Part shown: positions 1 through 64,000 of the stretch, piece by piece
Position numbering within the stretch: position 1 is the stretch's first letter
Layout of the letters: every line of letters begins with the position of its first letter
Source: Undibacterium piscinae
Lineage (GTDB): Bacteria; Pseudomonadota; Gammaproteobacteria; Burkholderiales; Burkholderiaceae_D
DNA length: 64,000 nucleotides
Assembly: GCA_003970805.2 (NCBI GenBank)
Contig: CP051152.1
Location: 248,001-312,000 of the forward strand
Direction: 5' to 3'
Made by a program: the position numbers and the translations under genes
Notes under the pieces: generated by a model
Told to the model about the DNA's origin: nothing
Databases searched by the model: none
What the model saw: only the letters and a program-made list of their open reading frames with translations

Positions 1-91
1 CGACGTGCTGACGCATATAGTCGGCCAAGGCGCCTACATTGAATTGTTGACGCTCGCTGACGGGCATGGTGCCCATGAATTCTTCAAACAT
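1..91 (-). CDS. N terminus of a phosphotransferase-family protein (partial)
   Basis: Only the first 30 codons lie in the window; the gene runs off the left edge. The start ATG at 91 has a GGAG five bases upstream. The peptide begins MFEEFMGTMPVSERQQF and continues with a LADYMRQHV helix. This resembles the start of aminoglycoside-phosphotransferase-like (ACAD10-type) proteins that often sit beside acyl-CoA dehydrogenase genes. The kinase-like fold itself is outside the window, so the identification rests on the N-terminal pattern alone. Confidence 0.45.
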   Translation of the reverse strand, partial: MFEEFMGTMPVSERQQFNVGALADYMRQHV

Positions 92-474
92 GTGGTCTCC
101 GGCAATAAGGGATGGTGGGGTGCTTAGTTCTACCTTGTACTTCTGCGCTTTGCTTTTTTCTAAGTCTATTCTAGCGCACAAAACAGAACGACCGTACTAT
201 TTTTTGATTGAACTTGGAAAAAAGTTAAGGATGACGATATTTTGTGGGGAATCTGCAATTCATTCGCCGCTGTTGAACGTAACTGCTGACGTGCTGTGGG
301 CGTAACTGCCGGCGTAACTTTGGCGGGAATTGTTCATCTGCTCTAATGCCGGGATGGCGATCAAGCTTAGTGCGGCTGCGGTCTATGAACTGAATGAAAA
401 GTACTGATAGGTGTATAGCGCGGCTTGCACCGCGCTTCTGGCCTGGGCTAAGTTTTTTCTGAATCAGGCTTTAC
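92..474. other. Intergenic stretch with one hairpin
   Basis: No convincing gene is seen. A perfect 7-bp inverted repeat, AGCGCGG (417-423) and CCGCGCT (430-436) with a 6-base loop, lies 40 bp past the end of the leftward DUF4870 gene. It has no T-run on either strand, so it is at best a weak terminator. The motif CGTAAC occurs three times at about 279-318. Nothing else stands out. Confidence 0.4.
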
Positions 475-837
475 TCAGATTTCCATCGCCTTATTCGCAT
501 TGAGATCCATGAATCCCTTGATCAGGCGGTAAGCTTTCCAGATCCAGGCGCCTACCCAGATTAACCATGCCAGCGGGATGCCTATGATGCTGATAAAGAG
601 CAAGACGCCCAGTGCCATCCAGAACAAATACCAGAAAAACGAACGGATCTGCCAGGTGTGGTGGCTGTAGACGAAGGTACCGGCGGCGTCGCCGCGTTTG
701 ACGTAGCTGATGATCAGCGGTATCCATGAGAAGGCGCCCATGGAAAACACCAGGCTGGCGGCATGGAACAGATATAGCACCCATGCCAGATTTTTCAGGG
801 TCTGTAATTTTTCATCTAAAACGAGTTCTTGGTTCAT
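475..837 (-). CDS. DUF4870-like small membrane protein
   Basis: A 120-residue protein of unknown function with three hydrophobic stretches: roughly residues 18-40, 66-90 and 90-108 (the last two nearly continuous around LGVLLFISIIGIPLAWLIW). This matches the compact DUF4870/Tic20-like family of inner membrane proteins. The frame is open to an ATG at 873, but the internal ATG at 837 (MNQELVLDEKL) has AAGG six bases upstream and the earlier one has no ribosome site, so I chose 837. It lies downstream of serB on the same strand but is separated from it by a palindromic repeat element. No function can be inferred. Confidence 0.75.
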   Translation of the reverse strand: MNQELVLDEKLQTLKNLAWVLYLFHAASLVFSMGAFSWIPLIISYVKRGDAAGTFVYSHHTWQIRSFFWYLFWMALGVLLFISIIGIPLAWLIWVGAWIWKAYRLIKGFMDLNANKAMEI

Positions 838-889
838 GCGGGCCTTTTTATGGATGTCGTAGATTCGTTGCATATAATGTATTTATAGC

Positions 890-969
890 ATACTCCAGCC
901 TGGTATATTTCCTGACCGCGCTATCTATATGCGCAAACTCACTATCTATACAGAAAATGAGGGGAGTAT
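890..969. repeat. Dispersed palindromic element, copy A
   Basis: An 80-bp intergenic element between serB and the DUF4870 gene. It is bounded by ATACTCC (890-896) and GGAGTAT (963-969), and its centre contains GCGC...ATGCGCAA. Other elements with the same ends are seen near 6.4, 10.7, 22.9, 24.8 and 34.3 kb. Size, intergenic position and inverted ends suggest a REP- or MITE-like repeat. Confidence 0.5.
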
Positions 970-1002
970 ATGAATCCTGCCCCTCTGTTGACTGTGCGCA
1001 GA

Positions 1003-1866
1003 CTAGCGCAGTAAATTCAAGACACCGTCGAGACCGACAAAATTGAGCGCGACATCGGCTTGCGCCCGCACTACCGGTTTGGCGCGGAAGGCTACCGAGA
1101 GACCCGCAATTTTCATCATCTTGAGGTCATTGGCGCCGTCGCCCATGACGATGGCCGCGCTGGTGGAGATGCCCATTTCGGCGCAGACGCGTTCTACCGT
1201 GCGCTGTTTTTCGTCGGCATCGACGATCCCGCCGACCACTTTGCCGGTGAGCTTGCCGTCTTCGATTTCCAGGACATTTGAATGTGTGTAATCAAGGTTC
1301 AGGCGGGTTTTCATGCGGTCGGTAAAGAAGGTGAAACCACCTGATACCAGCAGGGTTTTCATGCCTGCTTGCTGTATCGCGTCCAGCATGGCTTGCGCAC
1401 CCAGGGATAATTGCAGGCGTTCATCGTAGACTTTTTGCAGGGCCGAAGCGTCCAGGCCTTTGAGCAAGGCCACGCGGCGCGTCAGGCTTTCCTGGAACTC
1501 GAGTTCGCCACGCATCGCCGCTTCGGTGATTTCCGATACCTGTGCTTTCAAGCCTTGCATATCAGCGATCTCGTCTATGCATTCTATGGTGATCAGGGTG
1601 GAATCCATATCCATCGCCACCAGTTTGAAATCGCTGAGATTTCTGTTGGCTGGCGCGCAGTGGATATCGATCTGCGCGGCATAGCATTCTTCCTCGATCT
1701 GGCGCTGCAGTTCTGGCGGGCAATTCGCTTGCTGCAGGCGCACCGCCTGTGGCGTCAATTGCACAGTGGCGCCCGCTTTGCTCAGGCTGGCGATACGCTG
1801 TACCAATGCCAGATCAGTGTGATCGAGGGCGCGCAAGGCTTGCAGGGTAATGTTCATCAGATTCAT
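1003..1866 (-). CDS. serB: Phosphoserine phosphatase
   Basis: Last step of serine synthesis: hydrolysis of O-phosphoserine in the cytosol. The 287-residue protein has an N-terminal regulatory region (about 1-75), then the HAD catalytic motif DMDSTLI near residues 85-91. It also has the conserved LLVSGGFTFF (motif II) and GDGANDLKM (motif IV), and ends near FVGLDGVLNLL. Length and motifs match bacterial SerB. A second in-frame ATG lies three codons in (1857), and neither start has a clear ribosome site. It follows mfd on the same strand after 58 bp, so the two may be cotranscribed. Confidence 0.95.
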   Translation of the reverse strand: MNLMNITLQALRALDHTDLALVQRIASLSKAGATVQLTPQAVRLQQANCPPELQRQIEEECYAAQIDIHCAPANRNLSDFKLVAMDMDSTLITIECIDEIADMQGLKAQVSEITEAAMRGELEFQESLTRRVALLKGLDASALQKVYDERLQLSLGAQAMLDAIQQAGMKTLLVSGGFTFFTDRMKTRLNLDYTHSNVLEIEDGKLTGKVVGGIVDADEKQRTVERVCAEMGISTSAAIVMGDGANDLKMMKIAGLSVAFRAKPVVRAQADVALNFVGLDGVLNLLR

Positions 1867-1924
1867 GCTGTCGTGTTCGTTTAATTGATAGGAATGATTT
1901 ATGTGGAGGCCATATCAGCGGCGG

Positions 1925-4900
1925 CTATTGCAGGGCTTTCATGGTGCTCTTGATTTGTGCCACGCGCGCCGCCAGATCCGGCATATTCGCAGTGATGCGC
2001 AATTTATCCTGGCCGTTGAGTTTGACGTTCTTGTTCTTTTGCACCAGCTCTATGATGCGCATCGCATCGATAGGCGGTTGCGGTTCGAACTGCAGGCTGA
2101 TCGCTTCGTTGTGGGCATCGATCTTGATGATGCCCAGCGGTTTGGCGGCAACCCGCAAGCGGTGCGTTTCCAGTAAAGATTTGACCGGATCAGGCAGTTT
2201 GCCGAAGCGGTCTATCATCTCTTCCTGCATATCGTCGATAGCGCCGGCCTTGCTGCAATTGGCCAGGCGTTTGTAGATCGACAGACGCTCATGCACGTCG
2301 CCGCAGAAGTCGTTCGGCAACAGCGCAGGGATGTGCAGATTGATTTCGGTCATGGTCGACAGTGGTGCCGCCAGATCCGGTTCCTTGCCGTTTTTCAGCG
2401 AGCGTACCGCTTCGCTGAGCATATCGGAATACATCTGGAAGCCGATCTCGTGCATTTCGCCCGATTGATTATCGCCCAGCACTTCACCGGCGCCGCGTAT
2501 TTCCAGATCGTGCATCGCCAGGTAGAAACCACTGCCGAGTTCTTCCATCTGCTGAATCGCCTCCAGGCGGCGATTGGCTTGTTTGGCCAGGCCTTGCACA
2601 TCGGCCACCAGCAAATACGCATAGGCCTGATGATGTGAGCGACCGACGCGGCCGCGCAACTGATGCAATTGCGCCAGACCGAATTTATCGGCCCTGTGCA
2701 TGATGATGGTGTTGGCGGTAGGGACGTCGATACCGGTTTCGATAATCGTGGTGCAGAGCAAAATGTTGTAGCGCTGCGCGACAAAATCGCGCATGACTTT
2801 TTCCAGATCGCGTTCATGCATCTGGCCATGGCCGACCGCCACCCGCGCTTCGGGGATCAGCGCTTCGAGCATGGCTTTGCGGTTTTCTATGGTGTCGACT
2901 TCATTGTGCAGGAAATACACCTGACCACCGCGTTTGAGTTCGCGCAGGCAGGCTTCGCGGATTACCGAATCGTTTTCGCTGCGCACAAACGTTTTGATCG
3001 CCAGACGTTTTTGCGGGGCGGTGGCGATGATGGAGAAGTCGCGCAGACCTTCCAGTGCCATGCCCAGCGTGCGCGGGATAGGTGTCGCGGTGAGCGTGAG
3101 TACATCGACTTCGGCGCGAAGGGATTTCAATATTTCTTTTTGGCGTACCCCGAAACGGTGTTCTTCATCGATGATCACCAGACCCAGTCGCGAAAATTTG
3201 ATGTCGCCCGACAGTAATTTGTGGGTGCCAATCACGATATCGAGCGTGCCGTCGCCCATGCCTTTCATGGCCAGCGTAATTTCTTTGCCGGTGCGGAAGC
3301 GCGAAAGCTCACCTATCTTTACCGGCCAGTTGGCAAAACGGTCGGCAAAGGTCTGGGCATGCTGTTCGGCCAGTAGCGTGGTCGGTGCCAGAATCGCCAC
3401 CTGCTTGCCGCCCATCACGGCGACAAAGGCGGCGCGTAAGGCGACCTCGGTCTTGCCGAAGCCGACGTCACCGCAGATCAGCCTGTCCATAGGCTTGCCG
3501 GACGTCATATCCCCGATCACGGCGGTAATGGCAGCGGCCTGATCGGCGGTTTCCTCAAAGCCAAAACTATCGGCGAAGGCTTCGTAATCTTTGTGTGAAA
3601 ACTCAAACGCGTGACCCTGGCGCAAGGCGCGGCGGGCGTACAGGTTAAGCAGTTCGGCAGCGGTATCGCGGATTTGTTGGGCGGCCTTGCGTTTGGCTTT
3701 TTCCCAATTGCCCGAACCTAATGCGTGCAAAGGCGCGTCATCGGGCGATGCGCCGGAATAGCGCGAGATCACGTGCAATTGCGAGACCGGCACGTAGAGC
3801 TTGGTTTCCTTGGCGTATTCCAGATGCAGGAACTCGGTTTCGCCTTCGCCCAGATCCATGCTGACCAGACCCATGTAGCGGCCTATGCCGTGATTACTGT
3901 GCACCACCGGGTCGCCGATTTTCAGTTCGGACAAATCGCGCACCATGTGCTCGACCTGGGTTACGGCTTCTTGCTTTTTACGGCCTATGCGTTTGCCTGA
4001 GCCTGCATACAGTTCAGTTTCGGTGACAAAGGCCAGCTCATCGAGCACGAAGCCGCTATGCAAAGGCGCAACGCCCAGCATTAGTTTGGCGTCTGAGGTG
4101 GCGAAGTCGGTATAACCTTCGCAAATGGCGAGTGGAATCGCGTAATCGTTGAAATACTGTTGCAGCGTTTCGCGCCGGCCCAGGGTTTCTGCGCAAATCA
4201 GTACGCGCTGTTTACTCTGCAGTAAAAACGAGCGCAAATTGGCCAGCGGGTCATCGGCGCGGCGGTTGACGGCGATATCCGGCAGCAAGCTAGAGATTTC
4301 GGAGGGTGCGCCGCCACTGCTCAATACCCAGCGAGCCTGAGATTTTAATGCGCCGAAAAAATCTTCGTCACGCAGAAACAGGACTTCCGGTGCCAGCACC
4401 GGCCGCTGCCGGTCCGACTTTAAAAATTGGTAGCGCGAGCGGGTATCAGCCCAGAAGCGTTGTATCGCTTCATCGATGTCACCGATCAGGACGAAATGGG
4501 TCTGATCCGGCAGGTAGTCGAACAGGGTCGCGGTTTCGTCAAAAAACAGAGGCAGATAATATTCTATCCCGGCCGACGGGATGCCGCCGCTGATGTCCTT
4601 GTAGATCATGGAGCGTGAAGGATCGCCTTCAAACTGCTCGCGCCAGCGGCTACGGAAGGCGGTACGAGCCGCCTCGTCCATAGGGAATTCGCGGCCCGGC
4701 AGCAAACGCACTTCACGTACCGGATACAGCGAACGCTGGGTGTCGGCATCAAAGGTGCGTATGGTTTCTATGCTGTCGCCAAACAAATCGAGGCGATACG
4801 GCAGCACCGAACCCATGGGGAAAATATCGATCAGGCCGCCGCGTACCGAGTACTCGCCGGGCGACATTACTTGTGATACGTGGGCGTAACCGGCCAAGGT

Positions 4901-5344
4901 CAGTTGCGATTTCAGGCGCGCTTCATTGAGTGTTTCGCCCTGCTTGAAAAAGAAGGTATAGGCGGCTAAAAACGAGGGCGGCGCCATCCGCACCAGAGCG
5001 GTGGTGGCCGGCACCAGTAACACGTCGCAGTTGCCGCCGCTGATCTCGTGCAGGGTTGCCAGGCGTTCGGAGACCAGATCCTGATGCGGTGAAAACGCAT
5101 CGTAAGGCAGGGTTTCCCAATCCGGCAGCAAGTGACAGCGCAAGCCTTCGGCAAACCAGGGGATTTCGTCGAGCAGACGCTGGGCGTCGCCGGGGTTGGC
5201 GACAAACACCGTCAGCATGCGCTGTTGCGCCTTTAAAGCGACGGCAGTTTGTGCCAGCACATAGGCGTCGGCAGAGCCGTGCAGGTTAGGGAGAGCAAAA
5301 CGATTGCCGGGCTTAGGGAGAGCTTTGACGAGATCAAATGACAT
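1925..5344 (-). CDS. mfd: Transcription-repair coupling factor Mfd
   Basis: An ATP-driven translocase that removes stalled RNA polymerase and recruits UvrA for repair. From the chosen ATG at 5344 (MSFDLVKALPKPGNRF) it has 1139 residues, the usual length. The order is a UvrB-like N-terminal module, the RNA-polymerase-binding domain (SDLKIGDPVVHSNHGIGRY), and the helicase core with Walker A GDVGFGKTE and the DEEHRFG box. The TRCF C-terminal domain follows (ANTIIMHRADKFGLAQLHQL onward). The frame stays open 34 codons further to an ATG at 5446, but that extension has no family resemblance and no ribosome site. It diverges from ispD. Confidence 0.96.
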   Translation of the reverse strand: MSFDLVKALPKPGNRFALPNLHGSADAYVLAQTAVALKAQQRMLTVFVANPGDAQRLLDEIPWFAEGLRCHLLPDWETLPYDAFSPHQDLVSERLATLHEISGGNCDVLLVPATTALVRMAPPSFLAAYTFFFKQGETLNEARLKSQLTLAGYAHVSQVMSPGEYSVRGGLIDIFPMGSVLPYRLDLFGDSIETIRTFDADTQRSLYPVREVRLLPGREFPMDEAARTAFRSRWREQFEGDPSRSMIYKDISGGIPSAGIEYYLPLFFDETATLFDYLPDQTHFVLIGDIDEAIQRFWADTRSRYQFLKSDRQRPVLAPEVLFLRDEDFFGALKSQARWVLSSGGAPSEISSLLPDIAVNRRADDPLANLRSFLLQSKQRVLICAETLGRRETLQQYFNDYAIPLAICEGYTDFATSDAKLMLGVAPLHSGFVLDELAFVTETELYAGSGKRIGRKKQEAVTQVEHMVRDLSELKIGDPVVHSNHGIGRYMGLVSMDLGEGETEFLHLEYAKETKLYVPVSQLHVISRYSGASPDDAPLHALGSGNWEKAKRKAAQQIRDTAAELLNLYARRALRQGHAFEFSHKDYEAFADSFGFEETADQAAAITAVIGDMTSGKPMDRLICGDVGFGKTEVALRAAFVAVMGGKQVAILAPTTLLAEQHAQTFADRFANWPVKIGELSRFRTGKEITLAMKGMGDGTLDIVIGTHKLLSGDIKFSRLGLVIIDEEHRFGVRQKEILKSLRAEVDVLTLTATPIPRTLGMALEGLRDFSIIATAPQKRLAIKTFVRSENDSVIREACLRELKRGGQVYFLHNEVDTIENRKAMLEALIPEARVAVGHGQMHERDLEKVMRDFVAQRYNILLCTTIIETGIDVPTANTIIMHRADKFGLAQLHQLRGRVGRSHHQAYAYLLVADVQGLAKQANRRLEAIQQMEELGSGFYLAMHDLEIRGAGEVLGDNQSGEMHEIGFQMYSDMLSEAVRSLKNGKEPDLAAPLSTMTEINLHIPALLPNDFCGDVHERLSIYKRLANCSKAGAIDDMQEEMIDRFGKLPDPVKSLLETHRLRVAAKPLGIIKIDAHNEAISLQFEPQPPIDAMRIIELVQKNKNVKLNGQDKLRITANMPDLAARVAQIKSTMKALQ

Positions 5345-5644
5345 AGACTGCAAAACTTGGGTTGGACTGCGAAAGCTCTGGGTCTCTGCCGGCGCAATCA
5401 AGCGAACGCGCACCGGACAAGGATTTGGCTTTAAAATGAGGCTCAATTATAAACGAAGCGGCTGGTGCTGTTTTTCGGATCGCCGCAATCCGCATGCTAT
5501 CGTGATTTGCATGCTGTCACGATAGTCATGACGACCGCTGGCTTGACTAGCGTTTGATTAGCGATTGACTGCGGCTTAGCTATCGTTTATCGGCAACTTA
5601 GCACCATTTTTCTCTCAATTACTCAATTTCCCAATTACATTCGC

Positions 5645-6370
5645 GTGAATCAACTTACTTCAGCTAACACTCCCTCTTCATTGCCCTTGCCGGTGGCGCG
5701 TTATGTGGCACTCATTCCGGCAGCCGGGGTCGGTGCCCGTATGGGTGCTAGCACTCCCAAGCAATATCTGCAGATAGACGGTCAGCCTATCTTGCGCCAC
5801 ACCGTGCAGGCCTTTCTTGGCGCTGCCGGGATCGCGCATACCTACGTGGTGGTTAGCGCTGATGATGCGTATGCCGAGGCGGCGTTAAGCGGGTTAGCTC
5901 ATGTCAGTATCTTGCGCTGTGGCGGTGCCACGCGCCGTGACACGGTCAGCAATGGTTTGCAGGCGCTGGCGGCGCAGTTGTCGGCACATGACTGGGTGTT
6001 GGTGCATGATGCGGCGCGCCCGGGCCTGACGCCGGCGCTGATCACTCAGTTGATACGGCAGGTCGGCACGCATGCCATCGGTGGTTTGCTGGCGCTGCCG
6101 GTGGTCGATACTGTCAAGCGCGTAGTGGCGGGGCGAGTCGAAACCATCTCGCGTGAAGGGTTGTGGCTGGCGCAGACGCCGCAAATGTTTCGCTATCAGG
6201 TTTTGTCCGAAGCCTTGCTTGCCGCCAGTGAAGTGACCGATGAAGCCAGTGCGATTGAGGCGGCCGGCCATGTGCCGTTGCTGATAGAAGGGCATGCCTG
6301 CAATCTGAAAGTGACGCTGCCGGCCGACCTCGCATTGGCGCAGCGCTATCTGAGCGGGCAGATGGGGTAA
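5645..6370 (+). CDS. ispD: 2-C-methyl-D-erythritol 4-phosphate cytidylyltransferase
   Basis: Third step of the MEP isoprenoid pathway: transfers CMP to 2-C-methylerythritol 4-phosphate. The protein has 241 residues. The glycine-rich CTP-binding motif is PAAGVGARMG (about 25-34), followed by PKQYLQIDGQPILRHT. The VLVHDAARP motif and the late TDEASAIEA and KVTLPADL motifs are also present. The start is a GTG at 5645. The first 15 or so residues (MNQLTSANTPSSLP) are extra compared with the minimal family start, so a later start cannot be excluded. ispF follows 180 bp on, separated by a repeat-like stretch. Confidence 0.95.
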   Translation: MNQLTSANTPSSLPLPVARYVALIPAAGVGARMGASTPKQYLQIDGQPILRHTVQAFLGAAGIAHTYVVVSADDAYAEAALSGLAHVSILRCGGATRRDTVSNGLQALAAQLSAHDWVLVHDAARPGLTPALITQLIRQVGTHAIGGLLALPVVDTVKRVVAGRVETISREGLWLAQTPQMFRYQVLSEALLAASEVTDEASAIEAAGHVPLLIEGHACNLKVTLPADLALAQRYLSGQMG

Positions 6371-6418
6371 GCGTTTGAAGCGTCTGGTGAGGCGCTCGGC
6401 GGCGCTGTTTTGAGATTA

Positions 6419-6500
6419 ATACTCCCGACTAGTATGAATGTTGCTTAGCGTGCAGCGCACATCTTGATTGCCTCATATGGGGTTGTTTCTCGATACTCCC
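6419..6500. repeat. Degenerate repeat-family copy B
   Basis: The ispD-ispF gap carries ATACTCCC at 6419-6426 and again at 6493-6500, an 82-bp span close to the size of the other ATACTCC elements. Here both ends have the same orientation instead of being inverted. It may be a rearranged copy or two chance end motifs, so membership is uncertain. Confidence 0.25.
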
Positions 6501-6551
6501 TAAATATGGCAAAATAGATAGCAACTTATTTATTTACATAGCGATCCTCAC

Positions 6552-7064
6552 ATGAATACAAATCCTCCCGCTTTCCCGCCGTTCAGAATTGGTCAGGGCT
6601 ACGATTGTCACGTCCTTGTTACTGGTCGCAAATTGATCATAGGTGGCGTGGATATCCCGCATAAGACCGGTTTGCTCGGGCATTCCGATGCCGATGTGCT
6701 GTTGCATGCGATTACCGATGCCTTGTTCGGCGCGGCTGGCCTTGGTGATATCGGCCGCCATTTTCCCGATACCGATCAGCGTTTTTCCGGTGCCGATTCG
6801 CGCGTGCTGTTGCGCGAGGCTGTGCTGCGATTGCATGCGGCGGGCTTTGTGGTCGGCAATCTTGATGCCACCATCATTGCCCAGCAACCCAAGATGGCAC
6901 CGCATATAGGCGCGATGGTCGCCAATATTGCCGCTGATCTTCAGGTCGCTATCGGGCAAGTCAATATCAAGGCCAAGACCAATGAAAAACTTGGCTATCT
7001 GGGCCGGGAAGAAGGTATCGCTGCCGAAGCGGTGGCGCTGGTGTTTCGCGCCCAATCGGACTAG
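6552..7064 (+). CDS. ispF: 2-C-methyl-D-erythritol 2,4-cyclodiphosphate synthase
   Basis: Fifth step of the MEP pathway; forms the cyclic diphosphate and releases CMP. The 170-residue protein has RIGQGYDCH near the N terminus, where the D-x-H pair supplies zinc ligands (Cys sits between them instead of the more usual Val). It has [16 protein letters not shown] with the third metal ligand, and the late [17 protein letters not shown] motif. The N terminus is about ten residues longer than the core family. It is paired with ispD as in many proteobacteria. Confidence 0.95.
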
Positions 7065-7149
7065 ACTGGAAATATGGAATTCGCCTATTAGCGGGCGCAT
7101 CGTTATTGTTGCTGGATTATTGGCTTAATTGTTGTTTTAGGAGTTGGAA

Positions 7150-7419
7150 ATGGAAAAAGAAAAACTGAAAAGTCTGCTTAAGCAATTGCATGAAGGTTTG
7201 CTCAATACCGAGCATGTAGACGAAGAGGTCAGGTCTTTGCTGCAGGGTTTGGATCAGGATATACATGAGGTGCTCAGTGCCGATACGCCTGATGATCCGA
7301 TTTATTCAGCCTTGAGCGAGCGCTCGCAGGCAATTTCGGCGCGCTTTGCCGCGCAGCATCCTAAACTGGAACCGGTACTGCGCGAATTGGGCGGCATGCT
7401 GGAGAAAATGGGCGTATAA
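7150..7419 (+). CDS. DUF4404 family protein
   Basis: An 89-residue soluble protein of unknown function, mostly helical and acidic. It begins MEKEKLKSLLKQLHEGL and ends HPKLEPVLRELGGMLEKMGV, which I recognise as the DUF4404 pattern. The frame also contains a TTG two codons earlier. The ATG at 7150 is preceded by AGGAG with a six-base gap and is the better start. It follows ispF after 85 bp and is closed by a strong terminator. No catalytic motif or membrane segment is seen. Confidence 0.8.
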   Translation: MEKEKLKSLLKQLHEGLLNTEHVDEEVRSLLQGLDQDIHEVLSADTPDDPIYSALSERSQAISARFAAQHPKLEPVLRELGGMLEKMGV

Positions 7420-7486
7420 GCGGGTAAGTAGTCAATGCCTCGGCAATGCCATAGGCAAAGCGGCTCAGTTAGCCGTGGTCGCAAAT

Positions 7487-7524
7487 AAAAAAGCCCGCCT
7501 ATCGAAAAATAGGCGGGCTTTTTT
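7487..7524. terminator. Bidirectional intrinsic terminator
   Basis: A perfect 12-bp stem AAGCCCGCCTAT / ATAGGCGGGCTT with loop CGAAAA is flanked by an A-run on the left and a T-run on the right. It sits between the convergent DUF4404 and nitronate-monooxygenase-like genes and can end transcription from both sides. Confidence 0.9.
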
Positions 7525-7557
7525 GTTGCTGCACCTCAGTGAAGGTGCCTGCAATTT

Positions 7558-8817
7558 TTATACAGGTGCCAAATAGTCCGGCAAGGCGATCTGGTGATCG
7601 ACGCTGAACTGGTAATCGCGGAACACATGTTCTGCAGTCAGCATCTGATAGCTACCGTCAGGCAACTGTCTGGTGGTGTCTTTCAGGCGATACGTGTAGT
7701 GGCCACAAGTCCAGCATTTGAAGTTACGCATGTGGGTGCACAGGCAGGTTTTATCCATGACGACAATATTCTTTTCGTCAGGATGCGCCGCCACTTCACG
7801 GTTGTACGAGTTGATGTAGGCGCAACCGCCATTGCCATCGAGCAGGTAACCGTAAGATTCGCAACCCGGGCGTATGCCTGAGCCTATCGCCGGCGTGTTG
7901 GTCAGCATGCGCATAGGGTAGCCGGTTGGCGATATCGTATTGACTTCGATATTGTTTTCTTCCGCCTTGAAATATTCTTGCTTGACGTCCGCTGGCAGAC
8001 CGCATTCGTTAGTGACCGTGAAGCGCGTCGCTACCTGCACTGCAGCGGCACCGTTTTCCAGGAAAGAGACGGCATCCGTGCCGGTGAAAATACCACCGGC
8101 GGCAATCAGCGGGATGTCCAGGTTTTCGTTTTTCAGATACTGCGCGATTTCGGTGATGATGGTCTGCAGATCGTATTTTGCCCAATCCAGTCCGAAGCCC
8201 AGATGGCCGCCGGCCAAGGGTCCTTCGACCACGATGTAGTCAGGCAGGCGATTGAGCTTGGCATTCTTGCGCAAAAAAATTTGTAGTGCGCGTACCGATG
8301 AAACGATGATGCCGAGCTTGGCATCGCGGAAGCGCGGGTGATCTTCCATCAAGCCGAATGAGCCAAAGTGCAAGCCGGCGCTGAGCGTGATGCCGTCGAT
8401 GCCGGCATCAAGCGAGGAGGCCAGGCGCACCTTGAGGGTTTCGCGCGGACCGTTCATGGTCAGCTTTTCCATGCAGTTGACGAAAATCATGCCGTCACCA
8501 CGCTTGGCTTCCATGGTCTTGCCTACGTGATTTTTGGTCGCTTCTGCCAGACGTTCCAGATCAAATTTGATGTCGGTTTTGTCTGAATTGTTGATGTTGT
8601 ACTTGTATTGCTTGGTTTTTGCCTTGACGAAACTGGTGTCAAAGCGGCGATCCGAGACATCTTCCATCATGGCGTCGGACAGGTGACCAATCCCGCCGAG
8701 GCGTGCTGCCTCAAGCGCTAATTCGGCGGTGGAAATATCCACGCCCATACCACCAATGATAATGGGTACCAGTTCTTGTTTGCCAAATTTCAGGCGGAAA
8801 TCATCTACACGTTTCAT
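7558..8817 (-). CDS. Nitronate monooxygenase-like flavoprotein with a Cys-rich tail
   Basis: A 419-residue TIM-barrel flavoprotein of the nitronate monooxygenase / 2-nitropropane dioxygenase family. Family features seen are an N-terminal IIIGGMGVDIS motif, VVEGPLAGGHLGFG (the GGH flavin or active-site loop), IPLIAAGGIFTG and GAAAVQVATRFTVTNEC. The substrate cannot be told from sequence. The C-terminal 80 residues are unusual: CLCTHMRNFKCWTCG begins near residue 358, giving a four-Cys cluster that could bind a metal, with further Cys just before it. It is a single gene, facing DUF4404 across a terminator. Confidence 0.8.
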   Translation of the reverse strand: MKRVDDFRLKFGKQELVPIIIGGMGVDISTAELALEAARLGGIGHLSDAMMEDVSDRRFDTSFVKAKTKQYKYNINNSDKTDIKFDLERLAEATKNHVGKTMEAKRGDGMIFVNCMEKLTMNGPRETLKVRLASSLDAGIDGITLSAGLHFGSFGLMEDHPRFRDAKLGIIVSSVRALQIFLRKNAKLNRLPDYIVVEGPLAGGHLGFGLDWAKYDLQTIITEIAQYLKNENLDIPLIAAGGIFTGTDAVSFLENGAAAVQVATRFTVTNECGLPADVKQEYFKAEENNIEVNTISPTGYPMRMLTNTPAIGSGIRPGCESYGYLLDGNGGCAYINSYNREVAAHPDEKNIVVMDKTCLCTHMRNFKCWTCGHYTYRLKDTTRQLPDGSYQMLTAEHVFRDYQFSVDHQIALPDYLAPV

Positions 8818-9187
8818 CGTTATCCTTGAACCACGTTGTCGTTTAAAGCCTATGCTGGAGCGTTCACACCTGAAAAAATGGGTGCTCGTATTGGCTAGTG
8901 TTACGTGGCGCTACTTTGTTAAATTGAGTGTCTCTTTTTAGCGAAATTTGCTACTTTTTATGCCTCTCGCCAGAGGTAAAGTTCATTGCAGGCGCAATTC
9001 TACCCTACGATAGTTTTCTTGGGATTCTGATGATGCTTGTGACACTTGATGCGGAACAGGAAGTGCGCAAAAAATACACAAAAATACGAAAAAAAAGACA
9101 GGCAAATCTTGAGGAGATTATTGAAAAAAACCTCAAGATGTAGAAATTAATCCGGGAAATTGGCCGCTTGCTTGAAATTTCCCCGGT
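8818..9187. other. A+T-rich intergenic stretch with one hairpin
   Basis: No supported gene. A 9-bp inverted repeat ATCTTGAGG (9106-9114) / CCTCAAGAT (9131-9139) with a 16-base loop lies in a very A-rich stretch. On the leftward strand this region follows the truncated rlmI-like gene. It does not contain the missing methyltransferase domain in any frame I translated. A rightward 71-codon frame at 8928 has no ribosome site or family resemblance. Confidence 0.4.
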
Positions 9188-9769
9188 TCAGGACCGGCGT
9201 GACGTCAGGTCGGCTGGTGGCTCGTCGCCCGCCAGCACGCCGTTAGTGAGCGGGAGTCCTTCGCCTTTGCGCACCAGATAGTCGGTGTGCTCATAGACAT
9301 TGGGGCAACCGGTTTCGGCGATCAATGCCTTGATGATAGTCACTTTCCAGGCATCGACACCGGCAGCCTGAAACTGGCAGCTCAGAAAGCCCGGTTGTAA
9401 CGCGTGATAATCGACGATCAGGCCGGGCAGGCCGTCTTCTTCCGCATTGATCAGGCGTTGCGGGCGGCCTGGGATGGCGCTGAGTTTCTTGCGCTTGGCC
9501 AATGCCGCCTTGACGCGTCGCTTGAACATGGCGTGGTCGACCGCTTCGCTTTCGTCAAAGCTCCAGACCCGTGCCCGGATCTGTGATTTCGGAGCCCAGC
9601 CTGCGCGCGCCAGAAACTGACCGGAAGACGAGCGCACCACAGCGGTGGCGCCTGACTTCATTCTTTCATCGAATTTGCCATCGACCCTTTCTATTGCGGA
9701 TAGATAAATCCAGGGCTGCTGTTCCAGCAAACTTTTTTCCTTGCCTTGTTTGATGGTGATGATGAGCAT
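9188..9769 (-). pseudogene. Truncated RlmI-like rRNA methyltransferase (N-terminal half only)
   Basis: The 193 codons match the N-terminal half of RlmI/YccW-type 23S rRNA (cytosine-5) methyltransferases. They include a PUA domain (LEQQPWIYLSAIERVDG) and the linker region (PGRPQRLINAEEDGLPGLIVD, then an EHTDYLVRKGEGLP segment). Intact members are near 390-400 residues. Here the frame reads GDEPPADL and then stops after five unrelated residues (TSRRS). The SAM-binding and catalytic domain is absent and not found in the following 370 bp. The product would keep an RNA-binding fold but could not methylate. This is a real deletion or an assembly loss rather than a simple frameshift. Confidence 0.75.
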
Positions 9770-9884
9770 AAATAATTCCAGTGAGGTGTTTTGTTGATTT
9801 TGTTAAAGCGCCTGGCAAATCTGCCTGAGCATTTGCTTGCTGCGCGCTTGTCGAGTGCTTGTTTTTAGCCGGTTATTTAGCCGG

Positions 9885-10637
9885 TTAGTTTGCCAGAAAC
9901 AAGAACACCGTCGGTTTCTTGTGAAAGTCGGGCGCTTGATTGGCTTGCAGGCGCTTTTTCCATTCCGCCGCACTCAGGGTTTGTATGCTTTCTGATTCGA
10001 GTGTCAAATCGGTGGCGACGCAAATCAGCGTCGATGGTGCCGCAGTATTGGCCAGTGCCTCCAGCATGGCGGCATTGCGATAAGGGGTTTCTATGAGTAA
10101 CTGAGTCTGCGATTCTTTTCTGGAGCGCTCTTCCAGTTCCTTGATTCGTTTGGCGCGCAGGCCGGCATCGGTAGGCAGGTAACCGTGAAAGGCAAAGCTT
10201 TGGCCGTTCAGTCCGCTGGCCATTAATGCCAGCAGTAACGAGGAGGGGCCAACCAGCGGGCGAACCTGAATCTGGCGCTGATGTGCCAGTCGTACCAGAT
10301 TGGCGCCCGGGTCTGCTACCGCCGGCACGCCGGCTTCCGAGATCAAGCCTACGTCATGTCCTAGTAATAGCGGGCTGAGTAAAGCGTCCAGGGCTGCTGC
10401 CGGGGTATTGACGTTGAGCTCGGTAATGCTTAGTTCCTGCATGGGCTTGGCCAATGGATGAGTCTGGCTCAGTAGTTTCAGGAAGGCGCGCGTGGTTTTG
10501 GCGTTTTCAGCGACAAAATGCGTCAGCTCGGACGTCATTTTTTGTACTGTGTCGGGAATGATTTGCGCCAGTAAGTGTGCTTGTTGCGCTTCTGTTTGTC
10601 CCAGGGTATTGGGGATGAGGTAGAGTGTGCCTGCCAT
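9885..10637 (-). CDS. RsmI-like SAM-dependent methyltransferase (tetrapyrrole methylase fold)
   Basis: A 250-residue protein of the tetrapyrrole-methylase superfamily related to RsmI, the 16S rRNA 2'-O-methyltransferase. Visible motifs are GTLYLIPNTLG at the start, DVGLISEAGVPAVADPG (SAM and substrate loop), VGPSSLLLALMASGLNGQSFAFHGYLP, and LIETPYRN. It belongs to the divergent group that sits next to maf in betaproteobacteria, not to canonical RsmI. Its substrate is therefore an inference. It is transcribed leftward, downstream of maf. Confidence 0.8.
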   Translation of the reverse strand: MAGTLYLIPNTLGQTEAQQAHLLAQIIPDTVQKMTSELTHFVAENAKTTRAFLKLLSQTHPLAKPMQELSITELNVNTPAAALDALLSPLLLGHDVGLISEAGVPAVADPGANLVRLAHQRQIQVRPLVGPSSLLLALMASGLNGQSFAFHGYLPTDAGLRAKRIKELEERSRKESQTQLLIETPYRNAAMLEALANTAAPSTLICVATDLTLESESIQTLSAAEWKKRLQANQAPDFHKKPTVFLFLAN

Positions 10638-10668
10638 ATTCGGATCGCTTAATGTAATGGTGCTGGAT

Positions 10669-10740
10669 GGAGTATCTGAGCTTATGCCTGGTGAACGCTT
10701 TAGTTGTCTGCGTTTCTGGCGTTGATGTGTAGATACTCCC
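10669..10740. repeat. Repeat-family copy C (inverted arrangement)
   Basis: GGAGTATC at 10669-10676 and GATACTCC at 10732-10739 bound a 72-bp stretch between maf and the RsmI-like gene. The end motifs are those of the other dispersed elements but point the opposite way. The right end abuts the frame-corrected stop of maf (10741-10743). Confidence 0.3.
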
Positions 10741-11353
10741 TTAGGTAAAGAATGATACGCGAAGCTTCCTGAGCATGCCTGTGAGCGCGATTAGGGGCAG
10801 GCCGGTGAGTGCGGTCGGGTCGTCGCTGACGATTTTTTTCAAGTATGGCGATTCCCAGTGCTTCGTTCTTGGCGCTGCCGGCGCAATCGTAGGGCTGCTC
10901 TATGCGTAAATAGGCATCGAGCTCAGCATCGCTGAGGTCACGGAAATGCACCAGCGTCTGTATGTTTTGGATGTCAAATCCTTTGGTTTCGCTATCGGAG
11001 CGGCAGTCGAGTACGCATAGGGCGGTATGAAAGACCACCTGTTTGCCGCGCATTTTCTGTAATTGGAGTAAGGCGGCCGCATGGTTGCCGGGCTTGCCTA
11101 TTTGCTCGCCGTCTAGCGTGGCGACCTGATCCGAGCCTATAATGATGCTTTCCGGATGTGTGGCGGCAATTGCGACCGCTTTCTCATGCGCTAACCGCAT
11201 GGCAGTCTGCTCCGGTAGTTCGCCGGGGCGGGCGCTTTCATCGATGTCTGGCGCTATGCTCTCGAATGGCAATTGCAAGCGCGACAGCAATTCGCGCCGG
11301 TAGGCTGAGCTTGATGCTAAAATGAGGCGGTATGGCAGTGGTGTAAGTGGCAT
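10741..11353 (-). CDS. maf: Maf/YceF nucleotide pyrophosphatase (frame interrupted)
   Basis: Hydrolyses non-canonical or modified nucleoside triphosphates. Family motifs are LILASSSAYRRELLSRLQLPF at the N terminus, IIIGSDQVATLDGEQIGKPG, and YDCAGSAKNEALGIAILEK. After LEK the uninterrupted frame turns to unrelated residues and reads on to 10700. Dropping one base from the run of seven T (10833-10839; A on the coding strand) restores IVSDDPTALTGLPLIALTGML, the normal Maf ending, with a stop at 10741. That gives about 203 residues, the usual length. It diverges from yceD. Confidence 0.8.
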
Positions 11354-11466
11354 TTTGTGTGATTTTTTTACAAATAAGCATAAGTTACGTCAATTATTGC
11401 GGCAAGTCTTTGACTAATAAGCGGCAACCCTGTTATTATCGCAGGTTTTCTGGGTCCAAATATCCT

Positions 11467-12003
11467 ATGCAAGCATTTGTGATTGACGCGTTTTCGTTTA
11501 GCCAGCTCAAGGAGCGGCGCGATGGCAGTACGCTCATTTCGGATTTTCCCCGTTTGTCAGCCGAGTGCGCAAGCACTGAAGGTGAGCTGACATGGTCGCT
11601 TGAAGGTGGTGTCAGTAAGTTGGGCTATCCGCTATTGCGTTTGACTGTTGAAGGTAAAGTACAGTTAATTTGCCAGCGTTGCCTGACGAGCCTGGATTTC
11701 GAGGTGGACTCAGTCTCAGAATTAATTCTCGCCAAAAATGAAGAACATGCCGATGAAATTGAGGCGTTGATCGAAGATGACGAGATTGATGTAGTAGTAG
11801 GCAGCAAAGCATTCGATGTCATGGATTTGATTGAGGATGAAGCGTTGCTGGCAATACCCCAATCGCCCAAGCATACAGTATGCCCTGATGCAGTAACTGA
11901 TTCGTCAGTATCAACAGTCTCACCAGTGGCAGCGATTGAGGCAAAAGCGAGTAAGAAGCCGTCTCCATTCGCTGTGCTGAAGAAGGTAAATGGGCGTACC
12001 TAG
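11467..12003 (+). CDS. yceD: YceD/DUF177 family protein
   Basis: A 178-residue cytosolic protein of the DUF177 family, which is nearly always encoded just upstream of rpmF and is linked to 23S rRNA or ribosome maturation. The chosen ATG at 11467 begins MQAFVIDAFSFSQLKERRDG. The centre carries the conserved CQRCL pair of cysteines followed by the acidic stretch ALIEDDEIDVV and the DLIEDEALLAIP motif. The frame is open 40 codons further upstream, but that part overlaps the maf start and has no resemblance to the family. Confidence 0.85.
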   Translation: MQAFVIDAFSFSQLKERRDGSTLISDFPRLSAECASTEGELTWSLEGGVSKLGYPLLRLTVEGKVQLICQRCLTSLDFEVDSVSELILAKNEEHADEIEALIEDDEIDVVVGSKAFDVMDLIEDEALLAIPQSPKHTVCPDAVTDSSVSTVSPVAAIEAKASKKPSPFAVLKKVNGRT

Positions 12004-12126
12004 TGGCATTATTCTGAAAAGACACTGAGGTCGAAGTATTGTTAGGGATTTTTGATAGGTGGTGTGCTCACTGCCTATTCGAATGTGTTAAATTTTAGAA
12101 ACATTTTTTAAGTATTAGGAGTTATC

Positions 12127-12309
12127 ATGGCTGTTCAGCAAAACAAAAAGACACCATCCAAGCGTGGCATGCACCGTTCACACGATTTCCTGGTTGCTCC
12201 GCAACTGAGTATCGAGCCAACAACTGGCGAAACACACATGCGTCACCATATCAGCCCAAATGGCTTTTACCGTGGTCGTAAAGTATTGAAAACTAAGAAC
12301 GACGAATAA
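12127..12309 (+). CDS. rpmF: 50S ribosomal protein L32
   Basis: A 60-residue basic protein of the large ribosomal subunit, starting [20 protein letters not shown] and ending in the [10 protein letters not shown] motif. The zinc-ribbon cysteines found in some L32 proteins are absent, as is common in this group. An AGGAG lies seven bases before the ATG. It is followed by a terminator, so it is probably read with yceD and only partly into plsX. Confidence 0.97.
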
Positions 12310-12326
12310 TATTGTTCCTGGTGATG

Positions 12327-12367
12327 AAGCGGCGTAACGAGTCTTGTACTTGACGCCGCTTTTTTTT
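12327..12367 (+). terminator. Intrinsic terminator after rpmF
   Basis: A perfect 9-bp stem AAGCGGCGT (12327-12335) / ACGCCGCTT (12353-12361) with a 17-base loop, followed by a run of T. It separates the yceD-rpmF transcript from the plsX-fab operon. Confidence 0.85.
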
Positions 12368-12413
12368 ATCTTAAAATTTTCGCGCCCTGAGTTTATTTTT
12401 TGGGTTTAATTGC

Positions 12414-12437
12414 ATAATTATTTGCAAGAATAATTAT
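12414..12437. repeat. Perfect 9-bp inverted repeat before plsX
   Basis: ATAATTATT (12414-12422) and AATAATTAT (12429-12437) around TGCAAG, in the A+T-rich leader of the fatty acid operon. It could be a protein-binding site or part of a promoter region. No known operator is recognised. Confidence 0.35.
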
Positions 12438-12495
12438 TGATTTTGAAATAAAATTGCGCAATTTAAGTGCTCGCTATCTTGCCTTATTTCGCCTT

Positions 12496-12524
12496 ACTAT
12501 CTTGGCTTATCTTGTTAAGATAGT
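12496..12524. repeat. Perfect 8-bp inverted repeat upstream of plsX
   Basis: ACTATCTT (12496-12503) and AAGATAGT (12517-12524), 13-base loop, ending 30 bp before the plsX start. A second CTATCTTGCCTTAT-like copy lies about 25 bp upstream, so the region also has an imperfect direct repeat. The position suggests a leader hairpin or operator for the fab operon; this is inference. Confidence 0.35.
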
Positions 12525-12553
12525 CGTTTCTCGATGAAGTTTAGTATTACTAC

Positions 12554-13648
12554 ATGACAATAAAAATCTCAATTGACTGCATGGGCGGCGATCATGGCCC
12601 GTCAGTTACCGTAGCGGCGGCAGTTTCCTTCGTTAATCGCGAACCGGATGCCGAATTTCTGCTGGTGGGGTCTGAATCGGTTATTCAGGCGGAACTGAAA
12701 AAAAATCGCTGTGAAAATCATCCAAGGATGTCTATCGTCAATGCCACTGAGGTGGTGACTATGGATGATCCTATTGAGGTTGCCTTGCGCCGGAAAAAAG
12801 ACTCTTCTATGCGTGTGGCGGTGACCTTGGTAAAAGACGGTCGTGCCCAGGCGTGCGTATCCGCCGGCAATACCGGTGCCTTGATGGCGGTGTCGCGCTA
12901 TGTGCTTAAGACTATGCACGGCGTTGACAGACCTGCCATTTGCAGTATCTTGCCGAATCAAAAAAATCAACCTACGTATATGCTTGACCTGGGTGCCAAT
13001 GTCGATTGCGAGCCTTTGCATTTGCATCAGTTCGCCATCATGGGCTCAGCCCTGGTCGCTGCGCTGGAGGGCAAGCAAAGGCCGACTATCGGTCTGCTCA
13101 ATGTCGGCGTTGAAGATATCAAGGGTAATGATGTGGTTAAGAAAACCGCGGAATTGTTACGCATTGATCATGAGCGTGGCTTATTAAATTTCTATGGTAA
13201 TGTCGAAGGCAATGATATTTTCAAGGGAACTACCGATATCGTGGTGTGTGACGGCTTTGTTGGCAATGTCACGCTGAAGGCGGCTGAGGGTATGGGGCGC
13301 TTTGTGAAGAGTACTCTGACCGAGGCGTTTCGCAGCAGTCCGCTCAATATGTTGGGTGCCTTGATTGCGCGTGGCGCGTTGAAGGCAATTTCGCGCACCA
13401 TGAATCCGTCGAATTACAATGGCGGCAGCCTGCTTGGCTTGCGTGGCTTGGTATTTAAAAGCCATGGCGGTGCCGATAAATACAGTTACGAATGGGCGAT
13501 ACAGCGCGCGTTTGATGCTGCAAAAAATGACGTTTTATCTCGCATTTCTGCGTCTATGGCATTGCTGATGCCGGCTGCTGACGTAGTTCCTGCAGGGGTA
13601 GACGGATCCACTCCAACCAGCGAAACTATTTCACAGAAGACAGCATGA
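12554..13648 (+). CDS. plsX: Phosphate acyltransferase PlsX
   Basis: Makes acyl-phosphate from acyl-ACP for phospholipid synthesis at the inner face of the membrane. The 364-residue protein opens [12 protein letters not shown] and has [46 protein letters not shown] and [14 protein letters not shown], all PlsX hallmarks. It is the first gene of the operon plsX-fabH-fabD-fabG-acpP-fabF. Its stop overlaps the fabH start by four bases (ATGA), which implies translational coupling. Confidence 0.97.
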
Positions 13649-14631
13649 CTTTCTTTAGTAAAATTACCGGTACCGGCAGTTTTCTGCCGCCCAAGCGTGT
13701 GACTAATCAGGATTTGACTGCGCAATTGGCGGCCAATGGTATCGAAACCTCAGATGAGTGGATATTTTCGCGCAGCGGCATTTCTGCTCGTCACTATGCT
13801 GAGCCTGCCGTGTTGTCTAGTGATCTGGCGGTGGAGGCGGCCAGGCGCGCGCTTGACGCAGCCGGTTTGCAGGCGAATGATATTGATCTCATTATCTTAG
13901 CCACTTCCACTCCGGATTTTCTCGGCGGCTTTCCGAGTACTGCCTGTGTGGTGCAAAATAAGCTGGGCATTACCAATGGTGCTGCGGCGGTGGATGTGCA
14001 GGCTGTGTGCAGTGGATTTATCTATGCGATGGCGATGGCTGACAGCATGATTAAAACCGGCGCGCACAAAAATGCCCTGATTATCGGCGCTGAAGTATTC
14101 TCGCGCATCCTTAATTTCGAAGACAGGACTACCTGTGTTTTGTTTGGTGATGGTGCTGGTGCGATTGTGATGTCGCAATCGACCGAGCCGGGGGTGTTGG
14201 CGACCAAATTGCATGCCGATGGTAGTCAGTCGCATGTATTATGTGTACCCGCCACGGTGAATGCCGGTGTGGTAAATGGTAGTGCCTTTTTGTATATGGA
14301 TGGTAAGGCGGTATTTAAGTTGGCGGTCTCCGCTCTGGAAAAGGTCGCTAACGAGGTGCTCGAGATTGCCGGTCTTGATGCTACGGAGATTGACTGGTTG
14401 GTGCCGCATCAGGCAAATATCCGCATCATGCAAAGCACTGCCAAAAAAATGAATATGCCTATGGATAAATTGGTCGTGACGGTTGATCAGCACGGCAATA
14501 CTTCTGCTGCATCCATTCCTTTGGCATTGGATGTTGCCGTCAGGGATGGCCGGATTCAAAAAGGTCAGACTGTGATGCTGGAAGGTGTGGGTGGTGGTTT
14601 TACCTGGGGCGCGGCTATCGTCCGCATGTAA
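13645..14631 (+). CDS. fabH: Beta-ketoacyl-ACP synthase III
   Basis: Starts fatty acid synthesis by condensing acetyl-CoA with malonyl-ACP. The 328-residue protein has the nucleophile in VQAVCSGF (Cys about 122), the [10 protein letters not shown] histidine and the [10 protein letters not shown] asparagine, giving the Cys-His-Asn triad of KAS III. The C terminus, [15 protein letters not shown], matches the family end. Its start overlaps the plsX stop. Confidence 0.97.
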
Positions 14632-14760
14632 ATTTTTTTTTGGGCGTAAATTAAATTTAGAATACTAATTCTTAATAGTACTAATTAGCCAATGTTAATT
14701 ACTATTCTTTAATTGTCGCTATCTATTGTTAATCACTATTCATCATCACTATTTATTTAT

Positions 14761-15702
14761 ATGACTCAATTTGCTTTTGTTTTTCCTGGTCAGGGCTCGC
14801 AAGCCATAGGTATGCTCAATGGCTTTGCCGATAATCTTGTCGTTCAGCAGACGATTGCCGAAGCGTCGGATGTGCTGGGTTTTGATATCGGTAAGATGAT
14901 TGCCGAAGGCCCTAAGGAATCGCTGGATCTGACTACCAATACCCAGCCTGTGATGTTGACGGCGGCGGTTGCCTGCTATCGCGCCTGGCTTGCTGCCGGT
15001 GGCGCACTGCCGTCGGTAGTTGCCGGACATAGTCTTGGCGAATATTCGGCCTTGGTCGCTGCCGGTGTTGTCGAATTCAAGGATGCCTTGCCTTTGGTGC
15101 GTTTTCGCGCGCAAGCGATGCAGGATGCGGTGCCGGTAGGGCAGGGGGGTATGGCTGCGATACTCGGTTTGAGTGATGAGGATGTTATTGCTGCGTGCGC
15201 CGAGGCGATGGCGGATCTGGCTGGTGGCGTGGTCGAGGCGGTTAATTTCAATGCGCCGGCGCAAGTGGTGATTGCCGGTAGCAAGGCGGCCGTTGAGCGC
15301 GCCTGCGAGATTGCTAAGGCGAAGGGCGCGAAAAGAGCCTTGATCTTGCCGGTGTCGGCACCATTTCATTCCTCGTTGCTAAAGCCTGCGTCTGATAAAT
15401 TGCGTGACTACATGCAGGGTTTGACGTTTTCGGCTCCGGCGATCGCCTTGATTAATAATGTCGATGTCGCGATTGTCAGTGACCCGGCAGCGATTAAGGA
15501 TGCCTTGGTGCGCCAGGCGGCAAGCCCGGTGCGCTGGGTTGAGACAGTGCAGAAAATTGGCGCGGGCGGTGTTACGCATGTGATTGAATGCGGCCCGGGT
15601 AAAGTCTTGGCTGGGTTGATGAAGCGAATTAACCCGGAGTTGGTGGGGGATGCCTTGTTTGATCAGGCTTCACTGGAAAAAGTAATGGAACTTCTGAAAT
15701 GA
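14761..15702 (+). CDS. fabD: Malonyl-CoA:ACP transacylase
   Basis: Loads malonyl groups onto ACP. From the ATG at 14761 (MTQFAFVFPGQGSQAIGM) it has 313 residues, the usual size. The GQGSQ oxyanion motif, the GHSLGEYSAL nucleophile elbow serine and the VSAPFHSSLL histidine motif are present. The frame is open 16 codons upstream, but that part is unrelated to the family. A 129-bp gap separates it from fabH, and its stop overlaps the fabG start (ATGA). Confidence 0.96.
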   Translation: MTQFAFVFPGQGSQAIGMLNGFADNLVVQQTIAEASDVLGFDIGKMIAEGPKESLDLTTNTQPVMLTAAVACYRAWLAAGGALPSVVAGHSLGEYSALVAAGVVEFKDALPLVRFRAQAMQDAVPVGQGGMAAILGLSDEDVIAACAEAMADLAGGVVEAVNFNAPAQVVIAGSKAAVERACEIAKAKGAKRALILPVSAPFHSSLLKPASDKLRDYMQGLTFSAPAIALINNVDVAIVSDPAAIKDALVRQAASPVRWVETVQKIGAGGVTHVIECGPGKVLAGLMKRINPELVGDALFDQASLEKVMELLK

Positions 15703-16520
15703 CACAAACAAGTATACAAGTAACTTCGCAAGTAACTTCGCAAGAAAATCAGCAGGCATTGCCTGTACTGACAACTCAACTGGCTGGTCAGGTGGCCTTG
15801 GTCACCGGCGCTTCGCGTGGTATCGGTAAGGCAATTGCCGTAGCGCTGGCGCGTGCCGGTGCGAAAGTGGTTGGCACTGCAACCTCGCAAGCTGGTGCAG
15901 AGGCGATCTCCGCATATCTGAAGGAAATTAATCCTGAGGCCGGCAAGGGGGTGGCGTTTGATGTTAATGACGTGCCGCGTTGTACGTCATTGATCGATGA
16001 AGTGCAAAAAGAATACGGTAGCCTGTCAATACTCGTGAATAATGCCGGCATCACCCAGGATCAATTGGCGATGCGCATGAAGGATGAAGAGTGGGATAGT
16101 GTCATTGCGACCAACCTGAGCTCGGTAGGGCGTCTGTCGCGTGCGGTTTTGCGCGGCATGATGAAGGCCAGACATGGCCGCATCATTAATATTACGTCCG
16201 TAGTCGGCTCTTCGGGTAATCCCGGGCAGATGAATTATGCGGCCGCTAAGGCTGGCGTTGCGGGCATGAGTCGCGCATTGGCCAGGGAAATCGGTAGCCG
16301 CAACATTACGGTCAACTGTATCGCACCGGGTTTTATTGATACTGATATGACCCAGTCTTTGACTGCTGACCAGAAAACAGCCATTTTGCAGCAAATTCCT
16401 ATGGCGAAACTTGGCAGACCCGAAGATATTGCCGCTGCCACGGTGTTTCTCGCATCCCCGGATGCGGGCTATATCACGGGAATTACGCTGCATGTGAATG
16501 GCGGTATGTATTTATGTTAG
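15699..16520 (+). CDS. fabG: 3-oxoacyl-ACP reductase with an extended N terminus
   Basis: NADPH-dependent reduction of beta-ketoacyl-ACP. The short-chain dehydrogenase fold is complete: VTGASRGIGKA cofactor motif, ILVNNAGIT, catalytic Ser in ITSVVGSSG, YAAAKAG (Tyr and Lys), and the ending GITLHVNGGM. At 273 residues it is about 25 longer than typical FabG. The extra N terminus includes a repeated QVTS unit encoded by two 12-bp copies of CAAGTAACTTCG. There is no later ATG before the Rossmann motif, and the start overlaps fabD, so the extension is probably translated. Confidence 0.95.
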   Translation: MTQTSIQVTSQVTSQENQQALPVLTTQLAGQVALVTGASRGIGKAIAVALARAGAKVVGTATSQAGAEAISAYLKEINPEAGKGVAFDVNDVPRCTSLIDEVQKEYGSLSILVNNAGITQDQLAMRMKDEEWDSVIATNLSSVGRLSRAVLRGMMKARHGRIINITSVVGSSGNPGQMNYAAAKAGVAGMSRALAREIGSRNITVNCIAPGFIDTDMTQSLTADQKTAILQQIPMAKLGRPEDIAAATVFLASPDAGYITGITLHVNGGMYLC

Positions 16521-16657
16521 CTTAATTTTGTTGATTTTTATGGTTAAAATCGACGAAATTAGGCGAAGATAAACTAGAGAAGTGCAAATTTGATTTTTTT
16601 CGCGCGCAGATCTGCTAAAATGCGCGCACTTTCTGTAACCACCACTGGAGACACAAT

Positions 16658-16897
16658 ATGTCCGATATCGAACAACGCGTTAGGAAAATCGTCGCTGAGC
16701 AACTGGGCGTCGCTGATGCTGACATCAAGATTGAATCATCTTTCGTAGATGATCTTGGTGCAGACTCACTCGACACAGTAGAGCTCGTGATGGCACTCGA
16801 AGACGAATTCGAAATGGAAATCCCTGACGAACAAGCTGAGAAAATCACGACTGTAAAACAGGCGATTGATTACGCTACAGCACACGTTAAAGCCTAA
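16658..16897 (+). CDS. acpP: Acyl carrier protein
   Basis: A 79-residue acidic carrier of growing acyl chains. It contains the phosphopantetheine attachment site [10 protein letters not shown] with Ser37, preceded by VDDLG. The start ATG follows a GGAG. It sits between fabG (137-bp gap) and fabF (35-bp gap), the standard order. Confidence 0.98.
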
Positions 16898-16932
16898 TTC
16901 AGGCCTGTCGTTTTTAAATCCAGGAGAAGCGC

Positions 16933-18174
16933 TTGAGCCTTACGCTTAAACGTCGTGTCGTAATCACTGGCCTTGGTTGTGTGACCCCGGTCGGCAATAA
17001 TGTTGCCGACACTTGGGGAGCGATCACGGCAGGCAAGTCCGGTATTGCAGCGATTACCAAATTTGATGCCACGCCCTTTACCACGCATTTTGCGGGTGAA
17101 GTCAAAGGTTTCAATATTGAGGATTACATCCCCGCCAAAGAGGCTCGCAACATGGATACTTTTATCCATTTTGGGATTGCCGCCGGGGTGCAAGCTTTCC
17201 AGGATAGCGGTCTGACAGTGACAGACGAAAATGCAGAACGGATCGGCGTTATCGTCGGTTCCGGCATTGGCGGCCTGTCACTGATAGAAGAAACCAAGGA
17301 TGTGCTCAATGCGCGTGGTCCGCGTCGCATTACGCCGTTCTTTGTTCCCGCTTCAATCATCAACATGATCTCTGGTAATTTGTCGATTAAGTACGGGCTG
17401 AAAGGTCCTAATTTATCGATCGTTACCGCTTGTACTACAGGTTTGCATTGCATAGGCTCCGCCGCTCGTTTGATCGAGTACGGTGATGCTGACGTGATGA
17501 TTGCCGGTGGTGCAGAGTCAACCATTTCACCTTTGGGTTTAGGCGGTTTCGCTTCTGCCCGCGCCTTATCTTCCCGTAATGAAGATCCAGCTACCGCATC
17601 CCGTCCATGGGATAAGGATCGCGACGGTTTCGTTCTGGGTGAGGGTGCCGGTGTCATGGTGCTGGAAGAATACGAGCACGCTAAGGCGCGTGGCGCAAAG
17701 ATTTATGCCGAGGTATTGGGTTTTGGTATGAGTGGCGATGCCTATCATATTACGACTCCTACCATGGATGGTCCGCGCCGCAGTATGGTCAATGCATTGA
17801 AAAATGCAGGGCTCAATCCGGATCAGATTAATTATCTCAATGCACATGGTACTTCCACGTCTTTGGGTGATAAAAATGAAACGGATGCCATTAAGGCGAC
17901 TTTCGGCGATTATGCCTACAAAATGACCATTAATTCGACTAAGTCGATGACTGGCCATTTGTTGGGTGGCGCCGGTGGTCTGGAGTCTGTATTGACGGTG
18001 CTTGCCTTGCGTGATCAGGTTTCTCCTCCGACGATCAATATTTTCAATCAGGATCCGGAATGCGATCTTGATTACTGTGCCAACACTGCCCGAGATATGA
18101 CCATCAAGTATGCGATGAAAAATAATTTCGGCTTTGGCGGAACAAACGGAACTTTGATTTTCGGTACAATTTAA
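16933..18174 (+). CDS. fabF: Beta-ketoacyl-ACP synthase II
   Basis: Elongating condensing enzyme of fatty acid synthesis. The 413-residue protein has [16 protein letters not shown] at the N terminus, the nucleophile in [12 protein letters not shown] (Cys about 165), the two active-site histidines in [11 protein letters not shown] and [11 protein letters not shown], and [12 protein letters not shown] near the end. The start is TTG at 16933, supported by AGGAG six bases before it and by the family N terminus. It is the last gene of the operon and is followed by a strong terminator. Confidence 0.97.
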
Positions 18175-18211
18175 TAGCATGAATAGGTGACCGGGTTTAT
18201 TGGTCAAATTG

Positions 18212-18251
18212 CGGCACTTCATTTCAATTGAAAATGAAGTGCCGTTTTTTT
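18212..18251 (+). terminator. Intrinsic terminator after fabF
   Basis: A perfect 13-bp stem, CGGCACTTCATTT (18212-18224) with AAATGAAGTGCCG (18232-18244), and a 7-base loop, followed by seven T. It ends the fatty acid operon. Confidence 0.92.
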
Positions 18252-18276
18252 ATGGTGTTCTGGTCAACATGTCCTT

Positions 18277-18765
18277 ATGTCCATCGCCTTATCTGTGATG
18301 ATCATTCCCTCTCGCATACTGGCAATCTGTGTCTCTGTCATGTGTGTGGTGAGTTGCGGTTCAGCCTGTTATGCAGCAGTGCGGGCGGGTCTTGGTTCGT
18401 TTACGCTGGCGGCATTTGTGGTCATTGTTTGCGCAGTCGGAATGTATGCATTGCTGGCATTTTTTCGCGGACGGCGTCGATTTCGCCTGGAGATTTTCGG
18501 GGCGTGCGAGATGGCTTTACGTTCGCCACAGCTAACCTCATGTGCCGCGGATGGGGTGGTCAGGCTGGATCGTCGCACCAGTTTGCGTTCCGTATGTTTG
18601 TTATTGCATTTGCGAACGGAGAATGGCGCACTTGTGATACTGCCGGTATTACGCGATAGTGTGAGTGCGGACGATTTCAGGCGCTTAGCGGTCGCCCTGC
18701 ATTGGTTGGCTATGCATGAGTCTCACGAAATTGATTTGACTGATGGCGCATCAGGGAACTTTTAA
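18277..18765 (+). CDS. YgfX-like two-segment membrane protein
   Basis: A 162-residue protein with two transmembrane segments (about 10-34 and 40-64), a basic turn (RGRRRFRLEIFG) and a C-terminal cytosolic domain ending near LHWLAMHES. This resembles YgfX (CptA-like) proteins and the small membrane proteins often found just before rpoE in betaproteobacteria. Function is unknown here. The start has no clear ribosome site. A sigma-E-like promoter for rpoE overlaps its 3' end. Confidence 0.55.
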   Translation: MSIALSVMIIPSRILAICVSVMCVVSCGSACYAAVRAGLGSFTLAAFVVIVCAVGMYALLAFFRGRRRFRLEIFGACEMALRSPQLTSCAADGVVRLDRRTSLRSVCLLLHLRTENGALVILPVLRDSVSADDFRRLAVALHWLAMHESHEIDLTDGASGNF

Positions 18766-18783
18766 ACTGCAGTTCATGTCTAC
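18755..18783 (+). promoter_or_regulatory. Candidate sigma-E promoter for rpoE
   Basis: GGAACTT at 18755-18761 matches the sigma-E -35 consensus. TCTAC at 18779-18783, 17 bases on, resembles the -10 (TCTAA or TCTGA in known sites). It lies about 125 bp upstream of the rpoE start and overlaps the stop codon of the preceding gene. This arrangement suggests autoregulation; the last -10 base deviates from consensus. Confidence 0.45.
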
Positions 18784-18908
18784 TAAATACTTCGCACCCA
18801 TCGTAACCCAGTCGTAGCCCAATCGTGGCAAAGCAGAGTAAAAAGTAGCCGCTGGTCGTATTGGTAAATACATGTCGAACCGGTGATTGATTCATATAGG
18901 AAGAGTGA

Positions 18909-19511
18909 GTGACGACAGAACGCGAAATTGATCAACTGCTAGTTGAGCGTGTACAGCATGGCGATAAAAAAGCATTTGAGCTTCTGGTTTCCAAATATCA
19001 AAGGAAACTAATGCGGCTTGTGTCTAGACTCGTCCATGATCAGGCGGAAGCGGAAGATGTGGTGCAGGAAGCATTCATTAAAGCATATCGGGCATTGGCG
19101 AATTTTCGCGGCGATGCCGCTTTTTATACCTGGTTATATAGGATAGGCATTAATACGGCAAAAAATCACCTGGTTTCGCAAGGGCGCCGGGCGCCGACCT
19201 CTACCGATGCCGATATCGAAGAGGCGGAAACTTTTGTCGATGCCGATGGACTAAAAGATATGAATACGCCGGAATCTTTGTTGGCGAGCAAGCAAATTGC
19301 GGCGACCGTCAATTCGGCCATGATGTCGCTGCCGGAAGAGTTACGCAACGCGATATCGCTGCGCGAAATCGAAGGCATGAGTTATGAGGAAATTTCCGAA
19401 GTGATGTCGTGCCCTATCGGTACCGTGCGTAGCCGGATTTTCCGGGCACGTGAAGCGATAGCCGATAAGTTGCGCCCTTTGCTGGGCACGACGCTTGATC
19501 AGCGCTGGTGA
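18909..19511 (+). CDS. rpoE: RNA polymerase sigma factor RpoE/AlgU
   Basis: Extracytoplasmic-function sigma factor for envelope stress. The 200-residue protein has region 2 (YQRKLMRLVSRLVHDQAEAEDVVQEAFIKA...) and region 4 (LPEELRNAISLREIEGMSYEEISEVM, then CPIGTVRSRIFRAREAI). The start is GTG at 18909, preceded by AGGAAGAG. It is followed by its anti-sigma factor, an RseB homologue and DegP, the standard module. Confidence 0.95.
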   Translation: MTTEREIDQLLVERVQHGDKKAFELLVSKYQRKLMRLVSRLVHDQAEAEDVVQEAFIKAYRALANFRGDAAFYTWLYRIGINTAKNHLVSQGRRAPTSTDADIEEAETFVDADGLKDMNTPESLLASKQIAATVNSAMMSLPEELRNAISLREIEGMSYEEISEVMSCPIGTVRSRIFRAREAIADKLRPLLGTTLDQRW

Positions 19512-19584
19512 AACGCGTTATCACAAGTTTAGAAGAATATTCACAGAATTTTTTGCAGTTGCAGCACCCTATTTGGACCACATC

Positions 19585-20265
19585 ATGAAAACAGAAAACA
19601 CTCAAAATCTAAGCATTTCCAGTCTTCTTGACGGAGAGTTGAGTGATGCTCAATTGGATTCGGCACTTGCCAGTTTGGGTGATGCCGGCAACCCGGATGG
19701 CCGGGCTACCTGGGAGTTGTATCATCAAATCGGTGATGTGCTGCGTTCGGATGATCTGGCCATCGCTTTAAGCCCGGATTTTTCCGCGCGATTTTCGGCT
19801 TTGCTGGATGCTGAACCAGTGGTGTTGGCGCCAAAATTGCGCGTTGTCGCAACCCCGCTTGCTGATGCTCCGGTGCTCGCGGCATCTCCGCGTAAGCAGG
19901 GTATCGCCCGGTATATCGCGATGACCAGCATGGCGCTGGCGGCAAGCGTGGCATTTTTCATGGCGCCACAGATACTTCCTATGCTCGATGGGCAGTCCAG
20001 TCCGGCGTTGCGGATGTCAAAAGCGGAAGCGCCGCGCAACCTCGCACCGGCCGGAATACAGTTGGCTTCGAATGCGCCTGAGTCCGCGCCCGAGCCTTCC
20101 GCTCAAGCTGAGGGGCAGATAGAGATGTTGCGTGATCCGCGCCTTGATAGCTACTTGCTGGCACACCAGAAGTTTTCTCCGTCTATGTCCAATGGCGCTC
20201 AGTACGTGACGCGCGCCAATGCCGTGACTGCCGCAACTCCCAGTTCTTCCGCTTCCGGGAAATAA
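19585..20265 (+). CDS. rseA: Anti-sigma E factor RseA
   Basis: A 226-residue single-pass inner membrane protein that holds sigma E inactive. The N-terminal cytosolic part, SISSLLDGELSDAQLDSAL, is the sigma-binding domain. A transmembrane segment at about residues 112-132 is followed by a Pro- and Ala-rich periplasmic tail. I chose the ATG at 19585; the frame is open 30 codons upstream into rpoE but that part is not related to the family. It lies immediately before rseB. Confidence 0.85.
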   Translation: MKTENTQNLSISSLLDGELSDAQLDSALASLGDAGNPDGRATWELYHQIGDVLRSDDLAIALSPDFSARFSALLDAEPVVLAPKLRVVATPLADAPVLAASPRKQGIARYIAMTSMALAASVAFFMAPQILPMLDGQSSPALRMSKAEAPRNLAPAGIQLASNAPESAPEPSAQAEGQIEMLRDPRLDSYLLAHQKFSPSMSNGAQYVTRANAVTAATPSSSASGK

Positions 20266-20271
20266 TTGATT

Positions 20272-21288
20272 ATGGCGTTTTCGCATTTGAAATTTTCTTT
20301 GTTTGTGATGGTCGCGAGCCTTGGTGCTACTGCCAGTGTTGCTGTGTATGCTCAGGGTGCAGAGGCGCAGGAGGCACAAAACACGCAAAACACCTTGCGC
20401 AGGGCGCAGCAGGCGGCACAGAAGTTGAATTATTCCGGCACTTTTATTTATCAGCAGGCTAATCAGATTCGTACCTCACGCATTTTTCATGCGGTAGATG
20501 GACACGGTGAGCTAGAAAAACTTGAGATACTAGACGGCAAACCCAGGGAGTATCTACGGCGCAATGACGAAGTGAGTTGTTATTTGCCAGAGAGTAAAAC
20601 CATACAACTAGAGAAAAACGTCACTCAGGAAGTGTTTCCGGCAATACTAAACATGCATGCGCAATCGCTGCCGGATTCTTATGTCATTAAGAAAGCCGAG
20701 ATTAGCCGGGTTGCCGGTATCGCCTGTCAGGTCTTCAACTTTGAGCCGAAAGATGCCTTGCGTTATGGCTATCGACTTTGTCTTGATAATGCCAGTGGTT
20801 TGTTACTAAGGGCGCAGACCGTCAATGCCAAGCGTGAAGTGATAGAGCAGATTGCGTTTACCCAGATTGAGATCGGAGAGGTTGATAGGGCTCGCCTGAA
20901 ACCGAGTTTTCCAAATACGGCTCAATGGCAGGTTGAGCATCTGACGGTGCAAGCGAATGTCAATTCCGGCTGGAGCGTCAGGTTTTTACCGGCGGGCTTT
21001 AAAAAAACACGTGAAATGCGGCGTTTGATCCCCATCTCCTCTCCTGTGAATGGCAGCGTTCAAGCCAAACCGCATCAAGTGATACAAATGATTTTTTCTG
21101 ATGGCTTGTCGAGTATCTCGGTGTTTGTCGAGCCCGATACAGGTAGTCGCACCGAGGGTAGTTTACAGCAAGGGGCGATGACGATTATGGGTAAGCGGCA
21201 AGCCGAGTATTGGTTGACGGTGGTAGGTGAGGTGCCGTTCGCGGCAATTAAACAAGTTATAAACTCAATTGAATTTAAATCTAAATGA
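20272..21288 (+). CDS. rseB: Periplasmic sigma E regulator RseB/MucB
   Basis: A periplasmic protein that binds RseA and protects it from proteolysis until lipids or misfolded proteins displace it. The 338-residue protein has a signal peptide (about 1-28, ending VYAQG), the LNYSGTFIYQQ motif typical of the LolA-like N domain, and a C domain with WSVRFLPAGFKK. I chose ATG at 20272 over the in-frame TTG two codons earlier. It is 9 bp before degP. Confidence 0.92.
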   Translation: MAFSHLKFSLFVMVASLGATASVAVYAQGAEAQEAQNTQNTLRRAQQAAQKLNYSGTFIYQQANQIRTSRIFHAVDGHGELEKLEILDGKPREYLRRNDEVSCYLPESKTIQLEKNVTQEVFPAILNMHAQSLPDSYVIKKAEISRVAGIACQVFNFEPKDALRYGYRLCLDNASGLLLRAQTVNAKREVIEQIAFTQIEIGEVDRARLKPSFPNTAQWQVEHLTVQANVNSGWSVRFLPAGFKKTREMRRLIPISSPVNGSVQAKPHQVIQMIFSDGLSSISVFVEPDTGSRTEGSLQQGAMTIMGKRQAEYWLTVVGEVPFAAIKQVINSIEFKSK

Positions 21289-21297
21289 TGGTGAACT

Positions 21298-22794
21298 ATG
21301 AAAACATCTCAGCTTTTTATGATTGAAAAAAATGTTTCCACCCTGTTTTCTACTTTGTTGCTCAGTGCCTGTATAGGTATAGCCGGACCTGCCGTAATTG
21401 GCGCGATGCCATTGGCACAGGCCGCTCCCGCTGCAGTCGCAGGATTGCCGGATTTTACCGAGTTGGTCGAAAAAACCGGTCCTGCGGTAGTCAACATCCG
21501 TACTACCGAAAAAATCATGCAAGGGCAGAATATGCCGGGCATGGAAGATGAACAAATGCAGGAATTTTTCCGGCGCTTTTTTGGTGCTCCTATGCCTAAG
21601 CAGGCGCCTTCGCCAAGAAATCGCAAGCAGACGCCGCAGCAAGAAGAGGAAGTGCCACGGGGCGTCGGTTCCGGTTTTATTATTTCGCAAGATGGTTATG
21701 TGCTGACCAATACCCACGTGGTCGATGGCGCGTCGGAAGTGTATGTCAAGCTGACCGATAAGCGTGAATTTAAGGCCAAGGTGATCGGTGCCGATAAGCG
21801 CAGCGATGTCGCGGTGCTCAAGATTGAAGGTAGTAAATTACCGCGCTTGAATATCGGTGACTCTGAAAAAATTAAGGCAGGCGAATGGGTGATCGCGATC
21901 GGTTCGCCATTTGATCTCGATAATACCGTGACGGCAGGTATTGTTTCCGCCAAAACTCGTGATACCGGTGAATATCTGCCTTTGATCCAGACCGACGTTG
22001 CGGTTAATCCGGGTAATTCCGGCGGTCCCTTGATCAATATGCGCGGTGAGGTAATCGGGATTAATTCGCAGATTTACAGTCGCTCCGGCGGTTACATGGG
22101 AATCTCGTTTGCGATTCCTATCGACGAGGCGATGCGCGTGGTCGAGCAATTGAAAGCGTCGGGTAAAGTGACGCGTGGCCGTATCGGGGTGCAGATAGGT
22201 GAAGTCTCTAAAGAAGTTGCCGAATCCATAGGCCTGCCTAAAGCGCAGGGTGCCTTGGTGACGCGGATAGAGGCTGGTGGCCCGGCAGAAAAAGCTGGTT
22301 TGCAAGACGGTGACGTGATCCTGAAATTCAATGGTGTTGTGGTCGAAAAATCCAGTGATTTGCCGAGGATGGTCGGCGTTACCAAGCCAGGTAGCAAGGC
22401 GGTGGTGTCGATCTGGAGAAAAGGTGCGGCACGCGAAATTACGGTAGGTATTGCCGAAGTGGAAGCGGATAAGTCTGTGCAAAAAGCCGATAAAAAATCC
22501 AAGAAAGAGCAGGCTAGCAATGCCTTGGGAATATATGTCTCGGATTTGACCGATGCGCAGAGAAAAGAGATACCCGGCGGGGTGGGTGTCGCTATTGACG
22601 CGGTCGATGGCCCTGCGGCTCAGGTTGGTTTGCGACCAGGCGATATTATCCTGACCATGAATAATGTCGACGTCAAGGATGCCAAGCAGTTTGCCGCGAT
22701 GCTGGCGAAGATAGATCCGAAAAAAGCCGTCGTATTGTTGGTGCGTCGCGGTGATGCTGCGCAGTTTGTGCCTATCCGTCCGCTGGCGCAATAA
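21298..22794 (+). CDS. degP: Do-family periplasmic serine protease DegP/MucD
   Basis: Degrades or refolds damaged periplasmic proteins. The 498-residue precursor has a signal peptide (cleavage near PLAQA-A, about residue 42) and a trypsin-like domain. The triad is His140 (LTNTHVV), Asp170 (KRSDVAVL) and Ser241 (NPGNSGGPL). Two PDZ domains follow (about 275-370 and 405-498). It is the last gene of the sigma E module and is followed by a terminator. Confidence 0.96.
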   Translation: MKTSQLFMIEKNVSTLFSTLLLSACIGIAGPAVIGAMPLAQAAPAAVAGLPDFTELVEKTGPAVVNIRTTEKIMQGQNMPGMEDEQMQEFFRRFFGAPMPKQAPSPRNRKQTPQQEEEVPRGVGSGFIISQDGYVLTNTHVVDGASEVYVKLTDKREFKAKVIGADKRSDVAVLKIEGSKLPRLNIGDSEKIKAGEWVIAIGSPFDLDNTVTAGIVSAKTRDTGEYLPLIQTDVAVNPGNSGGPLINMRGEVIGINSQIYSRSGGYMGISFAIPIDEAMRVVEQLKASGKVTRGRIGVQIGEVSKEVAESIGLPKAQGALVTRIEAGGPAEKAGLQDGDVILKFNGVVVEKSSDLPRMVGVTKPGSKAVVSIWRKGAAREITVGIAEVEADKSVQKADKKSKKEQASNALGIYVSDLTDAQRKEIPGGVGVAIDAVDGPAAQVGLRPGDIILTMNNVDVKDAKQFAAMLAKIDPKKAVVLLVRRGDAAQFVPIRPLAQ

Positions 22795-22827
22795 GCGAAA
22801 CACCTTCGCAGTCGTTAGGCATCAGAG

Positions 22828-22857
22828 AAAGCTGTTCGCATGCGGGCAGCTTTTTTT
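22828..22857 (+). terminator. Intrinsic terminator after degP
   Basis: The stem AAAGCTG-T-TCGC / GCGG-G-CAGCTTT has one internal mismatch and a short loop, and is followed by seven T. It lies 34 bp past the degP stop. Confidence 0.75.
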
Positions 22858-22928
22858 ATTTCCGGGACAGACATCGCAGGATTTATAATGTCGCCTTGCC
22901 GTACCGCAGTATTGCCTGGTCCGGAAAT

Positions 22929-23008
22929 ATACTGAACCGGGGTATATGTTAAAGACGCATTACTGGCTTGCGCAATTGACTATGTTGACTTGTTTTTATG
23001 GGGAGTAT
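22929..23008. repeat. Dispersed palindromic element, copy F
   Basis: An 80-bp stretch from ATACT (22929-22933) to AGTAT (23004-23008), the same length as copy A. It has TTGCGCAATTG-like sequence in the centre and GGGGAGTATC at the right end. It sits in the degP-glutaredoxin gap. Confidence 0.4.
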
Positions 23009-23024
23009 CCCTATTGTTGGCTTT

Positions 23025-23051
23025 ATTGCCGATATTGCCGATATTGCCGAT
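23025..23051 (+). repeat. Three tandem copies of a 9-bp unit
   Basis: ATTGCCGAT is repeated three times head to tail, followed by the partial copy ATTTTCGCC. It lies in the leader of the glutaredoxin gene, about 60 bp before the start codon. The 9-bp period would allow slippage without any coding effect. Confidence 0.7.
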
Positions 23052-23107
23052 ATTTTCGCCATTTTCATTATCCCGGTTAAACCTTTTTTATCCATAGGTA
23101 GTTCACG

Positions 23108-23365
23108 ATGATGCAGTTCACGCTCTATTCCCGCAGCTATTGTCATCTGTGCGACGACATGCTGGAGCAATTGCAGCAATATCAGGGCGAGCAACGTTTT
23201 ACTGTGCAGGTCATTGATATCGACGCTCAGCCTGATGTCGAATTGCTGACCTTGTATGATGAATTGGTGCCGGTGCTGATAGGGCAAAAAGCCGGCGGCC
23301 TGCCGCAGCAAATTTGTCATTATTTTTTGGATGCAGTAAAACTGAAAGCTTTTTTTGATGAGTAA
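23108..23365 (+). CDS. Glutaredoxin-family thiol protein
   Basis: An 85-residue thioredoxin-fold protein. It has the redox pair CHLC (residues 12-15) after LYSRSYCH and the cis-proline region [10 protein letters not shown]. This matches the short glutaredoxin family often encoded before rnhB in betaproteobacteria. Two adjacent ATG codons are possible starts. Its 3' end overlaps the rnhB start by eight bases. Confidence 0.85.
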
Positions 23366-23963
23366 GACCGAATTACCTTTTTCCATGGATGCCTATGCCG
23401 GCGAGTTGATCTGCGGCGTCGACGAAGCCGGTCGTGGCCCTCTGGCCGGGCCTGTGATGGCGGCGGCAGTGATCCTCGACCCCGCCCATCCTATCGCAGG
23501 CTTGCGCGATTCTAAAAAACTCTCTGAGGCCAAGCGTGATTTGCTGGCGATCGAGATTAAGAAATATGCCTTGGCCTGGGCGGTAGCGGAATGCTCCGAG
23601 CAGGAAATCGATGAAATCAATATCTTGCAGGCGAGTTTGCTGGCGATGCGGCGCGCGGTAGAGGCGTTGGCCGTAACGCCCACCTTGGCGCTGATAGACG
23701 GCAACCGCTGCCCGGTAATGCTGGTGCGCTCGGAAGCGATCGTCAAAGGCGATGATAAGGTGACGGCGATTTCTGCCGCCTCCATTTTGGCAAAGACTGC
23801 GCGTGACCATAGGCTGGCGGAACTGCATCTGGTCTATCCTCAGTATGCGCTGGATCAGCACAAAGGCTATCCGACAGCCCTGCATTTGGCGCGCTTGCGT
23901 GAGCACGGCGTCTCTCCGATACACAGAAAATCCTATGCACCGGTAAAGGCATTGTTAAAGTAA
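23358..23963 (+). CDS. rnhB: Ribonuclease HII
   Basis: Cleaves the RNA strand of RNA-DNA hybrids and removes misincorporated ribonucleotides. The 201-residue protein has [16 protein letters not shown] with the first catalytic Asp-Glu pair, [18 protein letters not shown] and [21 protein letters not shown], and the late HKGYPT. The ATG at 23358 lies inside the end of the upstream gene. The downstream methyltransferase start overlaps its stop by one base. Confidence 0.96.
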
Positions 23964-24745
23964 TGAAATCAATTAGCTCCCGCGATAATCCGCTGTATAA
24001 AGAACTCAAGCACCTGGCAAGCAGTTCGCAAGCGCGCCGTAAGTCTGGCCGTACCTTGCTCGATGGCGTGCATTTATGTCAGGCGTATCGCCAGCATCTG
24101 GGCGAGCCGCAATTGTGTATCGTCTCAGAAAGTAGTGCGCATCATCATGAGGTAGAGCCCGTGGTGGCGCGCTGTCTGGCATCGGGCACCCAAACGATTT
24201 GCCTGCCCGACGCCTTGTATCATGCGCTCAGCCAGGTCGAGCATGGCGTCGGCTTGATGTTTATTGTTGCCACGCCTACGCCGGAGTTTCCGGCGCTGCT
24301 GGCACAGTCCTCGGTGGTGCTGGATAATTTACAGGACCCCGGCAATTTAGGTTCCATACTGCGCAGTGCCGCCGCCGCTGGCATCAAGAATGTTTTTTGT
24401 AGTATCGGTACGGCTTTTGCCTGGTCGCCGAAAGTCATGCGAGCCGGTATGGGCGCGCATTTTCTGTTGAATATTTTTGAAAACGTTAACCTGCACAGTT
24501 TGCTGGAAACGGCCACGATTCCCGTGCTTGCCACCAGTTCGCATACCGAGCACACCATTTATCAGGTCGATCTGAACCGGCCGGTAGTCTGGTTGTTCGG
24601 GCATGAGGGGCAGGGTGTTGCCGAAGATCTGATGGCGCTGGCGACACATACGGTGACGATACCGCAGCGCCCTGAGATAGAGTCGCTGAACGTGGCGGCG
24701 AGTGCGGCGATTTGTTTCTTTGAGCAAGTCAGGCAGAGTCAATAA
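23963..24745 (+). CDS. TrmH/SpoU-family RNA 2'-O-methyltransferase
   Basis: A 260-residue SPOUT methyltransferase. The N-terminal part (SISSRDNPLYKELKHLASS...GRTLLDGVHL) is the RNA-binding L7Ae-like domain. The catalytic domain has LDNLQDPGNLGSILRSAAAAGI (motif 1), VWLFGHEGQGV (motif 2) and IPQRPEIESLNVAASAAICFFE (motif 3), which form the knotted SAM site. The exact RNA target cannot be read from the sequence. It is translationally coupled to rnhB. Confidence 0.88.
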   Translation: MKSISSRDNPLYKELKHLASSSQARRKSGRTLLDGVHLCQAYRQHLGEPQLCIVSESSAHHHEVEPVVARCLASGTQTICLPDALYHALSQVEHGVGLMFIVATPTPEFPALLAQSSVVLDNLQDPGNLGSILRSAAAAGIKNVFCSIGTAFAWSPKVMRAGMGAHFLLNIFENVNLHSLLETATIPVLATSSHTEHTIYQVDLNRPVVWLFGHEGQGVAEDLMALATHTVTIPQRPEIESLNVAASAAICFFEQVRQSQ

Positions 24746-24770
24746 GTCTGCAAAAAAATCTGCAAAACAA

Positions 24771-24862
24771 GATACTCCCCTAAAAATGATCTGGTCTTAA
24801 TCAATTGCGCACACGGATAGTGCGCAATTGAGCATTTTTAAGAAATACACAGGGGGAGTATC
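24771..24862. repeat. Dispersed palindromic element, copy D (most complete)
   Basis: A 92-bp nearly symmetrical element between two convergent genes. The outer arms are GATACTCCCC (24771-24780) and GGGGAGTATC (24853-24862). Next in are TAAAAATG (24781-24788) and CATTTTTA (24833-24840). The core hairpin is CAATTGCGCAC (24802-24812) / GTGCGCAATTG (24820-24830) with a 7-base loop. All three arm pairs are perfect. It could act as a bidirectional terminator as well as being a mobile repeat. Confidence 0.7.
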
Positions 24863-24913
24863 TGTGCATTGATGCCGAAGATGCAGCATTAAGCAACATC
24901 CTCGGTTAAATTT

Positions 24914-25762
24914 TTAGTAAATTTTTACGTCAGACTTAATCTCTTGCAAGATCGTGGTGGCGATCTCTTCTATCGATTTGGCGGTTGAAGACAGCCAGCG
25001 TATGCCTTCGCGCTTCATCATCGCTTCCGCTTCATTGACTTCATAGCGGCAATTTTCCAGTGCTGCGTATTTGCTGCCCGGTCGGCGTTCATTGCGGATT
25101 TCGCATAAACGTTCCGGTGCGATGCTCAAGCCAAACATCTTGGCTTTAAATTCCGGTAGTACGGAAGGCAGGTGGCCGCGTTCAAAATCGTCGGGGATCA
25201 ACGGGTAGTTGGCGGCCTTGATCCCATATTGCATGGCCAGATATAGGCTGGTCGGCGTTTTTCCTGAGCGCGACACTCCGACCAGGATGACGTCGGCGGT
25301 CGACAGGTTCTTGTTAGATTGGCCATCATCATGGGCCAGCGAGAAATTAATTGCCTCGATGCGATTCTTATACTCTTCACTATCGGCAATATTGTGACTG
25401 CGTCCTACCGTATGGGTAGACTTGACGCCTAATTCCTGTTCGAGCGGTGCGACAAAGGTCTGGATCAGATCCATGTGCATACCTTTTGTCTTAAAAACCA
25501 CATTTGCCAGTTCCGCCTGTACCAGTGTGGAAAAAACTATCGGGCGCGTTCCGTCTGCGTTAAACGCATCGTTGATTTTACGCGCCGCTTCGTGCGCCTT
25601 GTCTAAGGTGTCGATGAAAGGCAGGCGTATTTGTTTGAATTTAAGGTCAAACTGCGTCAGTACAGAGTGGCCGAAAGTTTCGGCGGTGATGCCGGTGCCG
25701 TCTGAAACGAAGAACACGGTACGATTGGCGGAGGGCAGCACAGGGTGTTTGGCGTCGGGCAT
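24914..25762 (-). CDS. ppsR: PEP synthase regulatory protein (bifunctional kinase/pyrophosphorylase)
   Basis: Inactivates and reactivates PEP synthase by ADP-dependent phosphorylation and Pi-dependent dephosphorylation. The 282-residue DUF299 protein has [16 protein letters not shown] near the start and the P-loop [15 protein letters not shown] in the middle, with [17 protein letters not shown] later. It is divergent from ppsA, its target, with 227 bp between the starts; this is strong context support. Confidence 0.94.
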
Positions 25763-25862
25763 GGAGAGTTTTTGGAGATTAATAAAAATTGAGATGAAAA
25801 TAATTTATCGTAAAACCGAAGAAAAAGAGGGGAAATTCCCTTGTGGTATGGATAAATTTTGC

Positions 25863-25877
25863 TTTACACAATGTAAA
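25863..25877. promoter_or_regulatory. Palindrome TTTACA-N3-TGTAAA upstream of ppsA
   Basis: The 15-bp sequence TTTACACAATGTAAA, with perfect 6-bp arms, lies in the ppsR-ppsA divergent region 112 bp before the ppsA start. It looks like an operator for a dimeric regulator. I cannot name the regulator. Confidence 0.4.
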
Positions 25878-25989
25878 ATGACGCAACAGCAGCAGATTTG
25901 TCTCTGGCCCTAGAATAACAAAAAAACCGCGCCAGGCGAAGCGACAAAGTTAGCGCAGCACAGATTTCTTACCATCAAAAGAGGTTGTT

Positions 25990-28419
25990 ATGTCCAACGC
26001 AGTAAATACAGAGGCAGGTACTGAAGCTACATATGTCGCTTTATTTGAGCATTTACGTATGACGGATGTTGAATCCGTCGGCGGCAAAAATGCCTCATTA
26101 GGCGAAATGATTAGTCAATTGGCGAATGCCGGAGTACGTGTTCCGGGTGGCTTTGCCACGACGGCGCAAGCGTTCCGCGATTTTCTGTCGCATAGCCAGG
26201 ACGGCGGTGCTCCGCTGGCCCAACGTATCGCCGACAGACTGGTGACACTGGATATCGAAGACGTGCGTGAATTGGCGAAAGCCGGTGCCGAGATCCGTCA
26301 ATGGATTATCGACACACCATTCCAGCCACGCCTGCAAAAAGAAATCGAAGAGTTCTACAATAAGCTCGTTGCCGATTCGACGGCTGAAATGTCGTTTGCG
26401 GTACGTTCTTCGGCTACCGCTGAAGATTTGCCGGATGCTTCTTTCGCCGGACAGCAAGAGACTTTCCTCAACGTGGTCGGTATCGACAACGTACTTGAAG
26501 CGATGAAACATGTGTTCGCCTCTCTGTACAACGACCGCGCGATTTCCTACCGTGTGCATAAAGGCTTTACGCATGCTGAAGTGGCCTTGTCGGCCGGCGT
26601 GCAGCGTATGGTGCGTTCCGATCTGGGTGCCGCCGGCGTGATGTTTACGATAGACACCGAATCCGGTTTCAAGGATGTGGTTTTCATCACTTCCAGCTAT
26701 GGCCTGGGTGAAACGGTGGTGCAGGGTGCGGTTAATCCGGATGAATTCTATGTTCACAAGCCTATGCTGGAGCTGGGCAAGTTGCCGGTGATTCGCCGCA
26801 ATATCGGCTCCAAGCTGATCAAGATGGAATTTACCGGTGAAGCCAAGGCTGGCCGTTCGGTGAAGACCGTTGATGTGCCGGTGGAAATGCGCAACCGTTA
26901 TTCGCTCAATGACACTGAAGTGGTTGAGTTGGCCAAATACGCCGTGATCATCGAAAAGCACTACGGACGTCCTATGGACATCGAGTGGGGTAAGGATGGC
27001 CGCGATGGCAAGCTGTATATTTTGCAAGCGCGTCCTGAAACCGTGAAATCGCAGCAAAAAGCCACCGATGCCCAGCAACGTTTCCGTCTCAAGGGTACCG
27101 GTATTGTGTTGGCATCGGGTCGCGCCATTGGCCAGAAGATCGGTGCCGGTCGCGTGCGCGTGATTCACGATCCTTCCGAGATGGAACGTGTGCAACCGGG
27201 TGACGTTTTGGTTGCCGACATGACCGACCCTAACTGGGAACCAGTCATGAAGCGTGCTTCCGCCATCGTCACTAACCGTGGTGGCCGTACTTGCCATGCT
27301 GCGATTATCGCGCGTGAACTGGGCGTTCCTGCGGTAGTTGGTTGCGGTGACGCGACCGATGCGCTCAAGGACGGTATGCTGGTGACGGTATCTTGCGCCG
27401 AAGGCGACGAAGGTAAAATTTACGACGGCTTGATCGAGACTGAAGTCACTGAGGAAATTCGCGGTGAATTGCCTAAGCTGCCTTTGAAAATCATGTTGAA
27501 CGTCGGTAATCCACAGCTGGCATTTGATTTCCAGTCTGTGCCTAACGAAGGCGTGGGCTTGGCCCGTCTGGAATTTATCATCAATAATAATATCGGCGTA
27601 CATCCGAAAGCGATTTTGGAATACCCGAATATTGATCCGGCCTTGAAGAAAGCGGTTGAATCGGTTGCGCGCGGACATGCTTCGCCAAAAGCGTTTTACG
27701 TCGATAAATTAGCCGAAGGCGTGGCAACGATTGCCGCTGCGTTCTGGCCTAAAAAAGTCATCGTGCGCTTGTCTGACTTCAAATCCAATGAGTATAAAAA
27801 ACTCATAGGCGGATCGCGTTACGAGCCGGATGAAGAAAACCCGATGTTGGGTTTCCGTGGTGCCGCCCGCTATCTGGCGTCAGACTTCGCCGAATCTTTC
27901 GAGATGGAATGTCTGGCAATGAAGCGGGTGCGCAACGACATGGGCCTGACTAACGTCGAGATCATGGTGCCTTTCGTGCGTACTTTGGGTCAGGCAGAAA
28001 AAGTCGTGGATCTGCTGGGTAAAAATGGCCTCAAACGTGGTGAGAATGGCTTGCGCCTGATCATGATGTGCGAAGTGCCATCGAACGCTATTTTGGCTGA
28101 GCAATTCCTGCAGCATTTTGACGGTTTCTCTATCGGTTCCAATGATCTGACTCAACTCACGCTGGGTCTGGACAGGGATTCTGGTATGCCATTGCTGGCG
28201 GCTGACTTTGACGAGCGCGATCCGGCGGTCTTGGCGCTGCTGTCGCAAGCTATCACCGCTTGCCGCAAGCTGGGTAAGTATGTAGGTATTTGCGGCCAGG
28301 GGCCATCAGATCATCCTGATTTCGCCGCCTGGTTGATGAAACAAGGGATAGAAACGATTTCCCTTAATCCTGATTCGGTCATCGATACCTGGAAGAAATT
28401 GTCTGAAGTGCAGAAGTAA
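25990..28419 (+). CDS. ppsA: Phosphoenolpyruvate synthase
   Basis: Converts pyruvate, ATP and water to PEP, AMP and phosphate for gluconeogenesis. The 809-residue protein has the N-terminal ATP-grasp domain ([37 protein letters not shown]), the swivelling phosphohistidine domain with [15 protein letters not shown] (catalytic His near 438), and a C-terminal PEP-binding barrel ([10 protein letters not shown], then [18 protein letters not shown]). Good ribosome site AGAGG. A strong terminator follows. Confidence 0.97.
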
Positions 28420-28449
28420 TACTGGTCAGGCTGCTAGAGTGGCTTGATA

Positions 28450-28490
28450 AAAAGCGGGACAGGCTGTTTGTAGCTGTCCCGCTTTTATTT
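28450..28490 (+). terminator. Intrinsic terminator after ppsA
   Basis: A perfect 13-bp stem AAAAGCGGGACAG (28450-28462) / CTGTCCCGCTTTT (28474-28486), 11-base loop, ending in T-rich sequence, 30 bp past the ppsA stop. Confidence 0.9.
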
Positions 28491-28534
28491 GTCTGGCTGT
28501 AACTGCTTACCCTGTTAGTGATAGAAGCTTTTTG

Positions 28535-28619
28535 CCGCAGAGGCTCAGGTGCGTAGAGAATGCAGAGAAAAAGAGGTACAGCGACTCTGCGACCTCTGCG
28601 CTTCTGCGGTTAAGATTTT
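28535..28619. repeat. CGCAGAG-type palindromic repeat
   Basis: An 85-bp element from CCGCAGA (28535-28541) to TCTGCGG (28613-28619). It is full of GCAGAG / CTCTGC units (28562-28567, 28585-28590 and others), so it can fold on itself. It resembles the CCGCAGAGG...CTCTGCGG intergenic repeats I know from many bacterial genomes. It lies between the ppsA terminator and a second, unassigned terminator. Confidence 0.6.
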
Positions 28620-28732
28620 TCATTCTGGTTACCGCGTCTATTTGCTTTTTTCTATGGATGCGCTAGACTAAGCACGTTGAAATAGTGATAAGAATAAAAT
28701 CAAAACTTTAAGTCGATCACAAAATGTATACG

Positions 28733-28769
28733 AAACCCTCATCGCCAATCGGGCAATGAGGGTTTTTTT
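28733..28769 (+). terminator. Intrinsic terminator without an obvious gene
   Basis: A perfect 10-bp stem AAACCCTCAT (28733-28742) / ATGAGGGTTT (28756-28765), 13-base loop, then T. No coding frame lies between it and the ppsA terminator. It may end a short untranslated RNA from 28630-28730 or attenuate nfeD, whose start is 73 bp downstream. Confidence 0.75.
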
Positions 28770-28841
28770 GTTTAAAAATTACCGATGCATTGTTTGTTAA
28801 AAAAATGCAAACTGATGGACTCCAACTAAAAGGGTAGACAC

Positions 28842-29276
28842 ATGAGCGTATGGATGATGTGGGTGGCTGTGACGGGACTGGTTGTGATGCTTGAGTTGTT
28901 TACCGGTACCTTTTATCTGTTGATGGTAGCGCTGGGCATGATGGCGGGTGCCTTGGTCGCATTCTTTGGCATCAGCCTGGAATGGCAGATGATTGTGGCG
29001 GCGCTAGTCGGCGCCTTTGCCACGCTGGCCCTGCATAAAAGCAAATATGGCTGGCGCGAAGCGAAAAATGCCAGCCGTGATCCGAATGTAAATATGGATA
29101 TCGGCCAGAGCATTCATGTGCAGCAATGGCAGGATCACGGTAATGGTATCTATACCAGCAGGGCCATGTATCGCGGCGCCATGTGGGATCTGGAATTGCG
29201 ACACAGTGCCGCTGTCCCCGGAAACTTCGTGATTGAGGCGGTGGAGGGCAGTCGTCTGATCGTAAGGCCGCTATAG
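28842..29276 (+). CDS. NfeD-family membrane protein
   Basis: A 144-residue short NfeD protein: three or so hydrophobic segments (about 3-24, 27-45 and 46-66), then a C-terminal OB-fold-like domain (GQSIHVQQWQDHGNG...SRLIVRPL). Short NfeD proteins pair with SPFH/stomatin proteins to organise membrane microdomains, and such a gene follows 95 bp downstream. Exact function is not known. Confidence 0.85.
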   Translation: MSVWMMWVAVTGLVVMLELFTGTFYLLMVALGMMAGALVAFFGISLEWQMIVAALVGAFATLALHKSKYGWREAKNASRDPNVNMDIGQSIHVQQWQDHGNGIYTSRAMYRGAMWDLELRHSAAVPGNFVIEAVEGSRLIVRPL

Positions 29277-29371
29277 GTCGCAGTAAATTGTATTAGGAAA
29301 TTCCGTAAGTAAATGCCGTAAGTAAATACCGTAGCAGTTCGGTTCTTCATTGTTCATCATAAGGAAATAAT

Positions 29372-30292
29372 ATGGAAAATTTTGGTAGCGTCGCTTTTAT
29401 CCTGTTTGTGCTGGCGATCGTGTTTGTCGTCAAGACGATTAATGTGGTGCCGCAGCAGCATGCCTGGGTGGTGGAGCGCTTGGGCAAGTATCACGCTACG
29501 CTGGGGCCGGGCTTGAATATTGTGATCCCCTTCATTGATAGGATCGCCTATAAGCATATTCTCAAGGAGATACCGCTTGATGTGCCGCCACAGGTGTGTA
29601 TCACTAGAGACAATACGCAGTTGCAGGTCGATGGCATACTGTATTTTCAGATTACCGATGCCAAGCGCGCGTCATACGGCTCATCCAATTACATCGCTGC
29701 AATTACGCAATTGGCGCAGACTACCTTGCGTTCCGTGATCGGTAAGATGGAGTTGGATAAGACCTTTGAAGAGCGTGATCACATCAATACGACGATCGTC
29801 AATGCGATTGATGAATCTGCCGCTAACTGGGGGGTCAAGGTATTGCGTTATGAGATCAAGGATTTGACACCGCCGAAAGAGATTTTACATGCGATGCAGG
29901 CGCAAATTACCGCGGAACGTGAAAAGCGTGCGCTGATTGCGGCATCTGAAGGTCGCAAGCAAGAACAAATCAATATCGCTACCGGTGAGCGTGAGGCTTC
30001 GATCGCCAAGTCTGAAGGTGAAATGCAGGCTTCGATTAACCGCGCGCAAGGGCAGGCTGCGGCAATTTTGGCGATCGCTGAGGCCAGCGCCGAAGCCTTG
30101 CGTAAAACTGCCAGCGCTATCCGTGAACCGGGCGGTGCCGATGCGGTTAATCTCAAGGTGGCGGAACAATACGTCGCGGCATTTAGCAATCTGGCCAAGA
30201 CCAATAACTCGATTATCGTCCCTGCCAATCTCAGTGATATCAGTGGCTTGATTGCTGGCGCGATGCAGGTGGTGAAGTCGCAGAAAACATAA
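29372..30292 (+). CDS. SPFH/stomatin-family protein (QmcA-like)
   Basis: A 306-residue membrane-anchored scaffold protein. An N-terminal transmembrane segment (about 5-24) is followed by the SPFH domain (VPQQHAWVVERLGKYHATL, then VPPQVCITRDNTQLQVDG). A long coiled-coil region rich in Glu-Ala-Arg (residues 190-250: AEREKRALIAASEGRKQEQI onward) leads to a C-terminal hydrophobic end. It is read after nfeD, as in most genomes that have the pair. QmcA-like by overall form. Confidence 0.9.
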   Translation: MENFGSVAFILFVLAIVFVVKTINVVPQQHAWVVERLGKYHATLGPGLNIVIPFIDRIAYKHILKEIPLDVPPQVCITRDNTQLQVDGILYFQITDAKRASYGSSNYIAAITQLAQTTLRSVIGKMELDKTFEERDHINTTIVNAIDESAANWGVKVLRYEIKDLTPPKEILHAMQAQITAEREKRALIAASEGRKQEQINIATGEREASIAKSEGEMQASINRAQGQAAAILAIAEASAEALRKTASAIREPGGADAVNLKVAEQYVAAFSNLAKTNNSIIVPANLSDISGLIAGAMQVVKSQKT

Positions 30293-30336
30293 TTCTCAAA
30301 TAGCTCTCAAATACGTCGCGGATATAAGTTAAGCGC

Positions 30337-30371
30337 ATGCAATTTCCCGGGTGCTGCCCGGTCAATTGCAT
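30337..30371 (+). terminator. Hairpin after the SPFH gene
   Basis: The outer stem ATGCAATT (30337-30344) / AATTGCAT (30364-30371) with the inner stem CCGGG / CCCGG forms a stable hairpin 45 bp past the stop. There is no T-run, so it may be a factor-assisted terminator or an RNA-stabilising structure. Confidence 0.45.
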
Positions 30372-30615
30372 ACGTAGTCATTTAGGCTTTGATGAAATGA
30401 TGGCGTTAGCCAAAGCAATCTGCTTTAAGTAAAAGTTTAGTTTCATTTAAAGTGGAGTGACTTCAATCATTTGGGCTATGCGAAGATTGTCCTCCACAAT
30501 GTGAAAAGCCTTGCGATGCTGCACAATATTTTTTTCTCATTTTAAGAACTCTCATGTCATATCATGAAATTGCATATTTAAGCTTATGATTTTAAAGAGT
30601 AAATAAATTATTATG

Positions 30616-30631
30616 TGTCTTATATAAGACA
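30616..30631. promoter_or_regulatory. Perfect 16-bp palindrome upstream of aceA
   Basis: TGTCTTATATAAGACA is a fully symmetric 16-bp site, 80 bp before the aceA start, in a leader of about 420 bp with no gene. Size and symmetry fit the operator of a dimeric (for example GntR-type) repressor controlling isocitrate lyase. The regulator is not in this window. Confidence 0.5.
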
Positions 30632-30710
30632 TTGCTGCTATGCGGAAAATGACCTATTATTTCTCTCAACAAGGAGCTTTTTATTTTATTTTTCCCATAG
30701 GAGAGAAATC

Positions 30711-32009
30711 ATGACATCACGCGAACAGCAAATTGCTGAAATTCAAAACGATTGGGACACTAACCCGCGCTGGGTAGGTATCAAGCGTAATTACACTGCG
30801 GCCGATGTCGTCAATCTTCGTGGGTCTATCCAGGTTGAACATACGCTGGCGAAAAATGGCGCGATTAAATTGTGGGATCTGGTCAATAACGAGCCTTTCG
30901 TTAACGCTTTGGGTGCATTGACCGGCAATCAGGCGATGCAACAGGTTAAGGCTGGCTTGAAAGCGATTTATCTGTCTGGCTGGCAAGTTGCCGGTGATGC
31001 CAATATCGCTGGTGAAATGTATCCTGACCAATCCTTGTATCCGGCTAATTCCGTGCCTTTGGTGGTCAAACGCATCAACAATTGCTTAACGCGCGCCGAT
31101 CAGATCCAGTGGTCAGAAGGTAAGGGCGATATCGACTTTTTTGCCCCTATCGTGGCTGATGCCGAGGCAGGTTTTGGCGGCGTCTTGAACGCCTTTGAAT
31201 TGATGAAAGCGATGATAGAGGCGGGCGCATCTGGCGTTCACTTTGAGGATCAATTGGCTTCCGTGAAAAAATGCGGCCACATGGGCGGCAAAGTATTGGT
31301 ACCGACACGCGAAGCGGTTGAAAAGCTCAATGCAGCACGATTGGCGGCGGATGTGATGGGTACGCCAACCGTATTGCTGGCGCGTACCGACGCCGAGGCG
31401 GCCGACCTGATTACTTCGGACATTGACGATAATGATAAGCCTTTCCTGACTGGTGAGCGTACCGTGGAAGGCTTCTACAAAACCAAACCGGGTCTGGAGC
31501 AGGCGATCTCGCGCGGTTTGGCGTATGCCCAATACGCCGATATGATCTGGTGTGAAACCGGCAAGCCTGATCTGGCATTTGCGCGGGCGTTTGCGGATGC
31601 TATTCATGCCAAATTTCCTGGCAAATTGCTGTCCTATAATTGCTCGCCTTCTTTCAACTGGAAGAAAAATCTGGATGACGCTTCGATTGCGAAGTTCCAG
31701 AAAGAATTGGGCGCGATGGGTTATAAGTTCCAGTTCATTACCTTGGCTGGTTTCCATGCCTTGAACTATGGCATGTTTAACCTGGCACATGGCTATGCGC
31801 GTCGCCAGATGTCGGCCTTCGTCGAATTGCAGGAAGCGGAATTTGCCGCAGCTGAAAAAGGCTTTACTGCAGTCAAGCATCAGCGTGAGGTTGGTACCGG
31901 TTATTTTGATGCCGTTACCCAGGTGATACAGCAAGGGCAGTCCTCGACTACCGCTTTGCATGGCTCTACCGAGGATGAGCAGTTCTTCGATTCCAGGAAG
32001 CTTGCATAA
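30711..32009 (+). CDS. aceA: Isocitrate lyase
   Basis: First enzyme of the glyoxylate bypass: cleaves isocitrate to succinate and glyoxylate. From the ATG at 30711 ([15 protein letters not shown]), which follows AGGAGAG, it has 432 residues, the usual bacterial length. Family motifs are WQVAGDAN, the catalytic [14 protein letters not shown] loop, LARTDAEAA and [13 protein letters not shown]. The frame is open 32 codons further upstream without family resemblance. The long leader holds a palindromic operator candidate. Malate synthase is not in the window. Confidence 0.97.
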
Positions 32010-32072
32010 GCGTTTATCGACAATTTATCGAAGTGCCATGAGAGGGAGTCGAAGTTTCACTCTCTCTATGAA

Positions 32073-32111
32073 GAAGCCATCAGGTGTCTGCCCGGTGGCT
32101 TTTTTTTTTGC
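32073..32111 (+). terminator. Intrinsic terminator after aceA
   Basis: A stem of about seven pairs, AAGCCAT / GTGGCTT (one G-T pair), loop of some 13 bases, followed by ten T. It lies about 65 bp past the aceA stop and separates it from the trp genes. Confidence 0.75.
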
Positions 32112-32223
32112 CCTAAGCGGTGGCGCTTTTTCTTGGGCGTGCCCGCTGCTATCGGTTAGTATGCTGGCGATACTCTGTTTTCTGGCTGAACTGTATGATG
32201 GTTTTTTGATGGCTAAATGTAAA

Positions 32224-32889
32224 ATGAATACAAGAACAAAAATTAAGATTTGTGGATTTACGCGTAGTGATGATGTCCGCTCTGCCATTGATGCGGGTGC
32301 CGATGCCTTGGGATTCGTGTTTTATCCGCCTAGCCCACGTTATGTGAGTCCGGCCGCTGCCGCGCAATTGCTGGCCGGTTTGCCACCGTTTGTGATGTCG
32401 GTGGGCTTGTTCGTTAATGCCGGTGTCGACGAAGTGGTGGCGGTGCTGGCGCAAGCGCCGGTGCAGATGCTGCAATTTCATGGTGATGAGACGGTGCAGC
32501 AGTGTCATCAGATCGCTAACGCGGTGAATCGTCCATTTATGCGGGTATTCCGCGTGAAACCGGACACAAGTGCTGAGGATTTGTTAGAATATGAAGCTCA
32601 GTGTCGGGCGCATGGTCCATTATTCAGCGGATTGTTGCTCGATACCTTTGTCGATAGTTTTGGTGGTAGCGGAAAGGTTTTTGATTGGTCTCTCATTCCA
32701 AAAGAACTCGCGCCTCGGGTCGTTTTAAGTGGTGGCTTGAGCGTACAAAACGCGACTGACGCGGTCAGTCGTGTCCGGCCTTTTGCGGTCGATATCAGTA
32801 GTGGTGTCGAGTCGGCGAAAGGTATCAAAGATGCGGTCAAAGTGCACGCTTTTATAGCTGCAGTGCGCTTGGCTGACAATCAGGGTTGA
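32224..32889 (+). CDS. trpF: Phosphoribosylanthranilate isomerase
   Basis: Third step of tryptophan synthesis. The 221-residue TIM barrel starts MNTRTKIKICGFTRSDD (catalytic Cys in KICG) and has ADALGFVFYPPSPRYV, QFHGDE, LLLDTF (catalytic Asp) and VLSGGL, with VDISSGVESAKGIKD at the end. The frame is open far upstream, with another ATG five codons before; the family start favours 32224. It is followed by trpB and trpA, making a trpFBA operon. Confidence 0.95.
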   Translation: MNTRTKIKICGFTRSDDVRSAIDAGADALGFVFYPPSPRYVSPAAAAQLLAGLPPFVMSVGLFVNAGVDEVVAVLAQAPVQMLQFHGDETVQQCHQIANAVNRPFMRVFRVKPDTSAEDLLEYEAQCRAHGPLFSGLLLDTFVDSFGGSGKVFDWSLIPKELAPRVVLSGGLSVQNATDAVSRVRPFAVDISSGVESAKGIKDAVKVHAFIAAVRLADNQG

Positions 32890-32935
32890 GCGCTAAGGGC
32901 GCCGCCCACCTCAAAACATATTCGCAAGGAATAGT

Positions 32936-34219
32936 ATGAAAGAACTATCTACGCTGGCCGCTCAATCGGACGTTCAATTCGAGCCTCAGGCGCTTAATCC
33001 GCAAGCGATTTATCACGCGGCTGACTATAATTTTCCGGATGCACGCGGCCATTTCGGTACCTACGGCGGCACCTTCGTGTCTGAAACCCTGACTCATGCT
33101 CTCGCCGAACTTAAGGACGCTTATGCCAAATTCCAGCACGACCCGGAATTTCTGGCGGAATTTCGTCACGAATTAAAGCATTACGTCGGTCGTCCATCGC
33201 CCGTGTATCACGCCAGGCGCTGGTCGGAAATCATGGGTGGCGCGCAAATTTACTTCAAGCGCGAAGATCTGAATCATACCGGTGCGCACAAGATCAATAA
33301 CGTGATCGGTCAGGCTTTACTGGCCAAACGTATGGGTAAGCCGCGCGTCATCGCCGAAACCGGTGCTGGCCAGCACGGCGTTGCCACCGCTACCATTTGT
33401 GCCCGTTTTGGTCTCGAATGTGTCGTGTATATGGGCTCGGAAGATGTCAAGCGCCAGGCGCAAAATGTCTACAGGATGAAACTGCTGGGCGCGACCGTAG
33501 TGCCGGTTGAGTCCGGTTCCAAGACCTTGAAAGACGCGCTCAATGAAGCGATGCGCGACTGGGTGACGAATGTGGAAAATACCTTCTACATTATCGGTAC
33601 GGTCGCCGGTCCGCATCCTTATCCTATGATGGTGCGCGATTTTCAGTCTGTCATCGGTGAAGAGTGCTTATGGCAGATGCCGGAAGTGACAGGGCGTCAA
33701 CCTGATGCCGTAGTCGCCTGTGTCGGCGGCGGCTCGAATGCCATGGGGATTTTTTATCCGTATATCGATCAAAAAGACGTGCAACTGATAGGCGTAGAGG
33801 CTGCTGGTGATGGCATGGAAACCGGTCGGCATTCCGCTTCGCTGACGGCAGGTTCGCCCGGTGTCTTGCATGGTAATCGCACCTATCTGTTGCAGGATGA
33901 AAATGGTCAGGTTATAGAGACGCATTCAGTCTCGGCCGGCTTGGATTATCCTGGTGTCGGGCCTGAGCATGCGTGGCTCAAGGATAGCGGCCGCGCGCAG
34001 TACGTCACCATTACCGATGAAGAGGCGCTCAAGGCATTCCATGATTGCTGTCGCATCGAAGGTATTATTCCTGCGCTGGAATCGAGTCATGCGTTGGCCT
34101 ATGCGGCCAAACTGGCGGCTACCTGGCCGAAAGATAAGATTATTCTGGCCAATCTTTCCGGTCGCGGTGATAAAGACATGCATACCGTGGCAGAGAAAAC
34201 CGGATTGAAATTTTACTGA
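32936..34219 (+). CDS. trpB: Tryptophan synthase beta chain
   Basis: Condenses indole and serine using pyridoxal phosphate. The 427-residue protein is slightly longer than usual at the N terminus. It contains [13 protein letters not shown], the PLP lysine in [30 protein letters not shown], and the phosphate loop [12 protein letters not shown]. It ends with [12 protein letters not shown]. Good AAGGA ribosome site. A 208-bp gap with a palindromic repeat separates it from trpA. Confidence 0.97.
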
Positions 34220-34273
34220 TGCTGAATGGCCGGCGGAAGTGATGTGTTACTTCCGCCCTTGTGCCTGATGAAT

Positions 34274-34353
34274 ATACTCCCCAATAATTTCTGCTAAAAC
34301 CTTCGATTGCGCGCCAATTCGCTGCGTATTGGAAATGTACTAGGTGGGGGTAT
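34274..34353. repeat. Dispersed palindromic element, copy E
   Basis: An 80-bp stretch in the trpB-trpA gap, from ATACTCCCC (34274-34282) to GGGGGTAT (34346-34353). It has ATTGCGCGCCAAT...ATTGG in the centre. The ends and length match the other copies, though the right end has lost the AG. Confidence 0.45.
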
Positions 34354-34427
34354 GATCATATTGGCTTTTAATTGCTAGCCGCATTTTCGCCCGCAATGGC
34401 GCTCAATGCACTTATCGGACTAAGCTT

Positions 34428-35225
34428 ATGTCAAGAATACAAACATGCATGGCTGCATTGGCAGCAAACAATAAAAAAGGCCTGATACCTTTCATTACCG
34501 CCGGCGATCCGGGGCCGGAACTGACCGTGCCGCTGATGCATGCGCTGGTCGATGGCGGTGCCGATATTATCGAATTAGGCGTACCATTTTCCGATCCTAT
34601 GGCCGACGGGCCGGTGATACAGCGCGCTTCCGAGCGTGCCTTGTTGCGTGGTGTCGGTTTGCGCGATGTATTACAATTCGTCCGCGAATTTCGTCGCAGC
34701 AATCAAACTACCCCGGTGGTATTGATGGGCTACGCTAATCCTATCGAGCGTATGGGACAGAATGTTTTTATCGCGCAGGCGGCAGAAGCGGGTGTGGACG
34801 GGGTCCTGGTGGTCGATTATCCGCCTGAGGAATGTGAGGATTTCGCCCATAATATGCAGCAGCATGGGATGGATACGATCTTCCTGCTGGCGCCAACTTC
34901 GACCGATGAGCGCATGGCGCTGGTAGGCAAGATTGCCAGCGGTTACGTGTATTATGTCTCGCTCAAAGGCGTTACCGGCTCGGGTAGCCTGGATCTGGAC
35001 GCTGTCGCAGAGATGATTCCGCGCATTAAAAAGCACGTTAAAGTGCCGGTGGGTGTGGGTTTCGGTATCCGTGACGGTGCCACTGCAAAGGCGATATCTA
35101 CAGTCGCCGATGCGGTTGTGATAGGCTCCCGTATTATTCAGGAACTGGAAAATACCGCTCCTGAAAATGCGGCGGCAGCAGTAAAAACATTTATTTCTGG
35201 TGTCAGACAGGCTTTGGACGAGTAA
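34428..35225 (+). CDS. trpA: Tryptophan synthase alpha chain
   Basis: Releases indole from indole-3-glycerol phosphate and passes it to TrpB. The 265-residue protein has [31 protein letters not shown] (catalytic Glu and Asp), [22 protein letters not shown] and [12 protein letters not shown]. It is the last gene of trpFBA and is followed by accD after 134 bp. Confidence 0.97.
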
Positions 35226-35359
35226 AATACGCGCCGATACTGCCGATCTGTCTAGTGTTGCTGGGCTGCCCGGTAGAAAACGACGTAAAAAAACAGATGT
35301 AAAGTAAAGATGATGCTTGTGCGCATACAATGCGCGCAAGTCGAATTCAGGAGAAAATG

Positions 35360-36232
35360 ATGAGTTGGCTAGAAAAATTACTTCCACCGCGCATACAGCG
35401 CTCGGTATCCTCAAATCGTAAATCCATGCCTGAGGGGCTGTGGGTAAAGTGTCCTTCATGTGAAGCGGTGCTCTACCGATCGGATCTGGAGGCCAATGTT
35501 CATGTTTGCCCTAAATGCAGTCATCACTTGCGCATCAGTGCGCGCGAACGTCTTGATGCCTTGCTCGATGCAGGCGGTCGCTATGAAATCGGACAAGAAG
35601 TCTTGCCGGTTGATACCCTGAAATTTAAAGATAGTAAAAAATACCCTGATCGTCTGAAAGACGCATTGGAAACCACCGGTGAAACCGATGCCATGGTCGT
35701 CATGGGCGGTTCCGTGATGAGCGTGCCTCTGGTGATGGCTTGTTTTGAATTCGGTTTCATGGGGGGCTCTATGGGCTCCGTGGTTGGCGAGCGTTTTGTG
35801 CGTGGCGTACAGGCAGCGCTGGAGCAAAAAGTGCCGTTTGTCTGCTTCACTGCGACTGGCGGTGCGCGTATGCAGGAAGGTCTGCTGTCGCTGATGCAGA
35901 TGGCTAAGACCACGGCCATGCTGACCAAATTATCGGAAAAGAAGTTGCCGTTTATTTCGGTGCTGACTGATCCTACCATGGGCGGTGTTTCTGCCTCGTT
36001 TGCCTTCATGGGTGACGTAGTGATTGCTGAGCCCAAGGCTTTGATCGGCTTTGCCGGCCCGCGCGTGATCGAAAACACCGTGCGTGAAAAATTGCCGGAA
36101 GGCTTCCAGCGCTCCGAGTTCCTGGTGCAAAAAGGCGCGGTCGATATGATCGTTGACCGTCGCAGTATGCGTGAAGAGCTTGCGCGTCTGCTGGCGTTAT
36201 TACAAAATCAGCCGGCCGACGCAGTCGCTTAA
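35360..36232 (+). CDS. accD: Acetyl-CoA carboxylase carboxyltransferase subunit beta
   Basis: Forms malonyl-CoA together with AccA. The 290-residue protein has the N-terminal zinc ribbon C-P-S-C ... C-P-K-C (about residues 30-53) and the crotonase-like core ([42 protein letters not shown], and the [11 protein letters not shown] motif). Two ATG codons lie side by side; the second (35360) has the better distance to AGGAG. A terminator lies between it and folC. Confidence 0.97.
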
Positions 36233-36248
36233 ACTTCTTTTTTTAATC

Positions 36249-36289
36249 AGCCCGAACCCGCCTTTTAACCAAGGTCTTCGGGCTTTTTT
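36249..36289 (+). terminator. Intrinsic terminator between accD and folC
   Basis: Perfect stem AGCCCGAA (36249-36256) / TTCGGGCT (36277-36284), 20-base loop, T-rich tail. Its end is within 10 bp of the folC start, so it may also affect folC translation. Confidence 0.85.
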
Positions 36290-36295
36290 CTTCTT

Positions 36296-37585
36296 ATGCA
36301 AAATCTTCCAACTACCCTCAACGATTGGCTAGCGCTGCTCGAAACCCGTCACTCCAAAGAAATTGATATGGGGCTAGATCGCGTTGCCGCCGTCAAGAAG
36401 CGATTGGGCATTCATTATGAGTGCCCGGTAATCGTGGTCGGTGGCACCAATGGCAAGGGCTCCACGTGTGCCATGCTCGAATCGATACTGTTGCAGGCTG
36501 GCTATCGTGTCGGCTTGTATAGCAAGCCGCATTTTCTCGATTTTAACGAACGTGCCCGCATCAATGGCGAGCCTGTCGGTGATCAGGTGTTTGTGGAGGT
36601 GTTTGCCCGGGTGGAAGTAGCGCGTGAGGATATTTCCCTGACGTATTTTGAGTTCACCACGCTGGCAATTTGTCAGCTGCTCGCTGATGCCAAGCTCGAT
36701 GCGGTGATACTTGAAGTCGGCCTCGGCGGTCGCCTTGATGCCGTCAATGTGATAGATGGCGATGTCGCCATTGTGACCAGTGTCGATATCGACCATATCG
36801 ATTACCTGGGTGATACCAGGGAGAAAATTGGTTTCGAAAAGGCGGGTATTTTCCGTACCGAAAAAACGGCTATTTGCAGCGATCCGGTGCCACCGCAAAG
36901 CTTGCTCGATCACGCCCTTGAGATTGGCGCTGATCTATGGCTGTTTGGCCGTGACTTTAATTACAACGGCGATAAGCAGCAGTGGAATTTTGCCGGCCGT
37001 GCGCAGCGTCGTAATTCGCTAGGTTACCCTAGCTTGCGCGGCGCCAATCAGCTGTTGAATGCCTCCGCTGCGCTGGCTGCATTGGAAGCCTTGCGTGATC
37101 GCCTGCCTATCGGTGCGCAAGAAGTGCGCAATGGATTGGCCATGGTTGATTTGCCCGGACGTTTTCAGGTGATGCCGGGTCGTCCGGCGGTGGTGCTCGA
37201 CGTGGCACATAATCCGCATGCGGCAGCCACGCTTTCGCAGAATTTCGATAATATGGGCTTTCACGCATACACCTATGCGGTGTTCGGCTCCATGCTCGAT
37301 AAGGACATAGATGGCGTTATCGAGCAGATTAAGGGCAAGATAGATCATTGGTGTGTCACTGATCTGCCATTGCCACGTGCAGCCAGTGCCGCCCAGCTTG
37401 AGGAAAAGCTTTTGGCGGCAGGCGTGCTGCAAGACGCCGAGCACAGCATACAGAGCTTTGCCTCTCCTGAGCTCGCTTATGCCTTTGCACTCAGCAAGGC
37501 CGGTGAAAATGATAGAATAGCGGTCTTTGGTTCTTTTCTCACTGTCGCCGGTGTCATGAGAGCCAGAAAATCCCAACATCACTGA
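36296..37585 (+). CDS. folC: Folylpolyglutamate / dihydrofolate synthase
   Basis: Adds glutamate to dihydropteroate and folates. The 429-residue Mur-ligase-fold protein has the P-loop VVGGTNGKGSTCAML (about 45-59), SKPHFLDFNERARING, LEVGLGGRLDAVN, and the C-terminal domain start VVLDVAHNPHAA. The start has no clear ribosome site because a terminator stem lies just upstream. It is followed by the SPOR gene, cvpA and purF. Confidence 0.95.
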   Translation: MQNLPTTLNDWLALLETRHSKEIDMGLDRVAAVKKRLGIHYECPVIVVGGTNGKGSTCAMLESILLQAGYRVGLYSKPHFLDFNERARINGEPVGDQVFVEVFARVEVAREDISLTYFEFTTLAICQLLADAKLDAVILEVGLGGRLDAVNVIDGDVAIVTSVDIDHIDYLGDTREKIGFEKAGIFRTEKTAICSDPVPPQSLLDHALEIGADLWLFGRDFNYNGDKQQWNFAGRAQRRNSLGYPSLRGANQLLNASAALAALEALRDRLPIGAQEVRNGLAMVDLPGRFQVMPGRPAVVLDVAHNPHAAATLSQNFDNMGFHAYTYAVFGSMLDKDIDGVIEQIKGKIDHWCVTDLPLPRAASAAQLEEKLLAAGVLQDAEHSIQSFASPELAYAFALSKAGENDRIAVFGSFLTVAGVMRARKSQHH

Positions 37586-37660
37586 GAATCTCTCTGAACT
37601 GCGGCGCTGACTGCCTTTCTCTGAAATTCCCTTAAACCATCATCAATCATATATCTGCAC

Positions 37661-38638
37661 ATGGGTTTACTCTCGCTGTTTAAGCAAAAGCAAGAAACAT
37701 CTGAGGATACGGATAGCGGTGAATTTCGTTCTCGTTCCGAGGAAGAAAGCGCCGCTGCACGCAGCGGAAAAAAGCGTAAGCCAGCCCAGAACGCTCGCAA
37801 AGATAAGGCTGATGATGCCGCTCTGCCTGAGAAAAAACGCGCACGACGCAGGCTCATTGGTGCCTTGGCTTTAGTGCTGGCGGCGGTGATAGGTTTGCCG
37901 ATGTTGCTCGATTCAGAGCCGAAACCTTTGCCTGACGACATCAGTATTCAGATTCCTTCAAAAGATAAACCTTTGCCTGCCAGCGCCGCCGTGGCAGCCC
38001 ATCCTACGGGAGCTGCGGTCGACGAGCGCAAGGTAAATTCGCTTGATGCCGCTGAAGAGATGGTAGACACTCCGGTGGCCGATGCCAAGCCGGTGATAGT
38101 GCCGGCGCTGACTAAATTGCCTGCAGTAAAAAATAATATTACGACGCCACCAGTGCCGGTGGCGGCTAAAAAAGAAAGTGTCAGCACTCCTAAGGCAGAG
38201 CCGAAAGCGCCGCTGGCCGAAGCTAAATCCGTCACGCCGGCAAACGCTAAAACGACGCAAAAAGCACCTCACCTTGAGGCCAGGAACGGCTCTGAAGCAA
38301 AAAATCAAACCGATACCAGCGATGAAGCGAGCAGGGCATTGTCAATTCTGGAAGGTAAGGTGCCGGCCAAGGCCGCGGTGAAGCCTGAGATGCCCGAAAA
38401 GACCGCATCTGCTCATTATGTGGTGCAAGTGGCGGCCCTGGCAAGTCAGGATAAGGTCAGCGAATTGCAGGCTAAGCTCAATGCTGGCGGAGTCAAATCC
38501 TATACGCAGAAAGTGGCGACGACCTCGGGCGAAAAAATCCGCGTACGTCTCGGCCCTTTTAGTTCCAAAGAAGAGGCTGACAAGGCGCGCGCAAAATTAG
38601 AGAAGCTGGGTTTGAGCGGCACTTTAGTTCCGAATTGA
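37661..38638 (+). CDS. SPOR-domain membrane protein (DedD-like)
   Basis: A 325-residue protein with a charged cytosolic N terminus (rich in Glu, Lys and Arg), one transmembrane segment at about residues 66-86 (LIGALALVLAAVIGLPMLL) and a long Ala-, Lys- and Pro-rich linker. The C-terminal SPOR domain (YVVQVAALASQDKVSELQAK to the end) binds denuded septal peptidoglycan. The position folC-SPOR-cvpA-purF matches dedD. A role in cell division is inferred from the family. Confidence 0.88.
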   Translation: MGLLSLFKQKQETSEDTDSGEFRSRSEEESAAARSGKKRKPAQNARKDKADDAALPEKKRARRRLIGALALVLAAVIGLPMLLDSEPKPLPDDISIQIPSKDKPLPASAAVAAHPTGAAVDERKVNSLDAAEEMVDTPVADAKPVIVPALTKLPAVKNNITTPPVPVAAKKESVSTPKAEPKAPLAEAKSVTPANAKTTQKAPHLEARNGSEAKNQTDTSDEASRALSILEGKVPAKAAVKPEMPEKTASAHYVVQVAALASQDKVSELQAKLNAGGVKSYTQKVATTSGEKIRVRLGPFSSKEEADKARAKLEKLGLSGTLVPN

Positions 38639-38650
38639 TTTTCGCCTGCC

Positions 38651-39139
38651 ATGAGCTTATTTGATTATCTGCTGCTGTTTATTTTACTCAGTTCCATCAT
38701 CATCAGTACGATGCGCGGATTGATCAAGGAAATACTGTCATTGGTCAGCTGGATAGTTTCACTGGTGCTCGCCAATGCCTATGGCGAATCGCTAGCCGTG
38801 TTGCTGCCGTCGGTGATTCCCGGGCAGATGTTGCGCTTGATAATTTCTTTTTTGGCCTTGTTTATCGGCGTGCGCTTGCTAATGTCCTTATTGATGCTGG
38901 CGATTGATGCGCTGATCAAGGCCAGTGGGTTGAGTCTGGCCGATCGTGGTTTGGGCGGCTTGTTTGGTTTGGCTCGCGGTTGCGTAATCGTCATGGCGGT
39001 GGCGTTGATCTGTGGTATGACGGCGATACCTCAGCAGGCATTCTGGAAGGATGCATTGTTGAGTCCGATGGTAGAGGCGGCTGTGCAGACGGTGATGCCA
39101 TTTTTGCCTGGTTCGGTCACTGACCACGTTAAATTTTGA
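38651..39139 (+). CDS. cvpA: CvpA family membrane protein
   Basis: A 162-residue inner membrane protein with four hydrophobic segments (about 4-20, 27-47, 62-85 and 100-120). It matches CvpA, which is required for colicin V export in E. coli and nearly always precedes purF. The GLIKEILSLVSWIVSLVLA stretch is typical. It lies 33 bp before purF. Confidence 0.92.
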   Translation: MSLFDYLLLFILLSSIIISTMRGLIKEILSLVSWIVSLVLANAYGESLAVLLPSVIPGQMLRLIISFLALFIGVRLLMSLLMLAIDALIKASGLSLADRGLGGLFGLARGCVIVMAVALICGMTAIPQQAFWKDALLSPMVEAAVQTVMPFLPGSVTDHVKF

Positions 39140-39171
39140 TTTGTTTTTAATTTGTCTTTTAGGAGTCCAGC

Positions 39172-40689
39172 ATGTGTGGCATCGTTGGCGTAGTTTCAAA
39201 TAGTCCCGTTAATCAACTGCTTTATGATGCCTTGCTGCTGTTGCAGCATCGCGGACAGGACGCAGCGGGTATCGCAACCAGTCACGGCAATAAGTTTGCC
39301 ATGCATAAGGCAAACGGTCTGGTCAAAGACGTGTTTCGTACCCGTAACATGCGATCATTGCCAGGGAACGTCGGTATCGGTCAGGTGCGTTATCCCACTG
39401 CCGGCTCTACCAGTGAAGAAGAAGCGCAACCGTTTTATGTGAACGCACCGTTCGGTATCGTGTTGGCGCATAACGGTAACCTGACCAACGCCGCGGAACT
39501 GAAGATAGAGTTGTTTAAGAATGACATGCGTCATTTGAATACCGACTCTGACTCTGAAGTTTTGCTCAATATTCTGGCGCACCAGATACAGGAAGTTAGC
39601 AGCGGCTATTCGCTCGATCCTGCCGCCTTGTTCCGTGCCGTAGCCATGTTACATCGCCGTGTACGCGGTTCATATGCGGTGGTAGCGCATATCGCCGGTT
39701 ACGGTTTGCTGGCATTTCGCGATCCTTACGGTATTCGTCCTTTGTGCCTGGGGATTTCCCGCACTGAAAAAGGTACGGAATACATGCTGGCCAGCGAATC
39801 TGTTGCGCTCGAAGGTCTGGGCTTTAAGTTTGTGCGTGACGTTGATCCGGGTGAGGCAATTTTCATCGATGTTGACGGTCAGATGTTTAACGAGCAGTGC
39901 GCCGAGAATCCTACCCTCAATCCTTGCGCGTTTGAATACGTATATCTGGCACGTCCGGATTCGATTATCGACGGCGCTTCGGTATATCTGACGCGTTTGA
40001 AAATGGGCGAATACCTGGCCGAGAAGGTGCGCAGCCAGATCAGTGACGGCGAGATCGATGTGGTGATGCCTATTCCTGATTCATCGCGTCCGTCGGCGAT
40101 GGAGTTGGCCTTGAAATTGAACCTGAACTACCGCGAAGGTTTCATCAAGAACCGTTATATCGGTCGTACTTTCATGATGCCGGGACAGGCTATCCGTAAA
40201 AAATCGGTACGCCAGAAACTCAATGCGATCGGTTCTGAATTTAAGGGCAAGAGCGTATTGCTGGTTGATGATTCCATCGTGCGTGGTACCACTAGCCGCG
40301 AAATCGTACAGATGGCACGTGAGTCTGGCGCCCGTCGCGTGATCTTCGCGTCTGCCGCACCTCCGGTACAATTTCCTAACGTGTATGGCATAGATATGCC
40401 TACCCGTAGTGAATTGATCGCCTATGGTCGCAGCGTTGATGAGGTTTGCCGTGAGATTACCGCTGATGCCTTGGTGTATCAGGATGTCGATGCCATGAAA
40501 CGCTCGATTTCTGATGTTAATCCGGCTCTGCGCAGCATAGAGGCGTCTTGCTTTGACGGTCACTATATTACCGGCGATGTGAGTTCTGCCTATCTTGATA
40601 GCCTGGAAATGGCACGGAATAGTCCGCGTCCGGATATGGAAGATATCTTGCGTTCGCAGTTGAACCTGAACTTGGCTGGTACGGATTAA
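39172..40689 (+). CDS. purF: Amidophosphoribosyltransferase
   Basis: First committed step of purine synthesis. The 505-residue protein begins MCGIVGVVSN with the catalytic Cys at position 2 after Met removal, and has the glutaminase features RYPTAG and HNGNLTNA. The phosphoribosyltransferase loop VLLVDDSIVRGTTSREIV binds PRPP. AGGAG precedes the ATG. Closed by a terminator, it ends the trp-acc-fol-pur gene run. Confidence 0.97.
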   Translation: MCGIVGVVSNSPVNQLLYDALLLLQHRGQDAAGIATSHGNKFAMHKANGLVKDVFRTRNMRSLPGNVGIGQVRYPTAGSTSEEEAQPFYVNAPFGIVLAHNGNLTNAAELKIELFKNDMRHLNTDSDSEVLLNILAHQIQEVSSGYSLDPAALFRAVAMLHRRVRGSYAVVAHIAGYGLLAFRDPYGIRPLCLGISRTEKGTEYMLASESVALEGLGFKFVRDVDPGEAIFIDVDGQMFNEQCAENPTLNPCAFEYVYLARPDSIIDGASVYLTRLKMGEYLAEKVRSQISDGEIDVVMPIPDSSRPSAMELALKLNLNYREGFIKNRYIGRTFMMPGQAIRKKSVRQKLNAIGSEFKGKSVLLVDDSIVRGTTSREIVQMARESGARRVIFASAAPPVQFPNVYGIDMPTRSELIAYGRSVDEVCREITADALVYQDVDAMKRSISDVNPALRSIEASCFDGHYITGDVSSAYLDSLEMARNSPRPDMEDILRSQLNLNLAGTD

Positions 40690-40723
40690 TTTTCCGGTTG
40701 ACGCTAGGTCAACATGCCGTTTT

Positions 40724-40760
40724 AAAAAGCCTGTCGCACTACACTGCGGCAGGCTTTTTT
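40724..40760 (+). terminator. Intrinsic terminator after purF
   Basis: Stem AAAAGCCTG-T-CGC / GCG-G-CAGGCTTTT with one mismatch and a short loop, ending in six T, 35 bp past purF. Confidence 0.88.
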
Positions 40761-41071
40761 ATTGAGCGAGATAATTTTAGGATGCCCCGCCAGCACGTAG
40801 TGGGCATGCGGGTTTGCCGATAGGTGGCTTGGTAAGCCGCGCCATCATTGGCTGTCAGGCATGCCAGATTGTGAGGGTATTCTTCGTGGGTATCCTTCGC
40901 AAGTATCCTTACGTAACAACAGGCTTGCTGTTGTTTCAAATCTATACAAAACTCCGGGCCGAAACGCTCGCGTGTCATTCTGCTTTGAAAATACAATGTG
41001 GGCTGCCAAGTCGCTTGGTAGTTTGGGTGGTGCTATTTGCCGCTTTCCCCCGTTTTATTTACTTGGTATTT
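40761..41071 (+). other. Leader of the TonB receptor gene
   Basis: No gene is supported here. A perfect 8-bp hairpin AACAACAG (40915-40922) / CTGTTGTT (40928-40935) and shorter stems are present (GGCTT-GGT-AAGCC; CCAAG-TCG-CTTGG). I looked for a cobalamin-type riboswitch, as expected for some TonB receptors, and did not find its conserved core. Confidence 0.35.
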
Positions 41072-43351
41072 ATGATTTCTAATTTCCGTTTAAACACTTT
41101 GGCGCTGGCAATTGGTAGTGCATTTTGTAGTGGATTTTGCATTCCCTTGCTTGCTTACGCTCAAACCGGGTTGCCTTCAGAGAGTGTCAAGCGCGAAGCG
41201 GATGCGCTTACCTTGGATGCGAAACCTAATGCGGCAGCGAAGGAGGTGCCGGTCAAGGATGGAATTCAGAACGTGACGATCAGCGGCGGGCGTCAATCGG
41301 ATACCGACGTGCGGCGCCAATCTATCGCGGGAAAAATGATTTTCGGACGCGAAGAACTCGACCGGAGTGGTGATTCCAGCATAGGCGAGATCCTGAAACG
41401 TCTGCCGGGCGTGACTATTGGCGGACGCGCCGGGCGCGGTGGTGATATCCGTATGCGCGGCATGGGCAGTGGTTATACGCAAATTTTGATCAATGGCGAG
41501 CGCGCTCCGCGTGGTTTTTCCATGGATTCCTTGTCGCCGGATCAGGTGGAGCGGATAGAAGTAATGCGTGGTCCGGTAGCTGAATACAGTACGCAGGCGA
41601 TTGCCGGCACTATTAATGTCGTGCTCAGGGAAGAGTTTAAGCAAAAGGACGTAGAGCTGAAACTCTCGGAGAGTTTTGAGCAGGGCAGGGGCGCTCCGAA
41701 TATTTCCTTTACCTATCCGGGGCATGCCGGCGAGTTTTCGTATGCCCTGAGCGGCTCTGTTTATCGCAATCAGCAGCGCGATGAGGTTGCTACGCATAAT
41801 ACGCAGAGCGATAGCCAGGGCCAGATTAGTCTGGAGCAGGACATCACGGATGAAACTACCCGGCACACTAACGGCATACAGTTTACCCCGCGGTTTAGTT
41901 ATCGATTTGAGGGTGGTGACACGTTGATGTTTCAGCCTTTCATCATGAATTCGCGTAGTGATTCACGCACACGCAGTGAGTTGCTGCAAACTCCCGGGAC
42001 ACAGGCGGAATATGTCAACGCAAGTGCAGTCGCAAGTGCGGAGAATTCTTTGGCGCGAGGATTTGCCAATTGGCAGCATAAGTCTGCCGATAATGCCAAG
42101 TTCAATCTGAAGCTGGGCGGCGCTCTTGGACAGATGGATAGCTCGTCCTTGCGCAATCAGTACGATGCTGGCGGAAAACTGCTCAACACGATTTCAGACC
42201 TCAATAATACACGTGACAGTAGTCTTAATGCCGGTGCGAAATACTCGCGGCCTTTGGGGGAAAGTCATACCTTGGCTGCAGGCCTGGAGCTGGAGTCCGG
42301 TGAGCGTAGTCAGACCAGGGGTTCGCTCAATAACGGCATGCCTCAGTTTGCCGATTCCGGTGACAATCTTAATGCCAGTACCCGCCGAATCGCCGCTTTC
42401 GTGCAGGATGAATTTGATATCGATGCGCAATGGTCGGCCTATGCCGGTTTGCGTTGGGAGGGTATACGTACCGCTAGCACCACTAGTGGGGCATCAAGCC
42501 AGACCGTGGGCAATGCCAGTGCTGTCTGGAGCCCGGTATTGCATGCGGTTTGGCGTATTCCTGGCGCTAGCAAGGATCAGATCAGGGCGAGTGTGACTCG
42601 CAGCTATCGCGCCCCGACTCTGAATGATCTGATCGCCACGCCCTCGATTTCCAGCTTAAATAGTCCGACCAAGCCTGATCGCACCGGTAATCCGGCTTTG
42701 AAACCTGAATTATCGACGGGTCTGGATCTGTCTTATGAGCATTATCTGACGCGTGCCGGCATCGTTAGCGCGAATCTGTTTGTCCGTAGTATCGATCAAC
42801 TGATACGTCGTCGCACCCAATTGCTCGATACCGCCAGCGGTCCGCGCTGGGTGTCGTCGCCGCTCAATCTGGGGCATGCCACGACGAGTGGCGTAGAGCT
42901 GGAAGCGAAATTTCAATTTCAGGAGTTTTTCCCGGAGGGGCCGGCGATTGATTTTCGCAGCAATTATAGCCATTTCTGGTCGAAAGTTGACGATATCCGC
43001 GGACCGGATAACAGGCTCGATCAGCAGCCTGCGCAGACGGCCAATCTTGGCCTCGATTATCGTGCCAGCGGCTTACCTCTGACCTTGGGTGGCAGCCTTA
43101 ACTGGACACCAGCCTATGAAACGCAAAGCAGTGATACGCAGCTTAGCATTACCGGGGTTAAGCGTCAGTTAGACCTATACGGTTTATGGAAATTTAGTCC
43201 TGCTGTGCAACTGCGTCTGTCGGCGAATAATCTGCTTGCCGATGATTCTTTGAGCGGCAGCGTGGTTACTACCGGCGGCGTCAACCAGCAGAGCATTGTG
43301 AGTGCCAGAACGTATGCGACCTGGACCATCAGGCTGGAAATAAAAATATAG
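41072..43351 (+). CDS. TonB-dependent outer membrane receptor
   Basis: A 759-residue receptor that would import a ligand across the outer membrane using TonB energy. It has a signal peptide (about 1-30, ending LLAYAQ) and a plug domain at about 75-195 (REELDRSGDSSIGEILKRLPG, RGRGGDIRMRGMGSGYTQILI, VERIEVMRGPVAEY). The long beta-barrel ends YATWTIRLEIKI. The usual terminal Phe is replaced by Ile. It stands alone, without TonB, ABC transporter or regulator genes, so the ligand is unknown. The frame is open 86 codons upstream, but that stretch is not receptor-like. Confidence 0.9.
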   Translation: MISNFRLNTLALAIGSAFCSGFCIPLLAYAQTGLPSESVKREADALTLDAKPNAAAKEVPVKDGIQNVTISGGRQSDTDVRRQSIAGKMIFGREELDRSGDSSIGEILKRLPGVTIGGRAGRGGDIRMRGMGSGYTQILINGERAPRGFSMDSLSPDQVERIEVMRGPVAEYSTQAIAGTINVVLREEFKQKDVELKLSESFEQGRGAPNISFTYPGHAGEFSYALSGSVYRNQQRDEVATHNTQSDSQGQISLEQDITDETTRHTNGIQFTPRFSYRFEGGDTLMFQPFIMNSRSDSRTRSELLQTPGTQAEYVNASAVASAENSLARGFANWQHKSADNAKFNLKLGGALGQMDSSSLRNQYDAGGKLLNTISDLNNTRDSSLNAGAKYSRPLGESHTLAAGLELESGERSQTRGSLNNGMPQFADSGDNLNASTRRIAAFVQDEFDIDAQWSAYAGLRWEGIRTASTTSGASSQTVGNASAVWSPVLHAVWRIPGASKDQIRASVTRSYRAPTLNDLIATPSISSLNSPTKPDRTGNPALKPELSTGLDLSYEHYLTRAGIVSANLFVRSIDQLIRRRTQLLDTASGPRWVSSPLNLGHATTSGVELEAKFQFQEFFPEGPAIDFRSNYSHFWSKVDDIRGPDNRLDQQPAQTANLGLDYRASGLPLTLGGSLNWTPAYETQSSDTQLSITGVKRQLDLYGLWKFSPAVQLRLSANNLLADDSLSGSVVTTGGVNQQSIVSARTYATWTIRLEIKI

Positions 43352-43513
43352 GGGGATTGTCGGCTTCCGGCATGTGTTTGGACGAATAGCTGGCTTGAAG
43401 TATTCGTGCAAATAAGATTTACATAGCTGGCCTATGCCGCCTGTGCTTTGCTATGCAGCATATTCGTTCATGGCGGAGTACAATGAGTGGTCTGTATTTT
43501 TGTTTGCCAAATC

Positions 43514-44365
43514 ATGTTGTTGCCTTCACCTTTACTTAATGTTGATCTTCACTGTCACTCTACGGTTTCTGACGGAATGCTGGCGCCAGCCGATGTCGCT
43601 GCCAGAGCGGCGGCTAACGGTGTGAATGTCTGGGCGCTGACCGATCATGATGAAGTGCGGGGAATTCCGCAGGCACGTGCCGCCGCGCTCGATCTGGGTA
43701 TGCATTATGTGACTGGCTTGGAAATATCGGTTACCTGGGCTGGTCGCACGATTCATATTGTCGGTCTCAATGTCGACGAGACAAATGAGGAATTGCTTGC
43801 GGGGCTGGCCATAACGCGCTCAGGTCGGCAAAGGCGCGCTGAGGATATGTCGGCAGATCTGGCCAGAGTGGGTATCCCGAATGTGTATCAGGGTGCGCTG
43901 AAATACGTCGGCAATCCTGATCTGATTTCGCGTTCGCATTTTGCCCGCTACTTAGTGGAAATCGGCGTCTGTGAAAGTGTCTCTGCGGTATTTAAAAAGT
44001 ATCTGGCGGACGGTAAGCCCGGCTTCGTGCCGCATCGCTGGGCTACGCTGGCTGAAGCGGTGGGGTGGATACGTCGCTCTGGTGGTGTTGCCGTGGTCGC
44101 GCATCCGGGGCGTTATGATCTTAGTCCCGTCGCTTTTGATACCTTGTTCCGTGAATTTAGGGCTTATGGCGGTAGTGCGATCGAGGTGGTGACAGGCAGT
44201 CATACGGTTGATCAATATGACGAGTACACCAAACTCGCCAATCGCTATGGGTTTATGGGTTCCCGTGGCTCGGATTTTCATTCGCCCGATGATGCTGGCA
44301 TAGATCTGGGGCGCTTGCCGCCTCTCTCAAAGCAGCTTAAGCCAGTGTGGCATGACTGGTTTTGA
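43514..44365 (+). CDS. PHP-domain phosphoesterase (YciV/RNase AM-like)
   Basis: A 284-residue metal-dependent phosphoesterase. The PHP motifs are NVDLHCHSTVSDG (first His pair), ALTDHDEVRG, GLEISVTW, VVAHPGRY and SRGSDFHSP, all metal ligands. It fits the YciV/TrpH group, which acts on 3',5'-nucleoside bisphosphates or on the 5' ends of RNA. ATG at 43514 was chosen; the earlier one at 43487 adds residues without family match. Confidence 0.88.
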   Translation: MLLPSPLLNVDLHCHSTVSDGMLAPADVAARAAANGVNVWALTDHDEVRGIPQARAAALDLGMHYVTGLEISVTWAGRTIHIVGLNVDETNEELLAGLAITRSGRQRRAEDMSADLARVGIPNVYQGALKYVGNPDLISRSHFARYLVEIGVCESVSAVFKKYLADGKPGFVPHRWATLAEAVGWIRRSGGVAVVAHPGRYDLSPVAFDTLFREFRAYGGSAIEVVTGSHTVDQYDEYTKLANRYGFMGSRGSDFHSPDDAGIDLGRLPPLSKQLKPVWHDWF

Positions 44366-44480
44366 GTCAGTGCTGATTTTACTTGTGAATTTTGCTTGAT
44401 ATTCTTCGCTTCAGCCATATCTATACTCACTCACCTTGCACTCACCTATTGCGCGAGTCTAACTTTAAAAGGATATTCGC

Positions 44481-45356
44481 ATGAAACGTATTTTTTTATT
44501 TCTGGCAACTAACCTTGCGGTGATGCTGGTCATGTCGGTCGTGTTGTCACTGTTTGGCGTCAATCGCTATCTGACGGCAACCGGCTTGAATATGACGGCG
44601 CTGATGGGATTTTCTCTGGTGGTGGGGTTTACCGGAGCATTTTTCTCTTTGCTGATCAGTAAGCCTATGGCGAAATGGTCGACCGGTGCCCGCGTGATTG
44701 ATGCGCCATCGTCCTCGACAGAATTATGGCTGGTCAATACCGTTAAAACTCTGTCTGAGCGTGCCGGTATCGCTATGCCCGAAGTGGCCGTGTATAGCGG
44801 CGAGGCCAATGCTTTTGCTACTGGCGCATTTAAAAATTCTGCCTTGGTTGCGGTCTCTACCGGCTTGCTCGAAAGTATGACGAAGGAAGAGGTTGAGGCG
44901 GTACTCGGTCATGAGATCGCCCACATCGCCAATGGAGATATGGTGACCATGGCCTTGATTCAGGGTGTGGTTAATACCTTCGTGGTGTTTTTGGCGCGGG
45001 TAGTCGGTTATGCCATCGATAAAACCCTGTTTCGCAATAGCGATGATGACAGGCCGGGCATAGGTTATATGGTGACCGTGTTTATCTGTGAAGTGATCTT
45101 TGGCATTGCGGCCTCCATGATCGTGGCATGGTTCTCGCGTCAGCGTGAATTTCGTGCCGATGCCGGTTCGGCAAAATTGCTGGGTAATCAGTTGCCGATG
45201 ATTCATGCGCTGGCTCGCTTGGGTGGTATGACTCCGGGTGAATTGCCAAAATCTATGGCCGCTGCCGGTATTAGTGATAAACCAGGCTGGGGCGCGCTGT
45301 TTTCTACGCATCCCCCGATGGAGCAGCGGATCGCCGCCTTGCAAAATTTAAAATAA
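44481..45356 (+). CDS. htpX: Membrane zinc metalloprotease HtpX
   Basis: Inner membrane quality-control protease. The 291-residue protein has two N-terminal transmembrane segments (about 4-24 and 34-56), then the zinc motif [13 protein letters not shown] (His near 143 and 147) and the third ligand in [11 protein letters not shown]. Two further hydrophobic segments lie at about 157-178 and 195-217. AAGGA precedes the ATG; a terminator follows. Confidence 0.96.
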
Positions 45357-45374
45357 TTTTTGTTTAACTATTTT

Positions 45375-45410
45375 GGCGGTAGCAATTTAAGCTACCGCCT
45401 TTCTTTTTTA
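45375..45410 (+). terminator. Intrinsic terminator after htpX
   Basis: A perfect 9-bp stem GGCGGTAGC (45375-45383) / GCTACCGCC (45391-45399), 7-base loop, T-rich tail. The next gene starts two bases after it. Confidence 0.88.
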
Positions 45411-45411
45411 T

Positions 45412-46035
45412 ATGAGCCAATTTTTTCAAATCCATCCAGATAATCCGCAACTGCGTTTGATTAAGCAGGCCGTCCAGATCATTGATCAGGGCGGTATCGT
45501 TGCCTTGCCTACCGATTCTTGCTACGCACTGGTATGCCACCTTGATGATAAGGATGCGGTCGCGCGCTTGCGCCGGATTCGCGGCGTTGATGAAAAGCAC
45601 CATTTAACCTTGTTGTGTCGTGATTTGTCTGAAATTTCGGTCTACGCTAAGGTAGATAACCGCCAGTTCAGGATGCTTAAGGCCGCTACGCCGGGTCCTT
45701 ATACGGTGATTCTGGAGGCGACCAAAGAGGTGCCGCGCCGCCTGAGTCATCCTTCGCGCAAGACCATAGGTCTGCGGGTTCCCGAAAATCGCATTACCCA
45801 TGCTTTGCTGGAGGAGCTCAAGCAGCCTTTATTGGGTACTACGCTGATATTGCCGGGCGAAGATGAGCCTTTGACTGATCCTGAAGTGATACGTGAGCAA
45901 CTCGAGAAACTGGTTGATCTGATCATTGATGGCGGTGCCTGCAGTCTGGTTCCCACTACGGTGATCGACATGACCAGTGAATCGCCTGAGTTGATACGGC
46001 TCGGGCGTGGCGATGCTGCCATCTTCGGTCTGTAA
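45412..46035 (+). CDS. YciO-like member of the Sua5/YrdC family
   Basis: A 207-residue YrdC-fold protein related to threonylcarbamoyl-AMP synthase. The ALPTDSCYALVCHL motif, the KHHLTLLCRDLSEIS region, PGPYTVILEATKEVPRR and KTIGLRVPEN are as in YciO-type proteins. These differ from TsaC (which has PTDTVYGLG and KxR/SxN residues), so a tRNA t6A role should not be assumed. The neighbouring PHP gene is also a yci-region partner in enterobacteria. Confidence 0.85.
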   Translation: MSQFFQIHPDNPQLRLIKQAVQIIDQGGIVALPTDSCYALVCHLDDKDAVARLRRIRGVDEKHHLTLLCRDLSEISVYAKVDNRQFRMLKAATPGPYTVILEATKEVPRRLSHPSRKTIGLRVPENRITHALLEELKQPLLGTTLILPGEDEPLTDPEVIREQLEKLVDLIIDGGACSLVPTTVIDMTSESPELIRLGRGDAAIFGL

Positions 46036-46080
46036 TATTTTTTTCGCCTATGCTTCGATATAAATTAGAAAAAGCCGCCC

Positions 46081-46740
46081 ATGAATGAAATTATCCAAAC
46101 GATAGCGGTGTATGCCTTGCCCGTGATCTTCGCCATTACCTTGCATGAGGCAGCGCATGCGTATGCCGCCAAACATTTTGGTGATCTCACTGCCTATAGT
46201 CAGGGGCGCGTCAGTTTAAATCCTTTGGTGCATATAGACCCTTTTGGCACCATCGTGATTCCTGCCGTGTTGTATGTGGCGACCGGGGGCGCATTTTTAT
46301 TTGGTTATGCCAAGCCTGTACCCATTAATTTTTCAAATTTGCGTCACCCTAAGCGCGATATGGCCTGGGTCTCATTGGCGGGGCCTGCGGCTAATTTTGC
46401 CATGGCGTTCTTATGGATGATGTTTGCTTTAGGCTTGCATGTAGCAAAGATTGACGAGGATTTTTTCCTGAATATGGCAAGGGCGGGGGTGTTGACCAAT
46501 CTGGTGATGTTTGCCTTCAATTTGTTTCCGATTCCGCCGCTGGACGGTGGCCGGATTGCCGTTAGCCTGTTGCCGTATAAATTGGCGCATAAATTTGCGC
46601 AGATTGAGCCTTACGGCTTCTTTATTGTGATGGCGTTGGTCATGTTGAAGGTGCTGCAATTCTGGATGGCGCCGGTGATGCTGGTGGCGAATCTGCTGTT
46701 GCAGTTGTTGATGTCGCCATTTAGTTTTTTACTGTCTTAA
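46081..46740 (+). CDS. Site-2 protease family membrane protein (M50)
   Basis: A 219-residue intramembrane metalloprotease of the compact M50 type. The zinc motif HEAAHAYAA lies at about residue 21, and the second motif NLFPIPPLDGGRI (third ligand Asp) at about 154. At least four hydrophobic segments are present. It is the short form without PDZ domains, so it is not RseP. The start directly follows the yciO-like gene; a methyltransferase gene follows after 5 bp. Confidence 0.88.
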   Translation: MNEIIQTIAVYALPVIFAITLHEAAHAYAAKHFGDLTAYSQGRVSLNPLVHIDPFGTIVIPAVLYVATGGAFLFGYAKPVPINFSNLRHPKRDMAWVSLAGPAANFAMAFLWMMFALGLHVAKIDEDFFLNMARAGVLTNLVMFAFNLFPIPPLDGGRIAVSLLPYKLAHKFAQIEPYGFFIVMALVMLKVLQFWMAPVMLVANLLLQLLMSPFSFLLS

Positions 46741-46745
46741 ATTTT

Positions 46746-47357
46746 ATGTCGCATTTATCTACCTCTTCTGCATCGGCATGGGTGCGCCGCTTTGTTCCCC
46801 TGATTACGCAGAAGCAGGGGCCGGTTCTTGATCTCGCTTGCGGCGGCGGGCGCCATACTCGCTTGCTGCTGGAGGCTGGTCATGAAGTCTGGGCGCTCGA
46901 CCGGGATGCTAGTTTGCTGGCGCCGCTGGAGGCGCAGGGTGTCCGCTGCTTTCAGTTTGATCTGGAATCTAAGCCGGCAGCCAATGGACTGCCGGAAGAA
47001 AACGTGAATTGGCCATTTGAGGCCGGGCAGTTTTCCGCCATCATCGTCACCAATTACCTGCATCGCCCCTTGCTCCCTATGTTGATCAATTCCCTCATGG
47101 ATCAGGGCTTACTTATTTATGAGACTTTTGCGGTCGGCAATGAAGTATTCGGGCGTCCGAAGAACCCTGATTTCTTGCTGCGTCCGGGGGAGTTGCTAAG
47201 GGAATTTTTGCCTGAGTCCGAGGCAGGCAAAAGCCGGCATTGCATTGCCTATGAGCATGGCTATGTGGATCAGCCATATCCTGCGATGGTTCAGCGTATT
47301 TGTGTCCGTGCGAAAATTTCTGCGAATCCCGGTATTGACAGACTAGATGCTGCCTGA
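46746..47357 (+). CDS. Class I SAM-dependent methyltransferase
   Basis: A 203-residue Rossmann-fold methyltransferase. The SAM motif is VLDLACGGGRHTRLLLEAGHEV (about 26-47) with an acidic loop ALDRD; later motifs are FSAIIVTNYLHRPLL and LLIYETFAVG. The pattern is TehB-like but the substrate is not known. It is 5 bp after the M50 protease gene, probably in one operon with it. Confidence 0.85.
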   Translation: MSHLSTSSASAWVRRFVPLITQKQGPVLDLACGGGRHTRLLLEAGHEVWALDRDASLLAPLEAQGVRCFQFDLESKPAANGLPEENVNWPFEAGQFSAIIVTNYLHRPLLPMLINSLMDQGLLIYETFAVGNEVFGRPKNPDFLLRPGELLREFLPESEAGKSRHCIAYEHGYVDQPYPAMVQRICVRAKISANPGIDRLDAA

Positions 47358-47446
47358 AGGCATTTTTCCATTGATTTTCAAACGATTCTCGCCCATAGAG
47401 CGGAGCGATCCGCTACAATCGGGGTTTTACTTTTTCTCGCGCTAAC

Positions 47447-48333
47447 ATGACTATGATACAAGGAAGCCTGGTTGCTATTGTGACCCCTATGCACGCTGAC
47501 GGCAGTCTCGATTTGCCTTGTCTGCGCAAGTTAATTGATTGGCATATTGCTGAGGGGACTGATGGCATTGTGATCGTCGGTACTACTGGCGAATCGCCGA
47601 CCGTGAATGTGGAAGAGCATTGCGAGTTGATACGCGTAGCAGTGGAGCACGCCAATAAGCGTATTCCCATCATTGCCGGTTCTGGCGGCAATTCGACTGC
47701 GGAAGCGATAGTATTAACGCAGTTCGCAAAAAAAATATCGGTGCTGATGCCTCCTTGCAGGTAGTTCCTTACTACAATCGCCCTACCCAAGAGGGTATGT
47801 ATCAACATTTTAAAAAAATCGCGGAATCGGTTGATATTCCTGTGATTCTGTATAACGTGCCGGGACGTACCGTTGCCGACATGTCCAATGAAACCATCCT
47901 GCGTCTGGCTCAGATTCCCGGCATTATCGGCGTCAAAGAAGCAAGCGGCAATATCGCCCGCGATACCGATCTGATTCGTCTGGCACCAGAATCCTTCGCG
48001 GTTTACTCCGGCGACGATGCAACCGCCATGGCATTAATGTTCTGCGGTGGCAAGGGTAACATTTCGGTTACTGCCAACGTTGCGCCGCGTGCCATGCATG
48101 AGTTGTGTGTCGCTGCGATGCGCGGCGATATCAAGGAAGCGATTGCGATCAATAACCGCATGATTCCTTTGCACAATAAATTGTTCATTGAGCCAAATCC
48201 TTTGCCGGTTAAGTGGGCAATGATGGAAATGGGTCTGATTCCTACCGGTATGCGTTTGCCTTTGGTGCCTTTGTCCGAGCAATATCATGAAACGGTTCGT
48301 GCTGCGATGCGTGAGTCAGGTATTTTGCAATAG
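47447..48333 (+). pseudogene. dapA: 4-hydroxy-tetrahydrodipicolinate synthase, frame interrupted
   Basis: First step of the lysine / diaminopimelate branch. The N-terminal part ([43 protein letters not shown]) is in one frame and stops at 47764. The rest ([28 protein letters not shown] with the Schiff-base Lys, up to ESGILQ) is in another. The break is at an 8-A run (47728-47735) followed by TATC. Removing two bases, or adding one, restores the family sequence and gives about 294 residues, the usual length. Because DapA is normally essential, a sequence error is a serious alternative to true inactivation. Confidence 0.85.
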
Positions 48334-48411
48334 TGTTATGGTAGTGGGTAGACGTTGCGCGCCTGGACGCTATTTTGATTTTAATTGATACTAATTCGTA
48401 GGGACTTTCAC

Positions 48412-49626
48412 ATGGCGAAAAGCTTTGTTGTTAAAAATGGAATGCATCGTGCTTTGCTGCTGGCTAGCATAGTTGGTTTGGGTGGCTGTAGTTCTGTTGG
48501 CGTTGAGCCTAGTCGCATTGATTACAAGAGTGCCAGTAAGGTCACAACGGCCCCTTTAGATGTTCCTCCGGATTTAACCCAGATACGCAGGGATAGTCGG
48601 TTTGCTATTCCTGAGGCAAATCAGGGAAGTGCTACGGCATCTAGCTACAATTTGCAAAGAAATAGCGCGACTCCGGTTGCGGCGACTGGCTTGGTTGCTT
48701 TGAATCAAGTGCAAAATATGAAAATTGAGCGCGATGGTTCGCAGCGCTGGTTGGTTGTCAAACAATCGCCAGAGGCGTTATGGCCTTTGCTGAAAGACTT
48801 TTGGCAGGATCTTGGCTTCCTGATCAACGTGGAGCGCCAGGAGGCGGGCGTCATGGAGACCGATTGGGCGGAAAACCGTGCCAAGATTCCGCAAGACATG
48901 CTGCGTAATACGTTAGGTAAAGTGCTCGACTCCCTGTATTCGACTGGTGAGCGTGATAAATTTCGTACTCGGATAGAGCGTGCCCCAAATGGTGATGTGG
49001 AAATTTACATTAGCCACCGTGGTGCGCAAGAGGTGCTGGTTGGTACGCAGAAAGATAGCACCAGTTGGGCGCCAAGACCGTCCGATATTGGCCTGGAGGC
49101 TGAATTCCTGGCTCGGTTGATGGTGCGTCTGGGTTCTGATAGTGAGCGTGCCAAGGTTGCCGTCAGTTCGGCTGCGCCGGTCAAAGCGCGTTCGCAATTG
49201 TTAAAAGATGCGACAGTCAATTACGTGCAGACCGATGAGGGCTTTGATCGTTCATGGCGTCGCGTCGGCCTGGCTTTGGATCGCATAGGCTTTACTGTTG
49301 AAGATCGCGATCGTTCGCAGGGCTTGTATTTTGTCCGTTACATCGATCAGGATATTGAGGCGAAAACCAAGGGTGCCAGCGATGGCATGCTATCGAAGTT
49401 ATTCTCATGGGGCGGTAGTGATGCGACCAAGGCATCCCAGAAATATCGTGTTCTGGTGAAAGAGTCGGGAGAACTTAGTCGTGTTACCGTGCTCAATATA
49501 TGTGAGTTGCCGAAGGGGGGGCGGGTGCTCCAAGGGTGGTTGCTAAAGGTGCGGATGCCGTTGCTGCAAAAATTCGTGAGTTGGCGGCCGAACATAATAT
49601 TCCCTTACTTGAAGCTCCTCCGTTAG
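48412..49626 (+). CDS. bamC: BamC lipoprotein with a foreign C terminus
   Basis: Outer membrane assembly lipoprotein of the Bam complex. The start at 48412 (MAKSFVVKNGMHRALLL) leads to a lipobox, VGLGGC. Family features follow up to the last helix-grip segment (WRRVGLALDRIGFTVEDRDRS, KYRVLVKESGELSRVTVLN). After VTVLN (about 49497) the family ending is lost. The frame continues for about 43 unrelated residues, which are a shadow of flhB coding sequence in another frame. The gene is therefore fused to flhB DNA. Only the last 15 or so native residues seem to be missing, so the lipoprotein may still fold. Confidence 0.8.
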   Translation: MAKSFVVKNGMHRALLLASIVGLGGCSSVGVEPSRIDYKSASKVTTAPLDVPPDLTQIRRDSRFAIPEANQGSATASSYNLQRNSATPVAATGLVALNQVQNMKIERDGSQRWLVVKQSPEALWPLLKDFWQDLGFLINVERQEAGVMETDWAENRAKIPQDMLRNTLGKVLDSLYSTGERDKFRTRIERAPNGDVEIYISHRGAQEVLVGTQKDSTSWAPRPSDIGLEAEFLARLMVRLGSDSERAKVAVSSAAPVKARSQLLKDATVNYVQTDEGFDRSWRRVGLALDRIGFTVEDRDRSQGLYFVRYIDQDIEAKTKGASDGMLSKLFSWGGSDATKASQKYRVLVKESGELSRVTVLNICELPKGGRVLQGWLLKVRMPLLQKFVSWRPNIIFPYLKLLR

Positions 49627-49823
49627 CTCGGGCTTTGTATACGCATACGGAACTCGGAGATGAAATACCAGAAACATTATATGCAGCTTTGCAGAGGTGC
49701 TTGCTTATGTATTTCAGTTGCGTGGTTTTCGGCAGAATGGTGGTATACGCGCCCGTAGAGCCTTCTGAACTCTACGTACCCGCCGAATTGGATCCGAATA
49801 ATCGAGCTGGGGTTGTCTCATGA
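49498..49823 (+). pseudogene. flhB: 3' remnant of flhB (export gate protein), with two indels
   Basis: Encodes the end of the cytosolic domain of FlhB, the substrate-switch protein of the flagellar export gate: GAPRVVAKGADAVAAKIREL, HNIPLLEAPPLARALY, then ELGDEIPETLYAA. The membrane domain and the NPTH autocleavage site are absent, because bamC sequence lies upstream. Near 49688 one base seems to be missing and near 49752 one extra. Between them the right reading is AEVLAYVFQLRGFRQNGGIR, and after the second site the frame returns to PVEPSELYVPAELDPNN. The stop overlaps the flhA start (ATGA). It cannot give a working FlhB as it stands. Confidence 0.8.
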
Positions 49824-51906
49824 ATGCTTTAAAAGTTCCGGCCTGGATGGGAGGTATTGCTGGAAAGGCGTTGGCGGCTCCGATTCTCATTATCATGATG
49901 CTGGCAATGATGATCTTGCCTTTACCTGCTTTTGTGTTGGATGTGTTTTTTTAGCTTCAATATAGCACTGGCAATTATCGTTTTGTTGACCAGTTTGTAT
50001 ACGGTAAAGCCACTTGATTTTATGGTTTTTCCTACGGTCTTGCTGGTAAGTACGATGTTGCGTTTGTCATTAAACGTGGCGTCAACTAGGGTTGTTCTGA
50101 CCGAAGGGCATACCGGGCCGGATGCTGCAGGTAAGGTTATCGAGGCCTTCGGTCATTTTCTGATTGGCGGAAATTACACGGTAGGTATTGTTGTTTTCAT
50201 TATTCTTACGATTATTAATTTTACGGTTGTTACCAAAGGTGCCGGGCGCATAGCTGAAGTTGGCGCTCGTTTTGCATTGGATGCGATGCCAGGTAAGCAG
50301 ATGGCGATCGATGCAGACTTGAATGCCGGCTTAATTGCAGAGCAAGAGGCGCGCCGACGTCGGACCGAAGTCGCGCAGGAAGCAGAATTTTATGGCGCGA
50401 TGGATGGTGCAAGTAAGTATGTGCGGGGTGATGCTGTTGCCGGCATTCTGATTACCATCATTAATATGGTCGGTGGACTCATAGTTGGCATCGTTCAGCA
50501 CGATCTGGAATTTGCCACTGCATTAAAAACCTATACCTTGCTCGCTATTGGTGACGGTCTTGTGGCACAAATTCCTTCTTTGATCATCTCGACTGCAGCG
50601 GGTATTGTTGTTTCAAGGGTGGCCAGTGATGAGGATATTGGCGGGCAATTAATTGACCAGTTATTTGCGAAACCACAGGTTTTGCAAATAACTGCGGTGA
50701 TTGTCGGTGGTATGGGCATTATTCCTGGTATGCCACACGTCGCCTTTCTTTTGTTGGCGGGTATTTTGGCTGGTGGCGGATATCTGCTCACAAAGAAATC
50801 ACAGGAAGAAATTGCTATTGAACCCAAAGCGGAGGTTCCGGTGGCTGCACCTGAGATGGAGGAGGCTACCTGGCAAGATATATTACCTGTCGATACTCTC
50901 GGGCTTGAAGTCGGATATCGACTTATCCCATTGGTGGATAAGACTCAGGGTGGGGAATTATTAAAAAGAATCAAAGGGATACGGAAAAAATTTGCACAAG
51001 AAGTTGGATTTTTGTCGCCTCCGGTACACATTCGTGACAATCTGGAATTAAAGCCATCGTCCTATAGAATTACTTTGAAAGGGGTTGAGGTTGGGAACGG
51101 CGAGGCAAATACCGGACAGTATTTGGCGATTGATCCAGGTATGGTTTCTGGTACCTTGCCGGGGGTGCTTACTACTGATCCTGCATTTGGATTGCCGGCC
51201 GTTTGGATTGACGCTAGTGTGCGAGAGCAGGCTCAAGCGATGGGTTATACGGTGGTTGACGCCGGGACTGTGATTGCAACGCATCTAAATCACTTAATAA
51301 CAACACACGCAGCAGAATTGCTTGGTCGTCATGAAGTGCAGCAATTGTTAGATCACCTGGCAAAAAGACACACCAAAATTAATTGAGGACTTGGTTCCTA
51401 AATTGCTGCCGTTGTCAACGTTGCAAAAAGTATTGCAGAATCTTTTAATTGAAGGGGTGCATATACGCGATATGCGAACGATTATTGAGACATTGTCCGA
51501 ATTTGCAATGCAAACCCAAGACGCAAATGAACTGACCGGATGTGTGCGTATCGCCTTGGGCCGGGCTATCGTTCAACAAATTTTTTCTTCCAGTAATGAG
51601 TTGAATGTAATGACGTTGGATAATCGACTTGAACGCTTGTTAATGCAGGCATTGCAGACCAGCGGTTCTGACGGTGCGGGAATTGAGCCGGGACTTGCTG
51701 ATACCTTGACCAGTCAGACTGAGGCGGCAGCTCAGCATCAAGAGCAAATGGGATTGACGCCGGTTCTGTTGGTGCCGAACGCATTGCGAGCCTTGTTATC
51801 ACGCTTTCTGAGGCGTACGTTGCCGCAATTGAAGGTGTTGTCGCATTCGGAAATCCCAGAATCAAAAACAATTAGAGTCACTAGTTTGGTTGGAGGTCAA
51901 TTATGA
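49820..51906 (+). pseudogene. flhA: Flagellar export gate protein FlhA, two frame breaks
   Basis: FlhA forms the export channel and cytosolic ring of the flagellar secretion system. The protein is complete but in three frames. Part 1 (MNALKVPAWMGGIAGKALAAP to VLDVFF) stops at a run of seven T (49946-49952). Part 2 (SFNIALAIIVLLTSLYTVKP, the FHIPEP region VTKGAGRIAEV and MPGKQMAIDADLNAG, and most of the cytosolic domain) ends at a 5-A run (51362-51366). Part 3 continues PKLLPLSTLQKVLQNLL to the end. Removing one base at each run gives exactly 694 residues, the family length. Confidence 0.88.
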
Positions 51907-53171
51907 ATGTGAGAAAATTTTCTGCGAATACTTCGCGCGAGGCAATCCGTATGCTTCGGGATACGCTTGGGTCAGACGCAGTTATTCTATCGAACCGTAT
52001 TGTGAATGGACGCGTAGAAATTTTGGCAATGGCAGATGAGGCTATCAGTTCAATCTCATCGCCTGTTAGTGTTGATGCTCCCGTTCCGGCCACGCCAAAG
52101 TTTGCACCAAGAGCAAATTCAGATTCGGGAGCGGATGCAACATTACTTAATGACTCTGTTGCTTATAAAAATGATGGCAATTTTAGTGTCTCGGATATGT
52201 CAGATGTCATGAGCGAAATTCGTTCAATGAGAGGGATGCTGGAGTCTCAGTTAGCCGAACTTTCATGGGCAAATACGCAAAAGCGGCAGCCTCAAAAAGC
52301 TGAAATATTAAGGGAGATGCTGGCAACCGGATTTAGTGCGAGTTTGTCTCGCTACTTGGTTGACAAAGTTCCTGAAGGTGAGCTTGCGTCTAATGGCATG
52401 GGATGGATCAAGTCAATTCTTGCCAATAATTTGGCCACTATCACTAATGAAAGTGAGATTTTGGAGAAGGGCGGTATCTACGCTTTGGTAGGGCCCACTG
52501 GAGTAGGTAAGACGACGACTACCGCAAAATTGGCTGCTCGTTGTGTGATGCGCCATGGACCTGCGAATTTGGCCTTGATTACGACGGATGCATACCGTAT
52601 TGGCGGTTACGAGCAGTTACGCATATATGGAAAAATTTTGGGCGTAATGGTGCATTCGGTGAAAGATGAGGCGGAACTGCGTATTGCACTATCTGAGCTT
52701 AAGAATAAGCATACAGTTTTAATTGATACTGTAGGTGTCGGTCAAAGAGATAAAATGGTCACGGAGCAAGTGGCGATGCTTTCTGGATGTGATGGCAATG
52801 TAAAGCGTTTACTTTGTTTAAATTCCACATCGACCGGAGAAACGCTTAGTGAGGTGGTGCGTGCATATCAGGGAAATGGCTTGGCAGGTTGCATTCTTAC
52901 TAAGCTTGATGAGGCGGCAACTATCGGCGGGGTGTTAGATATTGCAATTCGCCAGAAATTAAGTATTTATTACGTGGCGAGCGGTCAGCGTGTTCCGGAA
53001 GACTTGCATTTGGCCAATAAACTGTACTTGATTGATCGAGCCTTTAAGCTTAAGCGGGAGACTGCCGCATTCAAATTTTTGGATGATGAGTTGCCTATGT
53101 TGATGGCGAATGCAGGCCTTGGCTCACGAAATTATTCGATAGATAGTCGCAAGGAGGTGTCTCTTGGCTAG
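51903..53171 (+). CDS. flhF: Flagellar SRP-type GTPase FlhF
   Basis: GTPase that sets the place and number of polar flagella. The 422-residue protein has the basic N-terminal B domain (MNVRKFSANTSREAIRMLRD), a linker, the N domain, and the G domain with P-loop GPTGVGKTTTTAKLAARCV (about 200-218), TTDAYRIGGYEQL, LIDTVGVGQRD and TKLDEAATIGG. The start overlaps the flhA stop (ATGA). Followed by flhG, as in most bacteria with FlhF. Confidence 0.95.
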   Translation: MNVRKFSANTSREAIRMLRDTLGSDAVILSNRIVNGRVEILAMADEAISSISSPVSVDAPVPATPKFAPRANSDSGADATLLNDSVAYKNDGNFSVSDMSDVMSEIRSMRGMLESQLAELSWANTQKRQPQKAEILREMLATGFSASLSRYLVDKVPEGELASNGMGWIKSILANNLATITNESEILEKGGIYALVGPTGVGKTTTTAKLAARCVMRHGPANLALITTDAYRIGGYEQLRIYGKILGVMVHSVKDEAELRIALSELKNKHTVLIDTVGVGQRDKMVTEQVAMLSGCDGNVKRLLCLNSTSTGETLSEVVRAYQGNGLAGCILTKLDEAATIGGVLDIAIRQKLSIYYVASGQRVPEDLHLANKLYLIDRAFKLKRETAAFKFLDDELPMLMANAGLGSRNYSIDSRKEVSLG

Positions 53172-54006
53172 TTTTGACCAGGCGGAGGGATTGCGCCGAA
53201 TGTTGGAGGGATCGAAGCCACGCGTTTTGACTTTTCTTTCTGCTTTGCGGGAGGAGGAAAAGAGTGAAATGTTAATTAACCTAGGTGCGTCACTTGCAAG
53301 GCAAGGGCAGCAGGTGTTAATGGTGGATGGTCGTTCATCACAAAATAGCATAGGTGCATGGCTGGACGCTGATATCGAGCGGACCTTGTTGGATGTTGCT
53401 AGACAACAGCGTACAATGGAAGATGCGATAAAAGTAATATCGGCGGGTTTGTCGGTGACCATGCTTTCTAAATACTCCTTGGCTTCAACTAGCCTTCCGG
53501 CGGAAAACGCTCGTCGACTGTCCCGAGTATTCGATGTGGCGGTAAAACGTTCGGATTTGGTTATTGTCGATGCCGAAATTGATGTCTGTGATGCATTTCC
53601 TTTGGCGTCACTAGATGATAGTGACGTTGTAGTTCAAATGTCTGGTAGCGCTATTTCAATTAAAACGGCGTACGGACTGATTAAACGGGTCAACAGTCGA
53701 GTTGGTCGGCGTTCTTATGGTATTTTGGTGTCAGGCGCCACAGAAAAGGAAGCTCGGCTTGTCTATGCAAATATGGCTCAGGTGGCTAGTCGATATCTTG
53801 CCGTGCCATTACATTTTGTAGGTTTTGTACCTGAAGATGATCATATGAAGAAAGCTGCGCATTTGGGCCGTTCGGTAATAGATGCATTTCCATTGGCTGG
53901 AGCATCCTTGGCATTTTCACGTTTGGCAGAGCAATTCTCACAGGTTGCACGATCAACTTTTGGCTTGGAAAAGTTTCCTGATTTAGGTGCTCGTCTAGAA
54001 ATATAA
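53164..54006 (+). CDS. flhG: FlhG/FleN-like MinD-family protein lacking Walker A
   Basis: Normally a MinD-type ATPase that limits flagellar number by acting with FlhF. The 280-residue protein keeps the overall FlhG form: an N-terminal DQAEGLRRML helix, VLMVDGR, VKRSDLVIVDAEID, SAISIKTAYGLIKRV and FVGFVPEDDHMKKAAHLGRSVIDAFP. However, the nucleotide loop position reads VLTFLSALREEEKSEMLIN, with no KGGxGKT. It probably does not bind ATP in the usual way. The start is TTG at 53164, supported by AAGGAGG six bases upstream; it overlaps the end of flhF. Confidence 0.85.
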   Translation: MASFDQAEGLRRMLEGSKPRVLTFLSALREEEKSEMLINLGASLARQGQQVLMVDGRSSQNSIGAWLDADIERTLLDVARQQRTMEDAIKVISAGLSVTMLSKYSLASTSLPAENARRLSRVFDVAVKRSDLVIVDAEIDVCDAFPLASLDDSDVVVQMSGSAISIKTAYGLIKRVNSRVGRRSYGILVSGATEKEARLVYANMAQVASRYLAVPLHFVGFVPEDDHMKKAAHLGRSVIDAFPLAGASLAFSRLAEQFSQVARSTFGLEKFPDLGARLEI

Positions 54007-54012
54007 ATATTT

Positions 54013-54744
54013 ATGTACACCGCTAGCGGAAAATCAGATAAAAATTCCTTACTCACGGAGCATGCTCCCCTTGTAAAGCGCTTAGCCTATCAATTAAAGG
54101 CGCGTTTGCCCCCTAGTGTTGAGGTGGATGATCTTGTGCAGGCGGGCATGATTGGTCTGCTTGATGCGGTGAATCGCTACGAGGATAGTCATGGCGCTCA
54201 ATTTGAGACATACGCAGTTCAGCGTATACGCGGTGCGATGTTGGATGAGTTGCGTAGTAGTGATTGGTTGCCGCGCGGTGTGCGCCAAAATATGCGGAAG
54301 ATTGAAAATGCAATGAATCTATTGCAGCAGAAGTTAGGCCGTGTGCCCTTGGAAACTGAGGTTGCTAAACAACTTAAGTTGTCACTTTCAGAATATCAGG
54401 ATTTGTTAGGCGAGAGCGGTGGTCATCAACTTGTTTACTACGAGGATTTTCACGATGCCGACACCAAAGAGCATTTCCTTGACCATTATTCGACTGACGA
54501 TTCTGGTGACCCGTTACAGAATTTATTGCATGGTGACTTTCGTGATGCCGTCATTTACGCAATTAATAGTTTGCCAGAGCGAGAGAAGCTTTTAATGGGC
54601 TTGTATTATGAGCAAGAGTTGAATTTGAAAGAAATTGGGGCTGTGATGGGAGTGTCTGAGTCTAGAGTTTCTCAACTTCATAGTCAGGCTGTGGCGCGGC
54701 TTAGGGTATCTTTGCGGGAGAGAGCATGGACTGGGCTAGCTTAG
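54013..54744 (+). CDS. fliA: Flagellar sigma factor FliA (sigma 28)
   Basis: Directs transcription of late flagellar and chemotaxis genes. The 243-residue protein has region 2 (PLVKRLAYQLKARLPPSVEVDDLVQAGMIGLLDAV, FETYAVQRIRGAMLDELRSSDWLPR), region 3 and region 4 (LPEREKLLMGLYYEQELNLKEIGAVMGVSESRVSQLHSQA). Its anti-sigma factor gene flgM is nearby and carries a matching promoter. The 3' end overlaps the motC start by 19 bases. Confidence 0.97.
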   Translation: MYTASGKSDKNSLLTEHAPLVKRLAYQLKARLPPSVEVDDLVQAGMIGLLDAVNRYEDSHGAQFETYAVQRIRGAMLDELRSSDWLPRGVRQNMRKIENAMNLLQQKLGRVPLETEVAKQLKLSLSEYQDLLGESGGHQLVYYEDFHDADTKEHFLDHYSTDDSGDPLQNLLHGDFRDAVIYAINSLPEREKLLMGLYYEQELNLKEIGAVMGVSESRVSQLHSQAVARLRVSLRERAWTGLA

Positions 54745-55463
54745 TCGGATTAATACTTGTAACAGTCGGTATTTTGGCTGGACAGGCTCTTGAAGGTGGC
54801 AGACTTTCGTCATTGGTGCAGCCGGCAGCATTTGTGATTGTTGTGGTCGCAACCATCGGTGCCGTGTTGTTGCAAAGTCGTCTCCCCACATTTATTCGTG
54901 GCATTCGAATGTTGAAGTGGATAGTTTCCATGCCGGAAGATAATAGTAAAAAAAATGTTCAGGATGCTTTAGTGTGGAGTGTGGTTGCCAGGCGTGAGGG
55001 TTTTCTTAGCTTGGAGAGATACATGGAATCATCCAAGGATCCCTTTATAAGAAAAGGTTTGCGTTTGGTTGTTGATGGCATTGATCCGGCTCGATTAAAA
55101 GAAATTTTAGATGTTGATATATCCTTTTATGAAATGGAACAGCGTCAGGCTATTAAAATCTGGGACGCAGCAGGCGGATATTCTCCCACTATAGGAATTT
55201 TAGGCGCCGTATTGGGGCTGATTCACGTGATGGAAAATTTAACAGATCCGAGTAAGTTAGGGAGTGGAATTGCAGTTGCATTTGTTGCTACGATTTATGG
55301 AGTTGGACTTGCTAATTTACTATTTCTCCCCGTTGCTAATAAGTTAAAAGAAATAGTCGGGCGCGAAGTGGTTCGCAGGGAAATGTTGGCGGATATTTTT
55401 TATAGTATTGCTCAAGGTGATAGTCCTCGTATCGTTGAGGAGCGCCTGTCAAATCACAAGTAG
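54726..55463 (+). CDS. motC: Flagellar motor stator protein MotC (MotA type)
   Basis: Ion-channel stator subunit. The 245-residue protein has four transmembrane segments (about 5-22, 30-48, 145-168 and 180-200), with the cytosolic loop between the second and third carrying the charged residues that touch the rotor. GGYSPTIGILGAVLGLIHVMENL is the family signature. MotC-type because it is beside fliA and motD and not the main motAB pair. The start lies inside the end of fliA. Confidence 0.93.
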   Translation: MDWASLVGLILVTVGILAGQALEGGRLSSLVQPAAFVIVVVATIGAVLLQSRLPTFIRGIRMLKWIVSMPEDNSKKNVQDALVWSVVARREGFLSLERYMESSKDPFIRKGLRLVVDGIDPARLKEILDVDISFYEMEQRQAIKIWDAAGGYSPTIGILGAVLGLIHVMENLTDPSKLGSGIAVAFVATIYGVGLANLLFLPVANKLKEIVGREVVRREMLADIFYSIAQGDSPRIVEERLSNHK

Positions 55464-55477
55464 CAAAAAAGATAATT

Positions 55478-56260
55478 ATGGCAAGAAAAAAATATTCTGA
55501 AGAGCCAGATAATCATGATCGGTGGTTGGTTTCCTACGCTGATTTTATGACCTTGCTATTCGCTTTTTTTGTCGTAATGTATGCAATATCATCTCTCAAT
55601 GAGGGGAAGTATAAAGTTCTTTCCAATTCCTTGAATGGCGCATTTGGGAGTGCTTTAATTTCCTCCGGTAAAATTCCGGATGGCCCGATTGAAAAAGCCA
55701 TACAAATTGATCCATTATCTTCTGTTAAGCACAAAAATCTCATACCTTTACGCAAGGAACGGGAGCAAATGACTGCGGTTGCGAGAGATATTCTTGCGGT
55801 TCTGGAGCCACTTGTACGTGAAGGAAAAGTTCGCGTCACTCAAACTAGCCGGGGCGTTACTATTGAGATAAATGCGAGCGTCTTATTTGCGCCGGGAGAT
55901 GCCAAATTAAATGAGGATTCTAACCTAGCCCTTAAAGCTATTGCATCGGTATTGAAAAATGATAATCACGCTATACAGGTTGAGGGATTTACTGATAACT
56001 TGCCAATAAAAAACTCAATTTTCCCATCAAATTGGGAATTGTCTGCCGTTCGTGCTAGTACTGTTGTGAGATTGTTTACCGAAAATGGCGTAGATGAAAA
56101 TCGAATGACTGCCGTTGGGCAGGGACCTAAATTGCCTGTGGGATCGAATGATACGCTTGAGGGGCGAGCTAGAAATCGCCGGGTAACCGTTACCATACTA
56201 GCAATCTTGCCTGAGCAGTCGGTAGAAGTTCCGGTGAGTGTGGTTTTAGATAAAAAATGA
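55478..56260 (+). CDS. motD: Flagellar motor stator protein MotD (MotB type)
   Basis: Peptidoglycan-anchored stator subunit. The 260-residue protein has one transmembrane segment (about 17-38) with the ion-binding Asp22 in SYADFMTLLFAFFVVMYA. A linker leads to an OmpA-like domain: VSVLFAPG-type motif (here ASVLFAPGDAKL), VEGFTDNLPI, NWELSAVRAS and EGRARNRRVTVTI. It pairs with MotC 14 bp upstream. It converges with flgN. Confidence 0.94.
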   Translation: MARKKYSEEPDNHDRWLVSYADFMTLLFAFFVVMYAISSLNEGKYKVLSNSLNGAFGSALISSGKIPDGPIEKAIQIDPLSSVKHKNLIPLRKEREQMTAVARDILAVLEPLVREGKVRVTQTSRGVTIEINASVLFAPGDAKLNEDSNLALKAIASVLKNDNHAIQVEGFTDNLPIKNSIFPSNWELSAVRASTVVRLFTENGVDENRMTAVGQGPKLPVGSNDTLEGRARNRRVTVTILAILPEQSVEVPVSVVLDKK

Positions 56261-56313
56261 TTTTAATGTGACCATGGGTAGTCTCTAGTAATTTGCTGTC
56301 ATGCAAAATAATG

Positions 56314-56799
56314 TTAACCCACAATCACGCTTCGTCCTGAGGCTGTATTATTTTTTGATTGGCCATTTGCCCCATATAATAAGTCATCTGGGTTATTTTG
56401 CTGAAGTATGTTTAAAGCGCCTTGATTTTTTTTTAATTGCCTGTTTATGAGTATTCCATTAGCGCGATTGTTTTCTTTCGCAGTCTCTGAGATATGTAGC
56501 AATTGTTTCCAATTATCTAATATTCCCGTTTCCGTTGACGGACTGGCTAAGTACGCTTCCATTCCGTTAATATCGGAAGTGTATCCTAATGTACTTAGAT
56601 GAAAACTACGCTTTTTCCCGAGATCTGAAAGTTTCGCAAGTCGTTGACTTTTCTCTTGTGATAACTCGTTGAGTGCAGCGACATTTCCTTCAATAAGAGC
56701 AAATTGCTCTTTCTCCAGTATACTGGCCAAGGAGGTCATTGAATCAAGTTCCTCTTGCAAGCATGCATGCAAATGGTAAGCGCTGCTGTTCGTGTTCAT
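56314..56799 (-). CDS. flgN: Flagellar export chaperone FlgN
   Basis: A 161-residue mostly helical protein, the chaperone for the hook-associated proteins FlgK and FlgL. The pattern LQEELDSMTSLASILEKEQFALIEGNVAALNELSQEKSQ is typical of the N-terminal coiled coil; the C terminus contains NRANGILINRQL. It follows flgM with a 4-bp overlap (ATGA). A+T-rich codon use, as in its neighbours. Confidence 0.9.
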   Translation of the reverse strand: MNTNSSAYHLHACLQEELDSMTSLASILEKEQFALIEGNVAALNELSQEKSQRLAKLSDLGKKRSFHLSTLGYTSDINGMEAYLASPSTETGILDNWKQLLHISETAKENNRANGILINRQLKKNQGALNILQQNNPDDLLYGANGQSKNNTASGRSVIVG

Positions 56800-57110
56800 G
56801 TTTGTCGTTGTCTTGCGTTGAGTAAATCTTTAACCGTCTCTAACAGTCCATCCGCTACCTTTTCTGCGTCAACATGAAATCGCCCTTCAGAAATGGCCAG
56901 TTTAATCTCTTCCACTTTTTTAGATGCAAATACCGCACCGCTAGACTGTGTGTTTTGCAATGCTTGTAATTGCGTTGACAGTGGAGATATTTGTACTTTA
57001 TGCGAGGGAGAGGCTGCTGCTTCCGTTTTTTCTGCCGATTTCTCGGTGCGAGTCTGCGGTGGGCTTAATGGAAGCTCGGCAGTCTTATTTAGTGTGTTAT
57101 CGATTTTCAC
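56796..57110 (-). CDS. flgM: Anti-sigma-28 factor FlgM
   Basis: Binds FliA until it is exported through the finished hook-basal body. The 104-residue product starts at a GTG (57110), giving MKIDNTLNK as in other FlgM proteins. GAGGGTG lies five bases upstream. The C-terminal half (KVEEIKLAISEGRFHVDAEKVADGLLETVKDLL) is the sigma-binding domain. An in-frame ATG at 57143 exists but lies only about 12 bases past the -10 of the sigma-28 promoter, so it would leave almost no leader. The GTG start fits better. Confidence 0.88.
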   Translation of the reverse strand: MKIDNTLNKTAELPLSPPQTRTEKSAEKTEAAASPSHKVQISPLSTQLQALQNTQSSGAVFASKKVEEIKLAISEGRFHVDAEKVADGLLETVKDLLNARQRQT

Positions 57111-57154
57111 AGTGGCACCCTCAATCGTGGTAATTATATGCATCTACAATTCAT

Positions 57155-57181
57155 ATATCGGCTGAGTTATTTCAAACTTTA
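57155..57181 (-). promoter_or_regulatory. Sigma-28 (FliA) promoter of flgM-flgN
   Basis: On the leftward strand: TAAA (57181-57178), exactly 15 bases, then GCCGATAT (57162-57155). The enterobacterial consensus is TAAA-N15-GCCGATAA, a match at all but the last base. It lies about 45 bases before the GTG start of flgM, so FliA drives its own anti-sigma gene. Confidence 0.8.
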
Positions 57182-57223
57182 ACATTACTTAAAGAAATTT
57201 TTATCAACTTGGCACTTGGCCTG

Positions 57224-57917
57224 TTAATTGATTATTTCAATAATTCCATTTATTCGAGCAATGCCTGTGATTACCTGGCCGGATATTGTTTTAGCTTTTG
57301 CAATTTTACCTTCATCTGCATTGTTTAGGGCTTGCCCCTCGGCGCTTATTTGAAATCCTGGACCTACGCTAATGATTTTTACTGATTGCCCTTGTTGAAC
57401 TGCAGGGAACGACTTAAATGCATCTAATCTCAAGGGGCTTCCGGGTGGCAATGAAGTTCCTAATGTGCGGCCTATCGCTTGCGAGGGTGTTGTAACTATA
57501 TTTGTAGGAAGCATGGTTAGATCTCCCGTCACTTTTTTGAGGTCCGCGGCTTCAATGAGGCGTCCTAAGGGAAGTGAATTTACTGCAATGTAGTAATCCC
57601 CAGTGACTTTTACTTGTGCTGACAAATAAATTGTCCACGGTTTCGGGGTGGTGCAGCGAATCCCCAGTGTGAATTTCCCCCATGCCTTACTGCCGGGTGG
57701 TAAAAATGGTAGTAGGTTTAGGCACTCTGATAGGCGTAGGCGGTTGTCAATCGCGTTGACTGCGATTAGAGCCTCTCCGGGATAGCCTGAGGTCTGCAAT
57801 TGCAAAAAATCCTTCGCTGCCCGATCTATACTCGAAAGATCCTGTGTGGGTGAGTTCGGCTGTGCGAATGCAAATCCATGCGTGAGCAAAATACAAAAAG
57901 AGATTATTTTTTAGCAT
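57224..57917 (-). CDS. flgA: P-ring assembly chaperone FlgA (signal peptide out of frame)
   Basis: Periplasmic chaperone for FlgI polymerisation. The mature protein is intact: an N-terminal region (DFLQLQTSGYPGEAL) and the C-terminal SAF-like domain (GDYYIAVNSLPLGRLIEAADL, the RTLGTSLPPGSPLRLDAF segment and VKIISVGPGFQISAEGQAL). As given, the frame has only a TTG start at 57889, inside the signal peptide. Removing one base from the six-T run at 57907-57912 joins it to ATG at 57917. The restored start is MLKIISFCILLTHGFAFA, a normal signal peptide, giving about 230 residues. It is divergent from flgB. Confidence 0.85.
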
Positions 57918-58103
57918 GCAATTCTCAATGCGAAACAGATATCTTGTAGTTTAGTGCCAGAGTCGGTGATTAAATTCCGGAATAGAGGGGGTTTCTGCCA
58001 ATACTCAAGTGATCAAGTTGGAATCCGGAGGGCTAATATGGAAGCTATCAAAAACCGTTTAACGATCGTCGGGTTGCGGGTTTAGCTGATTTTTGGAGGG
58101 TAT

Positions 58104-58508
58104 ATGGTTGGGAAAATTGATGATTTCATGCGTTTTCAGGAAGCTGCATTAAGCGTGAGGGGGCAGCGTCAGCAATTGCTTGCGTCAAATATCGCAAATG
58201 CAGATACGCCGAATTATAAGGCCAGGGATATTGATTTTTCTGCTGCGATGGGGCGTGCCTTAGGTGCTATACCGAGTCAACATCCTGCAGAGTTGGCAAA
58301 AACCTCAGGTTTGCATAAGGACTCTTTGAAGGGGGGGGGCATGCAAGCATTGTATCGAAATCCTGAGCAAGGCAATGTCGATGGCAATACTGTTGATATG
58401 GATGTAGAGCGTAATCAATTTGCCGATAATGCTCTTCGCTATGAGGCTAGTCTTACTATACTTAATATGCAGATTCGCAATATGCTCGCTGCGATACAGG
58501 GGCAATAA
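58104..58508 (+). CDS. flgB: Flagellar basal-body rod protein FlgB
   Basis: A 134-residue proximal rod component exported by the flagellar apparatus. It has the N-terminal heptad helix ([31 protein letters not shown]) and the C-terminal helix ([23 protein letters not shown]). GGAGGG precedes the ATG. First gene of the rightward operon flgBCDEFGHI; flgC follows after 2 bp. Confidence 0.96.
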
Positions 58509-58510
58509 TC

Positions 58511-58915
58511 ATGTCCTTATTTAATATTTTTAATGTTGCTGGTTCTGCCATGAGTGCTCAGTCGCAACGATTGAATGTGGTTTCAAGCAACCTTGCTAAT
58601 GCTGATAGTGTCACCAGTTCAAATGGTCAGCCGTATAAATCAAAACAGGTGGTATTCGCTGCCGTTCCTTCTCTTAGTGTCGCGTCCACTGGCGTTAGGG
58701 TTAGTGAAGTAGTCGAGGATGCTAATCCACCTAAGATGATGTATGACCCCAAACATCCTTTGGCTGACGAGAAGGGGTATGTTGCCATGCCAAACGTCAA
58801 TACTGTTGAAGAGATGGTTAATATGATTTCTGCATCTCGCTCTTATCAGACCAATGTGGAAACGATGAATGCGGCAAAAACAATGTTAATCAAGACGCTG
58901 ACTTTAGGTCAGTAA
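58511..58915 (+). CDS. flgC: Flagellar basal-body rod protein FlgC
   Basis: A 134-residue rod protein. It starts [20 protein letters not shown] and has the [10 protein letters not shown] motif and the [21 protein letters not shown] and [19 protein letters not shown] pattern of the rod/hook family. Tight spacing with flgB and flgD indicates cotranscription. Confidence 0.96.
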
Positions 58916-58937
58916 TCGCTAAATATAGAGGTTTATC

Positions 58938-59606
58938 ATGACCACGATTTCGACTGGTGCAGTTGATTCCAATTTGCTTTCCACCATGAATGGCGGTACA
59001 GCGGCAAAAAATGCAACCCAGGAAGCACAAGATCGCTTTATGACCTTGTTAGTTACTCAGATGAAAAATCAAGATCCGTTAAATCCTATGGATAACGCTC
59101 AAGTGACTAGTCAATTGGCCCAATTGTCGACAGTTACTGGCATTGATAAATTAAATGCGACAGTAACAACGATGAATGCAAATTTTCAGGCGTCGCAGAA
59201 TTTGCAGGCAGCTAGCATGATAGGGCATGGCGTGCTTGCCCCTGGAAGCGCTATTAGCTTAACTGATGGAAAAGCCATTTATGGACTCGATTTGCCGCAG
59301 GCGGCAGATAAGGCTGAAGTTACTATACGAGACTCAGCGGGACTTGCCGTTAAAAAAATAAGCTTGGATTCTTTGGCGCAAGGCTTGAACACCTTGACTT
59401 GGGATGGGACGACAGAGGGTGGTGGTAAGGCCGTCAATGGGGTGTATAAGTTTGAGGTCAGTGCAAGCTCCGCTGGTAAAAAGCTTGATGTGGCGCCACT
59501 TAGTTTTGGTGTTGTTTCCAGTATTACATCCGGAGTTCAAGGAGTGAAGTTGGGGGTCATTAATGTTGGTGACATCGGAATGGCAGATGTGAGGCAAATA
59601 TATTGA
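58938..59606 (+). CDS. flgD: Hook assembly scaffold FlgD
   Basis: A 222-residue hook cap that guides FlgE polymerisation and is lost from the finished hook. The conserved N-terminal export region is DRFMTLLVTQMKNQDPLNPMDNAQ, followed by QLAQLSTVTGIDKLN. The C-terminal Ig-like part contains GLNTLTWDGTTEGG. Confidence 0.95.
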   Translation: MTTISTGAVDSNLLSTMNGGTAAKNATQEAQDRFMTLLVTQMKNQDPLNPMDNAQVTSQLAQLSTVTGIDKLNATVTTMNANFQASQNLQAASMIGHGVLAPGSAISLTDGKAIYGLDLPQAADKAEVTIRDSAGLAVKKISLDSLAQGLNTLTWDGTTEGGGKAVNGVYKFEVSASSAGKKLDVAPLSFGVVSSITSGVQGVKLGVINVGDIGMADVRQIY

Positions 59607-59656
59607 TCTGGCAGTTAAATTGAGTTTAATGAGCGCTACTTAATAGGGAGTTAATC

Positions 59657-60994
59657 ATGGGTTTCCAACAAGGCTTGAGCGGACTGAACGCTGCTTCCAA
59701 ATCGCTGGATGTGATTGGAAATAATATTTCAAATGCAAATACGGTCGGATTTAAGATGGCGCAAGCGCAGTTTGCTGATGTCTATGCGAATTCGCTTAGT
59801 GGCGGTGGCACAAATAGTGTGGGTATTGGCACTCGTCTCTCCGCTGTTGCGCAGCAGTTTACTCAGGGCAATATTACAGGTACAAATAATCCTTTGGATA
59901 TTGCTATCAATGGAGCTGGTTTTTTTAGAATGTCGACTAACGGTGCAATTACATTTAGTCGCAATGGACAGTTTCAGATGGATAAAAACGGAGGTTTAGT
60001 CAATTCACAGGGTGCTCAATTGACTGGTTATGTCGCCGATAGTAATGGTGTGCTTTCTACAGGTGCTGCGGTTCCTATTGTCATTGATGTTTCAGATGTG
60101 GCGGCAAATCAAACGACATCCGTGAATACAAAAATTAATCTGGATTCGCGCGAACTCGTTCCGAAAACCAGCGGAACACCGCCTGTGACTACCTTGGTTG
60201 CATTTAATCCGACTGATCCGACGACGTTTAATAAGGCGACGTCGGTCGAAGTGTTTGATAGTTTGGGTAATCCGCACATATTGCAGACTTTTTATGTGCA
60301 AAGTAATCGCTTACCGCTGGTTGCTCCCGTTACGAAAGAATGGGATGTATTTGCCGTGGTCGATGGTGTTTATCCACCTGTCACACCTCCTGGATTGCCT
60401 GCTCCGATTCCTACCAATTCTATCGGAACTGTAGGTTTTGATGCTTTTGGTAAGTTGTCGAAGGTTACTCCATCGGCTGCGGCAACGCCATTTGCATTTG
60501 ATATTCGGATCGATGTGCCAAGTACTGGCGCAGTTACTCCGATTTTTACTCCTGCGCTGGTTAAATTTGATTTGACTGGGTCAACGCAGTTTGGCTCCCC
60601 ATTTAGCGTAAATTCTTTGAAACAAGATGGTTTTACCTCGGGGAAATTGTCAAAATTTAATACTTCAAAAGATGGCTCCATCGTGGGTAGTTATACGAAT
60701 GGGACAACGAAAGTTTTGGCGAAAGTTGTTATTTCAAATTTCGTAAGCCCGACAAATTTGCAATCATTAGGTGATAACCAATGGGGAGAGACCGCGATGT
60801 CAGGTCAACCATTGACCGGATCTCCAGGTTCAGGGGGCTTGGGTTTGTTAACTTCGAGCGCGACTGAGGACTCAAATACCGACCTTACTGGTGAATTGGT
60901 CAATATGATTACCGCCCAACGTATTTATCAAGCTAATGCGCAAACCATTAAGACCCAAGATCAAATCATGCAGACCTTAGTGAATCTCCGTTAA
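59657..60994 (+). CDS. flgE: Flagellar hook protein FlgE
   Basis: The 445-residue hook subunit. N-terminal rod-type helix (FQQGLSGLNAASKSLDVIGNNISNANTVGFK), the middle D1/D2 domains rich in Thr, Pro and Gly, and the C-terminal GELVNMITAQRIYQANAQTIKT helix. Length is within the range of hook proteins of this group. AGGGAG precedes the ATG. Confidence 0.96.
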   Translation: MGFQQGLSGLNAASKSLDVIGNNISNANTVGFKMAQAQFADVYANSLSGGGTNSVGIGTRLSAVAQQFTQGNITGTNNPLDIAINGAGFFRMSTNGAITFSRNGQFQMDKNGGLVNSQGAQLTGYVADSNGVLSTGAAVPIVIDVSDVAANQTTSVNTKINLDSRELVPKTSGTPPVTTLVAFNPTDPTTFNKATSVEVFDSLGNPHILQTFYVQSNRLPLVAPVTKEWDVFAVVDGVYPPVTPPGLPAPIPTNSIGTVGFDAFGKLSKVTPSAAATPFAFDIRIDVPSTGAVTPIFTPALVKFDLTGSTQFGSPFSVNSLKQDGFTSGKLSKFNTSKDGSIVGSYTNGTTKVLAKVVISNFVSPTNLQSLGDNQWGETAMSGQPLTGSPGSGGLGLLTSSATEDSNTDLTGELVNMITAQRIYQANAQTIKTQDQIMQTLVNLR

Positions 60995-61048
60995 ATCTTA
61001 ATAGGTTGACGGGAATTGGATATATAAACTGTTGTCAGGAGGCATTTA

Positions 61049-61789
61049 ATGGACCGTTTGATTTATACCGCGATGACGGGAGCCAAGCATATTTTGGAGC
61101 AGCAAGCTACCACATCGCACAATCTGGCAAATGCAACTACTACGGGCTTTCGCTCTCAACTGGATTCATTTCGAGCGGTGCCGGTGTTGGGTGATGGTTT
61201 GCCAACCAGGGCGTTCGTTGTTGATGCTACGGTAGGGACGGACTTCTCTACGGGAAGCATGCAGAGTACCGGGCGCGAATTAGATATCGCCATCCAGGGT
61301 AAGGGATGGATTGCAGTTCAAAAGCCAGATGGCTCTGAGGGTTTTACGCGCCACGGTAGTTTGAAAGTGAGTGAAAACGGTATTTTGCAAACGCACAGTG
61401 GCTTAAATGTTCTTGGTGATGGCGGGCCAATTACTATCCCTCCGGATGTCTCGATTACATTTGCAAAAGACGGCACTGTTTCTACGGTGCCCAGTGGATC
61501 CAGGCCGAATGCTGTTGAAGTGGTTGGTAGATTGAAATTAGTTAATCCGCCGGAAGACAATTTGGTGCGCGGTGATGACGGTTTGTTTAAGACTAAAGAT
61601 GGCGCAAGTGTTGATTCAGATGTTGCTGTGGTGGTCGCAGGAGGCATGCTGGAGGGGAGTAACGTAAACGTTGTCGAGTCCATGGTCAGCATGATTAATT
61701 TGGCTCGTTCATTTGAAATGCAAATGAAATTGTTGACGAATGCAGAGAGTAACGAGGCTAAAGCCAGTCAGATTCTGGCTTTGAGTTAA
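61049..61789 (+). CDS. flgF: Flagellar basal-body rod protein FlgF
   Basis: A 246-residue proximal rod protein. It opens MDRLIYTAMTGAKHILEQQATTSHNLANATTTGFR, then has GRELDIAIQGKGWIAVQ and the C-terminal VESMVSMINLARSFEMQMKLL helix. AGGAGG lies nine bases before the ATG. flgG follows after 63 bp. Confidence 0.96.
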   Translation: MDRLIYTAMTGAKHILEQQATTSHNLANATTTGFRSQLDSFRAVPVLGDGLPTRAFVVDATVGTDFSTGSMQSTGRELDIAIQGKGWIAVQKPDGSEGFTRHGSLKVSENGILQTHSGLNVLGDGGPITIPPDVSITFAKDGTVSTVPSGSRPNAVEVVGRLKLVNPPEDNLVRGDDGLFKTKDGASVDSDVAVVVAGGMLEGSNVNVVESMVSMINLARSFEMQMKLLTNAESNEAKASQILALS

Positions 61790-61852
61790 GGTTGTTGGTA
61801 GCAAAATAGAGAAATTAAAAGTGTTGCCGTTGCGGTAATCAGGAGAGTAAAA

Positions 61853-62635
61853 ATGATACGTTCACTGTGGATAGCGAAAACCGGTCTAGATGCGCAGCAG
61901 ACGCAAATGGATGTTATTACGAATAATCTTGCGAATGTTAGCACAACGGGCTTTAAGCGGTCGCGTGCCGTATTTGAGGATTTGTTGTACCAAAATATAC
62001 GTCAGCCAGGTGCGCAGAGCTCACAGCAAACACAGTTGCCATCAGGGTTGCAGCTTGGTACAGGTGTTCGCCCCGTTGCGACTGAACGTATTTTTACACA
62101 AGGAAATTTACAGCAAACAGGTAATAGCAAGGATATAGCAGTAAACGGGCAAGGTTTTTTTCAGGTCTTGATGCCGGATGGGGCGACTGCTTACACAAGG
62201 GACGGGTCGTTTCAGGTGGATAGCCAGGGGCAGATGGTGACTTCTAGCGGTTTTGTGATACAGCCCGCAATTACTATCCCATCAAATGCGCAGAGTATCA
62301 CCGTCGGTCGCGATGGTACGGTATCTGTTACTCAGCCAGGATCAAGTTCTCCGGTGCAGGTCGGATCAATTCAGCTTGCCACGTTTATTAATCCGGCTGG
62401 TTTAATGTCTATGGGGGAAAATCTCTATGTGGAGACCGCGGCTTCAGGAAATCCCGGAACCAATACTCCAGGTACGAACGGTGCAGGATTGTTGATTCAA
62501 AGCTCAGTCGAGACATCGAACGTCAATGTGGCGGAAGAGTTGGTAAATATGATTCAAACGCAACGGGCGTATGAAATCAATAGTAAAGCGATCACGACGT
62601 CTGATCAGATGTTGCAGCGATTGTCTCAATTGTAG
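61853..62635 (+). CDS. flgG: Flagellar basal-body rod protein FlgG
   Basis: The 260-residue distal rod protein. [47 protein letters not shown] is the family start. The middle has [16 protein letters not shown], and the end is [22 protein letters not shown]. Ribosome site AGGAGAG. Confidence 0.97.
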
Positions 62636-62661
62636 TTAATGTTGGCACCAGCGGGTTTGTC

Positions 62662-63327
62662 ATGAAATCACTTAAATTCTTCATTCTATTTAGCGTCCTG
62701 GGAATGTCTGGATGTGCTGTTACGCCACCTCCGATTGTGCATCAGCCCATGTCCGTACAGCCACAATCGGCGAAGCCACAGCGTGAGATGAATGGGGCAA
62801 TTTTTCAGTCCGCTTCCTATCGACCATTATTTGAGGACGCGAGGTCACGACTGATTGGTGATGTTATGACGGTATCTATTAGTGAGAAAACTTCGGCAGG
62901 CAAAGCGGCCGCTAGCTCTAGCAGCAAATCTGGTGGCACCTCATTTTCCGCGCCGACGGTACTTGGAATTCCGGCTGCTACTTTGGCTAAGGCTTCGATA
63001 TCAACCAGTTCCTCTAGCAAGTTTGATGAAAAGGGTGCTGAGACTGCTAGCAATAGCTTTAGCGGCACAATTGCCGTTACCGTGATTGATGTTTTACCAA
63101 ATGGTAATTTATTGGTTAGCGGCGAAAAGCAAATTGCGTTTGATAAAGGGGCTGAGTTTGTACGGTTTTCTGGGGTAGTCAATCCTCAGACAATTGCTGT
63201 TGGGAACCTAGTCTCATCAACGCAGGTGGCGGATGCGAGATTTGAATATAGATCAACGAGTCATGTTGATATTGCTGAGATGAATTCTTTGTTGACCCGG
63301 TTCTTCCTTAGTTTTATCCCATTATAA
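62662..63327 (+). CDS. flgH: Flagellar L-ring lipoprotein FlgH
   Basis: Outer membrane ring around the rod. The 221-residue precursor has a lipoprotein signal ending LGMSGC (Cys about 18), the SYRPLFEDARSRLIGDVMTVSISEKTSA motif, a Ser-rich middle, and the family ending RFEYRSTSHVDIAEMNSLLTRFF. flgI follows after 21 bp. Confidence 0.95.
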   Translation: MKSLKFFILFSVLGMSGCAVTPPPIVHQPMSVQPQSAKPQREMNGAIFQSASYRPLFEDARSRLIGDVMTVSISEKTSAGKAAASSSSKSGGTSFSAPTVLGIPAATLAKASISTSSSSKFDEKGAETASNSFSGTIAVTVIDVLPNGNLLVSGEKQIAFDKGAEFVRFSGVVNPQTIAVGNLVSSTQVADARFEYRSTSHVDIAEMNSLLTRFFLSFIPL

Positions 63328-63348
63328 GCAGAGCCAAAGAGTATTCTG

Positions 63349-64000
63349 ATGAAATCCAAAATTTGTTTTAATTCCAATATTCTCGCCGTCATTTTTTTTG
63401 CTGGGTTGGCGTATTTCGTCACACCAGAAATACGGGCTGAGCGTTTGAAGGATCTAGCCGGTATTCAGGGGGTGCGCCAAAATCAGCTGATCGGGTATGG
63501 CTTGGTAGTGGGGCTCGATGGGAGTGGTGATCAAACTACTCAGACACCTTTTACAGTGCAGAGCATCATCAATATGATGCAGCAATTAGGCGTAAATATT
63601 CCGGTCGGAACCAGCTTGCAGTTGAAAAATGTTGCTGCTGTCATGGTTACCACTTCGCTTCCGCCTTTTGCTCAGCCCGGACAAACCCTGGATGTCACGG
63701 TTTCGTCGATTGGTAATGCCAAGAGTCTACGTGGAGGCACTTTACTGATGACCCCGCTTAAAGGTGCGGATAACCAAATTTATGGTATGGCCCAGGGAAA
63801 TGTTTTGGTAGGTGGCGTCGGGGCCTCAGCAAATGGTAGTAAAGCGCAAATTAATCACTTAAGTGTTGGCCGGATTTCATCCGGAGCTACTGTAGAGCGC
63901 GCTGTAGCCTCTGTTTTGGGGCGTGGCAACATTATTCAACTAGAGCTCAATACTTCCGATTTTTCGACTGCGAGTCGAGTGGTCGAGGCGATCAATAAAC
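63349..64000 (+). CDS. flgI: Flagellar P-ring protein FlgI (partial)
   Basis: Runs off the right edge of the window. The 217 codons present translate to a signal peptide ([19 protein letters not shown], cleavage near IRA), then [45 protein letters not shown], and [19 protein letters not shown]. It continues to [18 protein letters not shown] with no interruption. The match to FlgI is clear. It is the substrate of FlgA, encoded in the divergent operon. Confidence 0.95.

Follow-up and report, generated by a model that had tools for sequence, protein, structure and literature searches.

The gene for the lipoprotein BamC in Undibacterium piscinae breaks off shortly before its end and is followed, in a different reading frame, by the 3' part of the flagellar gene flhB, which raises the question of whether the bacterium itself lost the DNA in between or whether this DNA was lost from the assembled sequence. 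The window analysed is a 64,000-nucleotide stretch (C1:248001-312000) of the single 4,186,344-bp (~4.19 Mb) contig of this genome (G000); positions below are window positions unless given in kb, marked C1 or assigned to G015 and other genomes. The main comparison genome was a relative within Undibacterium (G015), and a genus set of 43 genomes was searched for both protein families (PF06804 and PF01312), with 35 of these counted as good genomes (at least 90% complete, at most 5% contamination).

The join is present in the sequence, much as the initial annotation had read it, with BamC up to about 49497 and FlhB in another frame from about 49510. bamC (48412..49497, + strand) starts with an ATG at 48412 and stays in frame to 49497, with no internal frame changes in the alignment to G015. 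Nucleotide homology to the G015 gene stops at 49497/49498, where the last 23 codons are gone, and the same frame continues to 49626 as a tail without recognised homology. The protein matched PF06804 with 144.7 bits over profile positions 7-301 of 323, short of the full NlpB/DapX lipoprotein domain; the match in the 38 other genus genomes that have one ends at profile positions 319-321, which bears out the earlier claim that the BamC C terminus is missing. The join itself (49498..49511, no strand assigned) consists of 14 bases without a clear match to either side. In-frame FlhB homology (EGGAGAPRVVAKG) begins at 49512, and the flhB 3' part (49512..49825, + strand) covers only the C-terminal part of PF01312 (profile positions 270-332 of 335, or 278-332 for a shorter ORF). 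Its first matching residue, E, corresponds to residue 292 of 402 in the G015 protein, in which the FlhB autocleavage site NPTH occupies residues 280-283; the window sequence restarts eight residues past NPTH, and the membrane domain and the cleavage site are therefore absent, again as first described. The whole contig was searched for an FlhB with a membrane domain and NPTH ahead of the cytosolic domain and none was found; it contains one match each to PF01312 and PF06804 and no second match to either. A BamC-FlhB fusion protein was rejected as a candidate because the two reading frames differ.

The genes around the join carry several smaller lesions. Upstream, dapA (47447..48333, + strand) has a frameshift near 47728 (+2, in an A8 run), and its G015 orthologue passes TIGR00674. 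The flhB 3' part is frameshifted near 49689 (-1) and 49751 (+1), and flhA (49822..51906, + strand) near 49946 (T7 run) and 51362 (A5 run). Two genes further downstream (51903..54006, + strand), which we take to be flhF- and flhG-like, showed no frame changes when aligned and are colinear in G015.

In G015, bamC and flhB are intact, adjacent and on the same strand, with their domain matches about 0.5 kb apart, and the dapA-bamC-flhB-flhA region has the same gene order and flanks as the window. Between the flanking BLAST matches the window has 23 bp where G015 retains 1,383 bp (L061:8837-10219), comprising the last 23 BamC codons, the intergenic region and FlhB codons 1-291 including NPTH. The two flanks of the join are 75% and 73% identical to G015 at the nucleotide level and both look native. 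Window positions 722-63998 are colinear with G015 positions 4,103,001-4,167,733, with only small gaps separating the matches, and 63 of the 64 G015 ORFs have a match in the window. Given the adjacency of the two genes in G015 and this colinearity, the loss is local and amounts to about 1.4 kb. Separately, a 193-aa ORF at 9188-9769 (191 aa in G015) resembles, by eye, the N-terminal half of an RlmI-type methyltransferase. The missing parts of bamC and flhB were sought elsewhere in the assembly, as had been proposed, and no substantial copy of the 1,383 bp was found in the 4.19-Mb contig: at E up to 10 the G015 segment gave 40 matches, the best of 36 bp and the longest of 45 bp. Nineteen of these short matches, including the best seven, fall in one palindromic stretch of the G015 bamC-flhB intergenic region (L061:9061-9131), which matches G000 on both strands and is perhaps a REP-like repeat. 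A terminator-like hairpin was also seen by eye in this intergenic region.

Full-length FlhB was found in all but three of the 43 genomes of the genus; G000 lacks it, as do two genomes with an estimated completeness of 56% and 65%. Of the 35 good genomes 34 carry it, with G000 as the sole exception. Flagellar loss would therefore be unusual in the genus, though possible. A short extra FlhB C-domain match occurred in 39 of the 43 genomes (e.g., L098:11954-12247), 38 of which also have a full-length FlhB, and the G015 orthologue of this stand-alone gene had its best match to TIGR00789 (flhB_rel; 97.7 bits, below the cutoff of 117.35). The G000 copy lies at ~465.8-466.0 kb and is split over three frames. 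The stand-alone protein likewise has the cytosolic domain without the membrane part, but the window fragment lies directly before flhA, in the place of the true FlhB, whereas the stand-alone gene lies elsewhere in G000; an identification of the fragment, which abuts flhA, with the stand-alone gene was rejected by position.

Frameshifts were not confined to this locus. Over 384 kb of G000 compared with 387 kb of G015 (protein matches of at least 60% identity), 27 of 289 matched G015 proteins (336 queried) were frame-split in G000 and 11 more were covered over less than 80%; in the reverse test, 4 of 298 matched proteins (352 queried) were frame-split in G015 and 10 were covered over less than 80%. 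Eighteen of the 27 frame-split genes were compared with NCBIfam. RseP, DapA, PurL, Maf, FliP, FliE and a GGDEF-domain protein passed the cutoff of at least one model; the best match of ParE was below cutoff (696.1 bits against 723.35), other below-cutoff best matches include P-II and FliH, and two of the 18 had no family match. Essential functions are expected of ParE, RseP and DapA, and the excess of frameshifts relative to G015 thus extends to such genes, as an artefact would have it. Another gene of the DHDPS family is present in G000, with a matched part that scored 158.6 bits, below the dapA cutoff of 206.15.

Sixteen genes, the six around the join and ten picked from the 27, were aligned for indels. 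The alignments showed 18 internal frame-changing indels: 11 are +1 or +2 changes within homopolymers of A or T at least five long, and the seven that do not fit this pattern are in flhB, maf and fliE (two each) and purL (one). Within the window, frame changes were limited to maf, dapA, flhB and flhA. maf (10700-11383), frameshifted near 10850 in an A run, has the only one beyond the dapA-flhB-flhA group. Five shifts fall within 3.6 kb (47728-51362), three of them in A/T runs, a clustering with a Poisson tail of 1.4e-5 against the local background, uncorrected for the choice of window.

Length differences of more than 300 bp occur in the 384 kb, in favour of G015 at 19 places and of G000 at two. 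Eighteen of the 19 were inspected (one near 430.1 kb was left out); clean losses between genes at some of them may be true differences, and many other large gaps sit at the edges of the near-identical tracts described below or between genes. A join at ~336.4 kb cuts genes between native-like flanks, like the bamC-flhB join: the first 72 codons of a presumably YgiQ-like gene and roughly the first 338 of its divergent neighbour are absent, and a short repeated segment lies between the two genes. By eye, the sequence at this join and at another (465.6-467.1 kb) appears partly duplicated or scrambled across frames. At the latter (C1:465582-467099), no tblastn match was obtained for the 3' end of a fliD-like gene or for its neighbours, which we take to be fliS-, fliT- and fliK-like, and the one FliS (PF02561) match in the contig lies elsewhere, below cutoff. 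For the 18 joins analysed (all but one of the 19 places at which G015 is longer; positions of joins and frame changes entered by hand), 11 of 29 frame changes lay at a distance of 2.5 kb or less, against 6.2 expected (p = 0.056), and 9 of 27 against 5.3 expected when the bamC-flhB join was left out (p = 0.082). A concentration of frameshifts near joins is therefore suggestive only.

A second kind of irregularity was a mosaic of tracts nearly identical to G015. Identity between the two genomes over the 384 kb is mostly 65-87%, with four short matches of 89-94% beside the near-identical tracts, of which five are 99.5-100% identical (397, 3,018, 5,395, 19,362 and 3,193 bp; C1:239216-239612, 362089-365106, 388367-393747, 405240-424601 and 432543-435727, respectively). 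The identity comparison placed all of them outside the window and none inside it. A sixth tract of 472 bp has 97.7% identity. The 19,362-bp tract has no mismatch to G015; a single mismatch was found in each of the tracts of 472 bp, 5.4 kb and 3.2 kb, together with 10, 25 and 9 gap positions, respectively, none of them more than 360 bp from a tract edge. At several such edges G000 has truncated versions of genes that G015 carries complete, in one example with 110 of 669 residues left, and in an ORF at C1:361652-363628 the beginning of one gene is fused to the final part of a different one. Two kilobases of the 19-kb tract were found at 100% identity in G000 and G015 only among the 43 genomes, with 69% over 257 bp in genome G038. 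The simplest reading of these tracts would be cross-contamination or mixed libraries. Recent transfer, e.g., by a mobile element, is conceivable; judged by eye from their sequence starts, the ORFs of the 19-kb tract do not look like those of a mobile element.

Taken together, the sequence comparisons make it quite probable that the bamC-flhB join arose as a dropout during assembly or consensus calling. The dapA-bamC-flhB-flhA order shared with G015 is retained, and the roughly 1.4 kb that separates bamC codon 371 from flhB codon 292 in G015 would have dropped out during contig building, with noisy, partly mixed reads as the putative source of the loss. This reading is supported because both genes are intact and adjacent in G015 with colinear flanks, because of the excess of frame-split genes, RseP, DapA, PurL and ParE among them, with 11 of 18 frame changes in A/T runs, because five shifts cluster around the join, because G015-identical tracts and scrambled-looking joins occur elsewhere in the contig, and because 34 of the 35 good genomes keep full-length FlhB. 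The join presumably shares its cause with the other lesions of the assembly. Gene-fragmenting errors of long-read bacterial assemblies are described in two reports as small indels, often homopolymeric, that split conserved genes (PMC12007338; PMC8812927), and the indels that split otherwise conserved genes in G000 are of this kind. Beyond the indel errors covered there, G000 lacks about 1-2 kb within some genes and carries tracts that a second genome shares identically. Against a dropout stand the native-looking flanks, the lack of a G015-identical tract in the window and the clean bamC side, as well as the fact that only three of the five local shifts lie in A/T runs and that frameshift enrichment near joins is weak. 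The suggestion of a chimeric assembly made in the initial annotation was accordingly borne out in part: the contig is noisy and mosaic, but the sequence flanking this join looks native on either side.

A real 1.36-kb deletion in the isolate, perhaps fixed in laboratory culture, is the main alternative and appears unlikely. It would leave BamC minus 23 residues, destroy FlhB and render the strain non-flagellated, and even then most of the nearby frameshifts would be sequencing errors or early decay. A local loss is the simplest change, the contig has no substantial copy of the missing piece, and fliP, fliH, fliE, the stand-alone flhB-like gene and the fliD region are damaged too; the damage to the fliD 3' end and its neighbours could instead mean a real flagellar loss. 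Like lesions in parE-, rseP-, dapA-, purL-type and YgiQ-like genes nevertheless count against a deletion, as do the 11 of 18 listed frame changes in A/T runs and the scrambled sequence at another join, which is unlike decay. It is also doubtful that, following such a deletion, the strain has lost flagellar export and 23 BamC residues, with a dispensable BamC C terminus and other flagellar genes mostly undecayed. This cell-level consequence, with flagellar export lost and a truncated BamC kept, had been put forward at the outset for the case of a real join and stays hypothetical.

A deletion or misjoin uniting two distant loci, the third reading, is very improbable and largely refuted, since both genes are intact neighbours in G015, arranged as in the window, whose sequence is colinear with G015 on either side of the join. 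The suspicion was reasonable because, by hand count, 17 of the 19 genus genomes that have bamC and flhB on one contig show a distance of about 12 kb to 1 Mb between the two loci, and the genes are adjacent only in G015 and G000. Neither flhB nor flhA was found at any of 80 named bamC loci (more than 1.5 kb of downstream sequence for 75 of them and more than 5 kb for 63), while both positive controls showed flhB/flhA. The nearest bamC loci with a species name come mostly from Undibacterium. The comparison of neighbourhoods in relatives went against the initial proposal of two distant loci: the genes are mostly apart in the genus, adjacent in the relative with which the window is colinear, and only a local loss of about 1.4 kb is needed.

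For the biology of U. piscinae, a dropout would mean that bamC and flhB are most likely both intact in the living cell. Because many frameshifts, gaps inside genes and stretches identical to a different Undibacterium genome were seen in 384 kb of this contig, the single-contig genome is unsuited to claims of gene loss or motility before it is checked against reads. The join is most likely ordinary and not a sign of real flagellum loss, and even a real join would be an unremarkable mutation causing loss of motility.
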